Part shown: positions 1-64,000 of the stretch, piece by piece | Numbering within the stretch: the first letter of the stretch is position 1 | How the letters are laid out: each line of letters begins with the position of its first letter | Assembly (NCBI GenBank): GCA_903826405.1 | Contig: CAIKEH010000008.1 | Span: 81,276 to 145,275 of the forward strand | DNA: 64,000 bases | Direction: 5' to 3' | Source: an uncultured bacterium | GTDB taxonomy: Bacteria > Bacteroidota > Bacteroidia > Chitinophagales > Chitinophagaceae | The notes under the pieces: model-generated | What the model was told of the DNA's origin: nothing | What the model saw: the letters and a program-made list of their open reading frames with translations, nothing else | Databases searched by the model: none | Made by a program: the position numbers and the translations under genes

Positions 1-411
1 GGCCGCCTTGGCCTTTTCACTAACCGCATTCACCTTGAATCCGAATTTGTTCTTCAACTCACCATTACCCAGAATCTTGACCTTGTCGGTCTTGCTGATC
101 AGACCATTAACATACAAGTTCTCCAGATTGAATTCAGTGATGCCATATTTCTCGGCGATGGCTTCCACCTGTCCAAGATTGATCACTTTGAATTCTATGC
201 GGTTATTGTTCTTGAAACCACGCTTTGGGATACGGCGCTGGATAGGCATCTGTCCGCCTTCATGGCCGATCTTGTTCTTGAAACCGCTACGGCTCTGATG
301 ACCCTTGTTGCCTTTTGTTGAAGTTCCGCCTTTGCCGGATGCCTCACCGCGTCCAAGTCTTTTTTCTTTCTTAACAGCGCCTTTGGCAGGCCTTAATGAA
401 TGGAGTTTCAT
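1..411 (-). CDS. rplO: 50S ribosomal protein L15 (truncated by window start)
   Basis: Reverse-strand translation from 411: MKLHSLRPAKGAVKKEKRLGRGEASGKGGTSTKGNKGHQSRSG...; frame open to window edge; position after L30 in spc order. Confidence 0.95.
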   Translation of the reverse strand, partial: MKLHSLRPAKGAVKKEKRLGRGEASGKGGTSTKGNKGHQSRSGFKNKIGHEGGQMPIQRRIPKRGFKNNNRIEFKVINLGQVEAIAEKYGITEFNLENLYVNGLISKTDKVKILGNGELKNKFGFKVNAVSEKAKAA

Positions 412-492
412 GCTTCTTTTTTTTACTCAACGCAGTTCCCTAAAACTGCTCGCTATTTCAATTTTCTTGCAGCAACCCTTAGGGCGGTATTA

Positions 493-672
493 CTACAGTT
501 CTTCCACCTTAACGAGATGGTTAACTTTGCGGACCATACCCAAAACCTGAGGAGTAGCTTCCACTTCAACGGTGGCACGTACCTTTTTCAAGCCAAGTGC
601 TTCCATCGTCCTCTTCTGTCGCTCAGACCTGTCGATGACGCTCTTCAGTTGGGTGATCTTGATCTTTTTCAT
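493..672 (-). CDS. rpmD: 50S ribosomal protein L30
   Basis: Reverse translation MKKIKITQLKSVIDRSERQKRTMEALGLKKVRATVEVEATPQVLGMVRKVNHLVKVEEL*; too short for the ORF track; spc operon position. Confidence 0.95.
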   Translation of the reverse strand: MKKIKITQLKSVIDRSERQKRTMEALGLKKVRATVEVEATPQVLGMVRKVNHLVKVEEL

Positions 673-733
673 ATCTGACCCTTCCGGGTATTGTTTGGTT
701 CTTGTTTTTTATTTGGATTCAGCCCCGAATGGC

Positions 734-1252
734 TCAGCCGTTGAAGACCTTTTTCAAGGAGAGACTGCGCGTCTTGGATACGTGAATCGGCTCACGGAGC
801 ATGGCTAGCGCCTTGTATGTAGCCTTGACCACGTTATGAGGATTGGCGGATCCGAGTGATTTGGCCAATACGTCGGTGACACCGGCGCTTTCCAACACAG
901 CACGCATGCTGCCTCCGGCGATCACGCCAGTACCATGGGCAGCAGGCTTGATCAGTACTTTGGCAGCACCTTCCTTGGCCAACTGATCATGAGGGATCGT
1001 CCCTTTCATGATCGGAACTTTGATCAGATTCTTCTTGGCATCCTCGATTCCCTTGGTGATGGCTTCCTGAACTTCCTTGGCTTTGCCCAAGCCATGTCCA
1101 ACCACCCCGCCTTCATTGCCTACCACGACAAGAGCGGAGAAGCTGAATGCGCGCCCACCTTTGGTAGTCTTGACCACGCGGTTGATGGCCACCACTTTTT
1201 CCTTGAGTTCAAGATCACCGGCTTTAACCTTGTTTAAATTTACCTTTGACAT
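734..1252 (-). CDS. rpsE: 30S ribosomal protein S5
   Basis: ORF 172 aa with S5 signature ([31 protein letters not shown]); operon order. Confidence 0.97.
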
Positions 1253-1287
1253 GTATTCAGAAAGTTGATTGTTAGAAACTGTTTTGA

Positions 1288-1641
1288 TCAGAATTTGAGT
1301 CCGCCTTCACGAGCACCTTCAGCGACGGCTTTTACACGACCATGATATAGATAGCCGCCACGGTCGAAAACACAGGATTCCAAACCCAGTGCGATGGCTT
1401 TCCTGGCAATGGCCTGACCTACTAGACCGCTTTTGGAGGTCTTGTTCACCTTCTGTGCCGCAACGTCCTTGTCCCGGGAAGAGGCGGAGGCAATGGTCAC
1501 TCCATTGTCATCGTCGATCAGTTGTGCATAGATCTCGTTATTGCTTCTGAAAACACTCAGCCGAGGCCTGACCGCCGTACCGGAGACCTTCTTACGGATC
1601 CTGTATCTGATCTTCTGTCTGCTTACCACTTTTGCGTCCAT
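1288..1641 (-). CDS. rplR: 50S ribosomal protein L18
   Basis: ORF 117 aa, [20 protein letters not shown]...; operon order. Confidence 0.97.
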
Positions 1642-1721
1642 GATTTCTGTTTTACAGCCTGGAATGGCCAGGCATTTGACTTATGAAAGGGATGGTCTTT
1701 CAAGCGGCCATCCGGCTATTA

Positions 1722-2279
1722 TTATTTGCTGCCAGCGGCCTTGCCAGCTTTACGGCGGATGAATTCACCTTTGTATTTGACACCCTTGCCTTTGTAAGGC
1801 TCGGGTTTGCGCAGGCCGCGGATCTTTGCCGCTACTTGACCAAGCAATTGTTTGTCTGATCCTTCCAGAACTATCCTGGGGTTGTCGCCCTTCTCCTGCG
1901 AAGTCGCCACTTTGATCTCTTTGGGAACCTCGAAGATGATATTATGAGAATAGCCGAGCGAAAGGTCCAGCAGGTTTCCCTGGTTGGATGCCTTGAAGCC
2001 CACACCGACCAGTTCCATTTCTTTTTTGAAACCATCGGTGACACCTTTCACCATATTGTTCACGAGTGAACGGTACAGACCATGCATGGCACGATGACGG
2101 ATCTGATCCGTGGGGCGGGAGAATTCGATCTGACCCTCTTTCACTTCCACGATGATGTCGCGGTCGATGGACTGCTTCAGTTCTCCTTTAGGCCCCTTGA
2201 TTGCGATCAGGTTATCTTTTCCAACAGTGATGGTTACACCAGTTGGAAGTAGTACCGGCTTTTTTCCTATTCGAGACAT
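1722..2279 (-). CDS. rplF: 50S ribosomal protein L6
   Basis: ORF 185 aa MSRIGKKPVLLPTGVTI... RGLRKPEPYKGKGVKY. Confidence 0.97.
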   Translation of the reverse strand: MSRIGKKPVLLPTGVTITVGKDNLIAIKGPKGELKQSIDRDIIVEVKEGQIEFSRPTDQIRHRAMHGLYRSLVNNMVKGVTDGFKKEMELVGVGFKASNQGNLLDLSLGYSHNIIFEVPKEIKVATSQEKGDNPRIVLEGSDKQLLGQVAAKIRGLRKPEPYKGKGVKYKGEFIRRKAGKAAGSK

Positions 2280-2389
2280 AGACGTTATTTTTTTATTTTG
2301 TTATATTGGCGTTCCCGGGTTCAGCCCCGTCCCAGGCTTGTATGGTCAGGATCGCAGTTCTCAAGTGTAATTTCGGACGCTGTGCCACC

Positions 2390-2788
2390 TTAATAGATGT
2401 AACAGAGCACCTCACCGCCGACATTCTGCGACTTCGCATCCTTGTCGGTCATAACACCCTTGGAAGTGGAGATGATCGCCACACCCAGTCCGTTCTTGAC
2501 ACGTTTGAAATCAGCCGGCTTCGAATACTGACGCAGACCAGGGCGGCTCACTCTTTCAAGCGTCTTGATGGCCGGCTCTTTGGACGTGGGATCGTATTTG
2601 AGGGCTATCTTGATCACGCCCTGCTTATTGTCGTCCTCGAATTTGTACTTCAGGATGTATCCCTGATTGTACAAGATCTCAGTCATGCGCTTCTTCAACT
2701 TTGAGGCGGGTATCTCAACGATGCGATGACCGGCCATCTGTGCATTCCGGATCCGGGTCAGGAAATCTGCAATAGGATCTGTTATCAT
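2390..2788 (-). CDS. rpsH: 30S ribosomal protein S8
   Basis: ORF 132 aa [17 protein letters not shown]... [33 protein letters not shown]. Confidence 0.97.
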
Positions 2789-2868
2789 GTTTTATCCTCA
2801 TTTGTCCCCCATCAGGAGGAATGGTTCATGTACTTGTTTACTTCCCGTATGTACACGGGCAGTTTATC

Positions 2869-3138
2869 TTACCAGCTCGCCTTGGTCACTCCGGGGATCT
2901 TGCCCATCAGTGCCATGTCACGGAAAGTCACGCGGGATATGCCGAAATAACGCATATATCCTCTTGGACGTCCTGAAAGCTGGCACCTGTTCTTGAGGCG
3001 TACCTTGGAGGAGTTCCTGGGAAGTTCGTCGAGTTTCTGCCATTCGCCGGCGGCTTTGAGTGCAGCGCGCTTGGCGGCGTACTTGACGACCATTTTCTCC
3101 CTTTTTCGTTGCCTGGCCTTTACTGATTCTTTTGCCAT
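2869..3138 (-). CDS. rpsN: 30S ribosomal protein S14 (long, CxxC-free form)
   Basis: Start chosen at [17 protein letters not shown] inside the track ORF 2869..3186; [29 protein letters not shown]-type signature. Confidence 0.95.
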
Positions 3139-3200
3139 AGTTGTCGTTTCCTTTTCAGATGCCATGCCGCCAAGGGCGGTGCGCACCTGTTATGATTGAA

Positions 3201-3770
3201 TTAATCTTTCCTCATGTTTTTGAAGGGCATGCCCATTTCCTTGAGCAGTTCATAGGCCTCTTCGTTCGTGTTGGCAGTGGTCACAAAAGTGATGTCCATC
3301 CCCGTGATCTTGGTAATCTTATCGATGTCTACCTCGGGGAAGATGATCTGCTCGGTCACTCCAAGTGTATAGTTGCCACGTCCGTCGAAGGATTTGTCGT
3401 TTACCCCTTTGAAATCACGGACACGGGGTAGTGAAGCGGAGACAAATCGATCAAGGAACTCATACATCTTGGTTCCACGCAAGGTTACCCTGGCGCCGAT
3501 CGGCATGTTCTTTCTCAGTTTGAAGTTGGAGATATCCTTCTTAGACATGGTCGGAACGGCTTTCTGGCCGGTGATGAGAGTCATCTCATCCACCGCGACA
3601 TCGATCATTTTCTTATCGGCCACTGCGCCGTTGACGCCCCTGTTCAGGCATATCTTCTCCAAACGAGGCACCTGCATGATGCTCTTGTATTGGAATTTCT
3701 TCATGAGAGTAGGAACGACTTCGTCCTTATACTTCGTATGCAGTCTGGGTTTGTAGGCTATGGTACTCAT
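3201..3770 (-). CDS. rplE: 50S ribosomal protein L5
   Basis: ORF 189 aa, L5 motifs ([34 protein letters not shown]); 4-bp overlap with rplX. Confidence 0.97.
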
Positions 3771-4105
3771 TTTATGACCTCCCCTGATTTTTTACTGATG
3801 CGGACCAATTTTCCCGTCTCGCGGCTGCGCTTCACCTTGGTGGGCTCACCTTTCTTGGCATCCCACAGCATGACGTTGCTGATGTGGATCGACGCTTCCT
3901 TCTTGACCAGACCACCCTTTGTGTTGGACGCGGATGGCTTGGTGTGGCGGGTGATGATGTTGACTCCTTCCACAAGAACACGTGACTTTTCAGGATAAAC
4001 CTCCAGCACCTTGTGGGGCTTCTTGAGATCCCTGTCTTCACCGGCGATCACCACTACGGTGTCCCCCTTCTTGATGTTGAACTTGTCTTTGAATCTGTTG
4101 CTCAT
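3767..4105 (-). CDS. rplX: 50S ribosomal protein L24
   Basis: ORF 112 aa with KOW motif ([15 protein letters not shown]). Confidence 0.96.
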
Positions 4106-4167
4106 TTGTCTTATGGTTTACACCCTTTGCAGGGTCATTTCGTCTATTCGTTCCTGATACCTTCTGA

Positions 4168-4536
4168 TCACAGCACTTCAGGAGCGAGGGAGATGATCTT
4201 CATGTATCCCTTGTCCCGAAGTTCACGGGCGACCGGGCCGAAGATGCGAGTACCCCTTGGCTCATCTGATGGATTCAATAGTACCACTGCATTGTCATCG
4301 AACCGGATGTAAGAACCGTCCTTACGGCGCAGTTTCTTTTTGGTACGTACGATGACGGCCTTGGTCACGGTACCTTTTTTGATACCTCCCGCGGGAATGG
4401 CATCCTTGACGGTGACCACGATCTTGTCACCTATCTTGGCATAGTCCTGGCCGCTGTTACCGAGTACGCGGATGCAAAGCACTTCCTTGGCGCCACTATT
4501 GTCTGCTACATTCAATCTGGATTCCTGCTGAATCAT
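4168..4536 (-). CDS. rplN: 50S ribosomal protein L14
   Basis: [26 protein letters not shown]...; start chosen 8 codons inside the track ORF. Confidence 0.97.
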
Positions 4537-4616
4537 CTTATTTGGCTTTGAGCCCGGCAAAAAGTCGGGCAGTTAATATTCTGACGTCCATGGACCGTAA
4601 GGGCCCAGGACCAAAC

Positions 4617-4874
4617 TCATTTGGCTTTCTCCAGGATCTCCACGAGTCTCCAACGCTTGGTTTTGCTGAGGGGTCGGGTTTCCATGATCTTCACCACATC
4701 ACCCGTCCGGGCTTCGCTCTGCTCGTCGTGCGCATGGAACTTGGTGGTCTTCTTGACGAATTTCCCATAGATCGGGTGCTTCACTTTCCTCTCCACGGCT
4801 ACGGTGATGGTCTTGTCCATCTTGTTGCTGCTGACCACACCGGTCTTCGTTTTGCGGATTTTTCTTTCAACCAT
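4617..4874 (-). CDS. rpsQ: 30S ribosomal protein S17
   Basis: ORF 85 aa, S17 motif [28 protein letters not shown]. Confidence 0.96.
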
Positions 4875-4951
4875 TGTGCGACTTTTTCTGTTTCGGGCGG
4901 CATGCCGCCCATTTGTTATGGATGCGCAGGAACAAGTCCTGCTGTATACAT

Positions 4952-5161
4952 TTATGCGTTCAGGCTTCTTTTCTTCAATTCTGTCTTCAACCTTGCCACT
5001 TCCCTGCGCAATATTCGGATGCTCACCGGATTCTCCAGCGGGGAGATCCCGTGGGCGAAGCTGAGTTTCTTGAGGCGAAGTTCGTCTTCGCTGATCCTGG
5101 CCTTCAGGTCGTTCTCGTTCATGCCGGTCAGGCTCTTCAGGAAATCTGTCGTCTTGGACAT
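4952..5161 (-). CDS. rpmC: 50S ribosomal protein L29
   Basis: ORF 69 aa, between S17 and L16; [21 protein letters not shown]. Confidence 0.93.
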
Positions 5162-5187
5162 GGTATCTGTTTTACTGTTCTGGTTAA

Positions 5188-5607
5188 TTATTCAGCATAA
5201 TCCCTACGGATAATGAACTGGGTCTTGATCGGCAGTTTGGCTGCGGCCAGTTCCATGGCTTCGCGGGCAACCTGAGAAGTCACACCATCTGCTTCGAAAA
5301 GGATACGTCCGGGTTCAACGACGGCTGCCCAGAATTCGGGGTTGCCTTTACCCTTACCCATCCTCACTTCGGCAGGCTTACGGGTAATGGGTTTATCGGG
5401 GAAGATGCGGATCCAGACATTACCCTCACGCTTCATGGCACGGGTCATCGCCTGACGGGCCGATTCGATCTGCCTGTTGGTGAGCCAGATAGGTTCGAGC
5501 GCCTTCAGTCCGAATGAGCCGAAGGAAAGCGTGGTGCCTCTCTTGGCGACCGAACGTATGCGCCCTTTCTGCGCTTTCCTGTGTTTTGATCTTTTCGGTT
5601 GTAACAT
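5188..5607 (-). CDS. rplP: 50S ribosomal protein L16
   Basis: ORF 139 aa [17 protein letters not shown]... [17 protein letters not shown]. Confidence 0.97.
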
Positions 5608-5662
5608 GTTGAATATTATTTCAGCTTACTCTTATAATGGTTATGTCCATCGGCGATTCCGA

Positions 5663-6424
5663 TCAGCCCCTCCTGTCTTTCCGGTCACCACCACCTCTGC
5701 GGTCGCGACGGTCATCACGTGGCGGCTCACGGCGCTCGCGGCGGTCTGAGACCTCACTTTTGCCACCGATGAAATTCGGGTTGAGATCGCGCTTCGCCAA
5801 TACTTCACCTTTACAAATCCAAACCTTGATACCGATCTTTCCATAAACGGTCAACGCGAAAAGCGATGCATAGTCGATATCCATGCGGAAAGTATGGAGA
5901 GGGACGCGTCCTTGCTTGATCTCTTCCGAACGGGCGATCTCCGCACCACCGATGCGACCACTTACCTTAATCTTGATCCCCTCAGCACCCATGCGCAGTG
6001 AGGAAGCGATGGCCATCTTGATGGCACGTTTGTAGTTGATGCGATTCTCGATCTGCTTGGCAATGGTGTCGGCCACGATGTTGGCATCCAGTTCAGGACG
6101 ACGGATCTCCAGGATATTGATCTGCACATCTTCCTTTCCGGTGAGTTTCTTCAGTTCCTCCTTGATCCTGTCCACCTCACCTCCACCCTTGCCAATAATG
6201 ATACCGGGTTTGCTGGTGTGGATGGTCACAATCAGTTTGTTCAGCGTACGCTCAATCACGATCTTGGAGATGCCCCCTTTGTTGATACGGGCCATCAGGT
6301 AAGAACGAATCTTGTTGTCCTCGATGAGTTTGGAGGAAAAATCCTTCTTGTTGCCGTACCAGTTGCTCTCCCATCCGCGGATGATGCCTAATCTGTTACC
6401 AATCGGGTTGGTTTTCTGACCCAT
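5663..6424 (-). CDS. rpsC: 30S ribosomal protein S3 with Arg/Asp-rich C-terminal tail
   Basis: ORF 253 aa [24 protein letters not shown]...; KH-domain motif [24 protein letters not shown]; tail [28 protein letters not shown]. Confidence 0.97.
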
Positions 6425-6442
6425 GTATTACGATTTGAGATG

Positions 6443-6790
6443 TTAGTTTTTTGATTCTAGCGCGTCCACGATGACCGTAACGTGATTACTCCGTTTCCTG
6501 ATTTTGTAGGCACGACCTTGAGGAGCGGGAAGCATACGCTTGATGGTACGGGCTCCATCAACGAAGATGGTCTTTACGACGAGTCCGCTCACATCGCCAC
6601 CTTCGTTCTTCTGCTTCCAGTTGCTGACGGCAGATAGGACGAGCTTACGCAGGGGAGTAGCGCTGTGCTGGGGATGATGTTCCAGCATACCTACAGCTTT
6701 TTCGACATTCAGTCCACGTATCGCATCGGCCAGCAAACGCATTTTTCGGGGCGATGTGGGATAATTCCTCAGTTTGGCTATTGCTTCCAT
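6443..6790 (-). CDS. rplV: 50S ribosomal protein L22
   Basis: ORF 115 aa, SPRKMRLLADAIRGLNVEKA... RMLPAPQGRAYKIRKRSNHVTVIV. Confidence 0.96.
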   Translation of the reverse strand: MEAIAKLRNYPTSPRKMRLLADAIRGLNVEKAVGMLEHHPQHSATPLRKLVLSAVSNWKQKNEGGDVSGLVVKTIFVDGARTIKRMLPAPQGRAYKIRKRSNHVTVIVDALESKN

Positions 6791-6834
6791 ATTGATTCAT
6801 TTGTCCATTGCGGCGTCTGACCACCGCAAGGTCA

Positions 6835-7107
6835 TTAAGCTATTTTCTTGCTTGAGTGTCCTTTGAAATTCCGGGTAGGTGCGAACTCACCCAACTTGTG
6901 GCCTACCATGAATTCTGTCACGTATACAGGAATGAATTTGTTCCCATTGTGTACGGCGAAAGTATGTCCAACGAAATCCGGGGTGATGGTGCTCCGACGG
7001 CTCCAGGTCTTGATGACAGACTTTTTGGATTTACCATCATTGATCGCCAGGACTTTGTTCTCCAAGCTGGCCTCTACATAAGGTCCTTTTTTTATTGAAC
7101 GAGCCAT
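6835..7107 (-). CDS. rpsS: 30S ribosomal protein S19
   Basis: ORF 90 aa [15 protein letters not shown]... [25 protein letters not shown]. Confidence 0.97.
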
Positions 7108-7147
7108 TGTACAGCTATTTGTGTTTTATTCTGATTCCGTTTCTAGG

Positions 7148-7987
7148 TTATTTGGGCAGTTTGGAACCGTCCTTGCGCTGAAGGATCAGTTTGTTGCTAC
7201 CCTTGTGCTTGGTACGTGTCTTCTCTCCTTTGGCGTATTTACCCGTACGGCTTCTCGGATGCCCGCCAGAGGATTTGCCCTCACCACCACCCATGGGGTG
7301 ATCCACGGGGTTCATAGCCACACCACGAGTACGTGGACGAATGCCTCTCCACCTGTTGCGACCTGCCTTGCCCATGCTCTGCAGGTTATGATCTGAATTG
7401 GATAAGACACCTACGGTAGCTGCACAATTGATGAGCACCTTGCGGAGTTCACCAGAAGGCATTTTCAGTACGGCGTATTTTTCTTCTTTGTTGGTGAGTT
7501 GTGAAGATGCCCCGGCACTGCGTGCGATCTTACCACCCTGACCAGGTTGCATCTCGATATTGTGAACATTGGTGCCGAGTGGCATGAATTTCAACTGAAG
7601 CATGTTTCCCACTTCAGGAGCTACATCATCGCCGCTGATGACGGTCATGCCCACCTCAAGACCCTGAGGAGCCAGGATATAGCGTTTCTCACCATCTACA
7701 TAATTCAAGAGTGCTATGAAAGCCGTACGGTTGGGATCATACTCGATGGTGGCCACGGTGGCCGGAATGTTCTTCTTATCGCGTTTGAAGTCAATCTGAC
7801 GGTACATTTTCTTATGACCGCCACCGATGTAGCGCATGGCCCTTCGGCCCTGGAAGTTGCGTCCACCCGTGGATTTCACTTTCTCCAGCAGGCTCTTTTC
7901 GGGGACGTCGGAAGTGATCTCCGCATAAGAGTTTCCGATCCTCCACCGGGTGCCTGCCGTTACCGGTTTGTATTTTTTCAGTGCCAT
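7148..7987 (-). CDS. rplB: 50S ribosomal protein L2
   Basis: ORF 279 aa with [28 protein letters not shown] signature. Confidence 0.98.
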
Positions 7988-8082
7988 GATTCAGTCTTTT
8001 CCGCTTTCGCGACGTTTTTATGTTTTGCAATATTTGCGGCCTTGCCGGCCATTCATTCTTCTGGTTATCGATCCCGATGGGA

Positions 8083-8382
8083 TCAGATATTGGCATAGAG
8101 GTCTATCGACTCCCCGTCAGCGACGGTCACGTATGCCTTCTTATATGCAGGTTTCATGCCTTTGATGGCACCAGCCTTGGTCATGCGTGACTTGCTTTTG
8201 CCAGGGACAACGGACGTTTTCACATCCTCCACATTGACACCATAGAAATCTTCAACAGCTTTCTTGATCTCGAGTTTGTTGGCCTGACGAGCAACACGAA
8301 AAGAATAGGTCCTGCGTTTTTCTTGCAGGAGATTCGCCTTTTCCGTGAGCAGGGGCTTTATCAACACTTCAGCCAATTTCAT
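8083..8382 (-). CDS. rplW: 50S ribosomal protein L23
   Basis: ORF 99 aa MKLAEVLIKPLLTEKANLL... Confidence 0.95.
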   Translation of the reverse strand: MKLAEVLIKPLLTEKANLLQEKRRTYSFRVARQANKLEIKKAVEDFYGVNVEDVKTSVVPGKSKSRMTKAGAIKGMKPAYKKAYVTVADGESIDLYANI

Positions 8383-8415
8383 ATTATCCGATTTGAGATA
8401 TTAAAGTTTGTTTTC

Positions 8416-9054
8416 TTAAGCTTCCGCTCCTACTTCCTCTTCACTGAAAATCCTGGCTGCATCTTCGGTGAGCACCAGTACATCGGCATTGACCAAATCA
8501 TAGGTGTTGAGATCAGCGAGCAGCGATGTGAGAACAGAAGGTATGTTACGGGCACTTAGCAAAAGGTTATCGTTGTAATCAGGAACGACAAAAAGAGCCT
8601 TCTTGTCAGAAACGTTGATGGCATCAAGCATTGCAGCCAATTCCTTCGTCTTCGGAACTTCCATTTTCACATCTTCAACGACGAAGATCGCACTGTTCTT
8701 TGCCTTGTGGCTGAGTGCACTGATCTTGGCCAGATCTTTGACCTTACGATTCAACTTGAAATCATAGCCATGTGGTTTGGGACCGAAGATGGTACCGCCA
8801 CCTTTGTATAGCGGGTTCCTGATATTTCCTTTCCGGGATCCGCCAGTACCTTTTTGACGGTGCAATTTTCGGCTGGCTCCTTGTACTTCCGCACGCGTCT
8901 TGACCTTGTGAGTACCCTGACGCTGCGCGGCAAGGTATTGTTTCACGGCAAGGTAAATGACGTGCTGATTGGGCTCAATGCCGAATATCTCATCAGGCAG
9001 ATCGATGGTCCTGCCCGTCTTCTTTCCTTTTATGGATAATACATCTACTTGCAT
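8416..9054 (-). CDS. rplD: 50S ribosomal protein L4
   Basis: ORF 212 aa, HRQKGTGGSRKGNIRNPLYKGGGTIFGPKPHGYDFKLN. Confidence 0.96.
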   Translation of the reverse strand: MQVDVLSIKGKKTGRTIDLPDEIFGIEPNQHVIYLAVKQYLAAQRQGTHKVKTRAEVQGASRKLHRQKGTGGSRKGNIRNPLYKGGGTIFGPKPHGYDFKLNRKVKDLAKISALSHKAKNSAIFVVEDVKMEVPKTKELAAMLDAINVSDKKALFVVPDYNDNLLLSARNIPSVLTSLLADLNTYDLVNADVLVLTEDAARIFSEEEVGAEA

Positions 9055-9071
9055 CGTGCAGCTATTATGAG

Positions 9072-9689
9072 TTATTTCTGGATGAATACTATGGAACCGA
9101 TATGGCCGGGAATGGAACCGCTGATCAGGATGTAGTTCTTGTCCGGGAAAACTTTCACGACATTCAGTCCTTTCAGTTTGACACGCTCACCACCCAAGCG
9201 GCCGCCCATGCGCATACCTTTGAAAACACGGGAAGCATCTGATGAGTTACCTATCGAACCCGGTGCGCGTTGACGATCGTGCTGACCGTGGGTCTGCTCG
9301 CCTACACCGTGAAAGTTCCAGCGTTTGACAACACCCTGAAATCCTTTACCCTTTGAGGTGCCCACGACATCCACTTTCTCACCTTCGCTGAAGATGTCTA
9401 CAGTGACTGACTCACCTAAATTTTTACTGAGGGAAAAATCGCGGAATTCTTTTACGAAACGTTTCGGGGAGGTTGCTGATTTGGCATAATGGCCTTTTTC
9501 AGCGGAGTTGGAATGCTTTTCGGTCTTGTCTCCGAAAGCCAACTGGTGGGCGGTGTACCCGTCCGAATCCTTAGTCTTTACCTGGGTGACCACACAAGGA
9601 CCTGCTTCTATGATGGTGCAGGCGGTCTGCTTGCCATCCTGGCTGAAGATGCTGGTCATCCCGATTTTCTTTCCGATGATACCTTTCAT
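9072..9689 (-). CDS. rplC: 50S ribosomal protein L3
   Basis: [21 protein letters not shown]...; start set 45 codons inside the track [18 protein letters not shown] motif. Confidence 0.96.
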
Positions 9690-10037
9690 TTTTTGGGTTT
9701 TGTACCCTTTTCGGTTATGTGGACAGGATGGGCAATGACGACCCAACACTTCAATCCCAGTTTGCTGCTGACCTTTTCTTTTGCCTCCGTCGCCCTGATG
9801 AAAACGACTTCCGTTTTCAGGCATCCGTGGTGTATATCCGCTTGTGGCCTTTCGGCCTCAGGCAGACACTGGAAGTACCAGCAGTAAACAAACCTCGAAG
9901 GGCTTGTTCATATTTGATCCCCGTTGAGGGGAAAATTTGATTTTCAGCGCTCCTTCATCCCGACGCACTGCGTAAGGATTGGGAGATGAAATTGATAAAG
10001 AACTGATGCTGAGGGAACGCCTTGTACAGGCCCTCCG

Positions 10038-10343
10038 TCAGGCTTTGATCTCTACTTCCACGCCGCTGGGGAGATCGAGCTTGCTCAATGCATCCACCGT
10101 ACGGGAGGAAGAGGTGTAGATATCCAGAAGTCGCTTGTGCGTGGCTAACTGGAATTGTTCACGGCTCTTCTTGTTCACGTGCGGGGAACGAAGCACCGTG
10201 AAGATCCTCTTGCGTGTAGGCAGGGGAATAGGCCCTGTTACCACAGCTCCCGTACTACGTACGGTTTTGACGATTTTCTCGGCCGATTTGTCCACCAGGT
10301 TGTGGTCGTAAGACTGCAATTTGATTCTGATTCGCTGCGACAT
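10038..10343 (-). CDS. rpsJ: 30S ribosomal protein S10
   Basis: [25 protein letters not shown]...; start set 7 codons inside the track ORF. Confidence 0.97.
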
Positions 10344-10372
10344 ACGTTTGGACCCACTTTTCAATGGGGATG

Positions 10373-10403
10373 CAAAGGTATGGTTTTATCGCATTCACCC
10401 AAA
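10373..10403 (-). promoter_or_regulatory. Bacteroidota-type promoter for the S10 operon
   Basis: Minus strand TTTG-N19-TAccTTTG, 30 nt upstream of rpsJ start. Confidence 0.75.
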
Positions 10404-10490
10404 ACAATTCAGGTGGTTTTTTGAAGTTTGATCCAGTTCTCCTCCATGCCCTTACGAATCGGGTAGACACCTTACTGGACTTGCTCGCTA

Positions 10491-10518
10491 CAAAAAAAAA
10501 GGCCCCGATCCGGAGCCC
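10491..10518 (-). terminator. Rho-independent terminator after fusA
   Basis: Minus strand GGCTCCG-gat-CGGGGCC followed by a T run. Confidence 0.8.
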
Positions 10519-10547
10519 TTGATTGCATATTCTTAAAATTATGATTA

Positions 10548-12692
10548 TCAAGAATTTAATTTTCCCTTCACTTTGGCGATCACTTCTTCGGCAATACCAT
10601 TGGGCGCCGGGTTATAGTGTGAGAATTCCATGGTGGAGGTGGCACGCCCGGAAGAAAGTGAGCGGAGTTGGGTCACATATCCGAACATCTCACTCAAGGG
10701 TACTTTAGCCTTGATGACCTGTGCTCCAGCACGGCTATCCATGCCTTCAAGCATTCCACGGCGTCGATTCAAGTCGCCAGTAACATCACCCATGTACTGC
10801 TCAGGAGTGATTACTTCCACCCGCATGATAGGCTCCAGCAAGACGGGCTTTGCCTTGCGGGCAGCCTCGCGGAATCCGCTCTTGGCGCACAATTCGAAAG
10901 ACATCGAGTCGGAGTCGACCGCATGGAAACCGCCGTCGAAAACCCTGACCTTCATGTTCTCCACAGGGTAGTTGGCCAATACGCCATTACCCATGGACTG
11001 TTCAAAACCCTTTTGTATAGCGGGAACGAATTCACGGGGGATGGAGCCACCGAAAATATCATTCACGAACTGGAATTGTTTTCCGGGATTCTCCTTCATC
11101 CACTCTTCGTCAGCGGGACCAAATTCGAAAATAATGTCGGCGAACTTACCTCGTCCACCGGTCTGCTTCTTCAGCGTTTCACGATGTTCAATGGTAGCCT
11201 GGAAGGCCTCTTTATAGGCCACCTGAGGAGCACCTTGATTGATTTCGACTTTGAATTCACGCTTCATCCTGTCCACAATGATCTCCAGATGGAGTTCTCC
11301 CATACCGCTCAGGATGGTCTGGCCGGAATCTTCATCCGTCTTCACGCGTAAAGTAGGATCTTCTTCGACGAGTTTGGAGATGGCGAGCCCCATTTTGTCG
11401 ACATCAGCCTGCGCTTTGGGTTCCACCGCGATGGAAATGACCGGCTCGGGAATGAACATGTTCTCCAGAACGATGGGATGATCCTCATCACAGAGTGTAT
11501 CTCCTGTTTTGATCTCCTTGAAACCAACAGCCGCTCCAATATCACCTGCCTCGATGAATTCGATCGGATTTTGCTTGTTCGCATGCATCTGCATGATACG
11601 GCTGATCCTTTCATTCTTGCCACTGCGCATATTCTTCACATAAGAGCCGGCTTCTAATTTACCACTGTAACAGCGGAAGAAGGCAAGCCTTCCCACAAAA
11701 GGATCGGTCATGATCTTGAAAGCCAGAGCGGCGAAAGGTTCCTTGGAGTCAGGCTTGCGGGTGATCTCCTCATTCGTGTCCGGATTTATCCCCTTGATAG
11801 CCTCGATGTCCACAGGGCTCGGCAAATAACGTACCACGCAGTCGAGCATGGTCTGTACACCCTTATTCTTGAATGCTGAACCGCAAAGCATGGGCACGAT
11901 CGACATGTCGATGGTGGCTTTACGGATAGCTGCATGTATTTCAGCTTCACTAATCGTGTCGGGGTTGTCGAAGAATTTTTCCATCAGAGAATCATCATAT
12001 TCGGCTACCGCCTCAATGAGTTGACCTCTCCAATAATCCACTTCCTCCTTCATATCTTCTGGGATCGGCACTTCTTCATAAGTCATGCCCTGCGTGGTAT
12101 CGTTCCAGATGATCCCTTTCATGGTGACAAGGTCAACGATGCCCTTGAACCCATCTTCGGCACCGATCGGGAGTTGCAGAGGTACTGATTTTGCTCCCAA
12201 CATCTCACGGACCTGCTTGACCACATTGAGGAAATCCGCACCCGCGCGATCCATCTTATTGACGAATCCGAGGCGGGGTACATTATATCGGTTGGCCTGG
12301 CGCCAAACGGTCTCCGATTGCGGCTCCACTCCGTCAACGGCAGAAAATAGCGCAACTAACCCGTCCAGTACGCGCATGGAACGTTCCACCTCCACGGTGA
12401 AGTCCACGTGACCTGGAGTATCTATGATGTTGAACTTATACTTTTTGGAATCCGCATCCACCTGACCCTGCTGTGTAGGGAAATTCCAGAAACAAGTGAC
12501 TGCTGCCGATGTGATCGTGATTCCACGTTCTTTTTCTTGTTCCATCCAATCGGTTGTGGCTGCACCATCGTGCACCTCGCCTATCTTGTGGGACATGCCC
12601 GTATAATAAAGGATACGCTCTGTGCAGGTGGTCTTGCCTGCGTCGATATGCGCCGCTATACCGAAATTTCGTTGAAATCTTAAGTCTGCCAT
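10548..12692 (-). CDS. fusA: Elongation factor G
   Basis: [32 protein letters not shown]... GTPase motifs [26 protein letters not shown]. Confidence 0.98.
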
Positions 12693-12824
12693 GACTATTT
12701 GAATTGGGTTGATGTTGTTTGGATCACCTGGATCCGCCAAGTTTCTATGCCATCCCTCACATCCTTGACTGTTGTGGTCAAGAGTCTTGAAGAATGACGT
12801 GCGACCTCACGGATTTTAAGGGTG

Positions 12825-12855
12825 CAAAGTTATACATAAAATCCCATACCACAAG
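12825..12855 (-). promoter_or_regulatory. Putative promoter for fusA
   Basis: Minus strand cTTG-N19-TAacTTTG upstream of fusA. Confidence 0.55.
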
Positions 12856-13063
12856 TGGAGTTCTGCAGCACGAATTATTCCTCTTGTACGGCCATTCGAT
12901 TGGCCATGCTGATTCCGAGTGGGAGAATGCCAACTGACTGCCGAGCAACCCGAAAAATTCATGTAAAGTTCACTCTGTGGGTATCCTTTTTCAGTGATCA
13001 TGGGTCTGGTTGGACCGACGACGGGCGTGCAGCAAAACAGTGAACCCTTTTAAGAATCGCTGA

Positions 13064-13097
13064 CAAAAAAAAAGCTGCCCTTTGGCAGCTTTTTTTG
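13064..13097 (-). terminator. Rho-independent terminator after rpsL-rpsG
   Basis: aaaaaaaaagctgccctttggcagctttttt: perfect stem with A/T flanks, immediately downstream of rpsG. Confidence 0.85.
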
Positions 13098-13111
13098 TAA
13101 ATGCTATTCCA

Positions 13112-13579
13112 TCAGACCTTGAAGTGAGCGAATGCCTTGTTAGCTTCGGCCATCTTGTGTGTGTCTTCTTTTTTCTTGAATGCTCCACCTTCGCCCTTGC
13201 TTGCCGCGAGGATCTCGCCGGCCAGTTTATCAGCCATGCTGCGGCCATTCCTATCCCGGGCAAATCTTACGAGCCACTTGATGCTGAGTGAAAGTTTGCG
13301 GTCAGCACGCACCTCGGTGGGAATCTGGAAGGTGGCGCCACCAATACGACGACTACGAACTTCAACAGCAGGCGTGACATTGACCAATGCCCTTTTCCAT
13401 ATCTCATACCCATTCTCACCTGAGTTCTTGGAGACCTTCTCGATGGCGTCATAGAAAATGGTCAGTGACGCACCCTTCTTGCCTTGCCACATCAGGTTGT
13501 TGACAAATCGACTCACCAGCATATCGTTGAACTTCGGGTCCGGTGCTAAGGGTAACTTTTTGGCTCTGGCTTTCCTCAT
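13112..13579 (-). CDS. rpsG: 30S ribosomal protein S7
   Basis: ORF 155 aa [35 protein letters not shown]. Confidence 0.97.
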
Positions 13580-13606
13580 GAATGATAAAGTTTCTTGATT
13601 GGTAGG

Positions 13607-13996
13607 TTATTTTTTGCCGGCTTGTTGCTTCACACGTTTGGTTCCGTACTTCGAACGGCTCTTCTTACGATCCTTCACACCAGCAGTATCAAGACTGCCA
13701 CGAACGATGTGGTAACGGACACCGGGTAGATCCTTAACACGACCTCCACGGATGAGCACGATAGAGTGTTCTTGCAGGTTATGGCCTTCCCCGGGGATAT
13801 ATGCGATTACCTCCAACTTGTTCGTCAATCGAACCTTGGCTACCTTGCGGAGCGCCGAGTTGGGCTTTTTGGGAGTAGTCGTATAAACACGGGTACATAC
13901 ACCACGCCGTTGCGGACAGGAATCAAGAGCTCTGGATTTGCTCTTCGCACGGATGATATCCCTTCCTTTTCTGACTAATTGCTGGATAGTAGGCAT
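13607..13996 (-). CDS. rpsL: 30S ribosomal protein S12
   Basis: [15 protein letters not shown]...[21 protein letters not shown]...; start set inside the track ORF. Confidence 0.97.
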
Positions 13997-14021
13997 TATT
14001 CCCTGATTTTTAACGGGAGGG

Positions 14022-14052
14022 CAAAGGTAGGGGGAAAAAATTAAAGCACAAA
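14022..14052 (-). promoter_or_regulatory. Bacteroidota-type promoter for rpsL-rpsG
   Basis: Minus strand TTTG-N19-TAccTTTG, 26 nt upstream of rpsL. Confidence 0.75.
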
Positions 14053-14123
14053 GTTGATGTGCAAAAAATTCAATGCCGGCAACAAGTGCCGGGCGAATAA
14101 ACCTCAGGGACAAAATGTAAGGG

Positions 14124-15188
14124 TCAAACTTTGAACATCCAGTCGTGGATGTCCGGCGCGCTTCCGTCTCGAATGGCCATCAGTTTGCTCTTGATGGTTG
14201 GGCAATAATGCCAGTCCTCCACCTTGAACTCCATGATCAATTCCTTGTATCTCAATTCTTTGATAGGTGCAACCGTGGCAGCGGTACCCGTACCGAAGAC
14301 TTCCTTCAAAGTTCCGGCCTTGTAAGCATGGGCGATCTCTTCTATGGAAATCGGCCGCTCTTCAACCATAATACCTTCGTCATCGAGCATGGTGATGACA
14401 CTGTCCCGGGTTACCCCGGTCAGGATGGTTCCGGAATTGAGATCCGGAGTGATGGCCCTGTTCCCAATGATGAAGAACACGTTCATCGTTCCGATCTCCT
14501 GGACATATTTATGATGGGTCGCATCTGTCCAGAGCACCTGATCATATCCTTGATTCTTTGCTTCAGCAGTGGCATGCATGGCGGCACCATAATTTCCAGC
14601 CGTCTTCACGTAACCGACGCCGCCCGGAACTGCTCGTACATAGAATTCCTCGACATATATCCGCATCGGAGCCGCGTAATAAGGCCCGGTGGGGCTGAGC
14701 AGGATCATGAATTTATACGTATCCGAAGGCTTCACGCCGATATATGTATCCGTGGAGAACATGAAAGGACGGATATAGAGGGAAAAGTCATCTTTCTGCG
14801 GTATCCAGGCACTATCCATCCCGACAAGCTTGCGCATACCTTCAATAAAAAGGTCCTCGGGTACCTGAGGCATGCACATCCTCTCGGCAGAAATATTGAA
14901 CCGCCTGTAGTTATCATGTGGGCGGAAGATGAAAGGATTCCCCTCCCCGTCCTTGTAGGCCTTGATCCCTTCAAAAATAGCTTGGCCATAATGCAGTGCC
15001 GCGGTTGAAGGGTCCATCAACAAGGGTTGATAAGGCCGGATCAGGGGTTTCTGCCATTTACCATCCTGATAATCCACTTCCAGCATATGATCCGTGAAAT
15101 AATGTCCAAAAGGAATGTTATTCATGTCCATATCCGGCAATCTCGATCTTTCCACACTGCTGATGCTGATATCCAAAGCTGAGGCCAT
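14124..15188 (-). CDS. ilvE: Branched-chain amino acid aminotransferase
   Basis: ORF 354 aa; [51 protein letters not shown] (PLP fold IV). Confidence 0.95.
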
Positions 15189-15210
15189 AACACTATTTTT
15201 GTAAGAACGG

Positions 15211-15242
15211 CAAAGTTAAACTAACAGTCATTAGTTTCCAAA
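15211..15242 (-). promoter_or_regulatory. Putative promoter for ilvE
   Basis: Minus strand TTTG-N20-TAacTTTG upstream of ilvE. Confidence 0.6.
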
Positions 15243-15246
15243 CCAC

Positions 15247-15756
15247 ATGGCAGTTTCATCACAGAAATTCGAGCAGGTTAAACTCACACCATCCATGACC
15301 ATGGATTGGTATGGCAACCGTCTCGTAGGTGCACCAGGTTCCTTATCCGCAAAGGGTAATTCAGCGCCAATCGCGGAAAATTCGGACCATTTTGAAAGAA
15401 AAGAGGTGCTTGTTTTCCTGAAAGTTGAACTGAACCACACCCGTAAAACCGAAGACATCAATTTTCTGAGCGAGATCCTGAGGGCATGCCGGCTTTCCCT
15501 GACAGACATAGCCCTGTTTGATGGGGCAGGGCCCGGTGATCTGGACACATTGAGAACGCAATGCGACCCCAGGACGATGCTGATGATCGGGATCACCCCC
15601 GCTGAAGTGGGCCTACCCATACATTTCCCGCATTTCCAATTACAGATGTTCGACGGTATCCAATTGTTATCTTTACCACCCATCGGTGATTTCAGGAATG
15701 ACAAGGTCCTTAAGTCCAAACTCTGGAATCTACTCAAACAAATATTCTCCCTCTGA
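15247..15756 (+). CDS. Hypothetical protein, possible DNA polymerase III psi (HolD)-like
   Basis: ORF 169 aa abutting rdgB; C-terminal pattern PPIGDFRNDKVLKSKLWNLLKQIF resembles the psi C-terminus. Confidence 0.8.
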   Translation: MAVSSQKFEQVKLTPSMTMDWYGNRLVGAPGSLSAKGNSAPIAENSDHFERKEVLVFLKVELNHTRKTEDINFLSEILRACRLSLTDIALFDGAGPGDLDTLRTQCDPRTMLMIGITPAEVGLPIHFPHFQLQMFDGIQLLSLPPIGDFRNDKVLKSKLWNLLKQIFSL

Positions 15757-16356
15757 ATGGAGCCGGTCGACCTGATCTTCGCCACGAACAATATGCATAA
15801 GGTTGCAGAAATCAGGGCGATACTACCCCCAACATTGCAGGTACGATCATTAACGGAAGCGGGTATAATCAAGGATATACCCGAACTGTTTCATACCCTT
15901 GATGAGAACTCATTGGAAAAAGCACGCATCATCCATGAAATGACAGGCATGCATTGTTTCAGCGAGGATACTGGCTTGGAGGTGGATTCACTGGGTGGTG
16001 AACCCGGGGTCCATTCCGCGCGTTATGCAGGCGTCGGGCGGTCAGCCGTGGAAAATACCCGCCTGCTTTTGGAACGACTGAAGGACAAAAAAGATCGTGC
16101 AGCACAATTCCGAACCGTCATCACCCTCATCTGGGATTCCCGGGTCGTTCAGTTTGAAGGTGTCTGCAAGGGACATATTGTTGAAAAACCAAAAGGGGAT
16201 CTGGGATTCGGATATGATCCCATTTTCATACCTGAGCAGGAAACCAGGACCTTTGCCGAAATGGATCTTTCAGAAAAAAACAGATTCAGCCACCGGCGAA
16301 AGGCCATGGATAGGCTCATTAAATATTTGAATGAACTGATTGTGAATGACAAATAA
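15757..16356 (+). CDS. rdgB: XTP/dITP (non-canonical purine NTP) pyrophosphatase
   Basis: ORF 199 aa; DLIFATNNMHKVAEIRAIL, FSEDTGLEVDSLGGEPGVHSARYAG, GFGYDPIFIP, SHRRKAM. Confidence 0.93.
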   Translation: MEPVDLIFATNNMHKVAEIRAILPPTLQVRSLTEAGIIKDIPELFHTLDENSLEKARIIHEMTGMHCFSEDTGLEVDSLGGEPGVHSARYAGVGRSAVENTRLLLERLKDKKDRAAQFRTVITLIWDSRVVQFEGVCKGHIVEKPKGDLGFGYDPIFIPEQETRTFAEMDLSEKNRFSHRRKAMDRLIKYLNELIVNDK

Positions 16357-16392
16357 ATCGGATTTTGGACTCTGAAATGATTCCCATCATAA

Positions 16393-16950
16393 ATGAATGA
16401 GGCAAGCAACCATATTCTACTGGATAGCGACTTAATTCAAGGATCCATAGAGGGGAAACCCCGGATGCAGGAGGAACTTTACAAGCGTTTCTCCCCTAAA
16501 ATGTATGCGGTCAGTTTAAGATATGCCTCAAAAGCGGAAGATGCCCAAGATATTCTTCAGGAAGGCTTCATCAAGGTTTTCCGAAACCTGGTCAAATTCA
16601 GGGGAGATGGATCCTTCGAGGGATGGATGAGACGAATTTTCGTCAACACTGCCATTGAACATTACCGAAAATCATCCAAGCTGTTCCCGGTAAATGAAAC
16701 ACAGGCTGAACAGGTTGAAGACAAGGATTGGTCCGCTTTTGAAAAACTTTCCGTCAAGGATCTGATCGCCATGATACAGCAATTGTCCCCAGGATACAGA
16801 ACCGTCTTCAACCTATATGTGGTGGAAGGTTATACCCACCGAGAGATCGGTGAAATATTGGGGATCAATGAAGGGACAAGCAAATCACAATTGGCTCGGG
16901 CCAAGGTGATATTGCAGCATAAGATCATCAACCAAATGAAAAATCAATAG
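16393..16950 (+). CDS. ECF-family RNA polymerase sigma factor
   Basis: ORF 185 aa with sigma70 region 2 (YASKAEDAQDILQEGFIKVFRNL) and region 4 (GYTHREIGEILGINEGTSKSQLARAK). Confidence 0.9.
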   Translation: MNEASNHILLDSDLIQGSIEGKPRMQEELYKRFSPKMYAVSLRYASKAEDAQDILQEGFIKVFRNLVKFRGDGSFEGWMRRIFVNTAIEHYRKSSKLFPVNETQAEQVEDKDWSAFEKLSVKDLIAMIQQLSPGYRTVFNLYVVEGYTHREIGEILGINEGTSKSQLARAKVILQHKIINQMKNQ

Positions 16951-16961
16951 CAGGATAGCGG

Positions 16962-17747
16962 ATGGATTGGCGGAAAAAATTATATCACCATGAGGCACCC
17001 CCACCGGACAAGACATGGGCGGCCATCGCCAATCAGTTGAAGGACGATCCAGCAGACCTTCGGAGGAGATTGGCCGACCAAGAGATATCGCCCCCTGCCC
17101 AAGTCTGGTCAGAAATCCGACAGCATCTCGACCAGGATGACATTCAGAAAGAATTTAAAACCATCCCTATACGCAAAATGCCATTCTGGCAATATGCAGC
17201 TGCGGCAGTTGTAGTAGGTTTTACGGCTCTGGGTGTCTTTTATCTCACCCCTCATGGTGAATCTCCGAAAATGCAGGTGAAAATGGCCACCAGTATTTCC
17301 TCCACGGCTAAAAAATGGAAGGACTCCCGTTCCCTTAACGATTCCTTACGCAATTCTTCAAGTCCATCCATTGTTGATACTATCTCCCGTAATATCATAC
17401 ATGGAAATGCCGACCAAATTGGTTCAAATCAAAAGAACGAGAGTTCATCAGCAGAGATATCTGAAGAACGTGAAAAAGCAAAGGTCCAACCTAAAATGAC
17501 CAATGTAGAAGGCCAATATATACATCTGGCAAAAGGAATGGCCCAGTACGATCGAATCTCCTACAAATGTCAGGATCTGATACCCTGCCTCATGAAAAAA
17601 GACAAAAATACTTCATCCTCCACCAGAGCGTGCACGGAACAGGTGGAAAAGTGGAAATCGCAATTAGGTAAAGCCGGGTTCATCCCCTCCGGTGACAACT
17701 TCTTCGACATAGCAGAAATGGTCGATTATCTGAAAAAGAATAAATAA
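16962..17747 (+). CDS. Putative membrane anti-sigma-like protein
   Basis: ORF 261 aa immediately downstream of sigma factor; single TM segment WQYAAAAVVVGFTALGVFYLT; duplicated N-terminal motif. Confidence 0.65.
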   Translation: MDWRKKLYHHEAPPPDKTWAAIANQLKDDPADLRRRLADQEISPPAQVWSEIRQHLDQDDIQKEFKTIPIRKMPFWQYAAAAVVVGFTALGVFYLTPHGESPKMQVKMATSISSTAKKWKDSRSLNDSLRNSSSPSIVDTISRNIIHGNADQIGSNQKNESSSAEISEEREKAKVQPKMTNVEGQYIHLAKGMAQYDRISYKCQDLIPCLMKKDKNTSSSTRACTEQVEKWKSQLGKAGFIPSGDNFFDIAEMVDYLKKNK

Positions 17748-17774
17748 CTAGATATCCAATAATCATTCCTACAC

Positions 17775-18221
17775 ATGTCCAGAAACAGGATGATTTTGCC
17801 GGCTACTTTCCCTTTCCGAACGGAAATACCCGTACGTATAACCGATATCAACTACGGAAAGCATTTGGGAAATGACAAGGTACTTACCTTGGCGAGTGAG
17901 GCACGAGTGCAATTCATCCGACACCTTGGCTTCCATGAATGGGACATCGCTGGCGCGGGCCTCATCATGGCCGATGCAGCGATCGAATTCCGACAGGAGA
18001 TCAATTACGGGGATAAACTGATGGTATTCGTCGCAGCCTCCAATATCCAACGATCGGGATTCGATCTTTTTTACAAATTCATGAAAGATGATGGTCACGA
18101 TCCTGCCTGTGCAGCTGTAGTCAGGACCGGCATGGTCTGTTTTGATTACGCGGAAAAAAAAGTGAGGGGTATACCAGAATCATTTCGAGAAAAATTATCC
18201 TCCTTCGAAGTTGAAATGTGA
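17775..18221 (+). CDS. Thioesterase (hotdog-fold) family protein
   Basis: ORF 148 aa; VRITDINYGKHLGNDKVLTLASEARVQFI resembles 4HBT/acyl-ACP thioesterase. Confidence 0.75.
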   Translation: MSRNRMILPATFPFRTEIPVRITDINYGKHLGNDKVLTLASEARVQFIRHLGFHEWDIAGAGLIMADAAIEFRQEINYGDKLMVFVAASNIQRSGFDLFYKFMKDDGHDPACAAVVRTGMVCFDYAEKKVRGIPESFREKLSSFEVEM

Positions 18222-18228
18222 ACTTCAA

Positions 18229-18966
18229 TCACCTTTTTTCATTCCAGATCTTCCAACTTTCCTCGGCCTGCAGGCTCAACATCTCGCTACCATTCGCAAT
18301 GGTTGCTCCTCGCCTCTCACCAGCTTCCAGAAAACCCGTCTTTTCCGGATTGTATACAAGGTCGAACAGAAAATGCTGCGGACCCAAAGCATCATAAGGT
18401 ATCTCCGGCAGCCCACCAACATCAGGATACATGCCCAGAGGCGTAGTATTGATGATGAGTCTTGTCGAATGTATGATATCCGGTGTGAGTGAGGCATAGT
18501 CTAGCACGCCTGGGGATCTCGTACGGCTTACTTCCCGAAAAGGAATGCCCATTTTTGTCAATACAAAATGAACGGCTTTGGCTGCTCCACCAGTTCCGAG
18601 GACTAATGCTGTGTCGTGAGAAGAATGCCATTTTTTCCTGAGTGAGATCTCGAATCCGATCACATCGGTATTGTGTCCATGTAGCTTACCATGAATGAGC
18701 CTGATACAATTGCAAGCCCCCATCTGCTTAACTTCCTCATCCATTTGATCCAGGAAAGGAATGACCTGTTGCTTATAAGGAATGGTTACGTTAAGTCCGC
18801 AGAGTTCAGGTTCTTTTTCGACAAGGCCAGGCAATGCCTGGATATCTTCAAGTGGGAATAATTCATAACGGCAATCCCTTATGCCTTCCCTTTCGAATTT
18901 GTCGGTGAAATATTTTTTGGAGAAGGAATGGCTGAGTGGAAATCCTATGAGACCGAACACCCTCAT
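18229..18966 (-). CDS. aroE: Shikimate dehydrogenase
   Basis: ORF 245 aa; GLIGFPLSHSFSKKYFT, GLNVTIPYKQ, ALVLGTGGAAKAV, NTTPLGMYP. Confidence 0.93.
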   Translation of the reverse strand: MRVFGLIGFPLSHSFSKKYFTDKFEREGIRDCRYELFPLEDIQALPGLVEKEPELCGLNVTIPYKQQVIPFLDQMDEEVKQMGACNCIRLIHGKLHGHNTDVIGFEISLRKKWHSSHDTALVLGTGGAAKAVHFVLTKMGIPFREVSRTRSPGVLDYASLTPDIIHSTRLIINTTPLGMYPDVGGLPEIPYDALGPQHFLFDLVYNPEKTGFLEAGERRGATIANGSEMLSLQAEESWKIWNEKR

Positions 18967-19736
18967 TTACCGTTCTCTTTGTCCAGAAAAAGATGGAAAG
19001 TATCACCACGCAACCCCACCCTCATGGCTTCCAGAGGAAGTACTTCATATGGCGCAATATTACCCAGATTGACATTGCATCCTAATAACTCGATGAAATA
19101 CAATTGTTGCGCTTTTTGTGGAGCCTCCCAAATGATTTTTTCACCGGGTATACGGGTAAGGATCTCTTGGACTAGACCTTCGCGGACCTCGCCGCTACCA
19201 CGATATATACCCACATTCCCTGCCTCACGTGCTTCGGCGATCACGTATGAGGAGCCGGAGTCCAGTTCAGCCTGCATCAATTCTATCCATTTATATGGAG
19301 GAATGATGTGAGCGGCATCTTTACTGCCCACTTCGCTTAGGACAGTGCCATATTTAGTAAGCTTCTCAATATATCCGCATTTTTCAGAATGGGGTATGGT
19401 GATGGATCCATCACTGACTTCTATGTAGGTGATCTGGTAATCTTTGCAAATGCTGATATAGTCGTCGAATTGTCCCCTGACCAGGAATGCTTCGAAGAGG
19501 GTGCCGCCAAAATAGACGGGGATACCTGCCGACTGATAGATCTCGATCTTCTCACGCAAGTTGGGTGTGACATATGATGTACCGAAACCAAGCTTGACGA
19601 TGTCCACATGAGGATGTGCCACGCTCAGGAAATTCTTGGCCTCCTCTATGCTCAGCCCTTTGTCCATGACCATCGTGATCCCTGAACTGCGGGGCTTTGC
19701 GTTTCGTAACGGTATTTGGGTCAGGTTGAAATTCAT
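18963..19736 (-). CDS. Phosphosulfolactate synthase (ComA) family protein
   Basis: ORF 257 aa; KPRSSGITMVMDKGLS, DIVKLGFGTS, IYFGGTLFE, EVGSKD, VIAEAREAGNVGIY motifs of the ComA family. Confidence 0.85.
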   Translation of the reverse strand: MNFNLTQIPLRNAKPRSSGITMVMDKGLSIEEAKNFLSVAHPHVDIVKLGFGTSYVTPNLREKIEIYQSAGIPVYFGGTLFEAFLVRGQFDDYISICKDYQITYIEVSDGSITIPHSEKCGYIEKLTKYGTVLSEVGSKDAAHIIPPYKWIELMQAELDSGSSYVIAEAREAGNVGIYRGSGEVREGLVQEILTRIPGEKIIWEAPQKAQQLYFIELLGCNVNLGNIAPYEVLPLEAMRVGLRGDTFHLFLDKENGK

Positions 19737-19821
19737 AGCCTTTAGAGAGATTGTATGAATGCACGAAAATAAGCATAATGACGCTTATTGTAACGAAATT
19801 GGTCTTGGAAGTCTAGGACGG

Positions 19822-21243
19822 TCAATTGTTCCTGCCCCGCCTGTTTCTGGCGATGAGTTCGACAACTTGTGTATTCTGAAGTATGGAAGGCTCCAATGCT
19901 ATGAATTTTTTTATCCCTTTGGGATCGCGGGTCATGGCGTTTTCCAAGACAAGCATGCCTTCCTTATGCCGCCCGCTGGCAAAAAGTACAGCCGCATGGT
20001 AGTATAGGAAAATCGGTTTCAGTCCAGTGACCTGATACGATAACCGAGCCTGCTTATCTGCTTCCTCTAACATGTCCGCTTTTATCAGACAGCGGATCAG
20101 TGCCTCCCGGCCTGCGATTTTTCTGGGGCGGTGCTGTACCGCCAGGGTGAAATGGTGAATGGCTTCCCTGAACCTCCGGAGACCCAGTAGGCTTTCTCCC
20201 ATCGCCAGATTATATTCCGGCTGGTTACGGTGAATGCGTAATGCCATCTCCAGATATTTGACCGACTGATTCCAATTCTTCTCATTAATATAAGTGACAG
20301 CCACCTTGAAATGCAATTTCGATTCCTCGGGGTTCAAATGAGAGGCCTTTCGATAATAGAATCTGGCCTGTGCATGATTTTTCAGCTTTTCATAGCAATG
20401 ACCAATGGCTTCGTAAATCACATCCTCGGGACGGGAAAGTTCAACCACTTTCTCCAAGGCTTCAATGGCATACCCGTATTTGCGCATCCGGATGAAAGCA
20501 TCCGCCATATTCCGGTATGCGTAATCGAATTTCTCGTTGATGACCAGCGCATATTTGTAAGCATCAACGGATTTTTCGAACAGCTTCAGGCCCTGATAGG
20601 CAGCGGCGAGATTGAACCAGGCCAATTCGCTATAAGGATACTCATCGATTATGGCCTGATGTATCCTGATGCTTTCTTCATTCCTTCCGGTAAAATCTGT
20701 CCAAAAACAGATCTTGTACAAGGCCTCTTCATTATTGGGTTCGGATTCCAGAATAAGATGCAGACAATCGAATATCTTATCGAACTCCTCATAGTCGTCG
20801 TATACATCAGCTAATTCGAAAAGCAGGTTTACACGATCCTCCCCATCGAATCGCAGTATGGCATTCTGAAGCAGTTCCACCGCCTGCTCCTGCTGATCGA
20901 GCGCCAGGTATGCATCCGTCTTCAAAATATAAATATCAATGTCGTTGCCATCCAGTATCTCCGCATGGCGAAGTAATTCCAGTGCCTCGGCATATTGCCT
21001 ACCCGCAATCAGCAAATCGGCTTTTTTGACCAAAAGTGAACAAGAGAAGGGGTATTGTGCAATTGCAGCTTCGGCGGCCTCCATCGCCAAAGGGAGCTGG
21101 TCATTCTCATCAAAGTGGTCAATTATCCGTTCAAAGGATTCCTCAGTGAGGAAACCGGGGGACTTGCCCGATTTGAGGTTGTTAAACTGGTTCAACAAGT
21201 CCCGAATGTCATCTTTTTCTTCGTGGTATGGATCCTGACTCAT
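19822..21243 (-). CDS. TPR-repeat protein
   Basis: ORF 473 aa with many 34-residue helical repeats (e.g. ELAWFNLAAAYQGLKLFEKSVDAYKYAL). Confidence 0.85.
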   Translation of the reverse strand: MSQDPYHEEKDDIRDLLNQFNNLKSGKSPGFLTEESFERIIDHFDENDQLPLAMEAAEAAIAQYPFSCSLLVKKADLLIAGRQYAEALELLRHAEILDGNDIDIYILKTDAYLALDQQEQAVELLQNAILRFDGEDRVNLLFELADVYDDYEEFDKIFDCLHLILESEPNNEEALYKICFWTDFTGRNEESIRIHQAIIDEYPYSELAWFNLAAAYQGLKLFEKSVDAYKYALVINEKFDYAYRNMADAFIRMRKYGYAIEALEKVVELSRPEDVIYEAIGHCYEKLKNHAQARFYYRKASHLNPEESKLHFKVAVTYINEKNWNQSVKYLEMALRIHRNQPEYNLAMGESLLGLRRFREAIHHFTLAVQHRPRKIAGREALIRCLIKADMLEEADKQARLSYQVTGLKPIFLYYHAAVLFASGRHKEGMLVLENAMTRDPKGIKKFIALEPSILQNTQVVELIARNRRGRNN

Positions 21244-21348
21244 GCTGTATAGGTTATTGTAATTTAATCAATTGCGGCAGCATGTCCAATAGAACCCGCT
21301 CTTTTTATCCCCATATCTATTAAAAACCTACTTTTTTATGATGGATGG

Positions 21349-21380
21349 TTGACAATACCTGTGGAAATTTAATATTTTTG
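21349..21380 (+). promoter_or_regulatory. Putative promoter for 21386 ORF
   Basis: ttgac ... TAttTTTG at 21373-21380. Confidence 0.4.
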
Positions 21381-21385
21381 TTGGG

Positions 21386-21736
21386 ATGAAACAGACCTCA
21401 CCGATAACCAGACTTCAACTTCTTCGCAACACGGGGATTTTTTTCCTGCTGTTCGCCGTAGCGCAGTATGGTTTCGCAGTGGATGGCAGGTTGAATAATG
21501 GCGGCAGAAATTCCAGCAGGAGTTTTTCTCACTTGAAAACTGATCTCAACCTTTCCCTGCGGAATGATTTCACTTACCATAACAACCGATCTTTCGGATT
21601 CAATAAAGTTGATCAGGTAGAGACGTTTAATTCTGTAATGACCTTCCAGCGTGGAAATGTGACCATAGCCATGCCCTTCAAACACAAGATGGCCATTCAA
21701 AAATTCAGGACCCCTTCAGCTCCTTTGATTCGCTGA
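21386..21736 (+). CDS. Small hypothetical protein with signal-like N-terminus
   Basis: ORF 116 aa; hydrophobic N-terminus (NTGIFFLLFAVAQYGFAVDG); no family recognised. Confidence 0.55.
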   Translation: MKQTSPITRLQLLRNTGIFFLLFAVAQYGFAVDGRLNNGGRNSSRSFSHLKTDLNLSLRNDFTYHNNRSFGFNKVDQVETFNSVMTFQRGNVTIAMPFKHKMAIQKFRTPSAPLIR

Positions 21737-21751
21737 TCATTTTTTCTGTTT

Positions 21752-22417
21752 TTATTTACCAGCCTTCATCTTGACGCTTTCTTCATATGTCATTTCCCGG
21801 AAACCGGATTTGGGAAATTCGAATTTCTGAACGGGAACAGGATCAAAGCTGATCCTGGAAAGCGTATACCGTATGCGCATGTCCCCTGCCATGGACTCAT
21901 ATTCCAAGGGTAATCCAGGCATGGAACGAAAAAGCCCTTCATAATCATTATTTTCTATCCTCACTTCTCGGGTGAAGTAGATGGCGAAATTACTTCCATC
22001 TTTAAGGTGGGCGATCATCTTCTCACAAGGATAGCCCAAAATATTCTTCGTTTCTGCCGTTTTCTCGAAACTGATCCCTTCATACTTCCGATTCTTGTCG
22101 TTCCAGTTCTCCCGAGTCAGCTTGATGAGTATTTTTTGGGCACCATATTCCCGCAGCACGACACCGACACCCTCCTTGGAATCGTAGATCGTCGTGGCTG
22201 TGCCCAAAGCGCTGGTCAATTCGGAACGGCTGTGGCTTCCTTTCAGGAATACATATGCCCTTGCTCCGTCGAACATATCGGCCAATTTGGGTTCAACCGT
22301 GCCTGTTTGAACACTCAGATCATATTGCAAAGTACCCTCCGAAAGCACTTTTTGGGCCATGGTGGGAAAAGTACTCAGAACCATGAAAAAGGCGAGTACA
22401 AGAAGACTCTTATTCAT
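21752..22417 (-). CDS. Hypothetical secreted protein
   Basis: ORF 221 aa; signal peptide MNKSLLVLAFFMVLSTFPTMAQ. Confidence 0.75.
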   Translation of the reverse strand: MNKSLLVLAFFMVLSTFPTMAQKVLSEGTLQYDLSVQTGTVEPKLADMFDGARAYVFLKGSHSRSELTSALGTATTIYDSKEGVGVVLREYGAQKILIKLTRENWNDKNRKYEGISFEKTAETKNILGYPCEKMIAHLKDGSNFAIYFTREVRIENNDYEGLFRSMPGLPLEYESMAGDMRIRYTLSRISFDPVPVQKFEFPKSGFREMTYEESVKMKAGK

Positions 22418-22474
22418 GAAAAGGCTTTGGTTAAAGATAGCGAAAACGGCTGGGCGGTTGCCTGCGAAAGGGTT

Positions 22475-22500
22475 AAAAAAAACCTGGCGTCAAGCCAGGT
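22475..22500 (-). terminator. Rho-independent terminator after yidC
   Basis: Minus strand acctggc-ttgac-gccaggt followed by T run. Confidence 0.8.
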
Positions 22501-22507
22501 CATGGAA

Positions 22508-24364
22508 TTATTTCTTGTTGGTCCGGTCTTTCATATCCTGAACCTTTTTCTGTGTCTGCTGCATCTGCTTCTGCGCATCTTGCATCTGTTCAAGCTTTTC
22601 CTGCCATTTGGATTTCGATTTCGGCTTTTTCTTATTCTGCTCGATCTCCGACAGGATCTTGTCGTGGTCAATTATATAGTTCTGTATCACGAACTGAAGC
22701 AACAGGGTGATCACATTGGATACCGTATAATACCAGGTCAGTGAGGAAGGCAGTCCATTGAAGATGCCCAGAAGCATGACTGGAAATATATAAGGCATAT
22801 ACTTGAGCATGGGATTGTTCTGATCCGGGGTCATGCTCATGCTGTACAAAGAGATGATGAGGCTGGTCACCACAGCCAGGATGGTGAATAGGCTGATGTG
22901 GTTACCGATGAAGGGAATACTGGTCTTCCAGGAAATGATGGAATCATAGGCACTCAAATCTTTCGACCAGAGGAAATGCTGACCTCGCAAGGCGATGTTC
23001 GAGTTGAAAAAACTGTATAGCGCGAAGAATATCGGTATTTGCAGCAGGGCCGGAACGCAACCTCCCAGCGGATTCACACCTGCAGTACGGAACAATTTCA
23101 TCTGCTCCATGCTGTAAGCCTGCTGGTCATCGCCGAATTTTGCCTTCAGAACATCAAGTTCCGGCCTCATAGCCTTCATTTTTGCTCCAGACAGATAGCT
23201 GGTATACACGAGCGGGGATGTCAACAGGCGAATGAAGAGCGTCAGCAGAAGGATGACGATGCCATAACTGCTTACGAATTTCGTGAAGAAATTGAACACG
23301 GGCATGACGATCCACCGGTTTATGTATTTGACAAAGGCATAGAAACCCTGACCCAAGTTGACCATATCTTCCATGTCCATCTTGTACCCCTTGAGGATCT
23401 TGAAATCGTTGGGGCCATAATACAGGTGGAAAGGGATCACCGCATTTGCAGCCACCGGGAAACTTGCCCTGAGATTGGCGGTGGAAGTAGCGATCACTGC
23501 TGATGTATCCTGCCCTGCATCGACAGTTAGATCGGCATAAGAGAACCCATTGTCGCTTATTAGGGTGGTATTGAAGAATTTCTGCTTCACGCCAAGCCAT
23601 TTGATCCCCTCCTCCCACTTCTTGTTTACCCCCTTTGCAATCGTGAAATAATCGAACCCACTTTTCCCGACAATACCGATCTGGGATTCTCTGCGTTCAC
23701 TCTGAATATCATTTTCGTGCTGCATGGCCCGGGTCTGCCAGACCATGTTGAGGCTGTTCTGTGAAACTAGCTTGTCCGCTCCATTCAGATTTACGGTCCA
23801 GTCCAGCATGTAATCATCTTTCTTCAAGGTGAACTGGTGAGTGATGGAACGACCGCTTGAATCGGCAAGTTTATATACCAAAGTCTGACTCCCATCGGCA
23901 CCTTTCACCACTTCAGCATTGCTGAAGTAAAGATCTGCTGTATTGGCAGTGGAGTTGTTCCCGGTATTCAACAAATAAGAGAGCCTGTCCGTTGGCTGAC
24001 CTGCGAGTTGAACGGGCAAGCTATCGTTCGACAGGTATTTTTTGAGGATGACGTATCTGGGCTGGGCACCCTTATTCGTGAAGGTTACCTTCATCAGGTC
24101 ATTTTCCATCACCGTCAGTTTCTCCTCAGCAGAACCTGCCTGTATAAGCTGACCAGCCTGTGCGATAGGCTTCAGACTGTCCGCCGGCTTCAACATGACT
24201 GGAACAGAAGTATCCTTTACAGGCAGCATTGATGCTATCGAATCCTGAAGATGCTTCTGCTTCTTTTCCAATTCGATCTGACCCTGACGAGTGTAATAGA
24301 AATATCCGAAGAAAAGGATGGCCAACAGTACGAACCCGATCACGGAATTTTTGTCCAGCTTCAT
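22508..24364 (-). CDS. yidC: Membrane protein insertase YidC/OxaI
   Basis: ORF 618 aa; N-terminal TM, periplasmic domain, LTSPLVYTSYLSGAKMKAMRPELDVLKAKFGDDQQAYSMEQMKLFRTAGVNPLGGCVPALLQIPIFFALYSFF. Confidence 0.96.
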   Translation of the reverse strand: MKLDKNSVIGFVLLAILFFGYFYYTRQGQIELEKKQKHLQDSIASMLPVKDTSVPVMLKPADSLKPIAQAGQLIQAGSAEEKLTVMENDLMKVTFTNKGAQPRYVILKKYLSNDSLPVQLAGQPTDRLSYLLNTGNNSTANTADLYFSNAEVVKGADGSQTLVYKLADSSGRSITHQFTLKKDDYMLDWTVNLNGADKLVSQNSLNMVWQTRAMQHENDIQSERRESQIGIVGKSGFDYFTIAKGVNKKWEEGIKWLGVKQKFFNTTLISDNGFSYADLTVDAGQDTSAVIATSTANLRASFPVAANAVIPFHLYYGPNDFKILKGYKMDMEDMVNLGQGFYAFVKYINRWIVMPVFNFFTKFVSSYGIVILLLTLFIRLLTSPLVYTSYLSGAKMKAMRPELDVLKAKFGDDQQAYSMEQMKLFRTAGVNPLGGCVPALLQIPIFFALYSFFNSNIALRGQHFLWSKDLSAYDSIISWKTSIPFIGNHISLFTILAVVTSLIISLYSMSMTPDQNNPMLKYMPYIFPVMLLGIFNGLPSSLTWYYTVSNVITLLLQFVIQNYIIDHDKILSEIEQNKKKPKSKSKWQEKLEQMQDAQKQMQQTQKKVQDMKDRTNKK

Positions 24365-24680
24365 ATTTATCGTTGAGCGGCAAAGATATATAATGGACCC
24401 GATATCCCATTTACAATTTAGCCATCACGGCAGATGAATGAATTTTTGAGATGAGCTTCATTAAGTTCTGGAATTCAGAAGATAGTCAAAGAAGATGAAG
24501 AGGATTGAATCAATTCCATGAAAGGAAAATCGATCCGATGAAATCACCATGAAAGCCCAGAACTCAGGTAGGCAAATATCGACACCCGCCCACAAAAGCA
24601 ATGAGGATCCGTCTCGACCAGATGTTTGTCAGAAAGTGTTAAGCAATGGCTCTTCTGAAAGTTGAGTCCTTTTCCAAACC

Positions 24681-26393
<1,713 letters not shown>

Positions 26394-26802
26394 TTAATGA
26401 AAATAAAGGGTCGCCATGTGGCGAACAGGATGACCGGGGAAATGAATACACCTGATATTTCCGGAGGTCATGCAAAGATAATTCGATTACCCCGGCTTGA
26501 AAAAATCATGATGCCCATGTGGAAAATTCGGGTAAAGGTTTGGATTATTTATGCCAAACACATGCCAATTTTTATTTATTTGACTCCACCCATTTATCTT
26601 TATAGGATTAATTTGACATATGTTCGTTGAGATACTTCCTGCCTACATGCCGTTTGAAGTCTATCTATATGATTATCTTTTACCCATACTCCCGCTTTTC
26701 TGGATCACCTTGCTCTGGTAAAGGCACCACCGATGAAATGAACTATTTCTTTGGTGAACATTTTAAGCGATGGCTAGTTTATTTAAAAGAAAAATATACA
26801 AA

Positions 26803-27642
26803 ATGAAACTCAGGAAACAGTTCATACTACTGCTCGCGTTATCCATAGGCTCCGGTTTACAGGCTCAGAATAGATCCTGTTGTAGCCCTGATGCCATGGA
26901 AACCTACTCCAGGAATGCATCTGACAAAGACTTCATCCAAATGCATGAAGAACCCCTGCCCTTCATTTTCCGGAGTGATAGAGGGAAGGATATCCATTTC
27001 AGCACTGCCGATGGAACGGAGGCACATGCCTGGGAGTCCAAAGCCTTAAAACCAACCGAAAATTATCTTTTCGTCATCCATGAATGGTGGGGTCTCAATG
27101 ACTACATCAAGCAGACCGCAGAAAAACTGGGGGATGAACTGGGGATGAATGTGATTGCATTAGACCTATATGACAATAAAGTGGCGGGCACACCTGATGA
27201 TGCAGCCAAGTACATGCAATCAGCAAGCAAAGAGAGGATATTAAACATAATTAAAGGTGCTTTTGCATATGCGGGTCAAAAAGCAAAAGTATTCACAATC
27301 GGATGGTGTTATGGCGGAGGATGGAGCCTCCAGGCAGCATTAGTGGGTGGGAAACAGGTTTCGGGATGTGTCATGTACTATGGTCAGCCGGAAAAGGATG
27401 TGGATAAACTGAAGAACCTGAATTGCGATGTCATCGGTTTTTTCGGCAATCAGGACCAGTGGACTAATCCACAAATCGTAGACACATTCATTTCGGATAT
27501 GGACAAAGCTGGAAAGAAAATCCTGATCAACCGATATGAAGCGGTGCATGGATTTGCCAATCCCAGTAACCCGAAATTTAATCGTGAAGCCACAGAGGAT
27601 GCCTGGGCGAAAACAGTCGCATTCATCAAAGCGAGGATGTAG
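26803..27642 (+). CDS. Secreted dienelactone hydrolase family protein
   Basis: ORF 290 aa in track (from 26770); more likely start MKLRKQF with signal peptide; HEWWGLNDYI, IGWCYGGGWS (Cys nucleophile), VHGF. Confidence 0.85.
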   Translation: MKLRKQFILLLALSIGSGLQAQNRSCCSPDAMETYSRNASDKDFIQMHEEPLPFIFRSDRGKDIHFSTADGTEAHAWESKALKPTENYLFVIHEWWGLNDYIKQTAEKLGDELGMNVIALDLYDNKVAGTPDDAAKYMQSASKERILNIIKGAFAYAGQKAKVFTIGWCYGGGWSLQAALVGGKQVSGCVMYYGQPEKDVDKLKNLNCDVIGFFGNQDQWTNPQIVDTFISDMDKAGKKILINRYEAVHGFANPSNPKFNREATEDAWAKTVAFIKARM

Positions 27643-27704
27643 ACTGGAAGGGGTTGACGAACATCCCTGTTCCTGATCCGATCGGATCGACCAAACCGAT
27701 CTGA

Positions 27705-28502
27705 TCAGGGTTTGATGATCTTATCGTAACTGGCGGCTATCCCTTTTATCAAGGAAGAACTGAAGCCCTGATGTTCCATTTCATTGAGTCCTGCAATGGT
27801 GCATCCCTTGGGCGTTGTCACTTTATCGATCTCGTATTCCGGGTGAGTGCCCTTTTGCAAAAGCAGTTCGGCAGCACCCTTGACCGTTTGTGCAGCGATC
27901 AGACTGGCAGTGGAAGCATCGAACCCGATCTCTACACCACCCTGGATATTGGCCCGGATATATCGCATGGCATAAGCAGTGCCACAGGCACCTAATACCG
28001 TTGCAGCATCCATCAGTTTTTCATCGATGAAAGCCACTCTACCCAGTTGTTGGAAGAGATCATCCACGTAAGAATTCTGGTCCTGGTCGATGTTACTGGT
28101 GCAAATGCAGGTCATGCTTTCCTGAATGGCGATGGCTGTATTGGGCATGGCCCGAACAACTGGGAATCCCGTCCCGACAATACTCTGGATGTCCTGTATC
28201 GAAACCCCTGTAACTACCGAGCATAAAAGATGCTTTTGGGCATTCAGAACCGTCTTCATGGCCGACAGAACATCTTTCACCTGAAAGGGTTTTATGGCCA
28301 GGATGATGAGATCTGCGAAACGCAAAGCTTCAGCGTTATCATTGCTGACCAAAATGCCTTTCTCCTCCAATCGCTTCAGAGCCGTGATGTTCCTTCTGGT
28401 CACCAATATATGTTCCGGAAGAGTGAATCCACTGTTCACCAGTCCCTCAGCTATGGATGATCCCAGATTGCCGCCACCGATGATGGCTATCTTCTTGTTC
28501 AT
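27705..28502 (-). CDS. proC: Pyrroline-5-carboxylate reductase
   Basis: ORF 265 aa; IAIIGGGNLGSSIAEGL, VVRAMPNTAIAIQESMT, CGTAYAMRYI, TTPKGCTIAGLNEME. Confidence 0.93.
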   Translation of the reverse strand: MNKKIAIIGGGNLGSSIAEGLVNSGFTLPEHILVTRRNITALKRLEEKGILVSNDNAEALRFADLIILAIKPFQVKDVLSAMKTVLNAQKHLLCSVVTGVSIQDIQSIVGTGFPVVRAMPNTAIAIQESMTCICTSNIDQDQNSYVDDLFQQLGRVAFIDEKLMDAATVLGACGTAYAMRYIRANIQGGVEIGFDASTASLIAAQTVKGAAELLLQKGTHPEYEIDKVTTPKGCTIAGLNEMEHQGFSSSLIKGIAASYDKIIKP

Positions 28503-28597
28503 GCTCCGAATTTTGAACTAAGGTAAATCAATTTCCAGAAGGCGGGTTCGGGCCTGTACCCCCTTGATGAGCACATCACTGATGGTGGTCAAAGGGT

Positions 28598-29575
28598 TCA
28601 ATAATATAGTCCCGGTTCCAAGAAGTGTCGGGTATAGTCGAAGACCCCTTCTTCCAGAGTATGAAAAGGCTCGGTATACCCTACTCTCCTGAGTTTGGAC
28701 ATATTGGCCTCCGTGAAGTATTGGTATTTATCCCTGATATCCTCAGGCATGTCTATGAACCTGATGTCCGCCTTCATATAAAGACCAGCAAATGTCGCCT
28801 TGGCAAGGTCCTCAAAGCTTCTTGCCTGACCGGTTCCCAGATTGTATATTCCGCTTTGAGGTCGATTCTCCGCCAACCACAGGCATACTCTGACCACATC
28901 CATGACATAGATGAAGTCACGCAGTTGCTGACCATCTTTGAAATCCGGACGATGTGACCGGAATAATTGAACAAACCCCTTCTCACGGATCTGTAGGAAG
29001 GAATGCCAGATCACACTCGCCATCCTTCCCTTATGATATTCGTTGGGACCATAAACATTGAAGAATTTCAACCCATACCAACAAGGTGGAGCTGCCGACT
29101 GAGCAAGCGCCCATTTGTCGAATTCATTTTTGGACACTCCATACGGGTTGAGAGGCTTGAGCCGATCGATCAGGTCATGATCATCATCATAACCGAATTC
29201 TCCATTGCCATATGTTGCTGCTGAAGAAGCATAGACCAGCGGGACCTGGTTCGCCGTGCAATAGGTCCAAACTTTCTTAGAATATTCCAGATTCAAGCGC
29301 TGGTGAACAGCATAATCGAATTCGGTTGTGTCAGTCCGTGCACCCAAATGGAAAACAAGGTCCACTTTGGGTTTCTTGGTGATCAACCAGTCGAATAGCT
29401 CATCCCGGTCGATTTTGTGCCACCATGTCTTTCCTTCCAGATTGGGGTATTTGTCCTGCCTGTTGAATTCATCGACTATGATCAGGTTCTCGAAACCCTG
29501 TTCATTCAGTAATCCAACCATGCAACTACCTATGAAACCTGCAGCGCCTGTGACTATGATATTACCCAATGCCAT
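28598..29575 (-). CDS. hldD: ADP-L-glycero-D-manno-heptose-6-epimerase
   Basis: ORF 325 aa; IIVTGAAGFIGSCMVGLLNEQG, HLGARTDTTE, YGVSKNEFDKWA, FFNVYGPNEYHKGRMASV. Confidence 0.92.
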   Translation of the reverse strand: MALGNIIVTGAAGFIGSCMVGLLNEQGFENLIIVDEFNRQDKYPNLEGKTWWHKIDRDELFDWLITKKPKVDLVFHLGARTDTTEFDYAVHQRLNLEYSKKVWTYCTANQVPLVYASSAATYGNGEFGYDDDHDLIDRLKPLNPYGVSKNEFDKWALAQSAAPPCWYGLKFFNVYGPNEYHKGRMASVIWHSFLQIREKGFVQLFRSHRPDFKDGQQLRDFIYVMDVVRVCLWLAENRPQSGIYNLGTGQARSFEDLAKATFAGLYMKADIRFIDMPEDIRDKYQYFTEANMSKLRRVGYTEPFHTLEEGVFDYTRHFLEPGLYY

Positions 29576-29650
29576 GTGAAATTTTGATGCAGGACAAAAA
29601 ATCCAGATTTCGGATTCCGGATGGGATGATCGTCCATTTTCCGATCCGGC

Positions 29651-31873
29651 TTATTCTGCCAAATATCCTGTCATATGACCACCAATGACGTTCTCGTAAA
29701 TTCGGTTCCAGGAATCTATCCTATCCCAATTTGAACCATCAATCACGATATTCCCCGCTGTTACTTGGCCGATCTTCCTGAATGGCACATCGGTCTTTGC
29801 CAATGCTTCTTCGAAAGCAGCAGTTCCTTCTGGTGAAACACTGACCACGACCCGACTTTGGGATTCACCGAACCAGAAAGCATCTTTCCTAACAGGCAGA
29901 TCACCCTGACCGGCCATGAATCCCAATCCACGAACCCGGGCGCTTTCAAACAATGTCACGAACAATCCTCCTTCGCTGACATCGTGGGCAGACCGAACAA
30001 GACCTTTTCGGATGAGGTCAAGAACAGCGGACTGAAGAGCGAATTCTTTATCGAGTTCGAAATGTGGTGCCGGGGAATATTCCACACCGCAGATCTTGTG
30101 TAGATATTCCGATGAGGCAATGTCACCAGTTATTTCACCTATCAGGTAGATCTGATCCTCAACGGCCTTGAAGTCGAGTGTCATTTTACCTTGTACATCT
30201 TCCAGTAATCCAACCATACCAATGGTAGGTGTTGGATACACGGCACCATCTGGATTCTGGTTATAGAAGCTGACATTACCTCCGGTTACAGGAGTGTCGA
30301 ACTTCCTGCAAGCCTCGCCCATACCCTGGATTGCATAAACGAACTGATAATACACCTCCGGGTCGAAGGGGTTGCCGAAGTTCAGGCAGTTGGTGACCCC
30401 TAATGGCTGTCCACCGCTGCATACGATGTTCCGAGCTGCTTCACTGACAGCGATCATGCAACCTTTGAATGGATCGGCATAGACGTACCTGCTGTTGCAG
30501 TCCGTCGTGACTGCCAAGGCTTTCGTGGTGTCTTTTACCAATACTATGGCTGCGTCACTCGGAGCATTGGTGGATGCATTATCCGTACCCACCATGCTGT
30601 CATATTGTGTGTATATCCATTGCTTGCTGGCTATGTTCGGAATGGCGATGATCTTTTCAGCAACTGATCGCAGGCCCTCAGGAACCTTTATGTTGTCGAC
30701 ATGGAATGCTGCGATCTTTTTGAAATAAGCAGGTTCGCGGTATTCACGTTCGTTTACCGGGGCACCACCACCGAGCACCAAGCTTTCTGCCTTCAATTCT
30801 GCTTCGAGTTGACCGTTGAGATAAAACTTCAACAGCCCGTCGTCGGTCACTTCACCTATCTCCGAGCAAGGAAGGTCCCATTTTTCAAAAATGCGCAGCA
30901 CCTCATCTTCCCGACCTTTCTTAACGATCATCAGCATGCGCTCCTGACTTTCGCTGAGTAAAAGTTCCCATGCCTTCATATTGGACTGCCGCTTGGGAAC
31001 TTTATCCAGGTTGATCACCATGCCCACACCGCCCTTGGCGCTGGTTTCAGCAGTTGAGCAGATGATGCCGGCTGCACCCATATCCTGCATGCCCACGAGT
31101 GCGCCAGTGGGGATGACCTCCAGGCAGGCTTCAAGCAGTTTCTTCTCCTGGAAGGGATCACCGACCTGTACGGCTGGAAGATCTTCAGCACTTTCCGCTG
31201 TGATGTCGGCAGAAGCGAAAGAAGCTCCTCCGATACCATCTTTCCCAGTGGCAGAACCCACGATGAAAACCGGGTTACCCTTTCCTTCTGCTGTTGCACT
31301 TACCGTCTGACCGATCTTGACCACACCTACACTCATGGCATTCACCAAAGGATTCGTATGGTAACAGTCCTCAAAATAAACTTCCCCTCCAACGGTCGGA
31401 ACACCGAAACAATTACCGTAATGTCCAATGCCGTGCACAACTCCACTCACCAAATGCTGAGTCTTTGATTCTTCCAGATTGCCGAAACGGAGTGAATTGA
31501 GAGCAGCAATAGGACGGGCGCCCATGGTGAATATGTCACGGTGTATGCCCCCCACCCCTGTGGCGGCACCTTGAAATGGCTCGATGGCGGAAGGATGATT
31601 ATGCGATTCGATCTTGAATACAACACCGAGGCCATCACCGATGTCCGCCAGGCCGGCATTTTCCTCCCCGGCTTTGACCAGAAGTTTCTTCCCCTCCCGA
31701 GGGAGCGTCTTGAGCCATCTGATGGAGTTCTTGTAACTGCAATGTTCACTCCACATCACGGAGTAAGCCGCGAGTTCGGTGAAATTGGGATTGCGCCCCA
31801 TGACCTCATTGATCATTACGAATTCCTCGGCTGTCAAGCCCAACTGGCGGGCATTCTCTACGGTTGTTTCCAT
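29651..31873 (-). CDS. purL: Phosphoribosylformylglycinamidine synthase subunit PurL
   Basis: ORF 740 aa; [57 protein letters not shown]. Confidence 0.97.
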
Positions 31874-31889
31874 ACTTTATTAGAAGATG

Positions 31890-31919
31890 CAAAGGTAAAG
31901 CACATAAGCCGTGATTCAA
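31890..31919 (-). promoter_or_regulatory. Putative promoter for purL
   Basis: Minus strand TTG-N19-TAccTTTG upstream of purL. Confidence 0.5.
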
Positions 31920-32028
31920 TCTTGACCTATGCCATTTTAAGTAGTCTGATTACTATTTATCAACATGGCATCCACAGTTTTGATTACAATCCCTCGTTTG
32001 ATGATAAAATAGGCATTTCAACATGGTT

Positions 32029-33195
32029 TCACAGTAGTCGAATGTCATCATATTCCCGCTCTAACCCTTTCCACAGTCTTTCCTGATTGAATCTGAATTC
32101 AACTATATCCCGTCCATTGGCACCATGAATATGCAGCAATTCAGGATCCTGAATATAAGTTTCTATCCATTTCTCAAGATCGGCTTCATCGCCTTTTCTG
32201 AACAAAGAACCGTTTTTTCCTGCCTGAAGCGCATCCCTACAACCAGGTATGTCAGGAGCAATTACAGGAACACCCATAGCGGCAGCTTCGATGAGTACAT
32301 TCCCAAAACCCTCCCTATAGGATGGAAGGACTAGTAAGTCCATCATAGGATATACAGGAACGATATCTTCCATTTTACCTAAATAATAAATGTTTGGGGC
32401 AGAATGTATCTGCTCCTTACTTGAAACGGAGATCGGATCCCTATGATCCATTGAGCCGGCAATCACCAGGCATAAATTAGGATGACGTCTTCTAAGCCTA
32501 TGGAAAACATTGATCAATAAATCCATGCCCTTGTCTGCAGAAATCCGACCAATAAACCCAATTGTGAAGGAAGCAGATGGAATCATTTTAATTGCCCTCA
32601 ACTTCTCTGATTCAGCAATCACTTTTTCTGTGCGCGAAAAACGTTTTAAATTGATGCCATTGCAACTACCATATTCGATGATCCGTCCCTTATTAGAATT
32701 CAATATACCACAGGCCACTGCATGATCAAGCAGGGAAGGACTGACCACAATGACCCTTTCTGCCAGACTACAGGTCATTTTTTCCGCGAACCTGATCAAA
32801 ATTTTTTTCCACCCTCTTTGAGTGTCGCTAACCAAACCATGTAAAGTAAATATCCTCTTCCCAATGCCTAAAAACCAGCACGCCAACATGATCAGGAGAC
32901 CCGATTTAGGGTGACCTGCATTGACGATTTGTGGTCTTTCCTTTAATAAAATTCTGAAAACTTCAAAAAGATTCAATAAATCATGGAAAGGTGTAATGGA
33001 ATTGGAAAAATCAACTTCATAAAGTTTGGCTTGCTCCAAATCAGTAAGTCGCTCCATTTCCTCCCCAGGCGGACTAATGATGGAAACATCATAACCACAA
33101 CTTTTCATGTATTCCAATTGGCCATGCAGGAAGTGGGCACAAAATGAACTGGAAACACCATAAAGCAGCTTTGGCATATGTAAAAATCTTGACAA
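32029..33195 (-). CDS. Glycosyltransferase family 4 (group 1)
   Basis: ORF 388 aa; IGFIGRISADKGMDLLI, LPSYREGFGNVLIEAAAMGVPVIAPDIPGCRDAL. Confidence 0.9.
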   Translation of the reverse strand: MSRFLHMPKLLYGVSSSFCAHFLHGQLEYMKSCGYDVSIISPPGEEMERLTDLEQAKLYEVDFSNSITPFHDLLNLFEVFRILLKERPQIVNAGHPKSGLLIMLACWFLGIGKRIFTLHGLVSDTQRGWKKILIRFAEKMTCSLAERVIVVSPSLLDHAVACGILNSNKGRIIEYGSCNGINLKRFSRTEKVIAESEKLRAIKMIPSASFTIGFIGRISADKGMDLLINVFHRLRRRHPNLCLVIAGSMDHRDPISVSSKEQIHSAPNIYYLGKMEDIVPVYPMMDLLVLPSYREGFGNVLIEAAAMGVPVIAPDIPGCRDALQAGKNGSLFRKGDEADLEKWIETYIQDPELLHIHGANGRDIVEFRFNQERLWKGLEREYDDIRLL

Positions 33196-33391
33196 ATATT
33201 AGGCGGGACTGATTTTTTAATTACAAAGGTAGGATACCCCGCCTGCATTCAGTATTTCTCAATTTTTGTTTCAGTTCTTATTTTGTAAAAAATATGTACC
33301 CAGCATCACCATTTTACGATAAATTTACCAAGGAATAGAACAACTCCTTGAGCTGAAATAATTGGTTAAATATCCTCCTTCTACTGGTTGA

Positions 33392-34660
33392 TTGCTCATG
33401 TCATCTATATTACTTTTTGCCGGATACCTATTACTGTTCACTTGGATTATCCCCAAGTTAGGATTCAATAAAAAAAGTGGCCTATCCAAAAATACACTTT
33501 CAGCATTGTTCCTTATAAAAACTATTACTGGATGTATATACGGATATATACATGCTAATCATTCAGACAAACTGCATGATATGGACACCTGGCGTTTCTA
33601 TTTTGACAGTTTGGATGAAATGAAAATCCTACGGAAGGATCCCTATCGGTTCTTCAGGGAACTCTTCATTGATCCATATCATGGAGGGGTGGACAAGATA
33701 TTCTCTACAAAGGGTAGCTATTGGAACGATCTGAAGAACAATATCATGGTCAAGCTAGTGACTATTTTCGACCTCTTCAGTTTGGGAAACTACTACGTCA
33801 ATTTGATCTTTTTCAACTTCATCACTTTTTTTGGACCGGTCGCTCTATACAGGACTTTCATTCACCGTTTCCCCCTGAGGAAGAAAACAATACTGACCGG
33901 AGTGTTCTTGCTTCCATCCGTACTATTTTGGAGTAGCGGACTACACAAGGAAGGACTCTTGCTTCTGGCCATTGGATTATTGAGCTTCAATGTCGACCAT
34001 GTCATTCAGGCACGGTGGGGGGTGTCCTCCGTATCCTGGATCATCGCTTGTCTGTGTATGATATTCATTCTTCGGAACAATGTCATCTTCGCCCTTCTTC
34101 CTTCATTGATCGCTTGGTACTGGAGTGAAAAAAATAAGCCACATGCCGTTCGGATCTTTCTGATCGTGGATGCCGTCTTCGTCATACTCTTCTTCATCTC
34201 ACCTTACATTATCCCCAAACTTGACCTTCCATTGAGTATGCATCTGCGGCAACAGGAATTCATTGCACTCGGGGGTAGGATGGCCATGCCCGTGAGTGTT
34301 CTCCAACCCGATTTATATGGATTCATCCATAATCTGCCCTCCGCATTTTCCATTGCCTTTTTGCACCCACTCCCTGGCGAGGGCGGCCTGAATTATTTGC
34401 CATTTTCGCTGGAGTTGATATGTATCGGCATACTATTTATTCTTTCCCTCCTGATGCCAGCCAGAAATAAGCATTTACCCATTCTTCTATTCTCCGCCAA
34501 TTTCGCGTTATTACTTATGGTCATGATCGGATATATCGTGCCCAACATAGGAGCGGTAATACGCTATAAGAGCATTGGATTTCCATTTTTGTTCTTTTTC
34601 ATGGCATTGACCTGGGACAGAAAAAAAACACTCGAAATTTTCAATACGATACGAATTTGA
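33392..34660 (+). CDS. Polytopic membrane protein, possibly surface-polysaccharide related
   Basis: ORF 422 aa with many hydrophobic segments; divergent from a glycosyltransferase gene. Confidence 0.65.
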   Translation: MLMSSILLFAGYLLLFTWIIPKLGFNKKSGLSKNTLSALFLIKTITGCIYGYIHANHSDKLHDMDTWRFYFDSLDEMKILRKDPYRFFRELFIDPYHGGVDKIFSTKGSYWNDLKNNIMVKLVTIFDLFSLGNYYVNLIFFNFITFFGPVALYRTFIHRFPLRKKTILTGVFLLPSVLFWSSGLHKEGLLLLAIGLLSFNVDHVIQARWGVSSVSWIIACLCMIFILRNNVIFALLPSLIAWYWSEKNKPHAVRIFLIVDAVFVILFFISPYIIPKLDLPLSMHLRQQEFIALGGRMAMPVSVLQPDLYGFIHNLPSAFSIAFLHPLPGEGGLNYLPFSLELICIGILFILSLLMPARNKHLPILLFSANFALLLMVMIGYIVPNIGAVIRYKSIGFPFLFFFMALTWDRKKTLEIFNTIRI

Positions 34661-34827
34661 ATATTTTCAATACGTATTTTTTGAGCAGGTAACCCCTGCT
34701 TTTTAAGCATTTTCTACATTTTTTTCATCTTTTTTTTCACAAAATTCCATTTTTCACAAATTGATACGCCAAATTTTGCTTTCACGTTCTTAAAACATGC
34801 ACATTTGCATTCCTAAATCATTACATC

Positions 34828-37017
34828 ATGCACCTTCGTTTTAAAGCCATCGACAACCTGACATCGGTCGGCGCCAATTCGCCCGATCCCGTTGCGAAAA
34901 AGGTCACTGCCGTTTTCGGTGAGAAAGTGTTCACCTTGAAAGTTGCCCGTGAGTATCTCAGTGATGAAGCCTACAAAAGTCTGATCAGTTCCATCAAGAC
35001 CGGCAAAAAGATCGACCGGAATGATGCCAGTCAGATCGCCGCAGGCATCAGACAATGGGCGGAAAGCAAAGGCGTGACGCATTATACACACTGGTTCCAG
35101 CCATTGACCGGCAGTTCCGCCGAAAAGCATGATTCCTTCTTTACCCTGAAATCCGATGGCACTCCCCTGGAGACCTTTGATGGTGATGCGCTCGTTCAGC
35201 AGGAGCCTGACGCTTCATCTTTCCCTAGTGGTGGACTTCGCGCAACTTTCGAGGCACGGGGTTACACAGCATGGGATCCCACCTCCCCTGCTTTCATCAT
35301 GGAGATCGGAAACGGTAATACCCTCTGCATTCCTACCATCTTCGTATCGTATACCGGTGAGTCTTTGGACTATAAGGCTCCGTTGCTCAAATCCATTGAT
35401 GCTCTCAATAAAGCTGCCGTCGATGTCTGTAACTATTTCGACCGCAATGTCAGCAGGGTCACTGCTACCCTGGGTTGGGAGCAGGAATATTTCGTCATAG
35501 ATGAAGGATTGGCTAATGCCCGTCCGGATCTGGTCATGACGGGAAGGACAGTCTTCGGTCACTCCCCTGCCAAAGGGCAACAACTGGAAGATCATTACTT
35601 CGGCTCCATTCCCGAAAGGATCTATGCTTTCATGCGTGACTTCGAGACTGAGGCTTACAAACTCGGAATCCCTCTTCGCACCCGGCATAATGAAGTAGCT
35701 CCCGCACAGTTCGAATGTGCCCCCATATTCGAAGAACTTAACCTTGCCGTAGATCACAACACGTTGCTCATGGATGTGATGAGTCGTGTTGCGAAACGAC
35801 ATAAGTTGAAAGTTCTGCTGCACGAAAAACCTTTCGCTGGAATCAATGGATCGGGCAAGCACAATAACTGGAGCATGGCCACAGACACAGGTGTGAATCT
35901 GCTGGCTCCTGGCAAGACCCCGAAGACCAATTTCATGTTCCTTGCCTTCTTCGTAAACACCATCAAAGCAGTACATGATCATGCCGATCTGCTTCGCGCA
36001 GCTATCGCTTCAGCCGGCAATGATCACCGTCTGGGCGCCAACGAAGCTCCGCCAGCCATCATTTCAGCGTACATCGGTCGTTTCCTGACCAAGGTACTGG
36101 ACGAAGTTGAAAGCCGGGTAGGGGATAAATTCGACGAGCAGGATGAAGTGATGTTGAAACTGGATATCCATAAAAACATCCCCGAACTGCTGCTTGACAA
36201 TACGGACCGTAACCGCACTTCACCTTTTGCCTTCACCGGAAATAAATTCGAGTTCCGTGCCGTGGGTTCATCTGCGAACTGCGCTCTCAATATGACCGTT
36301 TTGAACACCATCATGGCTGAGACGCTTTCGAATTTCAAATCAGAGGTTGATGCCCTGATCGAGAAAGGCGAGAAGAAAGAAGTGGCCATCATGTATGTCA
36401 TTAAAAATTACATCAAAGCGAGCAAGAAAGTTCTTTTCGATGGTGATGGATACTCCGAGGCATGGGAAAAGGAAGCTGCAAAACGCGGACTTCCAAACGT
36501 GAAAACAACCCCGCCCGCTCTCGATGCCATGGTCACCAAAAAAGCAAAAGGGCTTTTCGAAAAACACAAGGTGTTTACCCACGCTGAGGTTGAGGCTCGT
36601 CACGAGATCGAACTGGAGAAATACATCAAAAATGTACAGATCGAAGGTCGTGTGATACATGATCTGGCCGGGAACCATATCCTGCCCTCCGCCATAAGAT
36701 ATCAGAATGTCCTGATTGAAAACATCAAAGGACTGAAAGAAGTTGGCGTGAAAGCATCCTCTTACAAAGTGCAGATGAACATTTTGAATGAGATTTCCGA
36801 TCATATCGACAAAGTGCAGACACTGTCCGACCAGATGACCGAGGAACGGAAATCAGCAAACGCTCTTCCCCATTCCCGCGAAAAAGCCATCGCATATTGT
36901 GACAAGGTGAAGCCATTGTTCGACGAGATCCGCTACAGTGTCGACAAATTGGAATTGCTGGTGGATGACGCATCTTGGGAATTGCCCAAATACAGGGAAC
37001 TGCTGTTCCTCCGTTGA
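34828..37017 (+). CDS. glnN: Glutamine synthetase type III
   Basis: ORF 729 aa; FEARGYTAWDPTSPAFI, GWEQEYFVID, HEKPFAGINGSGKHNNWSMATD, NRTSPFAFTGNKFEFRAVGSSAN. Confidence 0.95.
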   Translation: MHLRFKAIDNLTSVGANSPDPVAKKVTAVFGEKVFTLKVAREYLSDEAYKSLISSIKTGKKIDRNDASQIAAGIRQWAESKGVTHYTHWFQPLTGSSAEKHDSFFTLKSDGTPLETFDGDALVQQEPDASSFPSGGLRATFEARGYTAWDPTSPAFIMEIGNGNTLCIPTIFVSYTGESLDYKAPLLKSIDALNKAAVDVCNYFDRNVSRVTATLGWEQEYFVIDEGLANARPDLVMTGRTVFGHSPAKGQQLEDHYFGSIPERIYAFMRDFETEAYKLGIPLRTRHNEVAPAQFECAPIFEELNLAVDHNTLLMDVMSRVAKRHKLKVLLHEKPFAGINGSGKHNNWSMATDTGVNLLAPGKTPKTNFMFLAFFVNTIKAVHDHADLLRAAIASAGNDHRLGANEAPPAIISAYIGRFLTKVLDEVESRVGDKFDEQDEVMLKLDIHKNIPELLLDNTDRNRTSPFAFTGNKFEFRAVGSSANCALNMTVLNTIMAETLSNFKSEVDALIEKGEKKEVAIMYVIKNYIKASKKVLFDGDGYSEAWEKEAAKRGLPNVKTTPPALDAMVTKKAKGLFEKHKVFTHAEVEARHEIELEKYIKNVQIEGRVIHDLAGNHILPSAIRYQNVLIENIKGLKEVGVKASSYKVQMNILNEISDHIDKVQTLSDQMTEERKSANALPHSREKAIAYCDKVKPLFDEIRYSVDKLELLVDDASWELPKYRELLFLR

Positions 37018-37050
37018 TCAATCATCAGTACACAATACTCAATATGGGTA

Positions 37051-37082
37051 AAAGGTCCCGACATATGTCGGGACCTTTTTTT
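37051..37082 (+). terminator. Terminator after glnN (bidirectional shape)
   Basis: aaaggtcccgacatatgtcgggaccttttttt. Confidence 0.9.
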
Positions 37083-37111
37083 ATGCCGGAATACGCCAGA
37101 ATACCGAAATG

Positions 37112-37134
37112 AAAAGGCCTCCCAAAAGGAGGCC
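37112..37134 (-). terminator. Terminator after accC
   Basis: Minus strand ggcctcc-ttttg-ggaggcc-tttt. Confidence 0.7.
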
Positions 37135-37158
37135 CCATAGATAAAAAATTAATGTAGA

Positions 37159-38517
37159 TCAAACCATCTTGAATCCTTCAAGGAACTTGGTAGTGAAGTT
37201 GCCCTTCTTGAAGTCTTCATTTCTCATGAGTTGCTGATGAAAGGGGATGGTCGTCTTGACCCCTTCTATGACGTATTCACTCAAAGCACGACTCATCGTG
37301 TTGATCGCCTCTTCGCGGGTCCGGGCAACTGCGATTATCTTGGCGATCATGGAATCATAATATGGTGGGATGACATATCCAGCATATACATGGGAATCCA
37401 CACGTATTCCATGGCCGCCCGGTTGATGTAAAACATTGATCCGACCGGGACTTGGGCGGAAGTCGTTATATGGATCCTCGGCATTGATGCGGCATTCGAT
37501 GGCATGCATCGTGGGTATATAATTCAATCCTGATATCGGATCTCCGGCAGCGATCTTGATTTGTTCTTTGATCAGGTCGAAATTGGTCACTTCCTCTGTG
37601 ACGCAATGCTCCACCTGGATACGGGTGTTCATCTCCATGAAATAGAAGTTCCGATGTCGGTCCACCAGAAATTCTATGGTGCCTACACTCTCGTAATTGA
37701 TGGCTGAGGCTGCTTTCACGGCTGCTTCTCCCATTTTCTCCCTTAATTCGGGGGTCATGAAAGGAGAAGGAGATTCCTCTACAAGTTTCTGGTGCCTGCG
37801 CTGAATCGAACAATCCCTTTCACTCAAATGGCAGACCGTCCCATAACGATCACCTGCGATCTGGATCTCTATATGCCGGGGCTCTTCCACGAATTTCTCC
37901 AGGTAGATTCCGTCATTTTTGAAGGAAGCCGCTGCCTCTGCCTTGGCAGTTGTATAAGCTCGCTCGAGTTCAGATTCTTGCCAAACCACACGCATACCTT
38001 TTCCACCACCACCAGCAGTAGCTTTGATAATCACCGGATAGGCCATTTCCCTTGCCAAAGCCCTCGCCTGCTCCACACTCTCCAATAAACCTCCGCTTCC
38101 CGGTATCACTGGTACACCAGCACGGATCATGGTCTCCTTCGCGGTAATCTTGTCACCCATGGATCTGATCTGATCCGGTGTCGGGCCTATGAACTTGATG
38201 CCATGTTCTCCACATATCTCTGCAAATCGGGCATTTTCAGCCAGAAACCCATATCCCGGATGAATGGCGTCCGCATTGGTAATCTCAGCCGCAGCCATGA
38301 GATGCGGAATATTCAGGTAAGAATCCGTACTAGCTGCCTTACCAATGCAAACAGCCTCATCTGCGAATTTAACATGCAGACTGTCCTTGTCGGCGGTCGA
38401 ATAAACAGCCACGGTCTTTATCCCCATCTCACGGCAGGTACGGATCACCCTAAGGGCAATCTCGCCCCGGTTGGCGATAAGTATCTTTTTGAAATTGATC
38501 TTGGAATCTTTAGTCAT
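37159..38517 (-). CDS. accC: Acetyl-CoA carboxylase, biotin carboxylase subunit
   Basis: [40 protein letters not shown]..., [18 protein letters not shown]; start MTKDSKINF chosen. Confidence 0.95.
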
Positions 38518-38589
38518 GTGTCTGCTCACTTTGTTTGAGGGATGGCAGGGTCATACATTGTGTTGCCACTCGGTTCCAGTCGACGAGGA

Positions 38590-39060
38590 TCAGGCAGGTT
38601 CCACCAGGAATAAAGGCTGGTCGAATTCAACCGGGGAAGCGTCTTCCACAAGAATCTTGACGATCCTGCCGGCCACCTCACTCTCTATCTCATTGAAAAG
38701 TTTCATGGCCTCAATGATGCAGACCACCTTACCTGGGTTGACATCATCCCCTACCTCAACGAACTGAGGTTTGTCCGGTCCGGATTTACGATAAAATGTC
38801 CCTATCATGGGACTATTGATGGTGATCAGATTGTCAGTCTTGGCCGCAGGTGCTGTGCTCGACTGTGTCGGAACTGAATCAAGTACTGGCGGGGCTGATG
38901 CAATTACCTGATGCGCGTGTACAGGTGCAGAAGCAACCGTTACTACTTTATCCTCTTTCTGGCGGATGGTGATCCTGAAATCCTTCTCTTCAATGGATAG
39001 CTCTCCGATGTTGGACTTGTTGACCATTTTGATCAGATCCTGAATTTGCCTGAAATCCAT
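38590..39060 (-). CDS. accB: Acetyl-CoA carboxylase biotin carboxyl carrier protein
   Basis: ORF 156 aa with biotinylation motif [13 protein letters not shown]. Confidence 0.95.
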
Positions 39061-39168
39061 GAACGGGTATTTTGGGTTTACAAAAGGACCTCCGAGAGGT
39101 TAAAAGAGGGCTAAGATAGGGAAACTTTCACCACAAATAATTTTCCTTTTCGGCCTATTTTACAATGA

Positions 39169-39204
39169 AAAAGGGCAAAAATCAACGTTTTTTGCCCTTT
39201 TTTT
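39169..39204 (-). terminator. Terminator between efp and accB
   Basis: aaagggcaaaaatcaacgttttttgccctttttttg hairpin with flanking A/T runs. Confidence 0.8.
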
Positions 39205-39222
39205 GCCGAAATTAATCACTTT

Positions 39223-39789
39223 TCACTCTTTCACTCTCTCGATATAATCCCCTGTTTTTGTGTTTACCCTGATCAATTCACCTTCATTTACAAAAAGAGG
39301 CACCATGACAGTGGCCCCGGTCTCTATCTTTGATGGCTTTAGTGTCCGAGTGGCGGTATCACCCCTGAGACCAGGTTCAGTATAAATCACTTTTGAAACG
39401 ATCTTGTCGGGCAATTCAACACTCATGGGCTGTTCGGTTTCCGTATTAACAAGCACAGAAACCTCTTGATCTTCCTTGAGGAATTGTGGAGCGTCAATGA
39501 TGCTCTCTTGCAATGCGATCTGCTCAAAAGTCTCATTGTCCATGAAGTTGTATCCTGTATCGTCTTTGTAGAGATACTGAAAATTCTTCCTTTCCACGCG
39601 GACTGGGAAGATAGAATCTCCTGAATTCCAAGTCTTTTCAATGGATCTGTTGTTGTCCACCCCCTTCAGCTTCGCCCATACCTTGGCGGCCGCCCTTGCT
39701 GTTTTGTTCTCACCGAACTCCACTACTGTATAAAGGCTGCCGTCCAATTTCAGGATCATGCCCCTGCTGATATCCGATGTATTTGCCAT
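39223..39789 (-). CDS. efp: Elongation factor P
   Basis: ORF 188 aa MANTSDISRGMILKLDGSLYTVVEFGENKTARAAAKVWAKLKGVDN. Confidence 0.95.
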   Translation of the reverse strand: MANTSDISRGMILKLDGSLYTVVEFGENKTARAAAKVWAKLKGVDNNRSIEKTWNSGDSIFPVRVERKNFQYLYKDDTGYNFMDNETFEQIALQESIIDAPQFLKEDQEVSVLVNTETEQPMSVELPDKIVSKVIYTEPGLRGDTATRTLKPSKIETGATVMVPLFVNEGELIRVNTKTGDYIERVKE

Positions 39790-39836
39790 GTGCCCAGTTT
39801 TTAATTATTTTTTCCAGAACCAACTGCTCAGGGCCG

Positions 39837-39867
39837 CAAAACTAGTGGAAAATAGAAGACCGGCAAA
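39837..39867 (-). promoter_or_regulatory. Bacteroidota-type promoter for efp
   Basis: Minus strand TTTG-N19-TAgtTTTG, 48 nt upstream of efp. Confidence 0.7.
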
Positions 39868-39941
39868 GTTCGGTCCAGCTTGATGGATGATCTGGATCAT
39901 CGTGGCCACATCTCTCATTTCTGTTCACTATTTTTGCATTC

Positions 39942-40445
39942 ATGAAAAAGACGATCATTTTATTGGCCCTCCTGCTGCCTTTCTTAAAGGGCAACGCCCA
40001 AAAGGACAGTACGGCACCATACCTTAAAAATCCCACCCTGCCTGCCTTCAAGATACTTTTACCCGATAGTGCTCACTGGTTCACGCAGGCCAACCTCAAG
40101 AAGGGAAAGGCCGTTATGATCATGGTTTTCAACCCGGACTGCAGTCATTGTCAGAATCAAGCCGAGGTCATCGCACAAAATCATAAGGAACTTCTTAGCG
40201 AAATAGAGATAGTCATGTGCAGCTATCAGGATCTTCAGAAAATGCGCGGATTCATTGACAAGTACAAACTGGGGCAATTTTCCAATATCCATGTCGGTCG
40301 TGATGTCAATTATTTCTTTACTCCATTCTACAACATGCACCTTTTCCCCTTCCTGGCGATATACGATAAAAAAGGCAAGCTTTATAAGGTATTCGAAGGT
40401 GGCATAGAAGCGGATAAAATTAAAGAAACCTTTCAGGGCCTCTGA
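39942..40445 (+). CDS. Thioredoxin-like (TlpA-type) secreted protein
   Basis: ORF 167 aa; signal peptide, FNPDCSHCQNQAEVI (CxxC). Confidence 0.85.
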   Translation: MKKTIILLALLLPFLKGNAQKDSTAPYLKNPTLPAFKILLPDSAHWFTQANLKKGKAVMIMVFNPDCSHCQNQAEVIAQNHKELLSEIEIVMCSYQDLQKMRGFIDKYKLGQFSNIHVGRDVNYFFTPFYNMHLFPFLAIYDKKGKLYKVFEGGIEADKIKETFQGL

Positions 40446-40467
40446 CGCCAAGTCACTCCCTTAATAT

Positions 40468-40498
40468 TTTGTGACCTCCCCATCGTCGATTACCTTTG
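40468..40498 (+). promoter_or_regulatory. Bacteroidota-type promoter for mdh
   Basis: TTTG-N19-TAccTTTG, exact spacing. Confidence 0.75.
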
Positions 40499-40580
40499 CC
40501 ACGCTTCGGGAAAAAATGCCATGGGCAAGCTTTCTGAGCCATGAAAAAGCCTTATTCCAACTAAAATAAATCGATTTCAA

Positions 40581-41510
40581 ATGAAAGTTACTGTAGTAGG
40601 TGCCGGCGCCGTTGGTGCAACCTGTGCCGATAATATCGCCCGAAGGGAGATCTGTCATGAACTGGTTCTTCTGGATATCAAGGAAGGCCTTGCAGAAGGG
40701 AAGGCGCAGGACATGATGCAAACAGCAGCCCTTTTAGGATTTGATACCAGGATCATCGGCAGCACGAATGATTATGCCAAGACCGCCGGCAGCGATGTTG
40801 TCGTCATCACATCCGGAATTCCCAGAAAACCCGGCATGACCAGAGAAGAACTCATAGGCACCAATGCAGGGATCGTAAAAGGTGTTTGCGAGAACATATT
40901 GAAACATTCTCCTAACGCCATCCTCATCGTCATCAGTAACCCCATGGACACGATGACATATCTGGCCCTACAGTCCACAGGACTACCTATAAACAGGATC
41001 ATAGGAATGGGTGGTACACTTGACAGCAGTCGCTTCAAATATCAGTTGAGTCAGCACCTCGGATGCAGTCCGGCAGACCTGAATGCAGTTGTTGTGGGAG
41101 GACATGGTGATACTACGATGATACCCCTTATCCGTCATGCTACCTGGAACAGCGCTCCTGTGACCGCATTTTTAAATGACGAACAGCAAAAGCAAGTCGT
41201 AGCAGATACCATGGTAGGAGGCGCCACGCTGACTAAACTCATAGGAACCTCTGCATGGTATGCACCCGGTGCTGCGGGAGCTGCTCTCGTGGAAAGTATA
41301 CTCAGGGATGAGAAGAAACTCCACACCTGCTGCGTAAGGCTGGATGGGGAATACGGACAGAAGGACATATGCCTGGGAGTTCCTGTGGTCATTGGGAAGA
41401 ACGGCTGGGAGAAGATCCTCGATTTCGGACTGAATGCAAATGAACAGGACATGTTCAACAAAAGTGCCGACGCCGTCCGCAGCATGAATGATGTGCTAAA
41501 AACGCTGTGA
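40581..41510 (+). CDS. mdh: Malate dehydrogenase (LDH-like)
   Basis: ORF 309 aa; KVTVVGAGAVGATCADNIA, ITSGIPRKPGMTREELIGTNAGIV, VVVGGHGDTTMIPL. Confidence 0.92.
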   Translation: MKVTVVGAGAVGATCADNIARREICHELVLLDIKEGLAEGKAQDMMQTAALLGFDTRIIGSTNDYAKTAGSDVVVITSGIPRKPGMTREELIGTNAGIVKGVCENILKHSPNAILIVISNPMDTMTYLALQSTGLPINRIIGMGGTLDSSRFKYQLSQHLGCSPADLNAVVVGGHGDTTMIPLIRHATWNSAPVTAFLNDEQQKQVVADTMVGGATLTKLIGTSAWYAPGAAGAALVESILRDEKKLHTCCVRLDGEYGQKDICLGVPVVIGKNGWEKILDFGLNANEQDMFNKSADAVRSMNDVLKTL

Positions 41511-41531
41511 ATTTCCTGACATTTCCATACA

Positions 41532-41562
41532 ATGCCGCAGTACCCCCTGCGGCATTTTTTTT
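41532..41562 (+). terminator. Terminator after mdh
   Basis: atgccgcag-tacccc-ctgcggcat-tttttttt. Confidence 0.9.
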
Positions 41563-41569
41563 AGGGCGC

Positions 41570-42577
41570 TCATTCCCATGGCCCAGAGTTGAACCAGGTA
41601 TTCGCGAATTTTGCAATTTGTTGAATATCCTGATTCCTCATACATCGGAAATGTCCTCTCGGGCATTTTGCACTGCCGTAATTGGAACAGGGTTGGCATT
41701 CCAATCCTTCGACCTGAAAATTGCGGTGCTTATCCGCATGACCATACCCATACCATGGTTCTACCTGCAAAGCTGGTGTCGTCCCTCCCCAAATGGCCAG
41801 TACAGGTTTCTGAAATGCACAAGCCATATATTGAAGACCTGTGTCATGGGAGATGACGAGCCGGGCGTCCCGGACCACCACTGCTGATTGCTGCAATGTA
41901 TAAGCTCCGCAGGCATTCCATACTTTTTCAGGAAACCCCGCCGCCAATTCCTCTCCGATACGTTGATCCTCTTGACCTCCCACCAGTACCACTGGATTGT
42001 CTATTAGGTTACAAAGTTCCCTGAGCTTTTCAAGAGGCAGTTTCTTGGTTTCATAGGAAGCGCCTATCACCATAGCCACATATCCAGACTGGGTAAACCG
42101 GGGAAGGGGATTATCTATGAGGGAAGTTCCTGCATCCACAAATTGGTCCAATCCCAAACCATCATCCTTTACCCCTAAAGGTTGGACAGCATCCAGGCAA
42201 CGTTCGGCTATATGCCTGCGGGGCATCCTATCAACATGGAATCGGGTGAGCAAGAATTTTTCAACGCTCAACTTCCTATATGAAAGCACGGGTCTGCCCA
42301 AAGCGAACCTGATCCTGTAGGATCTGAAATTTTTATGAAGGTCGATGACCTTGTCGAAGTTCTCCTTCTTCAATTCCCTGATGAGTAGACCAAGATCATC
42401 ATTCAGGTAATGGAATTTGTCGATATAGGGATTGGATTGAGTGACCGATCGCATGGAGTTCTTGCACAGGAAATGCACTTTCGCGTCCGGGACCTGCAAC
42501 TTCAGACAACGGATCGCCGCTGTGGTGAGAACGATATCTCCGATGGAGGAGAATCTTATGATGAGGAATTTGGGCAT
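41570..42577 (-). CDS. Glycosyltransferase family 9 (heptosyltransferase-like)
   Basis: ORF 335 aa; FLIIRFSSIGDIVLTTAAIRCLK, VISHDTGLQYMACAFQKPVLAIWGGTTP. Confidence 0.88.
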   Translation of the reverse strand: MPKFLIIRFSSIGDIVLTTAAIRCLKLQVPDAKVHFLCKNSMRSVTQSNPYIDKFHYLNDDLGLLIRELKKENFDKVIDLHKNFRSYRIRFALGRPVLSYRKLSVEKFLLTRFHVDRMPRRHIAERCLDAVQPLGVKDDGLGLDQFVDAGTSLIDNPLPRFTQSGYVAMVIGASYETKKLPLEKLRELCNLIDNPVVLVGGQEDQRIGEELAAGFPEKVWNACGAYTLQQSAVVVRDARLVISHDTGLQYMACAFQKPVLAIWGGTTPALQVEPWYGYGHADKHRNFQVEGLECQPCSNYGSAKCPRGHFRCMRNQDIQQIAKFANTWFNSGPWE

Positions 42578-42590
42578 CGTTCTCCGACAC

Positions 42591-43829
42591 TCAAATGGTT
42601 TCGAAATAATCGAGGTCTTTGTTGAAAGTCTCTTCGGTGAACCACAACGCCGTTAATGAGATGGAAATGACGATGATACCCGTGACCATTCCACTTTGGG
42701 TCATGCTCCAATGCCACGCATCTTGAAAAAGATCCTTGAAAAGCAAATTCATCAAAGGTAGTGCTCCACGGACCATGTTGGGGATCGTCGTGGCGGCGGT
42801 GGCCCGCAGGTTTGTCCCGAAATGTTCCGCTCCCATGGTAACAAAGATGGCCCAGAATCCGGTGCTGAAACCAAGCACGGTACAGATCAGGTACATCGAT
42901 TCATCACTGTTGTTAAGGGGACTGAAAAATAGGATGCCGGAGATCAAAGTCATAATATAGAACAGGAACATGGCCTTTTTCCGGCTTTTGAAATACTGGC
43001 TTACGAAACCAATAAGTATGTCCCCCGTGGCGATACCCGCGTATGCGAACATGATGGATCTTCCGGAATCAATTTGAGAGTCCGGATATAAGCTTTGGGC
43101 GAAACGATTGCTCAGGTTCACGAGAATGCCTATGACGTACCAAGTGGGAAGTCCGATCAGAATCGCCAACATGTATTTTCTGAATCTGTGTTTGTCGTTG
43201 AAGAAACTCAGGAATCTTCCCCGTTCGACACCTGCTTCACGAGCCGTATGGAACATCCCGCTTTCAGCCACTGTTATACGAAGGATCAGCAGGATTATGC
43301 CGAGACCTCCCCCGATCATGTAACAGATGCGCCAGTCGCCGAATGTTTTAAATATAAAATATGCGAAGACGGCACCAAAAAGGCCGAAACCCGCCACCAG
43401 GGAGGTACCAATACCCCTCTTCTCTTTGTGAAGAAGTTCACTGACCAAGGTGATACCAGCGCCTAGTTCACCTGCCAGGCCGATACCTGCAAAAAAACGC
43501 GCCATGGCATATTGATTTGCATCCTGCACATAGGCGTTCGCGAAGTTGGCGATCGAATACAGGATTATAGAACCAAAAAGCACACTCAACCTGCCTTTTT
43601 TGTCGCCCATGACACCCCAAATGATACCCCCGATCAACAACCCGAACATCTGCCAGTTGATGATCCGGGTGCTGGCATTCAGCATTTCGGCATCTGTCAC
43701 TCCGATACCTTTAAGGCTGGGCACACGAACGATCGTGAACAGGAGCAGATCGTAAATATCCACGAAATAACCCAATGCCGCCACGAACACGGCGATCTGG
43801 AGAACGGATTGATTTTTTGTTTTGGCCAT
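42591..43829 (-). CDS. MFS transporter
   Basis: ORF 412 aa, ~12 hydrophobic segments; GVMGDKKGRLSVLFGSI. Confidence 0.88.
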   Translation of the reverse strand: MAKTKNQSVLQIAVFVAALGYFVDIYDLLLFTIVRVPSLKGIGVTDAEMLNASTRIINWQMFGLLIGGIIWGVMGDKKGRLSVLFGSIILYSIANFANAYVQDANQYAMARFFAGIGLAGELGAGITLVSELLHKEKRGIGTSLVAGFGLFGAVFAYFIFKTFGDWRICYMIGGGLGIILLILRITVAESGMFHTAREAGVERGRFLSFFNDKHRFRKYMLAILIGLPTWYVIGILVNLSNRFAQSLYPDSQIDSGRSIMFAYAGIATGDILIGFVSQYFKSRKKAMFLFYIMTLISGILFFSPLNNSDESMYLICTVLGFSTGFWAIFVTMGAEHFGTNLRATAATTIPNMVRGALPLMNLLFKDLFQDAWHWSMTQSGMVTGIIVISISLTALWFTEETFNKDLDYFETI

Positions 43830-43851
43830 GATAAATGGTATGGTCTACTGT

Positions 43852-44529
43852 TTAGATGGATTTATGCTTCTTACCTCCGAAAAAAAGACGGAAGATGACG
43901 GGTGCTGTGGTCACCAGAATGATGCCCAGCACGATCACTTCAAGATGTTTCTTCAGGTCGAATCCATAATGGTTGAGGAAGAAGTTGTACAGGAAGTGTC
44001 CAGCAAAAAGCATGGAGACGGCCCATGCCACACAGCCGATCACATTGAATAAGGAGAATTTATGCCTTTCCATGCCTACGATCCCGGCAATGATGGGGGC
44101 GAAGGTCCGGATAATGGGCAGGAATCGGGCAAAAACGATGGCACTGCCACCATGCTTGTCATAAAAATCCTTTGCAGCATAGAGATGCCTTTTCTTGAAG
44201 AAAAAAGTATCATCCCGCTTGAACAAATAAGGGCCACTTCTGGATCCGAACCAATATCCTACCATATTTCCGATGATGCCTGCCATGATGACCAGTACGG
44301 AGATCAATAACAGGTTCCCGAAATTACTATGGAGATCGAACACTTCACGTGCCAGTTCATTGCTATATATACCTGCCACGAACAACAGTGAATCTCCGGG
44401 GAGGAAGAAACCCGCGAACAAGCCTGTCTCGGCAAAAACGATGAAAAGGAAAAGCCATAACCCCCCATTCCTAATATAGAATTCAGGGTTCAGCAGATCC
44501 CTCCATACAAACTCCAACAATGGATTCAT
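43852..44529 (-). CDS. DedA family membrane protein
   Basis: ORF 225 aa; FAETGLFAGFFLPGDSLLFVAGIY, FARFLPIIRTFAPIIAGIVGM. Confidence 0.9.
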   Translation of the reverse strand: MNPLLEFVWRDLLNPEFYIRNGGLWLFLFIVFAETGLFAGFFLPGDSLLFVAGIYSNELAREVFDLHSNFGNLLLISVLVIMAGIIGNMVGYWFGSRSGPYLFKRDDTFFFKKRHLYAAKDFYDKHGGSAIVFARFLPIIRTFAPIIAGIVGMERHKFSLFNVIGCVAWAVSMLFAGHFLYNFFLNHYGFDLKKHLEVIVLGIILVTTAPVIFRLFFGGKKHKSI

Positions 44530-44572
44530 GCTTTAAAAATAGTGTTTATACCCTGTATTCCGAAGTCCGGGA

Positions 44573-45850
44573 TCAAAGGTCATCGATGTTTATGGGACCG
44601 CTCAGTTCTCCTTCCCATTTACTCACCGCACTGGTCGCGAGAGCATTTCCGATCACGTTGGTCATAGACCGGAACATATCACAGAAATGGTCGATCGGAA
44701 GTATGAGGGCAATGCCTTCAGGAGGGATATTGAACATGGCACAGGTAGCCGTGACCACGACGAGGGAAGCCCTAGGGACTCCGGCAATACCCTTACTCGT
44801 CAGCATGAGTACGACCAGCATGGTCAATTGCGTACCCAGATCAATGGGGACATGATATACTTGTGCAATGAATATACTCGCAAAAGTCATGTACATCATG
44901 CTGCCGTCCAGATTGAAGCTATAGCCGAGCGGCATGATAAAGGAAACGATCTTGCTGTTGCAGCCGAATCGTTCGAGTTCTTCCACCAGTTTGGGGAAAA
45001 CGGCTTCACTGCTGGTAGTGCTGAAAGCAATCACGATCGGGTCGGCAATTTTCTTGATTAAATCAAACAGACGTCTACCCAGTATCAGGTAACCAACGAT
45101 CATGAGGATGAGCCATAGAGAAAAGATCCCGAGCATGAAAGCCCCAAAAAACTTCAGGTACATGATTACAATGTCCTGAATACCATAATTAGCAACAACC
45201 GCTGATATCGCACCGAATACTCCCAAGGGTGCAAAATTCATCACATATCCCACCATTTTGAGTATGATATGGGAAAATTGGTCCAGCGCATGGATCACCG
45301 GTTTGGCCTTTTCACCCACGGCGGCGGCGGCCACTCCGAAGAATATGGAAAAAATCACGATCTGAAGTATCTCATTGTTGGCCATGGCCTCAACAACGCT
45401 CTTGGGGACGACATGATTGATGAAATCGGCCAAAGACAGGGCCTTGGTTTTTGAAAGCACCTCCGCAGCGGCATTAGCATCTCCCGAAGAGATGGAAAAC
45501 CCCAAACCGGGTTTGAGCAAATTCACCCAGAACATCCCGATGAGAAGGGAAAGAAAAGAAGCAGTGAAGAACCAAAGTAGTGCCTTACCGCCTACACGAC
45601 CGACCGTTTTCAGATCCCCCAATTTGGCGATCCCCACAACCAACGTTGAAAAAACGAGGGGCGCGATGATCATCTGGACCAGCTTGAGAAAGATGGTGGT
45701 CAGCAGTTTGGCGTTAACCGCATACTTAGAGATGAATGCAGGGGCGGTATTGACATGAACAAGGTAACCTGTGATGATGCCGACCACCATGGCAAGAAAA
45801 ATATACAGGGTTAGCCTGTTTTTGCTTCCTACTTTAACCTCTTTTTCCAT
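44573..45850 (-). CDS. Dicarboxylate/amino acid:cation symporter (DAACS)
   Basis: Start MEKEVKVGSKN chosen; FIMPLGYSFNLDGSMMYMTFASIFIAQ. Confidence 0.93.
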   Translation of the reverse strand: MEKEVKVGSKNRLTLYIFLAMVVGIITGYLVHVNTAPAFISKYAVNAKLLTTIFLKLVQMIIAPLVFSTLVVGIAKLGDLKTVGRVGGKALLWFFTASFLSLLIGMFWVNLLKPGLGFSISSGDANAAAEVLSKTKALSLADFINHVVPKSVVEAMANNEILQIVIFSIFFGVAAAAVGEKAKPVIHALDQFSHIILKMVGYVMNFAPLGVFGAISAVVANYGIQDIVIMYLKFFGAFMLGIFSLWLILMIVGYLILGRRLFDLIKKIADPIVIAFSTTSSEAVFPKLVEELERFGCNSKIVSFIMPLGYSFNLDGSMMYMTFASIFIAQVYHVPIDLGTQLTMLVVLMLTSKGIAGVPRASLVVVTATCAMFNIPPEGIALILPIDHFCDMFRSMTNVIGNALATSAVSKWEGELSGPINIDDL

Positions 45851-45999
45851 ATTCAAAAGAATCGAAAATCGGGAAAAAATGCTGACCGGAAAAAAAATCA
45901 TCATCCGAAGAGGCATAGGCCATTAATTTGGCGGATAACGCGATTATTTCTTTATTTTAGTCGATAGAGCATACATTACCAAAACTTAACCATCAGACC

Positions 46000-47652
46000 A
46001 TGAGTTTATTCGTCAGAAAACCGATGTCCACCCTACTCAATGAGGCATCAGACACGGGTACGCACACCCTCAAAAAGACACTTGGGGCAAAAGGCCTGAT
46101 CGCGCTGGGTATAGGAGCGATCATCGGCGCTGGTCTATTTTCCATTACCGGAATGGCGGCTGCGAACCATGCAGGCCCTGCCATCACCCTGTCATTCATC
46201 GTGGCCGGACTCGGTTGTCTGTTCGCAGGTCTCTGTTATGCCGAATTCGCTTCCATGATCCCCGTAGCAGGCAGTGCCTATACATACTCCTATGCAACCA
46301 TGGGTGAATTCATAGCCTGGATCATCGGATGGGATCTAGTACTGGAATATGCCGTCGGCGCAGCAACCGTAGGTATCAGTTGGAGTAGGTACATGGTAAA
46401 ATTTCTGGATGGTTTCGGCATTCAATTGCCGACCAGCCTGACGGCGGGCCCTCTTGATGGAGGCATCATCAATCTTCCTGCGGTCCTCATCATCGTATTG
46501 ATGAGTCTGCTACTGATCAAAGGGACCCGGGAAAGCGCATCCGTAAATAGCGTCATCGTCACAGTCAAGATAGCCGTTGTACTCATTTTCATCTTCCTGG
46601 GTTGGAAGTACATCAATCAATCGAACTACAACCCATACATACCTGAGAATACGGGTAAATTCGGCGACTTCGGCTTTAGTGGCATCATCAGGGCCGCGGC
46701 CATTGTCTTTTTCGCTTATATCGGTTTTGATGCCGTGAGTACGGCCGCTCAGGAGGCCAAAAATCCGAAAAAAGACATGCCCATCGGCATCTTGGGTTCT
46801 TTGCTCATCTGCACCATCCTTTATATATTGTTCGCACACGTCATGACCGGTGTCACCAGTTACACGACATTCGTTGGCAAAGATGGCATCGCACCTGTAG
46901 CAGTAGCCATCGACCATATGGGAACAGCGGATGCCAGCGGAGTGATCAGGCCTGACTATCCTTGGCTCAACAGGGCGATAGTCGTAGCTATCCTCTTTGG
47001 ATATTCCTCCGTCATCCTGGTGATGCTCATGGGTCAGAGCAGGGTATTCTATAGCATGAGCAAGGATGGCCTCATTCCCAAGGTCTTCTCCAAGGTTAAT
47101 CCCAACACGCAAACCCCTGTCAGCAACAACCTTCTTTTCATGCTTTTCGTCAGCCTCTTTGCCGCCTTTGTTCCGGCCAGAGTGGTTGGTGAAATGACCA
47201 GCATCGGAACTCTTTTCGCATTCATACTGGTCTGCATAGGAGTCTGGGTCATGCGCAGGAAAATGCCTGACCTGCATCGTGCCTTCAAAACTCCATTGGT
47301 CCCCCTTGTACCCATACTGGGTATCGCTACATGCCTCTTCATGATGGTATTCCTTCCCATGGACACTTGGATAAGGCTGCTGGTCTGGATGTTGATAGGT
47401 CAGGACATCTATCTCTCCTACGGAACCAAGAAAAGCCACCTTGGTGATGGTACAGTTACCAGAAGAGGAATGCGGATAGCACATTTTGTGGGCATGGGCA
47501 TGGCCCTGCTGCTGATCATTGTAGCATTCATTTATCAGAATACGGAAGGCTTTGACAGCGACAGGACATTATTCTACCTGTCCATCGTTTTCTCTGTTTT
47601 CCATATCATACTGTATGCCAGCAAATTGAGCAAACCAGAATCCAACAACTGA
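46000..47652 (+). CDS. APC family amino acid permease (cationic amino acid transporter type)
   Basis: ORF 550 aa; LKKTLGAKGLIALGIGAIIGAGLFSITGMAAANHAGPAITLSFIVAG. Confidence 0.93.
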   Translation: MSLFVRKPMSTLLNEASDTGTHTLKKTLGAKGLIALGIGAIIGAGLFSITGMAAANHAGPAITLSFIVAGLGCLFAGLCYAEFASMIPVAGSAYTYSYATMGEFIAWIIGWDLVLEYAVGAATVGISWSRYMVKFLDGFGIQLPTSLTAGPLDGGIINLPAVLIIVLMSLLLIKGTRESASVNSVIVTVKIAVVLIFIFLGWKYINQSNYNPYIPENTGKFGDFGFSGIIRAAAIVFFAYIGFDAVSTAAQEAKNPKKDMPIGILGSLLICTILYILFAHVMTGVTSYTTFVGKDGIAPVAVAIDHMGTADASGVIRPDYPWLNRAIVVAILFGYSSVILVMLMGQSRVFYSMSKDGLIPKVFSKVNPNTQTPVSNNLLFMLFVSLFAAFVPARVVGEMTSIGTLFAFILVCIGVWVMRRKMPDLHRAFKTPLVPLVPILGIATCLFMMVFLPMDTWIRLLVWMLIGQDIYLSYGTKKSHLGDGTVTRRGMRIAHFVGMGMALLLIIVAFIYQNTEGFDSDRTLFYLSIVFSVFHIILYASKLSKPESNN

Positions 47653-47663
47653 ATCTTTAACTG

Positions 47664-47713
47664 AGAGAAGCCGTTCCCGCCCTAAAAATGCATATGGGCA
47701 GGAACGGCTTCTC
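47664..47713 (+). terminator. Long inverted repeat / terminator after amino acid permease
   Basis: gagaagccgttcc ... ggaacggcttctc, 13-bp perfect arms; inner gccc/gggc pair. Confidence 0.7.
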
Positions 47714-47814
47714 ATTTTCGGGGATTCACTACTTTTGCAACCCCGGCATATCAGGAGATCAGATCAGGATCTCCGCAGGCTTTTGTTTCGACCAATTTTA
47801 AATCAAAGAATCCA

Positions 47815-48537
47815 ATGGGACGCATTTTTGAAGTACGTAAAGCCACCATGTTCGCCCGATGGGACAGAATGGCCAAACAGTTCACGAGGATCGGAAAGGA
47901 GATAGCCATCGCAGTCAAGACGGGTGGAACCGATCCCGGCACCAACCCGGCTTTGAGGCGCTGCATGCAAAATGCGAAAAGTGTGAATATGCCCAAGGAT
48001 CGCGTGGAAGCGGCCATCAAACGCGCTCTGGGCAAGGAAATGGAGAACTATGAGGAGATATTATATGAAGGTTATGGCCCCCATGGTGTGGCCATTCTGG
48101 TGGAAACGGCCACAGACAACCACGTTCGTACCGTGGCCAACGTGAAATCTTATTTCAACAAAGGCAACGGTACACTCGGCAATAGCGGTAGCGTAAGCTT
48201 CCAATTCAAAAAGATGGGTGTATTCAAACTGAAAACAGAGGGACTGAGCGCAGAAAATATGGAACTCGAACTCATCGATCACGGATTAGAGGAAATGGGC
48301 GAAGGGACAGGTGAAAATGGTGAGGAAGTGATTGTCATACGAGTTGCTTTCTCGGATTTCGGCAAAATGCAGAAAGCTCTTGAAGACAAGGGCATCACTC
48401 CCATCAGCGCCGAGGTGGAATGGATCCCATCAAACACCGTGGAAGTGTCTGAAGAACAGGCCCAGGAGTTGCTCAAACTGGTGGACAGGCTGGAGCAGGA
48501 TGACGACGTTCAGAAAGTATTCCATAACCTGAAATAA
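47815..48537 (+). CDS. YebC/PmpR family protein
   Basis: ORF 240 aa; [55 protein letters not shown]. Confidence 0.93.
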
Positions 48538-48635
48538 AGAAATTATTTTTTAGAAAGCGGCAACCCAAGTGACGCCTTTTTTACTTCTCTTCAGTCGTCA
48601 GATACCCATCATCAAAAGTGCCGTAGCTTTAATGC

Positions 48636-49067
48636 ATGCCGACCAATCATCCCATTGTAATTTATGACGGATTTTGCAAACTCTGTATCGGATCGGTCAA
48701 GTTCATCATAAAGAGGGATCGGAAACGGCGATTCCGATTCGAACCGCTTTACGGGAAATGGGCTGAACAGCTCCTTGCGCAGGAAGTCACGAGTAGAACA
48801 CCGTCTGAAAGTTTAATACTGTACGATGAAGGTAAGATATGGTCTTCTTCAGACGCTGCATTAAGGATCGCACTACAACTGGATGGGGCGTGGCCATTAC
48901 TTTATGTATTCATCCTGCTTCCACGCATCATCCGGGATCGAGCATATCGGATAATAGCATCCAATCGCCACCGATGGTTCGGCAGCACTGAAACTTGTTG
49001 GATACCCGGTGATGATAGAGAGATGCGATCCGAAGGAAGATCGCAGGCAGTAACAGATAAGGTTTGA
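48636..49067 (+). CDS. DCC family (DUF393) thiol-disulfide oxidoreductase-like protein
   Basis: ORF 143 aa; VIYDGFCKLCIGSVKFIIKRDRKRRFRFEPL. Confidence 0.88.
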   Translation: MPTNHPIVIYDGFCKLCIGSVKFIIKRDRKRRFRFEPLYGKWAEQLLAQEVTSRTPSESLILYDEGKIWSSSDAALRIALQLDGAWPLLYVFILLPRIIRDRAYRIIASNRHRWFGSTETCWIPGDDREMRSEGRSQAVTDKV

Positions 49068-49071
49068 AAAC

Positions 49072-51465
49072 TTATTCCCGCATCATGGTCAAAGCGGCTT
49101 CAATGATATCCTCCGTGTTTGGCTTGCTGAAGTAATCTCCGTCACTACCATAGCCCGGACGATGATGAGTACTCGTCAATGTCCGTGGGGACACATCAAG
49201 CCATCGATATCCGCCCTGCTTTTCCATGACGATGTTGTACATGTACGCCGATGCTCCACCTGGAACATCTTCATCCACGAAAAGTATACGGTTGGTTTTC
49301 TTCAAGGAATCCAGGATCATATTATTCCGGTCGAAGGGTAAAAGGGTTCGAACATCGATCACTTCGAGTGAAATACCTTCTTTGGCCAATTCGCCAGCAG
49401 CTTCCTCGATCTGGCGCAGAACCGAACCGTAAGACACCACGGTGATATCCGTACCTTCCCGGATCACTTCAGGAATTCCGAGTGGCACCCGCATTTCGGC
49501 AAGGTTGGCAGGCATCCTCTCTTTCAGTCGGTAACCGTTCAGACATTCGATCATGATGGCCGGATCATTACCATCCAGAAGCGTGTTGTACATACCGGCA
49601 GCTTGGGTCATGTTCCGAGGTACACATACATGCATGCCACGCAGGGAATTGATCACCATTCCCATTGGCGAACCCGTATGCCATATGCCTTCCAGGCGAT
49701 GCCCCCTCGTTCGTACGATCAACGGAGCAGACTGACGCCCCACGGTGCGAAAGTGTAAGGTGGAAAGATCATCGCTCAAAGGTTGCAGTCCATACAACAA
49801 GTAATCAAGATACTGTATCTCGGCTATGGGACGAAGACCACGCATGGCAAGTCCAATACCCTGTCCCATGATCGTAATCTCCCTGATACCGGTATCAAAG
49901 ACCCGATGTTCACCATACTTGGCCTGAAGTCCGGCAAAACCCTGATTGACATCTCCGATGCGCCCCACATCTTCACCAAAGGCAAGTACATAAGGATTGC
50001 TATCGAGAAGTTGATCGAAATAGCGATTTAGAACTTCGTATCCGTTCACTGTAACGGAGTCAGCATCGTATTCAGCAGGGTTCTCGACTACCAGCAAAGG
50101 GCTTTTAGGACCTTCGTTATACAGATGGGATCCGAAATGACTGAGGTTCTCTTTTTTCAACTGCTCCAACCATTCCCGTACATGACCAGCATCAGGATGT
50201 TCATGAAAATGAAGGACGGTCCGTGTGAGCAACTGTATCATCTCCCGGCGCATCGGCTCGAGGTTCTTGGAAAGCTTTTGCGCGAGTTCACGCAGATACC
50301 CAGCCCGCTCCTCATCACTGTCCAACAAAGGCTGAACCAGCTTAAGGGTGTGTGCTACCTGCTGCCTGACCGGAACCGTGTAAAGTTGAAAGGCCTCTTG
50401 TCGACTGTGCCGAACATGGTGTTTTGCTGCAGATTCCAATTCAGAAAGCTCCTCTTGGGTCGACAGCGAGTTGGCAATGATCCATTCCCTCATTTTCCTG
50501 TAGCAATCCCACTCCCGCTCCCAAGCCAGTCGTTCCGGACTTTTATACCTTTCATGACTACCTGAAGTGGAATGACCCTGCGGCTGGGTCACTTCCTCTA
50601 CATGAAAAAGCACGGGTACATGCGTTCTCCGGGCATGAGATATGCCCTCCTCGAAAGCCTCGCACAAGCCGGCATAATCCCAGGCCTTAACCTTATAAAT
50701 GGAAATGCCATTGGTTCCTTCCATTTTCTGAAAACCCTTTAATGCATCGGATATGGAACCTTTCACCGTTTGATATTGTTTCGGGACCGAAATGCCATAT
50801 CCATCATCCCACACGAACATGGCCAGTGGAATACGCAGGACAGCTGCGGCATTCATGGCTTCCCAGAAATGCCCTTCACTCGTAGATGCATCACCGATCG
50901 TACAAAAACAGACCTCATTACCCCCATTAGTCAAATGCTGGTACTCGGGCTTATTCCCACTTTCCCTGAAAAAACGGGATGCATAGGCCAAACCGATAGC
51001 CCTCGGAACCTGTGCTGCTGTAGGCGCAAGTCCCGCTGCCAGATTTTTTATTTGCGAGAGATCCTTCCATTTACCTTGCTCATCCACAAAGGGCGTCGCA
51101 AAATGATTGTTCATCTGACGGCCTCCGCTGTTCGGTTCATTGTTCAAGTCGGGATCGGCATATAGTTGGGAGAAGAACTCCTTCAGGGTGAGGGAACCCG
51201 TAGCGAAAGCGAAGGTCTGATCACGATAATAACCGGAATAAAAATCACCTGGCATGAAGAATTTGGCCATCGCCAATTGAGGAACTTCTTTCCCATCACC
51301 AAAGATCCCGAATTTGGCCTTTCCGGTAAGTACCTCCTTACGGCCCAACAAGCTGGCTTCCCTGCTTTCACAAGCGAATCTATAATCCTTGAGAACTTCT
51401 TCGCGGAACGCATCGAATGAAACTTTTTCTTGGGAAATCGGTTCCTTGGTCTGTACTTCCTGCAT
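49072..51465 (-). CDS. Fused alpha+beta E1 subunit of 2-oxoisovalerate (branched-chain alpha-keto acid) dehydrogenase
   Basis: ORF 797 aa; N-half TPP-binding E1 alpha (GDASTSEGHFWEAMNAAAVLRIPL), C-half E1 beta (AFGEDVGRIGDVNQGFAGLQAKYGEHRVFDTGI). Confidence 0.92.
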   Translation of the reverse strand: MQEVQTKEPISQEKVSFDAFREEVLKDYRFACESREASLLGRKEVLTGKAKFGIFGDGKEVPQLAMAKFFMPGDFYSGYYRDQTFAFATGSLTLKEFFSQLYADPDLNNEPNSGGRQMNNHFATPFVDEQGKWKDLSQIKNLAAGLAPTAAQVPRAIGLAYASRFFRESGNKPEYQHLTNGGNEVCFCTIGDASTSEGHFWEAMNAAAVLRIPLAMFVWDDGYGISVPKQYQTVKGSISDALKGFQKMEGTNGISIYKVKAWDYAGLCEAFEEGISHARRTHVPVLFHVEEVTQPQGHSTSGSHERYKSPERLAWEREWDCYRKMREWIIANSLSTQEELSELESAAKHHVRHSRQEAFQLYTVPVRQQVAHTLKLVQPLLDSDEERAGYLRELAQKLSKNLEPMRREMIQLLTRTVLHFHEHPDAGHVREWLEQLKKENLSHFGSHLYNEGPKSPLLVVENPAEYDADSVTVNGYEVLNRYFDQLLDSNPYVLAFGEDVGRIGDVNQGFAGLQAKYGEHRVFDTGIREITIMGQGIGLAMRGLRPIAEIQYLDYLLYGLQPLSDDLSTLHFRTVGRQSAPLIVRTRGHRLEGIWHTGSPMGMVINSLRGMHVCVPRNMTQAAGMYNTLLDGNDPAIMIECLNGYRLKERMPANLAEMRVPLGIPEVIREGTDITVVSYGSVLRQIEEAAGELAKEGISLEVIDVRTLLPFDRNNMILDSLKKTNRILFVDEDVPGGASAYMYNIVMEKQGGYRWLDVSPRTLTSTHHRPGYGSDGDYFSKPNTEDIIEAALTMMRE

Positions 51466-51622
51466 GCGGCAAAACTACCTGAATTTTAAGTTTTTTAGAA
51501 TAGCAACCAATAAAATCACCAGGTCTAGACTTTTTTTATAATAAATTGAAAATCATAGGCTTTGGAAATTGTCTTGGGCCAAGCAACGTTAAACCCCCTG
51601 AAAACCGTCTAAGTTAGGATAG

Positions 51623-51654
51623 ATTGACAATTGAATTCACAATTTGTAGATTTG
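51623..51654 (+). promoter_or_regulatory. Putative promoter for DUF1573 pair
   Basis: aTTG-N20-TAgaTTTG. Confidence 0.6.
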
Positions 51655-51686
51655 CATAGCGTTATAAAAATTCCAACAGGAGACGA

Positions 51687-52130
51687 ATGACAAGATTTCT
51701 TTTTTTGGCCTTTCTGATATTGGTCTGTGAAAAAATCATTGCCCAACAATCCGTTGCGACTAAAGCAGTGGATGAACTTCTTTTGAAAGAGTCTTCATTC
51801 AACTTTGGCAAGATAGCGCAGGGGAGGCCCGTTACACACGTCTTTGAGATCGTTAATGTTTCGAAAGACACCCTGAATCTTGAAAATGTTCAGGCATCCT
51901 GTGGATGTACCACACCGGAATGGGATCATTCATCTATTTTGCCAGGTAAGACCCGGGAGATCAAGGTGGGATATAATGCATTGGCCGAAGGTGGATTTGA
52001 AAAAAACATCAGCATATTCTATAACAAAGGACAATTGAAGACTCTGGTGATCCGTGGAGAGGTCTGGCACACTCCGGAACAATCCGCCCCTAAAAACAAT
52101 TCAATCGCTTTATTAAAGACCATAAATTAA
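51687..52130 (+). CDS. DUF1573 family secreted protein
   Basis: ORF 147 aa; FNFGKIAQGRPVTHVFEI ... ASCGCTTPEW. Confidence 0.9.
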   Translation: MTRFLFLAFLILVCEKIIAQQSVATKAVDELLLKESSFNFGKIAQGRPVTHVFEIVNVSKDTLNLENVQASCGCTTPEWDHSSILPGKTREIKVGYNALAEGGFEKNISIFYNKGQLKTLVIRGEVWHTPEQSAPKNNSIALLKTIN

Positions 52131-52138
52131 AATAAAAA

Positions 52139-52558
52139 ATGAAAAAGATCCTTTTAGCCATTGCCATCATCGGATTGGGTACTACTGCTTTCGCCCAAAC
52201 GACGCCCGCACCTGCGGCTGCACCAGTCAAGAAAGCCGACGAGGTACTCAAGTTCAAGGAAGTGAGATACAATTTCGGGAAGATCAAGCAGGGGGTTCCC
52301 GTAACGCATGATTTCGGATTCACGAATGCCGGAAGCACAGCTCTGATCATCGAAAACGCAACAGCATCCTGCGGTTGCACCACTCCTACCTGGCCACAGA
52401 AGCCGATCTCATCTGGTGCCGCTGACAAGGTTACAGCAGGCTTCAATGCCGCCAATGCAGGAGCATTCGAAAAGACCATTTTCGTAAAAGTCAAAGGCTA
52501 CGACCTCCCACTCGAAATAAAAATCGCAGGTGAGGTAGAAGCTAAGAAGACGAATTGA
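52139..52558 (+). CDS. DUF1573 family secreted protein (paralog)
   Basis: ORF 139 aa; YNFGKIKQGVPVTHDFGFTN ... ASCGCTTPTW. Confidence 0.92.
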   Translation: MKKILLAIAIIGLGTTAFAQTTPAPAAAPVKKADEVLKFKEVRYNFGKIKQGVPVTHDFGFTNAGSTALIIENATASCGCTTPTWPQKPISSGAADKVTAGFNAANAGAFEKTIFVKVKGYDLPLEIKIAGEVEAKKTN

Positions 52559-52578
52559 TCAACAAGTAAAGAATAGAC

Positions 52579-52613
52579 ATAAAAAAATCCCCGCTGATGC
52601 AGGGATTTTTTTA
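52579..52613 (+). terminator. Bidirectional terminator between convergent genes
   Basis: aaaaaaatccccgctgatgcagggattttttt. Confidence 0.85.
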
Positions 52614-52630
52614 TGTAGAAACAGGAAAGT

Positions 52631-53659
52631 TCAATCCCTTCGGGCATTTTCTATGAAAACATTTTTCAGAGCCTTAGGGTCATTTATGGTTTTATAGAAT
52701 TGATCCAGATAATCGATCATGTCCAATACGGTATTCTTCTCCAGCCAGGTGCAATTACGAACAAGACCGTAGAACTTATCTTTTTTGGAATTGTATAGAT
52801 CAACCTTCTGCTGCAATTCATCCATGGTCCGCGGATATCCTCTATAGACCCTTTCGGTAACTTTGGTGATCCCAAGCAACTCATCAGGTTCGGCATAAGG
52901 CGCATCAACCATGCCGCAATAATCAAAGTCATATGGAACGGCATATGCTTTGGCCGTTTCCAAAGAATCCTTAGGGACCATGAACTTGATATTGTGGACA
53001 GCAGGTACTGACCAGTCTGTATTACCGATCAGGTACTGGAACGTGGCTACAAGTGTCATGTAATCCCTATTGGCAAGTTCAGTGTGTAATCTCTCCCTTT
53101 TCACCTCCTTGAACCCGTTCCTTTTGGCCATGAGTCCCATGTCTTCGATCACAAATCCATAATAGATGAATGGTTTCCTGCGATTCGCGCTGTCCATGAA
53201 GTTGACGTGAACCAATCTGACTTTCAGACTCATGGGAGTAAGTTCACAGAACATCAGGTAACATAGGTATTCCTTGAAAATGAGCTGCTCGAAAGAACTC
53301 CCCGGCTTGCAGGCATTGACCAGTTTGAGGGTCTTGAGGTATTTGAATGGGCCGACATTGTTTTTGAAAACCAGGTTGACTGGAGGGATCTGGCATAATT
53401 CTTTCCGAAAATGTCCTCTGGCTTTAATGTCGATGGGAGCGGAGAGCACTTTACCATCTGGCAGGGTCATGGAGAATTGGGCCTTTTGCATGGTCTCATT
53501 CTCCTTCTCACTGATCAATTTCTTCAGGTCCGTGGAAACGGAGATCTCAAGCGGTTTGTCATCTTTGAATATCCCTAAACTATCCTGGGCGGAAAGTTGC
53601 ATGCCGATGTTGGTAAATAGAATGAAGAGCAACAATGCATATTTGATTCTGGATCCCAT
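52631..53659 (-). CDS. Secreted protein with possible CotH-like kinase fold
   Basis: ORF 342 aa; signal peptide; YLIGNTDWSVPAVHNIKFM and AVPYDFDYCGMVDAPYA resemble CotH catalytic/metal motifs. Confidence 0.7.
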   Translation of the reverse strand: MGSRIKYALLLFILFTNIGMQLSAQDSLGIFKDDKPLEISVSTDLKKLISEKENETMQKAQFSMTLPDGKVLSAPIDIKARGHFRKELCQIPPVNLVFKNNVGPFKYLKTLKLVNACKPGSSFEQLIFKEYLCYLMFCELTPMSLKVRLVHVNFMDSANRRKPFIYYGFVIEDMGLMAKRNGFKEVKRERLHTELANRDYMTLVATFQYLIGNTDWSVPAVHNIKFMVPKDSLETAKAYAVPYDFDYCGMVDAPYAEPDELLGITKVTERVYRGYPRTMDELQQKVDLYNSKKDKFYGLVRNCTWLEKNTVLDMIDYLDQFYKTINDPKALKNVFIENARRD

Positions 53660-53766
53660 GGTTCTATTTTTTGGTTGGATGTTGCCTAAAAAGTACGGAA
53701 TGTTCCTGATTTTTTTGTCGATTTCTGGAGAATTCAGGCTATTCAGGCATTCACTACCTTTATGTC

Positions 53767-54963
53767 ATGCTTCAGATCTCAGAAAGGGGCCGTCAAATGC
53801 CCCCATCACCGATCCGGAAATTGGTCCCCTTTGCCGATGTCGCCAAGAAGAAAGGGATCAAGGTTTACCACTTGAATATAGGCCAACCGGATATTGAAAC
53901 ACCCGTGTCGGCGATGGATGCCGTACGCCACAACCAACTCAAAGTGCTGGAATACTGCCATAGTGCCGGTAACGAATCGTACAGGAGGCGATTGGTCGAT
54001 TATTACAAAAAGGTTGGAATAGAAATCTCTCCTGATCAGATCATCGTAACGACGGGAGGCAGTGAAGCCATCATTTTCGGCTTCCTGTGTTGCCTGAATC
54101 CGGGCGACGAGGTCATCATACCCGAGCCATTCTATGCAAATTACAATGGATTCGCAGTCATGACGGGGGTGAATGTGGTGCCCATAACTTCACATATCGA
54201 CAATGGTTTTGCCTTACCCCCCATCCACGATTTCGAGAAAGTGATCACGCCACGAACCCGTGCCATTGCGGTCTGCAACCCAAATAATCCCACGGGCTAC
54301 CTATACTCCCGTGCAGAGATGGAAGCGCTCAAGGCGATCTGCCTGAAAAACGACCTTTACCTATTCTCCGATGAGGCTTATCGGGAATTCAGTTATGATG
54401 GGGAATTCGTAAGCGCCATGCAGCTCACAGAGATGGATGACCATGTCATCATGATGGACACGATTTCTAAACGTTATTCTGCCTGCGGCGCCAGGATCGG
54501 CGCACTCATCTCCAAGAACAAGGGGATCATGGATACAGCCTTGAAATTCGCCCAGGCGCGATTGAGCCCACCGGGACTGGGACAAATTCTCGCTGAAGCC
54601 GCCATTGATCTACCGGATGATTTTTTCGACCGACCCAAGGCTGAATATCAGGCTCGCCGTGACCTTCTGGTCAAACGTTTGAATTCCATGGATGGTGTTT
54701 TCTGCCCCAACCCCGGAGGTGCGTTTTATGCCATGGCCCGACTTCCCATAGATGACAGTGATCGGTTTTGTCAATGGCTATTGGAATCTTTTAGTCACCA
54801 GGATCAAACGTTAATGCTTGCACCAGCTTCCGGATTCTATCGCTCTTCAGGATCAGGAAAAGATGAGGTTCGGCTCGCATACGTTTTAAACCAGGAGGAT
54901 TTATCTTCAGCCATGGATTGCCTAGAAGAGGCGCTCAAGGTATACCCTGGAAGAAAAGTTTGA
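53767..54963 (+). CDS. Class I/II pyridoxal-phosphate aminotransferase
   Basis: ORF 398 aa; NPNNPTGYLYSRAEMEA, DEAYREFSYDG, SKRYSACGARIGAL. Confidence 0.93.
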   Translation: MLQISERGRQMPPSPIRKLVPFADVAKKKGIKVYHLNIGQPDIETPVSAMDAVRHNQLKVLEYCHSAGNESYRRRLVDYYKKVGIEISPDQIIVTTGGSEAIIFGFLCCLNPGDEVIIPEPFYANYNGFAVMTGVNVVPITSHIDNGFALPPIHDFEKVITPRTRAIAVCNPNNPTGYLYSRAEMEALKAICLKNDLYLFSDEAYREFSYDGEFVSAMQLTEMDDHVIMMDTISKRYSACGARIGALISKNKGIMDTALKFAQARLSPPGLGQILAEAAIDLPDDFFDRPKAEYQARRDLLVKRLNSMDGVFCPNPGGAFYAMARLPIDDSDRFCQWLLESFSHQDQTLMLAPASGFYRSSGSGKDEVRLAYVLNQEDLSSAMDCLEEALKVYPGRKV

Positions 54964-54974
54964 AGAAGTATAGA

Positions 54975-55916
54975 TCATACATTCCTGCGAGGCATTCGAT
55001 TGGCCAACAGAACACCACCGGTAACCAAAGCCGCACCTATGTAAGTATAGGTGGATACCTCCTCGTTCAAGATGATGACGGATAGTACAAGAGTGAAAAC
55101 GGGTATGAGATTATTGAACATGGCGGCTCTTGTCGCACCCAGTTTTTTTATACCGTCGTAGTACCAGATGAAGCCAACCACAGTACCGATCAATCCAAGA
55201 TAAACCACCGCGAATATGGCTGAGGCGGGAACACGGGAAGGCAGGGGTTCGGTCATGGCCATCAGTCCAAGCATGATCATCCCGGTCACTGAAGCCCAGA
55301 ATGAGGCCTGAAGTGGCCCCATGGTCTCCAAGGTATTTCTGGCGAACAGAGTATACATCATCCAGCAGAAAGTAGCAAGCAACGTGAGCAGATCTCCGAG
55401 TTCATAACCTGAAAATATTTGCCATAACCGCCCTCTGGATATGACAATGGCCACACCCAGCAAGGAAACCAGCGCTCCTAAAAGTCTTCGGCGGGTGATC
55501 CTGTCCTTGTGCATCCACGCCGAGCCCATCATGACCAGGATCGGGTTCAACGCAATGATAAGGGCAACATGATTCGCTTGCATGGTCTTGAGCACTTTAA
55601 AGCAGAGGTAGTTGTAGGCGAATACTCCGGTGAATCCCAAAAGACTCACCTGAAACCACTGTTTCAGGGACATTTTGAAGAAGGCCGATCCCTTGGGTAA
55701 TACCACGGGTAGGAATCCGATGCAAGCAACAACATACCGAAGAAAGGCACCCCAAAAAGGTTCAAAGGTCTGACTGGCCACTCGCATGCCGATAACTGTA
55801 CCTGACCAGAACAGCGCCACAAGTACCAGCCGCAAGTATATCAAATTTTGATCGCGCTTATCCAAATGTTCAAAGTGAATTATATCTGGTGACCAATTCG
55901 GCGATCCCATCTTCAC
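54975..55916 (-). CDS. EamA/DMT family transporter
   Basis: ORF 313 aa, ~10 TM; start overlaps the upstream gene by 47 nt so the start is uncertain. Confidence 0.88.
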   Translation of the reverse strand: MKMGSPNWSPDIIHFEHLDKRDQNLIYLRLVLVALFWSGTVIGMRVASQTFEPFWGAFLRYVVACIGFLPVVLPKGSAFFKMSLKQWFQVSLLGFTGVFAYNYLCFKVLKTMQANHVALIIALNPILVMMGSAWMHKDRITRRRLLGALVSLLGVAIVISRGRLWQIFSGYELGDLLTLLATFCWMMYTLFARNTLETMGPLQASFWASVTGMIMLGLMAMTEPLPSRVPASAIFAVVYLGLIGTVVGFIWYYDGIKKLGATRAAMFNNLIPVFTLVLSVIILNEEVSTYTYIGAALVTGGVLLANRMPRRNV

Positions 55917-56535
55917 GTTTAAGGTTCACCTTGTTTTTATCTAGCCATGTGGCGAGTTCGGCTTTCTTGTCCTTTAAAATGTCCAGTAGATTGTTCCTGT
56001 CCTTTTTCACCCGCAATGGAGGCTGTTTACCCAGCGCAATGTACAGTTCCTCCTCCAGAATGAATTCCCTTTTATTGGAAACAAGCGCATTCTGACTGGA
56101 CAAAGCCGTGGCTTTTCGATGAGACTTTAGCAAAGAGGCTTTGCCATCGACAAGCACTTCATAGAAAGTGTTCAGGGTATTGTCATCCGCGATAGGATAA
56201 CCCTTCCTGAAAAGCAAGCTATCCTTCATTCCTTCAACTCCAGGAAAAATGGAAAACGAAAGGATCTCACCAGACAATTCAAATACCTTTCCCTCCTCCA
56301 TATAGATCAGGTACTCTGAATAAGCCTCATATTTCAAGAGAATATTTTCGAGGATCCGCCCATCCGACCCAATCACTTTACCTCTGTACCAATCTTCATA
56401 CAGGAAAGGACTGCCATCGATGTCGGAAAACTGCTTCGTGGAATACTCATGGTTTCTCCAACCCGAGTTCAGTGTTTGCCCAAGGAGAATCCCATAAAGC
56501 AAAAATTGCAACGTGAAAAGTAGGCATATCTTCAT
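55870..56535 (-). CDS. Hypothetical secreted protein
   Basis: ORF 221 aa; signal peptide MKICLLFTLQFLLYGILLGQT. Confidence 0.7.
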   Translation of the reverse strand: MKICLLFTLQFLLYGILLGQTLNSGWRNHEYSTKQFSDIDGSPFLYEDWYRGKVIGSDGRILENILLKYEAYSEYLIYMEEGKVFELSGEILSFSIFPGVEGMKDSLLFRKGYPIADDNTLNTFYEVLVDGKASLLKSHRKATALSSQNALVSNKREFILEEELYIALGKQPPLRVKKDRNNLLDILKDKKAELATWLDKNKVNLKREDGIAELVTRYNSL

Positions 56536-57103
56536 GTGATCATATTATCAAGGGTTCAAAAAAATCCATTTTACATATTGTCCGAATTCGACTTCCTTCA
56601 CTTTATGTGATGCCTCCAAAACACGGCATTTTATAGTTTTGCGCAAACCGCTTTGCACATTATTGTTCTTTGGAATTGATTACCATTCGCTTACAGATTT
56701 GGTTTATCTGATGTTAATGCGGCGGATCATGATTGCAGATTGAAAAATAACTCTATATTTGCTCATAATACTCACACCGATATCCTACCCAAATTACCAC
56801 TTCACTTTCGGAAGAAAAATATCCTATCAACCGCTTGACTTAATCTTCCAACTTCCTTCGGAACGACCTCCATTCCCTCTCTACACAATTGGAGTTTTAC
56901 CGCTTTTGAAATGATCATACTGTCATTAATCCGACACGATTCAGTTCAATGAGCTCGTCCATATCCTATTGGCAATTACCTACATTTTACTCCACCCCAT
57001 GATTTGAAAGAACGAAGGATTTCTTCGGGTTCTGCAGTATTTGCTGACCCGCAGGATGTTTCATTCCTAAAATGGTTCTTCAGGTAAGTTAAAATGTAGG
57101 GGT

Positions 57104-60100
57104 ATGAAAAGTAAAACACCGATTCGCCTAAGCTTCATCTGTCTGCTGCTGATTCAATTGTTGTCCATTCACGTCCGTTCCCAGAACGCCATTGTGACGG
57201 AGAACCAGTTGACAGGTAACCCCCGCAGTGAGTGGGATGTGAGTGGTGCGGGTGATCTGTCCATACAGGGATTCGCCACCGATATCAGTGTCAACAAGGG
57301 ATCTACGATCAATTTCAAGATCAGTTCACCGGTAGGTGTCAACTGTTCCATGAAAATTTACAGGCTTGGGTATTATAATGGCAATGGCGCCCGCCTGGTG
57401 ACCACTTTGCCGAACTTCTCCGCATCGGCTTCACAGCCTGGCTGCTTGACCAATTCCACCACGGGAATCATCGATTGTGGCAACTGGTCGGTCACCAGTT
57501 CCTGGGCCGTTCCCTCCACGGCCGTTACTGGCGTATACATCGCCAAACTGACACGCGCGGACAACAATGGATCCAGTCATATCATCTTCATCGTGCGCGA
57601 TGATGCCGCCACGGCGGATATCATGTTCAAGACCTCGGATGCCACTTGGCAGGCCTACAATGGCTACGGTGGCAACAGCCTCTATGTAGGCAATACTTCC
57701 TACACGGGAGGCCATGCGACCAAGGTGAGTTACAACAGGCCTTTCACCACGCGCAACGGCGGTGCCGGCGGTGGTGTTGCACAGGACTGGATCTTCAATG
57801 CAGAGTATCCGATGATCCGCTGGCTGGAACGAAACGGTTACAACATCAGCTATGTCACCGATGTGGACATGTCCCGGGATGCATCGGCCATCACCCCATC
57901 CAAGTACAAAGCCTTGTTCTCGGTCGGTCATGATGAGTATTGGACGGGCGAAGCGCGCGCACGTTATGAAACGGCGCGCAGCAACGGCGTCAATCTGGCC
58001 TTTTTCAGTGGCAATGAGGTCTACTGGAAATGCCGCTGGGAGAACAGCACCGACGGCTCCAATACTTCCTATAGAACACTGGTATGTTATAAGGAAGGAA
58101 CCCTGGGAGAGAATGTCTGCGGCACCAAGTGCGATCCGCTCACCAATGTGTGGACCGGTTTGTGGCGTGACGGCGCTGCCTACCCTTCGGCAGATGGCAA
58201 CCGTCCGGAAAACTCTCTGACCAGTCAGATCAGCTGGGGTGAGAACAGCGTATCCATGACGGTCCCGTCCACCTACAAATCACTTCGATTTTGGCGCAAC
58301 ACTTCGGTGGCGAGTCTGGCCAGCGGTGCCAGCGCCACCATGCCGCTGGGAACAGTAGGTTATGAATGGGATCCGGAGAATACCACCTTCGCCTCCAGCT
58401 ATCCGGGCGGACGGGTCATACTTTCCAACACCAATGTTGCCACCGGTCTGGTTCACAAGACTTCGATGTACAGATATAATAATGGCAACCGTGCCCTGGT
58501 CTTCGGTGCGGGTACGGTGCAGTGGTCTTGGGGTTTGGACAGTGTGCACGACAATGGCAATGCCGCCGCCAGTGCCAGCATGCAGCAGGCAACAGTGAAC
58601 CTGCTGGCCGACATGGGTGCTCAGCCGTCTTCCCTGCAATCAGCTCTGGTAGCTGCCACCGCAAGCACGGATGTCACGGCACCTGCAACGGTGATCAGCA
58701 GTCCCGTCAACAATGCGGCCATCGCCTCTGGATCGTCCATCACCATCAGTGGCACTTGTAGCGACGCAGCGGTCGTCGCTGGCGTGGAAGTATCCGTAGA
58801 TGGGGGTGTCACTTGGCAACTGGCCACCGGAACCACAAGCTGGACCTATACCTGGACACCTACCGCAGGAGGCACCTATACCATAAAGGCCAGGGGCTTT
58901 GATGACTCCGGCAACCTGCCCGCAGTAGGCTCAGAGACCACCATCACGGTAACGACTGGAGCCGTCACGTACAACTGCCCTTGTTCGGTCCTTCCATCAT
59001 CCAACCCTTCTGTCACCAACTCCAACGACGCTACGGGCGGTATCATGCTGGGTATGAAGTTCCGCGCCTTGGTCGGGGGAACGGTGACCGGAATCAAGTT
59101 CTACAAGGCCTCCGGCAATACAGGTACACATGCCGGCTATCTATATTCTTCCACCGGTACGGTGCTGGCATCGGCAACATTCACCAGCGAAACAGCAACT
59201 GGATGGCAGGTGGCCACCTTCAGCACACCGGTGACCATCTCCGCCAATACGACTTATGTGGCGGCCTACTTCAGCTCAGCTGGTAATTACAGTACAACGA
59301 ACAGCTACTTCACCACCGCCACAGTGAACGGTCCGCTGCGCGGACTGGCCAATGGTGAAGATGGATCCAATGGCCTGTATAAATACACCAATACGGCCGC
59401 ATTCCCTACCAGTACTTTCCAAAGCGCCAATTATTGGGTGGACGTTATCTTCAACACAAACGCCACCGTTCAGGATCTGACGCCGCCCACTGTTAGCAGC
59501 ACGTCGCCGTCGTCGGGATCGAGCGGCGTTTCGGCCACCACCACGGTGAGTGTATTCTTCAGTGAGGAGATGACGGCATCAACCGTAAATAGCACTACGC
59601 TTACCCTCACACAAGCCGGAACGGCGATTCCGGCCACGGTGGTTTACAATACAGGCCTGTCCAGCGCCACGCTGACTCCTTCTGCAGCACTATCCGCCAG
59701 CACAACCTATACGATCACCGTGAAGTCCGGTGCTGCAGGTGTCAAAGACCTTGCAGGTAATGCACTGGCCAGTGATTATACGGCATCTTTCACTACGGTA
59801 GCGGCTACGGTACCTTCTTCCCCCATGAACGACGGACCCGGCGGCCCGATATTGGTGATCAGCAGCTCTTCCAATCCGTTCAGTCTGTATGCAGCTGAGA
59901 TCCTGCGCGCTGAAGGCTTCAATGAATATAAGGTGCTCGACATATCGGCGGTGACCCAGACTCTCATCAATAACTATGATGTGGTCATATTGGGGGATAT
60001 CATACTTAATTCCTCACAAGTGACCTTGTTGACCAACTGGACAACTTCTGGTGGCACGCTGATCGCATTGCACCCGGATAAGCAACTCTCGTCTTTGCTA

Positions 60101-63100
60101 GGCATCACCAGTGTGGGTTCTACGCTGAGCGACCAGTACCTGCTGGTGAACACCACCTCGGGACCCGGCGCAGGCATTGTCGCTCAGACCATGCAGTTCC
60201 ATGGACCGGCAGATCTATATACTGCCAATGTGGGCACCACGGTGCTGGCAACCTTATATTCCAGCGCTACGGCAGCAACAACCAACCCTGCCGTTACCAG
60301 CCGCAATGTAGGTAGTTCAGGAGGTCAGGCCATCGCCTTCACTTACGACCTGGCAAAGTCCATCGTCTACACCCGCCAGGGAAACCCATTGTGGGCCGGA
60401 CAGAAACGTGATGGACAGACAGGCCCCATTCGTTCCGATGACATTTTTTATCCCAACTGGCTGGATAAAAACAAGGTCGCCATACCACAGGCAGATGAAC
60501 AGCAACGATTGCTAGTCAACATCATCCTGAGTGGCAATGCCGATAAAAAACCCCTGCCGAGGTTCTGGTTCCTGCCCAAAGGCAAGAAAGCCGCTGTGGT
60601 CATGACCGGCGATGACCATGCGGTAGGCGGCAACTCCACTGCAAAACGCTTCGACCAGTATGTGGCTGCCACCTCTACAAACACGGCACAGGATGTGGCC
60701 GATTGGAATGCAGTGAGAGCCACCTCATACCTGTTTCCGAATGTTGCACTCACCAATGCCGATATCATCAAGTATCAGAACTTGGGATTCGAGTTGGGGC
60801 TGCATCTGAATACCAATTGCGGCAACTACACTTCCTCCTCATGGAGCGGATACTGGACCACCCAGTTAGCAACACTTAAAACTAATTTTCCTGGTCTTAC
60901 TCCACAGGTTACCCACCGAACCCACTGCATCGCCTGGAGCGATTGGGCGACGCAACCCAAATTGGAAACGAAACTGGGCATCCGCATGGATTGCAACTAC
61001 TATTACTGGCCGGATGTCTGGGTGGCTGACAAACCCGGTATGTTCACCGGTTCAGGAATGCCCATGCGGTTCGCAGATCTGGATGGCTCGATGATCGACT
61101 GCTACCAGGTGGCTACGCAGATGACAGATGAATCGGGCCAAACCTATCCATTGCATATCAATGCTCTGCTCGACAGCGCTCTGGGTACGGCTGGATATTA
61201 TGGTGTCTTCTGTGCCAATATGCATACGGACATTTACCCAGAGCCCAGTTCCGACTCTATCGTGGCTGCCGCCTTGGCGCGTCAAGTACCGGTGGTATCG
61301 GCAAAGCAGATGCTCGACTGGCTGGAGGGCCGCAACAGCTCCAGTTTCTCGGCCATGTCCTGGACAGCAGGGAAACTGAGCTTCACCATCAACCAAGACA
61401 GCCGTGCACGGAACATGAAGGCCATGCTCCCAAGCAATATAGCAAGTGGCGACTTTGTCTCCTTGACCTTGAATGGATCTGTGGTGGCCGTAACCACACA
61501 AACCATAAAGGGGGTCTCCTATAAGTTCTTTGATGCCGTTGGCGGGAACTACGTGGCTTCCTATGGTGATCAGACACCTCCCGTGATCAGTAACGTCACT
61601 GCCGTACCGAACACCAACGGAACAGCCATCATCACCTGGACCACGGATGAGAAAAGCGACAGCAAAGTGGACTTCGGAAAGTCAACTACTTCACTGGACT
61701 CCACCAGATCCGACTCGGCAAGGGTCACTTCCCACAGCATGACTTTAACGGGATTGAGTTCGGGAGTAACTTATTACTTTAAGGTCACATCGAAGGATTC
61801 CGCACAGAATGCAGCCATGGCACCTTCCACACAGGGAAGTACGCTATCCTTTATCATGCCTGATGTTGCGCCTCCCGTGATCAGCAACGTCATGTCCACG
61901 CCGAACACCAATGGCACAGCCATCATCACTTGGACCACGGATGAGAAAAGCGACAGCAAAGTGGACTTTGGAAAGTCAACTACTTCACTGGACTCGACGA
62001 GATCCGACACAGCAAGAGTCACCTCACACAGCATCACCTTGTCAGGATTGAGTTCAGGAACAACCTATTATTTTAAGGTCACTTCGAAGGATTCCTCACA
62101 AAATCTAACCACTACAACTTCCTCTAAGGGAAATACCCTTTCGTTCACCATGCCTGATTTTGTGCCTCCTGTGATCAGCAACGTCACGGCTGTACCGAAC
62201 ACGAATGGCACAGCCATAATCACCTGGACCACGGATGAGATAAGCGACAGCAAAGTGGACTTCGGAAAGCTATCGGCTTCACTGGACTCCACTAGGTCAG
62301 ACACGGCAAAGGTCACCAGCCACAGCATCATATTGACGGGGTTGAGTTCCGGAACAACTTATTACTTTAAGGTCACTTCCAAGGATTCCTCACAGAATGC
62401 GGCAACAACACCCTCCACAGTGGGAAGTACACTTTCTTTTATCGTCCCCGATTTCGCTCCTCCCGTGATCAGCAACGTCACGGCTGTAGCCAACACGAAC
62501 GGCACCGCCACCATCACTTGGACCACAGATGAGAAAAGCGACAGCAAAGTGGACTTCGGAAAACTATCAGCTTCGCTTGACTCCACGAGATCCGACACAG
62601 CAAGAGTCACCTCACACAGCATGACACTTACAGGATTGAGTTCAGGAACAACGTATTACTTTAAGGTTACTTCAATGGATTCCTCACAGAATGTAGCCAT
62701 GGCACCTTCCGCACTGGGAAGTACACTTTCCTTCAACATGCCTGATGTTCTGCCTCCCCTGATCAGTAACGTGACAGCAGTGCCGAACACTAATGGAACG
62801 GCCATCATCACCTGGACCACGGATGAGATAAGCGACAGCAAAGTGGATTTCGGAAAACTATCAGCTTCACTGGACTCCTTGAGATCAGACGCAGCAAGGG
62901 TAACCTCTCACAACATGATACTGACGGGATTGAGTTCGGGAACAACCTATTACTTCAAGGTCACTTCTAAGGATTCCGCACAGAATGCAGCCACAGCACC
63001 TTCAGGACCGGGAAGTACACTTTCCTTCACCATGCCGTATGCCATACCACCAGTGGTCAGTAACATTATTGCCACACCTAATAAGAATGGCACGGTGATC

Positions 63101-64000
63101 ATTACTTGGACAACTGATAACTTGAGCGACAGCAGAGTCGACTATGGGCTGGACCCATCAACCCTGTCGTCAAATTTGGTCAATGCAAATTTAGTCACCA
63201 ATCATAGTATGACCATAAACGGGCTGCAAAGCGGATCTACTTATTATTTCACCGTAATATCAAAAGATCCCTCTCAAAATTATTTGACCATACCTGTTAC
63301 ACCGGGCATTCCTTTATCTTTCACCATGCCCGATTTCACAAATCCGACAATCAGCAATATTGTGGTTGTTCCCAACAATGACGGAACAGCCAGCATCAAC
63401 TGGATCACGGACGTCTCTTGCGACAGCAAGGTGGATTATGGAACCGATATATCCAATCTGAGTTCCAATATGATGGATGTAAATGTGAACACCACCCACA
63501 CATTAATACTTACAGGTCTGAATTCAGGAACAACATATTATTTCAGGGTGACGTCAAAAAATGTTGATCTGAATTCCGTCACGTCGCCAGCACTTACCGA
63601 GAATCCTATTTCCTTTACCATGCCGGATTTCACACCTCCCATCATCAGTAACGTCATAGCCACGCCGAATACCAATGGCACAGCCATCATCACTTGGACC
63701 ACAGATGAGAAAAGTGACAGCAGGATCGATTATGGCACCTCTAGCACATCGCTTGGACTGAACACTATCGACGCCAATCTGGTCACCAGCCATAGCATCA
63801 CGCTATCCGGCCTGAGTTCCACCACCCTTTACTACTTCAGGGTCAGTTCCAAGGATTCTTCCTTGAATTCAACTACCTCACCAGTGGCTTCATCGAGTCC
63901 GCTGACCTTCACGATGCCTGATTTCGCACCTCCAGTGATCAGTGCCATTGCAGCTGCTCCCAATAGCAATGGCACGGCCATCATCACCTGGACCACGGAT
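57104..64000 (+). CDS. Giant secreted multidomain protein (truncated by window end): DMF-ase beta-like, Ig-like, DUF4082-like, Big_5-like, ThuA/GATase-like, polysaccharide-deacetylase-like, tandem FN3
   Basis: Manual translation from ATG 57104 (MKSKTPIRLSFICLLLIQLLSIHVRSQNAIVTENQLTGNP...) runs 2299 codons with no stop; absent from the ORF track because it has no stop in the window. Confidence 0.92.
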   Translation, partial: MKSKTPIRLSFICLLLIQLLSIHVRSQNAIVTENQLTGNPRSEWDVSGAGDLSIQGFATDISVNKGSTINFKISSPVGVNCSMKIYRLGYYNGNGARLVTTLPNFSASASQPGCLTNSTTGIIDCGNWSVTSSWAVPSTAVTGVYIAKLTRADNNGSSHIIFIVRDDAATADIMFKTSDATWQAYNGYGGNSLYVGNTSYTGGHATKVSYNRPFTTRNGGAGGGVAQDWIFNAEYPMIRWLERNGYNISYVTDVDMSRDASAITPSKYKALFSVGHDEYWTGEARARYETARSNGVNLAFFSGNEVYWKCRWENSTDGSNTSYRTLVCYKEGTLGENVCGTKCDPLTNVWTGLWRDGAAYPSADGNRPENSLTSQISWGENSVSMTVPSTYKSLRFWRNTSVASLASGASATMPLGTVGYEWDPENTTFASSYPGGRVILSNTNVATGLVHKTSMYRYNNGNRALVFGAGTVQWSWGLDSVHDNGNAAASASMQQATVNLLADMGAQPSSLQSALVAATASTDVTAPATVISSPVNNAAIASGSSITISGTCSDAAVVAGVEVSVDGGVTWQLATGTTSWTYTWTPTAGGTYTIKARGFDDSGNLPAVGSETTITVTTGAVTYNCPCSVLPSSNPSVTNSNDATGGIMLGMKFRALVGGTVTGIKFYKASGNTGTHAGYLYSSTGTVLASATFTSETATGWQVATFSTPVTISANTTYVAAYFSSAGNYSTTNSYFTTATVNGPLRGLANGEDGSNGLYKYTNTAAFPTSTFQSANYWVDVIFNTNATVQDLTPPTVSSTSPSSGSSGVSATTTVSVFFSEEMTASTVNSTTLTLTQAGTAIPATVVYNTGLSSATLTPSAALSASTTYTITVKSGAAGVKDLAGNALASDYTASFTTVAATVPSSPMNDGPGGPILVISSSSNPFSLYAAEILRAEGFNEYKVLDISAVTQTLINNYDVVILGDIILNSSQVTLLTNWTTSGGTLIALHPDKQLSSLLGITSVGSTLSDQYLLVNTTSGPGAGIVAQTMQFHGPADLYTANVGTTVLATLYSSATAATTNPAVTSRNVGSSGGQAIAFTYDLAKSIVYTRQGNPLWAGQKRDGQTGPIRSDDIFYPNWLDKNKVAIPQADEQQRLLVNIILSGNADKKPLPRFWFLPKGKKAAVVMTGDDHAVGGNSTAKRFDQYVAATSTNTAQDVADWNAVRATSYLFPNVALTNADIIKYQNLGFELGLHLNTNCGNYTSSSWSGYWTTQLATLKTNFPGLTPQVTHRTHCIAWSDWATQPKLETKLGIRMDCNYYYWPDVWVADKPGMFTGSGMPMRFADLDGSMIDCYQVATQMTDESGQTYPLHINALLDSALGTAGYYGVFCANMHTDIYPEPSSDSIVAAALARQVPVVSAKQMLDWLEGRNSSSFSAMSWTAGKLSFTINQDSRARNMKAMLPSNIASGDFVSLTLNGSVVAVTTQTIKGVSYKFFDAVGGNYVASYGDQTPPVISNVTAVPNTNGTAIITWTTDEKSDSKVDFGKSTTSLDSTRSDSARVTSHSMTLTGLSSGVTYYFKVTSKDSAQNAAMAPSTQGSTLSFIMPDVAPPVISNVMSTPNTNGTAIITWTTDEKSDSKVDFGKSTTSLDSTRSDTARVTSHSITLSGLSSGTTYYFKVTSKDSSQNLTTTTSSKGNTLSFTMPDFVPPVISNVTAVPNTNGTAIITWTTDEISDSKVDFGKLSASLDSTRSDTAKVTSHSIILTGLSSGTTYYFKVTSKDSSQNAATTPSTVGSTLSFIVPDFAPPVISNVTAVANTNGTATITWTTDEKSDSKVDFGKLSASLDSTRSDTARVTSHSMTLTGLSSGTTYYFKVTSMDSSQNVAMAPSALGSTLSFNMPDVLPPLISNVTAVPNTNGTAIITWTTDEISDSKVDFGKLSASLDSLRSDAARVTSHNMILTGLSSGTTYYFKVTSKDSAQNAATAPSGPGSTLSFTMPYAIPPVVSNIIATPNKNGTVIITWTTDNLSDSRVDYGLDPSTLSSNLVNANLVTNHSMTINGLQSGSTYYFTVISKDPSQNYLTIPVTPGIPLSFTMPDFTNPTISNIVVVPNNDGTASINWITDVSCDSKVDYGTDISNLSSNMMDVNVNTTHTLILTGLNSGTTYYFRVTSKNVDLNSVTSPALTENPISFTMPDFTPPIISNVIATPNTNGTAIITWTTDEKSDSRIDYGTSSTSLGLNTIDANLVTSHSITLSGLSSTTLYYFRVSSKDSSLNSTTSPVASSSPLTFTMPDFAPPVISAIAAAPNSNGTAIITWTTD
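61577..64000 (+). repeat. Tandem 294-bp coding repeats (98 aa FN3-like units), at least nine, last truncated
   Basis: Unit starts (PPVISN-type) at 61577, 61871, 62165, 62459, 62753, 63047, 63341, 63635, 63929: spacing exactly 294 bp each time. Confidence 0.97.

Follow-up and report, generated by a model that had tools for sequence, protein, structure and literature searches.

A contig-truncated Chitinophagaceae gene for a very large, probably exported protein with a dimethylformamidase-like domain and a module predicted to resemble NDST-type N-deacetylases

Introduction

How charged and how sticky a biofilm polymer is depends on N-deacetylation, and so does the sulfation of heparan sulfate. 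The enzymes NDST, Agd3, PelA and PelADA, each of which was discovered singly, carry out such reactions with a two-domain plan. In NDST1, a Rossmann-like N-terminal domain, described as non-catalytic, is followed by a deacetylase domain in which D319 is the base, D320, H389 and H393 bind the metal, and H529 is the acid (PMC10864358). The same arrangement of an alpha/beta domain and a deacetylase domain has been described for Agd3 (CE18; PMC7229062) and for PelADA of B. cereus (CE26/CBM114; PMC13254593), and the alpha/beta domain of PelA (CE21) has been likened to IFT52 and PhzE (PMC12022489). All of these are polysaccharide N-deacetylases (PMC10864358, PMC7229062, PMC12022489, PMC13254593).

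Two amide-cleaving enzymes of a different kind are also relevant here, the N,N-dimethylformamidase (DMFase) of Paracoccus (6LVB) and N-acetyl-(R)-beta-phenylalanine acylase (8HUY/8I5A), which have in common an Ig domain I and a ThuA-like catalytic domain III. The DMFase report gives Y440 and E521 as iron ligands and describes alanine mutants of H519 and N547 as inactive (PMC7686228).

We describe here a gene in which counterparts of both kinds of enzyme appear to be joined. It lies at the end of a 64,000-nt stretch of DNA from an uncultured bacterium of the Chitinophagaceae, which we refer to as the window.

Results

The gene is the 5' part of a longer coding sequence, and occupies positions 57104..64000 of the plus strand. 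Translation from the ATG at 57104 to the last base gave 2299 codons without a stop, as the initial annotation had stated, and the preceding in-frame stop is a TAA at 57068. That annotation had also described the frame as missed by the ORF track; we found it in the ORF list solely as a 3'-open frame, and it is absent from the closed-ORF track for that reason. Extension past 64000 had been proposed as a check. However, a search of the host genome showed that base 64000 is the final base of its contig (C8, 145,275 bp), and the frame is therefore cut by the assembly and not by the window alone. The break lies within an array of FN3 repeats, and the C-terminus of the protein is missing. Two small secreted proteins, which by eye resemble DUF1573 paralogues, are encoded side by side at window positions 51687-52558.

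Searches of the host's own genome for the missing 3' end, made with the DNA of the whole gene and with its last 151 bases, returned only the repeats of paralogous genes on a second contig, C26. The last 377 bp of the window (63624-64000) are 97% identical to the FN3 repeats of a C26 paralogue (L007:5182-5558), whereas the enzyme-encoding parts of the two genes are just 67-68% identical in DNA. This pattern suggests recent recombination or gene conversion among the FN3 units. It would also explain the break in C8, of which these near-identical repeats are the likely cause. C26 is not a plain continuation of C8, since its paralogues are complete, with starts and stops of their own, and since the 377-bp match is 97% and not 100%. 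Matches to the T9SS sorting domain Por_Secre_tail near the starts of four other contigs (C24, C22, C35 and C50) were likewise rejected as the continuation; these contig ends bear different repeats, and none has FN3 units of the type found in the window gene.

The encoded protein consists of a predicted signal peptide, a DMFase-like Ig and catalytic region, a Big_7 domain, DUF4082, a Big_5 domain, a module of 570 amino acids, and the FN3 array. The predicted signal peptide (MKSKTPIRLSFICLLLIQLLSIHVRSQ; 57104..57184, plus strand, as are all features below) was recognized by eye from the sequence. Pfam located the DMFA2_C (N,N-dimethylformamidase large subunit-like) amidase domain at 57350..58549 (PF20254, aa 83-482, E 7.5e-92), the Ig domain Big_7 at 58682..58891 (aa 527-596, E 1.4e-11), DUF4082 at 59006..59440 (aa 635-779, E 6.9e-45) and the Ig domain Big_5 at 59477..59797 (aa 792-898, E 2.1e-23). 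The FN3 array (61568..64000; fn3/PF16656) begins at about aa 1489 (fn3 E 4.2e-33) and, as judged from spacing, comprises eight complete repeats of 98 amino acids and the start of a ninth, with a period of exactly 98 throughout. The strength of the DMFA2_C, DUF4082, Big_5 and fn3 matches excludes a chance frame. Every domain that the initial annotation had named was found, in the order guessed and with coordinates near the Pfam borders, and its Ig, DUF4082, Big_5 and FN3 assignments all correspond to Pfam matches. Por_Secre_tail ends both C26 paralogues (B and C) and an ortholog in another genome (G511). The window contig ends before any such sorting domain, and the window protein is most likely also a T9SS substrate.

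The DMFase-like assignment held at several levels. The DMFA2_C match scored 309 bits against a curated cut-off of 27, phmmer matched the domain to 8i5a, 8huy and 6lvb, and the nearest solved structures by sequence were those of the acylase and DMFase. Although the predicted structure of the domain was of moderate confidence (pLDDT only 68), its Foldseek matches included 8huy (E 1.5e-13) and 6lvb (E 3.3e-12); acylase and DMFase entries took the nine top places (E 1.5e-13 to 5.6e-12), well separated from the next match. An Ig domain I of the DMFase type is contiguous in the window protein (57236..57613), as placed by profile alignments (query 56-81 to 6lvb 3-28, and query 116-191 to 6lvd 326-400) and by the borders given for DMFase (PMC7686228). 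The pentraxin domain II that is inserted in DMFase at residues 74-337 is absent. The window domain further differs from DMFase and the acylase in being fused to other domains and probably exported, and its identity to them is low (11-16% in the Foldseek alignments).

The active site appears to be intact. Profile alignment pairs Y194 (57683..57685), nearly invariant among 11 divergent homologues, with the iron ligand Y440, and pairs the H276-D-E278 segment (57929..57937) with the essential H519 and the iron ligand E521; N304 (58013..58015) corresponds to the oxyanion residue N547. Y185 (57656..57658), invariant in the 11 homologues, aligns with the third iron ligand of DMFase, Y399. Counterparts of the complete site, with two Tyr and one Glu at the iron, the essential His and the Asn, are thus all conserved in the 11 homologues. 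E421, in the motif GYE (58364..58366), was not aligned by HMMER to the DMFase catalytic base E657. It is invariant in the same homologues and is the likely but unproven counterpart.

The middle module (residues 905-1484) had no Pfam match above threshold, and its deacetylase part had none even at E 10. Profile searches against both enzyme families had been proposed in the initial annotation as a check: DMFA2_C was matched, and the deacetylases were not. No CE family profile matched the module: HSNSD (PF12062) gave nothing there at E values up to 10, and Agd3_CE (PF25115, CE18) did not match it. Nor was any sequence-profile link found from the module to PDB entries, HSNSD-CE or Agd3_CE. A weak Glyco_hydro_42M match falls at the GATase-like domain.

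It was the predicted fold (AF2, Foldseek) that bore out the ThuA/GATase-like and polysaccharide-deacetylase-like domains of the initial annotation. AlphaFold2, run with an alignment of 23 relatives from which plasmid-database rows were left out, gave a model with a pLDDT of 89.6 and a pTM of 0.91. The top Foldseek match in the PDB was human NDST1 (9f6z, E 1.1e-9), which covered 564 columns with the 580-residue query; the superposition is loose (TM 0.31/0.24, rmsd 13) and supports the domain order and fold rather than a tight fit. The next matches were GH42 enzymes, probably by way of their GATase-like domain, CE4-type deacetylases (3rxz, 5n1j and 4dwe, E ~1e-6), IFT52 and a ThuA protein. As modelled, the module is a ThuA/GATase-like alpha/beta/alpha domain (59846..60550), matched by ThuA 4pxy, GH42 enzymes and the IFT52 N-domain, followed by a CE4-like (NodB-like) deacetylase domain (60551..61339), matched by NDST1 and the 3 deacetylases; together these span both domains of the NDST1 N-deacetylase half. 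A beta-rich segment (61340..61555, from AF2 secondary structure) completes the module. Invariant positions in the ThuA/GATase-like domain are H1033, TRQGN at 1090-1094, R1110 and ADE at 1130-1132.

We examined residue conservation in the module in 27 sequences from Bacteroidota and Alphaproteobacteria. Four residues are invariant in 27/27: D1170 of motif 1 (D1170, D1171, H1172; 60611..60619), H1234 of motif 2 (H1234 through C1239; 60803..60820), H1274 of motif 3 (R1272-T-H1274-C1275; 60917..60928) and H1374 of motif 5 (H1374-T-D1376; 61223..61231). After D1170, motif 1 has D, N or G at position 1171 and H or E at position 1172. These sequences have no HxxxH metal motif, as the residue 4 positions beyond H1234 is never His. 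From this conservation, D1170 would be the base and H1374 the acid, and the metal may be held by residue 1172 (or 1171), H1234 and H1274. One homologue has His at the position of C1239, and we considered C1239 as a metal ligand but rejected this, as the presence or absence of C1239 and C1275 agrees in all 27 sequences (both present in 21, both lost in 6, from two lineages). Since the two cysteines are kept or lost together, a disulfide is likelier, and it would tie motif 2 to motif 3. In the S. meliloti ml21 copy (L025:18001-19782), motif 1 reads GDN, and not GDD as in S. sojae and Pararhizobium.

Compared with the N-deacetylase half of NDST1 (9F6Z), the module would have the same order and fold, a Rossmann-like domain and then a (b/a)7 deacetylase, and by motif order the Asp base and the late His acid have putative counterparts. 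In contrast, it has no equivalent of the H389/H393 pair and no sulfotransferase domain, and it stands among Ig and FN3 units in a protein with bacterial export. With Agd3 (CE18/CBM87), PelA (CE21) and PelADA, which we compared by description, it shares the combination of an alpha/beta/alpha domain and a CE4-like exopolysaccharide deacetylase; for PelA the likeness extends to IFT52 and chorismate-enzyme (ADC synthase) structures, both of which are in the Foldseek list of the module. Unlike the three, it has no HxxxH and is fused to an N-terminal DMFase-like enzyme. As modelled, the module has the NodB-like barrel of the CE4 enzymes (Bc1974 5N1J, 3RXZ, 4DWE), in which an Asp motif is likewise followed by two His motifs, but it differs from them in the absence of a Pfam match and of HxxxH and in its extra N-terminal domain. 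This modelled resemblance to N-deacetylases of the NDST1/Agd3/PelA type, with an altered metal motif, was missed by the initial annotation.

The architecture is recurrent and not unique to the window gene. The order DMFA2_C-Big_7-DUF4082-Big_5-module is common to C26 paralogue C and several Chitinophagaceae proteins of 1643-2140 aa, so that the proposed search for the same architecture in other Bacteroidota was fruitful. Full-length or long matches to the module were present in about 13 of 200 Chitinophagaceae sampled; among 60 relatives no other genome had it, and a sample of 396 Bacteroidota genomes gave only weak partial matches outside the host. At 34-47% identity, tblastn located the module on 27 Sinorhizobium plasmid records and on a single plasmid each of Pararhizobium and Falsirhodobacter; in Sinorhizobium the middle module occurs alone, on pSymB, and the S. 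meliloti homologue has 733 aa. Phages and viral contigs gave no match, and a phage or viral origin was rejected. In a maximum-likelihood tree, the window and C26 copies are sisters (99/99), and under midpoint rooting the alphaproteobacterial copies nest within the Bacteroidota beside two copies from other genomes (G621c and G511a; 97/93), a placement that suggests transfer to rhizobia.

In four Chitinophagaceae genomes the counterpart of this protein has a type I dockerin at its end (L077:7131-14008, L078:6310-13183, L105:145-7039 and L112:1-5591; the match in L105 is weak). An adjoining gene of about 630 aa encodes DUF4082 and a T9SS tail, with, in L077, a weak cohesin match below the cut-off (PF00963, E 0.005). 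A cohesin-dockerin pair possibly anchors the enzyme in these genomes.

The surroundings of the gene vary. No polysaccharide genes were seen beside the window gene. On C26, paralogue B (1399 aa, without the module) and paralogue C (1693 aa) lie near a Wzy_C polymerase/ligase gene, and further neighbours were called flippase-like and Wzz-like by eye, with no match from Pfam. As judged by eye, an IS30-like transposase gene (L008:3993-5003) near the end of C26 adjoins one for a parallel beta-helix-like protein. The G511 copy has a gene for a Bac_transf initiating sugar transferase directly on one side and one for a nucleotide-sugar epimerase directly on the other. In S. meliloti the copy belongs to a Wzx/Wzy-type cluster that also includes polysaccharide export, rfbABC, O-antigen translocase, DegT, acyltransferase, sugar transferase, Wzz, CpsD and O-antigen ligase genes; the S. 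sojae locus is similar, and both copies adjoin a sugar transferase. A sugar deacetylase encoded in a polysaccharide cluster of pSymB has been described in S. meliloti under the name SMb21247 (PMC5498481), and may be the module homologue. Tandem DMFA2_C genes occur in two genomes of the host's genus, next to genes for a GT2, a WecD-like acyltransferase and a transaminase of the WecE type, which passed the equivalog cut-off in the single genome where this was tested. In one of the two, an MBOAT (DltB-like, NCBIfam E 7e-45, below cut-off) and SGNH-like gene pair is located between two DMFA2_C T9SS genes (L072:8011-10427). However, many copies in Chitinophagaceae, Pararhizobium and elsewhere are outside polysaccharide clusters. 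We rejected the idea that the module is a general marker of EPS clusters, as this is true at some loci only; a connection with polysaccharide synthesis recurs in several separate lineages and is suggestive, but not general.

Discussion

We interpret the frame as the beginning of a genuine Bacteroidota gene whose very large product would be a T9SS-exported double N-deacylase for an N-acylated surface or matrix polysaccharide, and assign this reading a probability of roughly 0.57. The first enzyme would be a domain like those of DMFase and N-acyl-amino-acid acylases that hydrolyses an amide bond, presumably in preference to an ester, with a mononuclear Fe3+ coordinated by two Tyr and a Glu. The second would be a divalent-metal de-N-acetylase of the CE4 superfamily, placed behind a ThuA/GATase-like domain that may form the substrate groove, and arranged like the N-deacetylase half of NDST1, Agd3 and PelA. 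The Ig, DUF4082 and FN3 units may serve as spacers or glycan contacts. Removal of N-acyl groups from amino sugars of the polysaccharide, possibly the cell's own polymer, would change charge and adhesion. The target predicted by the initial annotation, amide-bearing polymers or N-acylated glycans, is in line with this reading.

The deacylases might instead strip N-acyl groups from foreign polymers (chitin-like material, peptidoglycan, plant or algal glycans, or glycoproteins) so that other enzymes can degrade them. Exported Bacteroidota proteins that are very long and rich in spacers often have degradative roles, the dockerin of the four Chitinophagaceae genomes is a module typical of polysaccharide-degrading complexes, and many copies lie outside synthesis clusters. 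Yet several copies are inside Wzx/Wzy-type clusters, neither a glycoside hydrolase nor a SusC/SusD pair was seen next to the C26 paralogues or the window gene, and we regard a scavenging role as rather unlikely. A change in the chemistry of the middle module, making it an O-deacetylase or a glycoside hydrolase, is a poorer prospect still: CE4-like folds do include O-acetyl esterases, and many of the high Foldseek matches are GH42 enzymes, but most GH42 matches extend over only ~200-300 columns, probably the GATase-like trimerisation domain and not the catalytic barrel, and the nearest characterised two-domain match, NDST1, is an N-deacetylase, as are Agd3 and PelA by description.

Least probable of all, in our estimate, is that the protein acts mainly as a surface adhesin or matrix protein whose enzyme-like domains bind without catalysis. 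Such a role would fit the large share of its length given to FN3 and Ig units, the resemblance of the ThuA/GATase-like part to an NDST1 domain described as non-catalytic, and the missing HxxxH. It would leave unexplained the retention of the DMFase iron ligands, essential His and Asn, and the invariance of D1170, H1234, H1274 and H1374 in 27 divergent sequences from two phyla, for which domains that only bind would have no need.

We propose tentatively, and at somewhat less than even odds, that the module represents a new carbohydrate-esterase family, made up of bacterial N-deacetylases of polysaccharides. It would have the NDST-like two-domain plan with a rearranged metal site, formed by a His of motif 2 and a His of motif 3 next to a disulfide and not by HxxxH, and would have passed from Bacteroidota to rhizobia; in Bacteroidota it would be fused to an iron-dependent N-deacylase. 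The rearranged motifs together with the absence of a HMMER match to HSNSD-CE or Agd3_CE argue for a separate family. The module is frequent enough for one, yet it is nameless and profile-less in the libraries searched. The location of the S. meliloti copy in a pSymB polysaccharide cluster makes its role open to genetic test, and the module-bearing protein suggests a hypothesis for DMFase-like proteins beyond solvent degradation, namely that some are iron amidases for N-acyl sugars.

Homologues with the motif NDGE and not GDDH, mostly of 620-660 aa (L080:6424-8283, L081:8603-10465, L109, L110 and L111), form a clade of their own, which is perhaps a sister family with another job. Two of these homologues share synteny with SusC/SusD-like and sugar-dehydratase-like genes.
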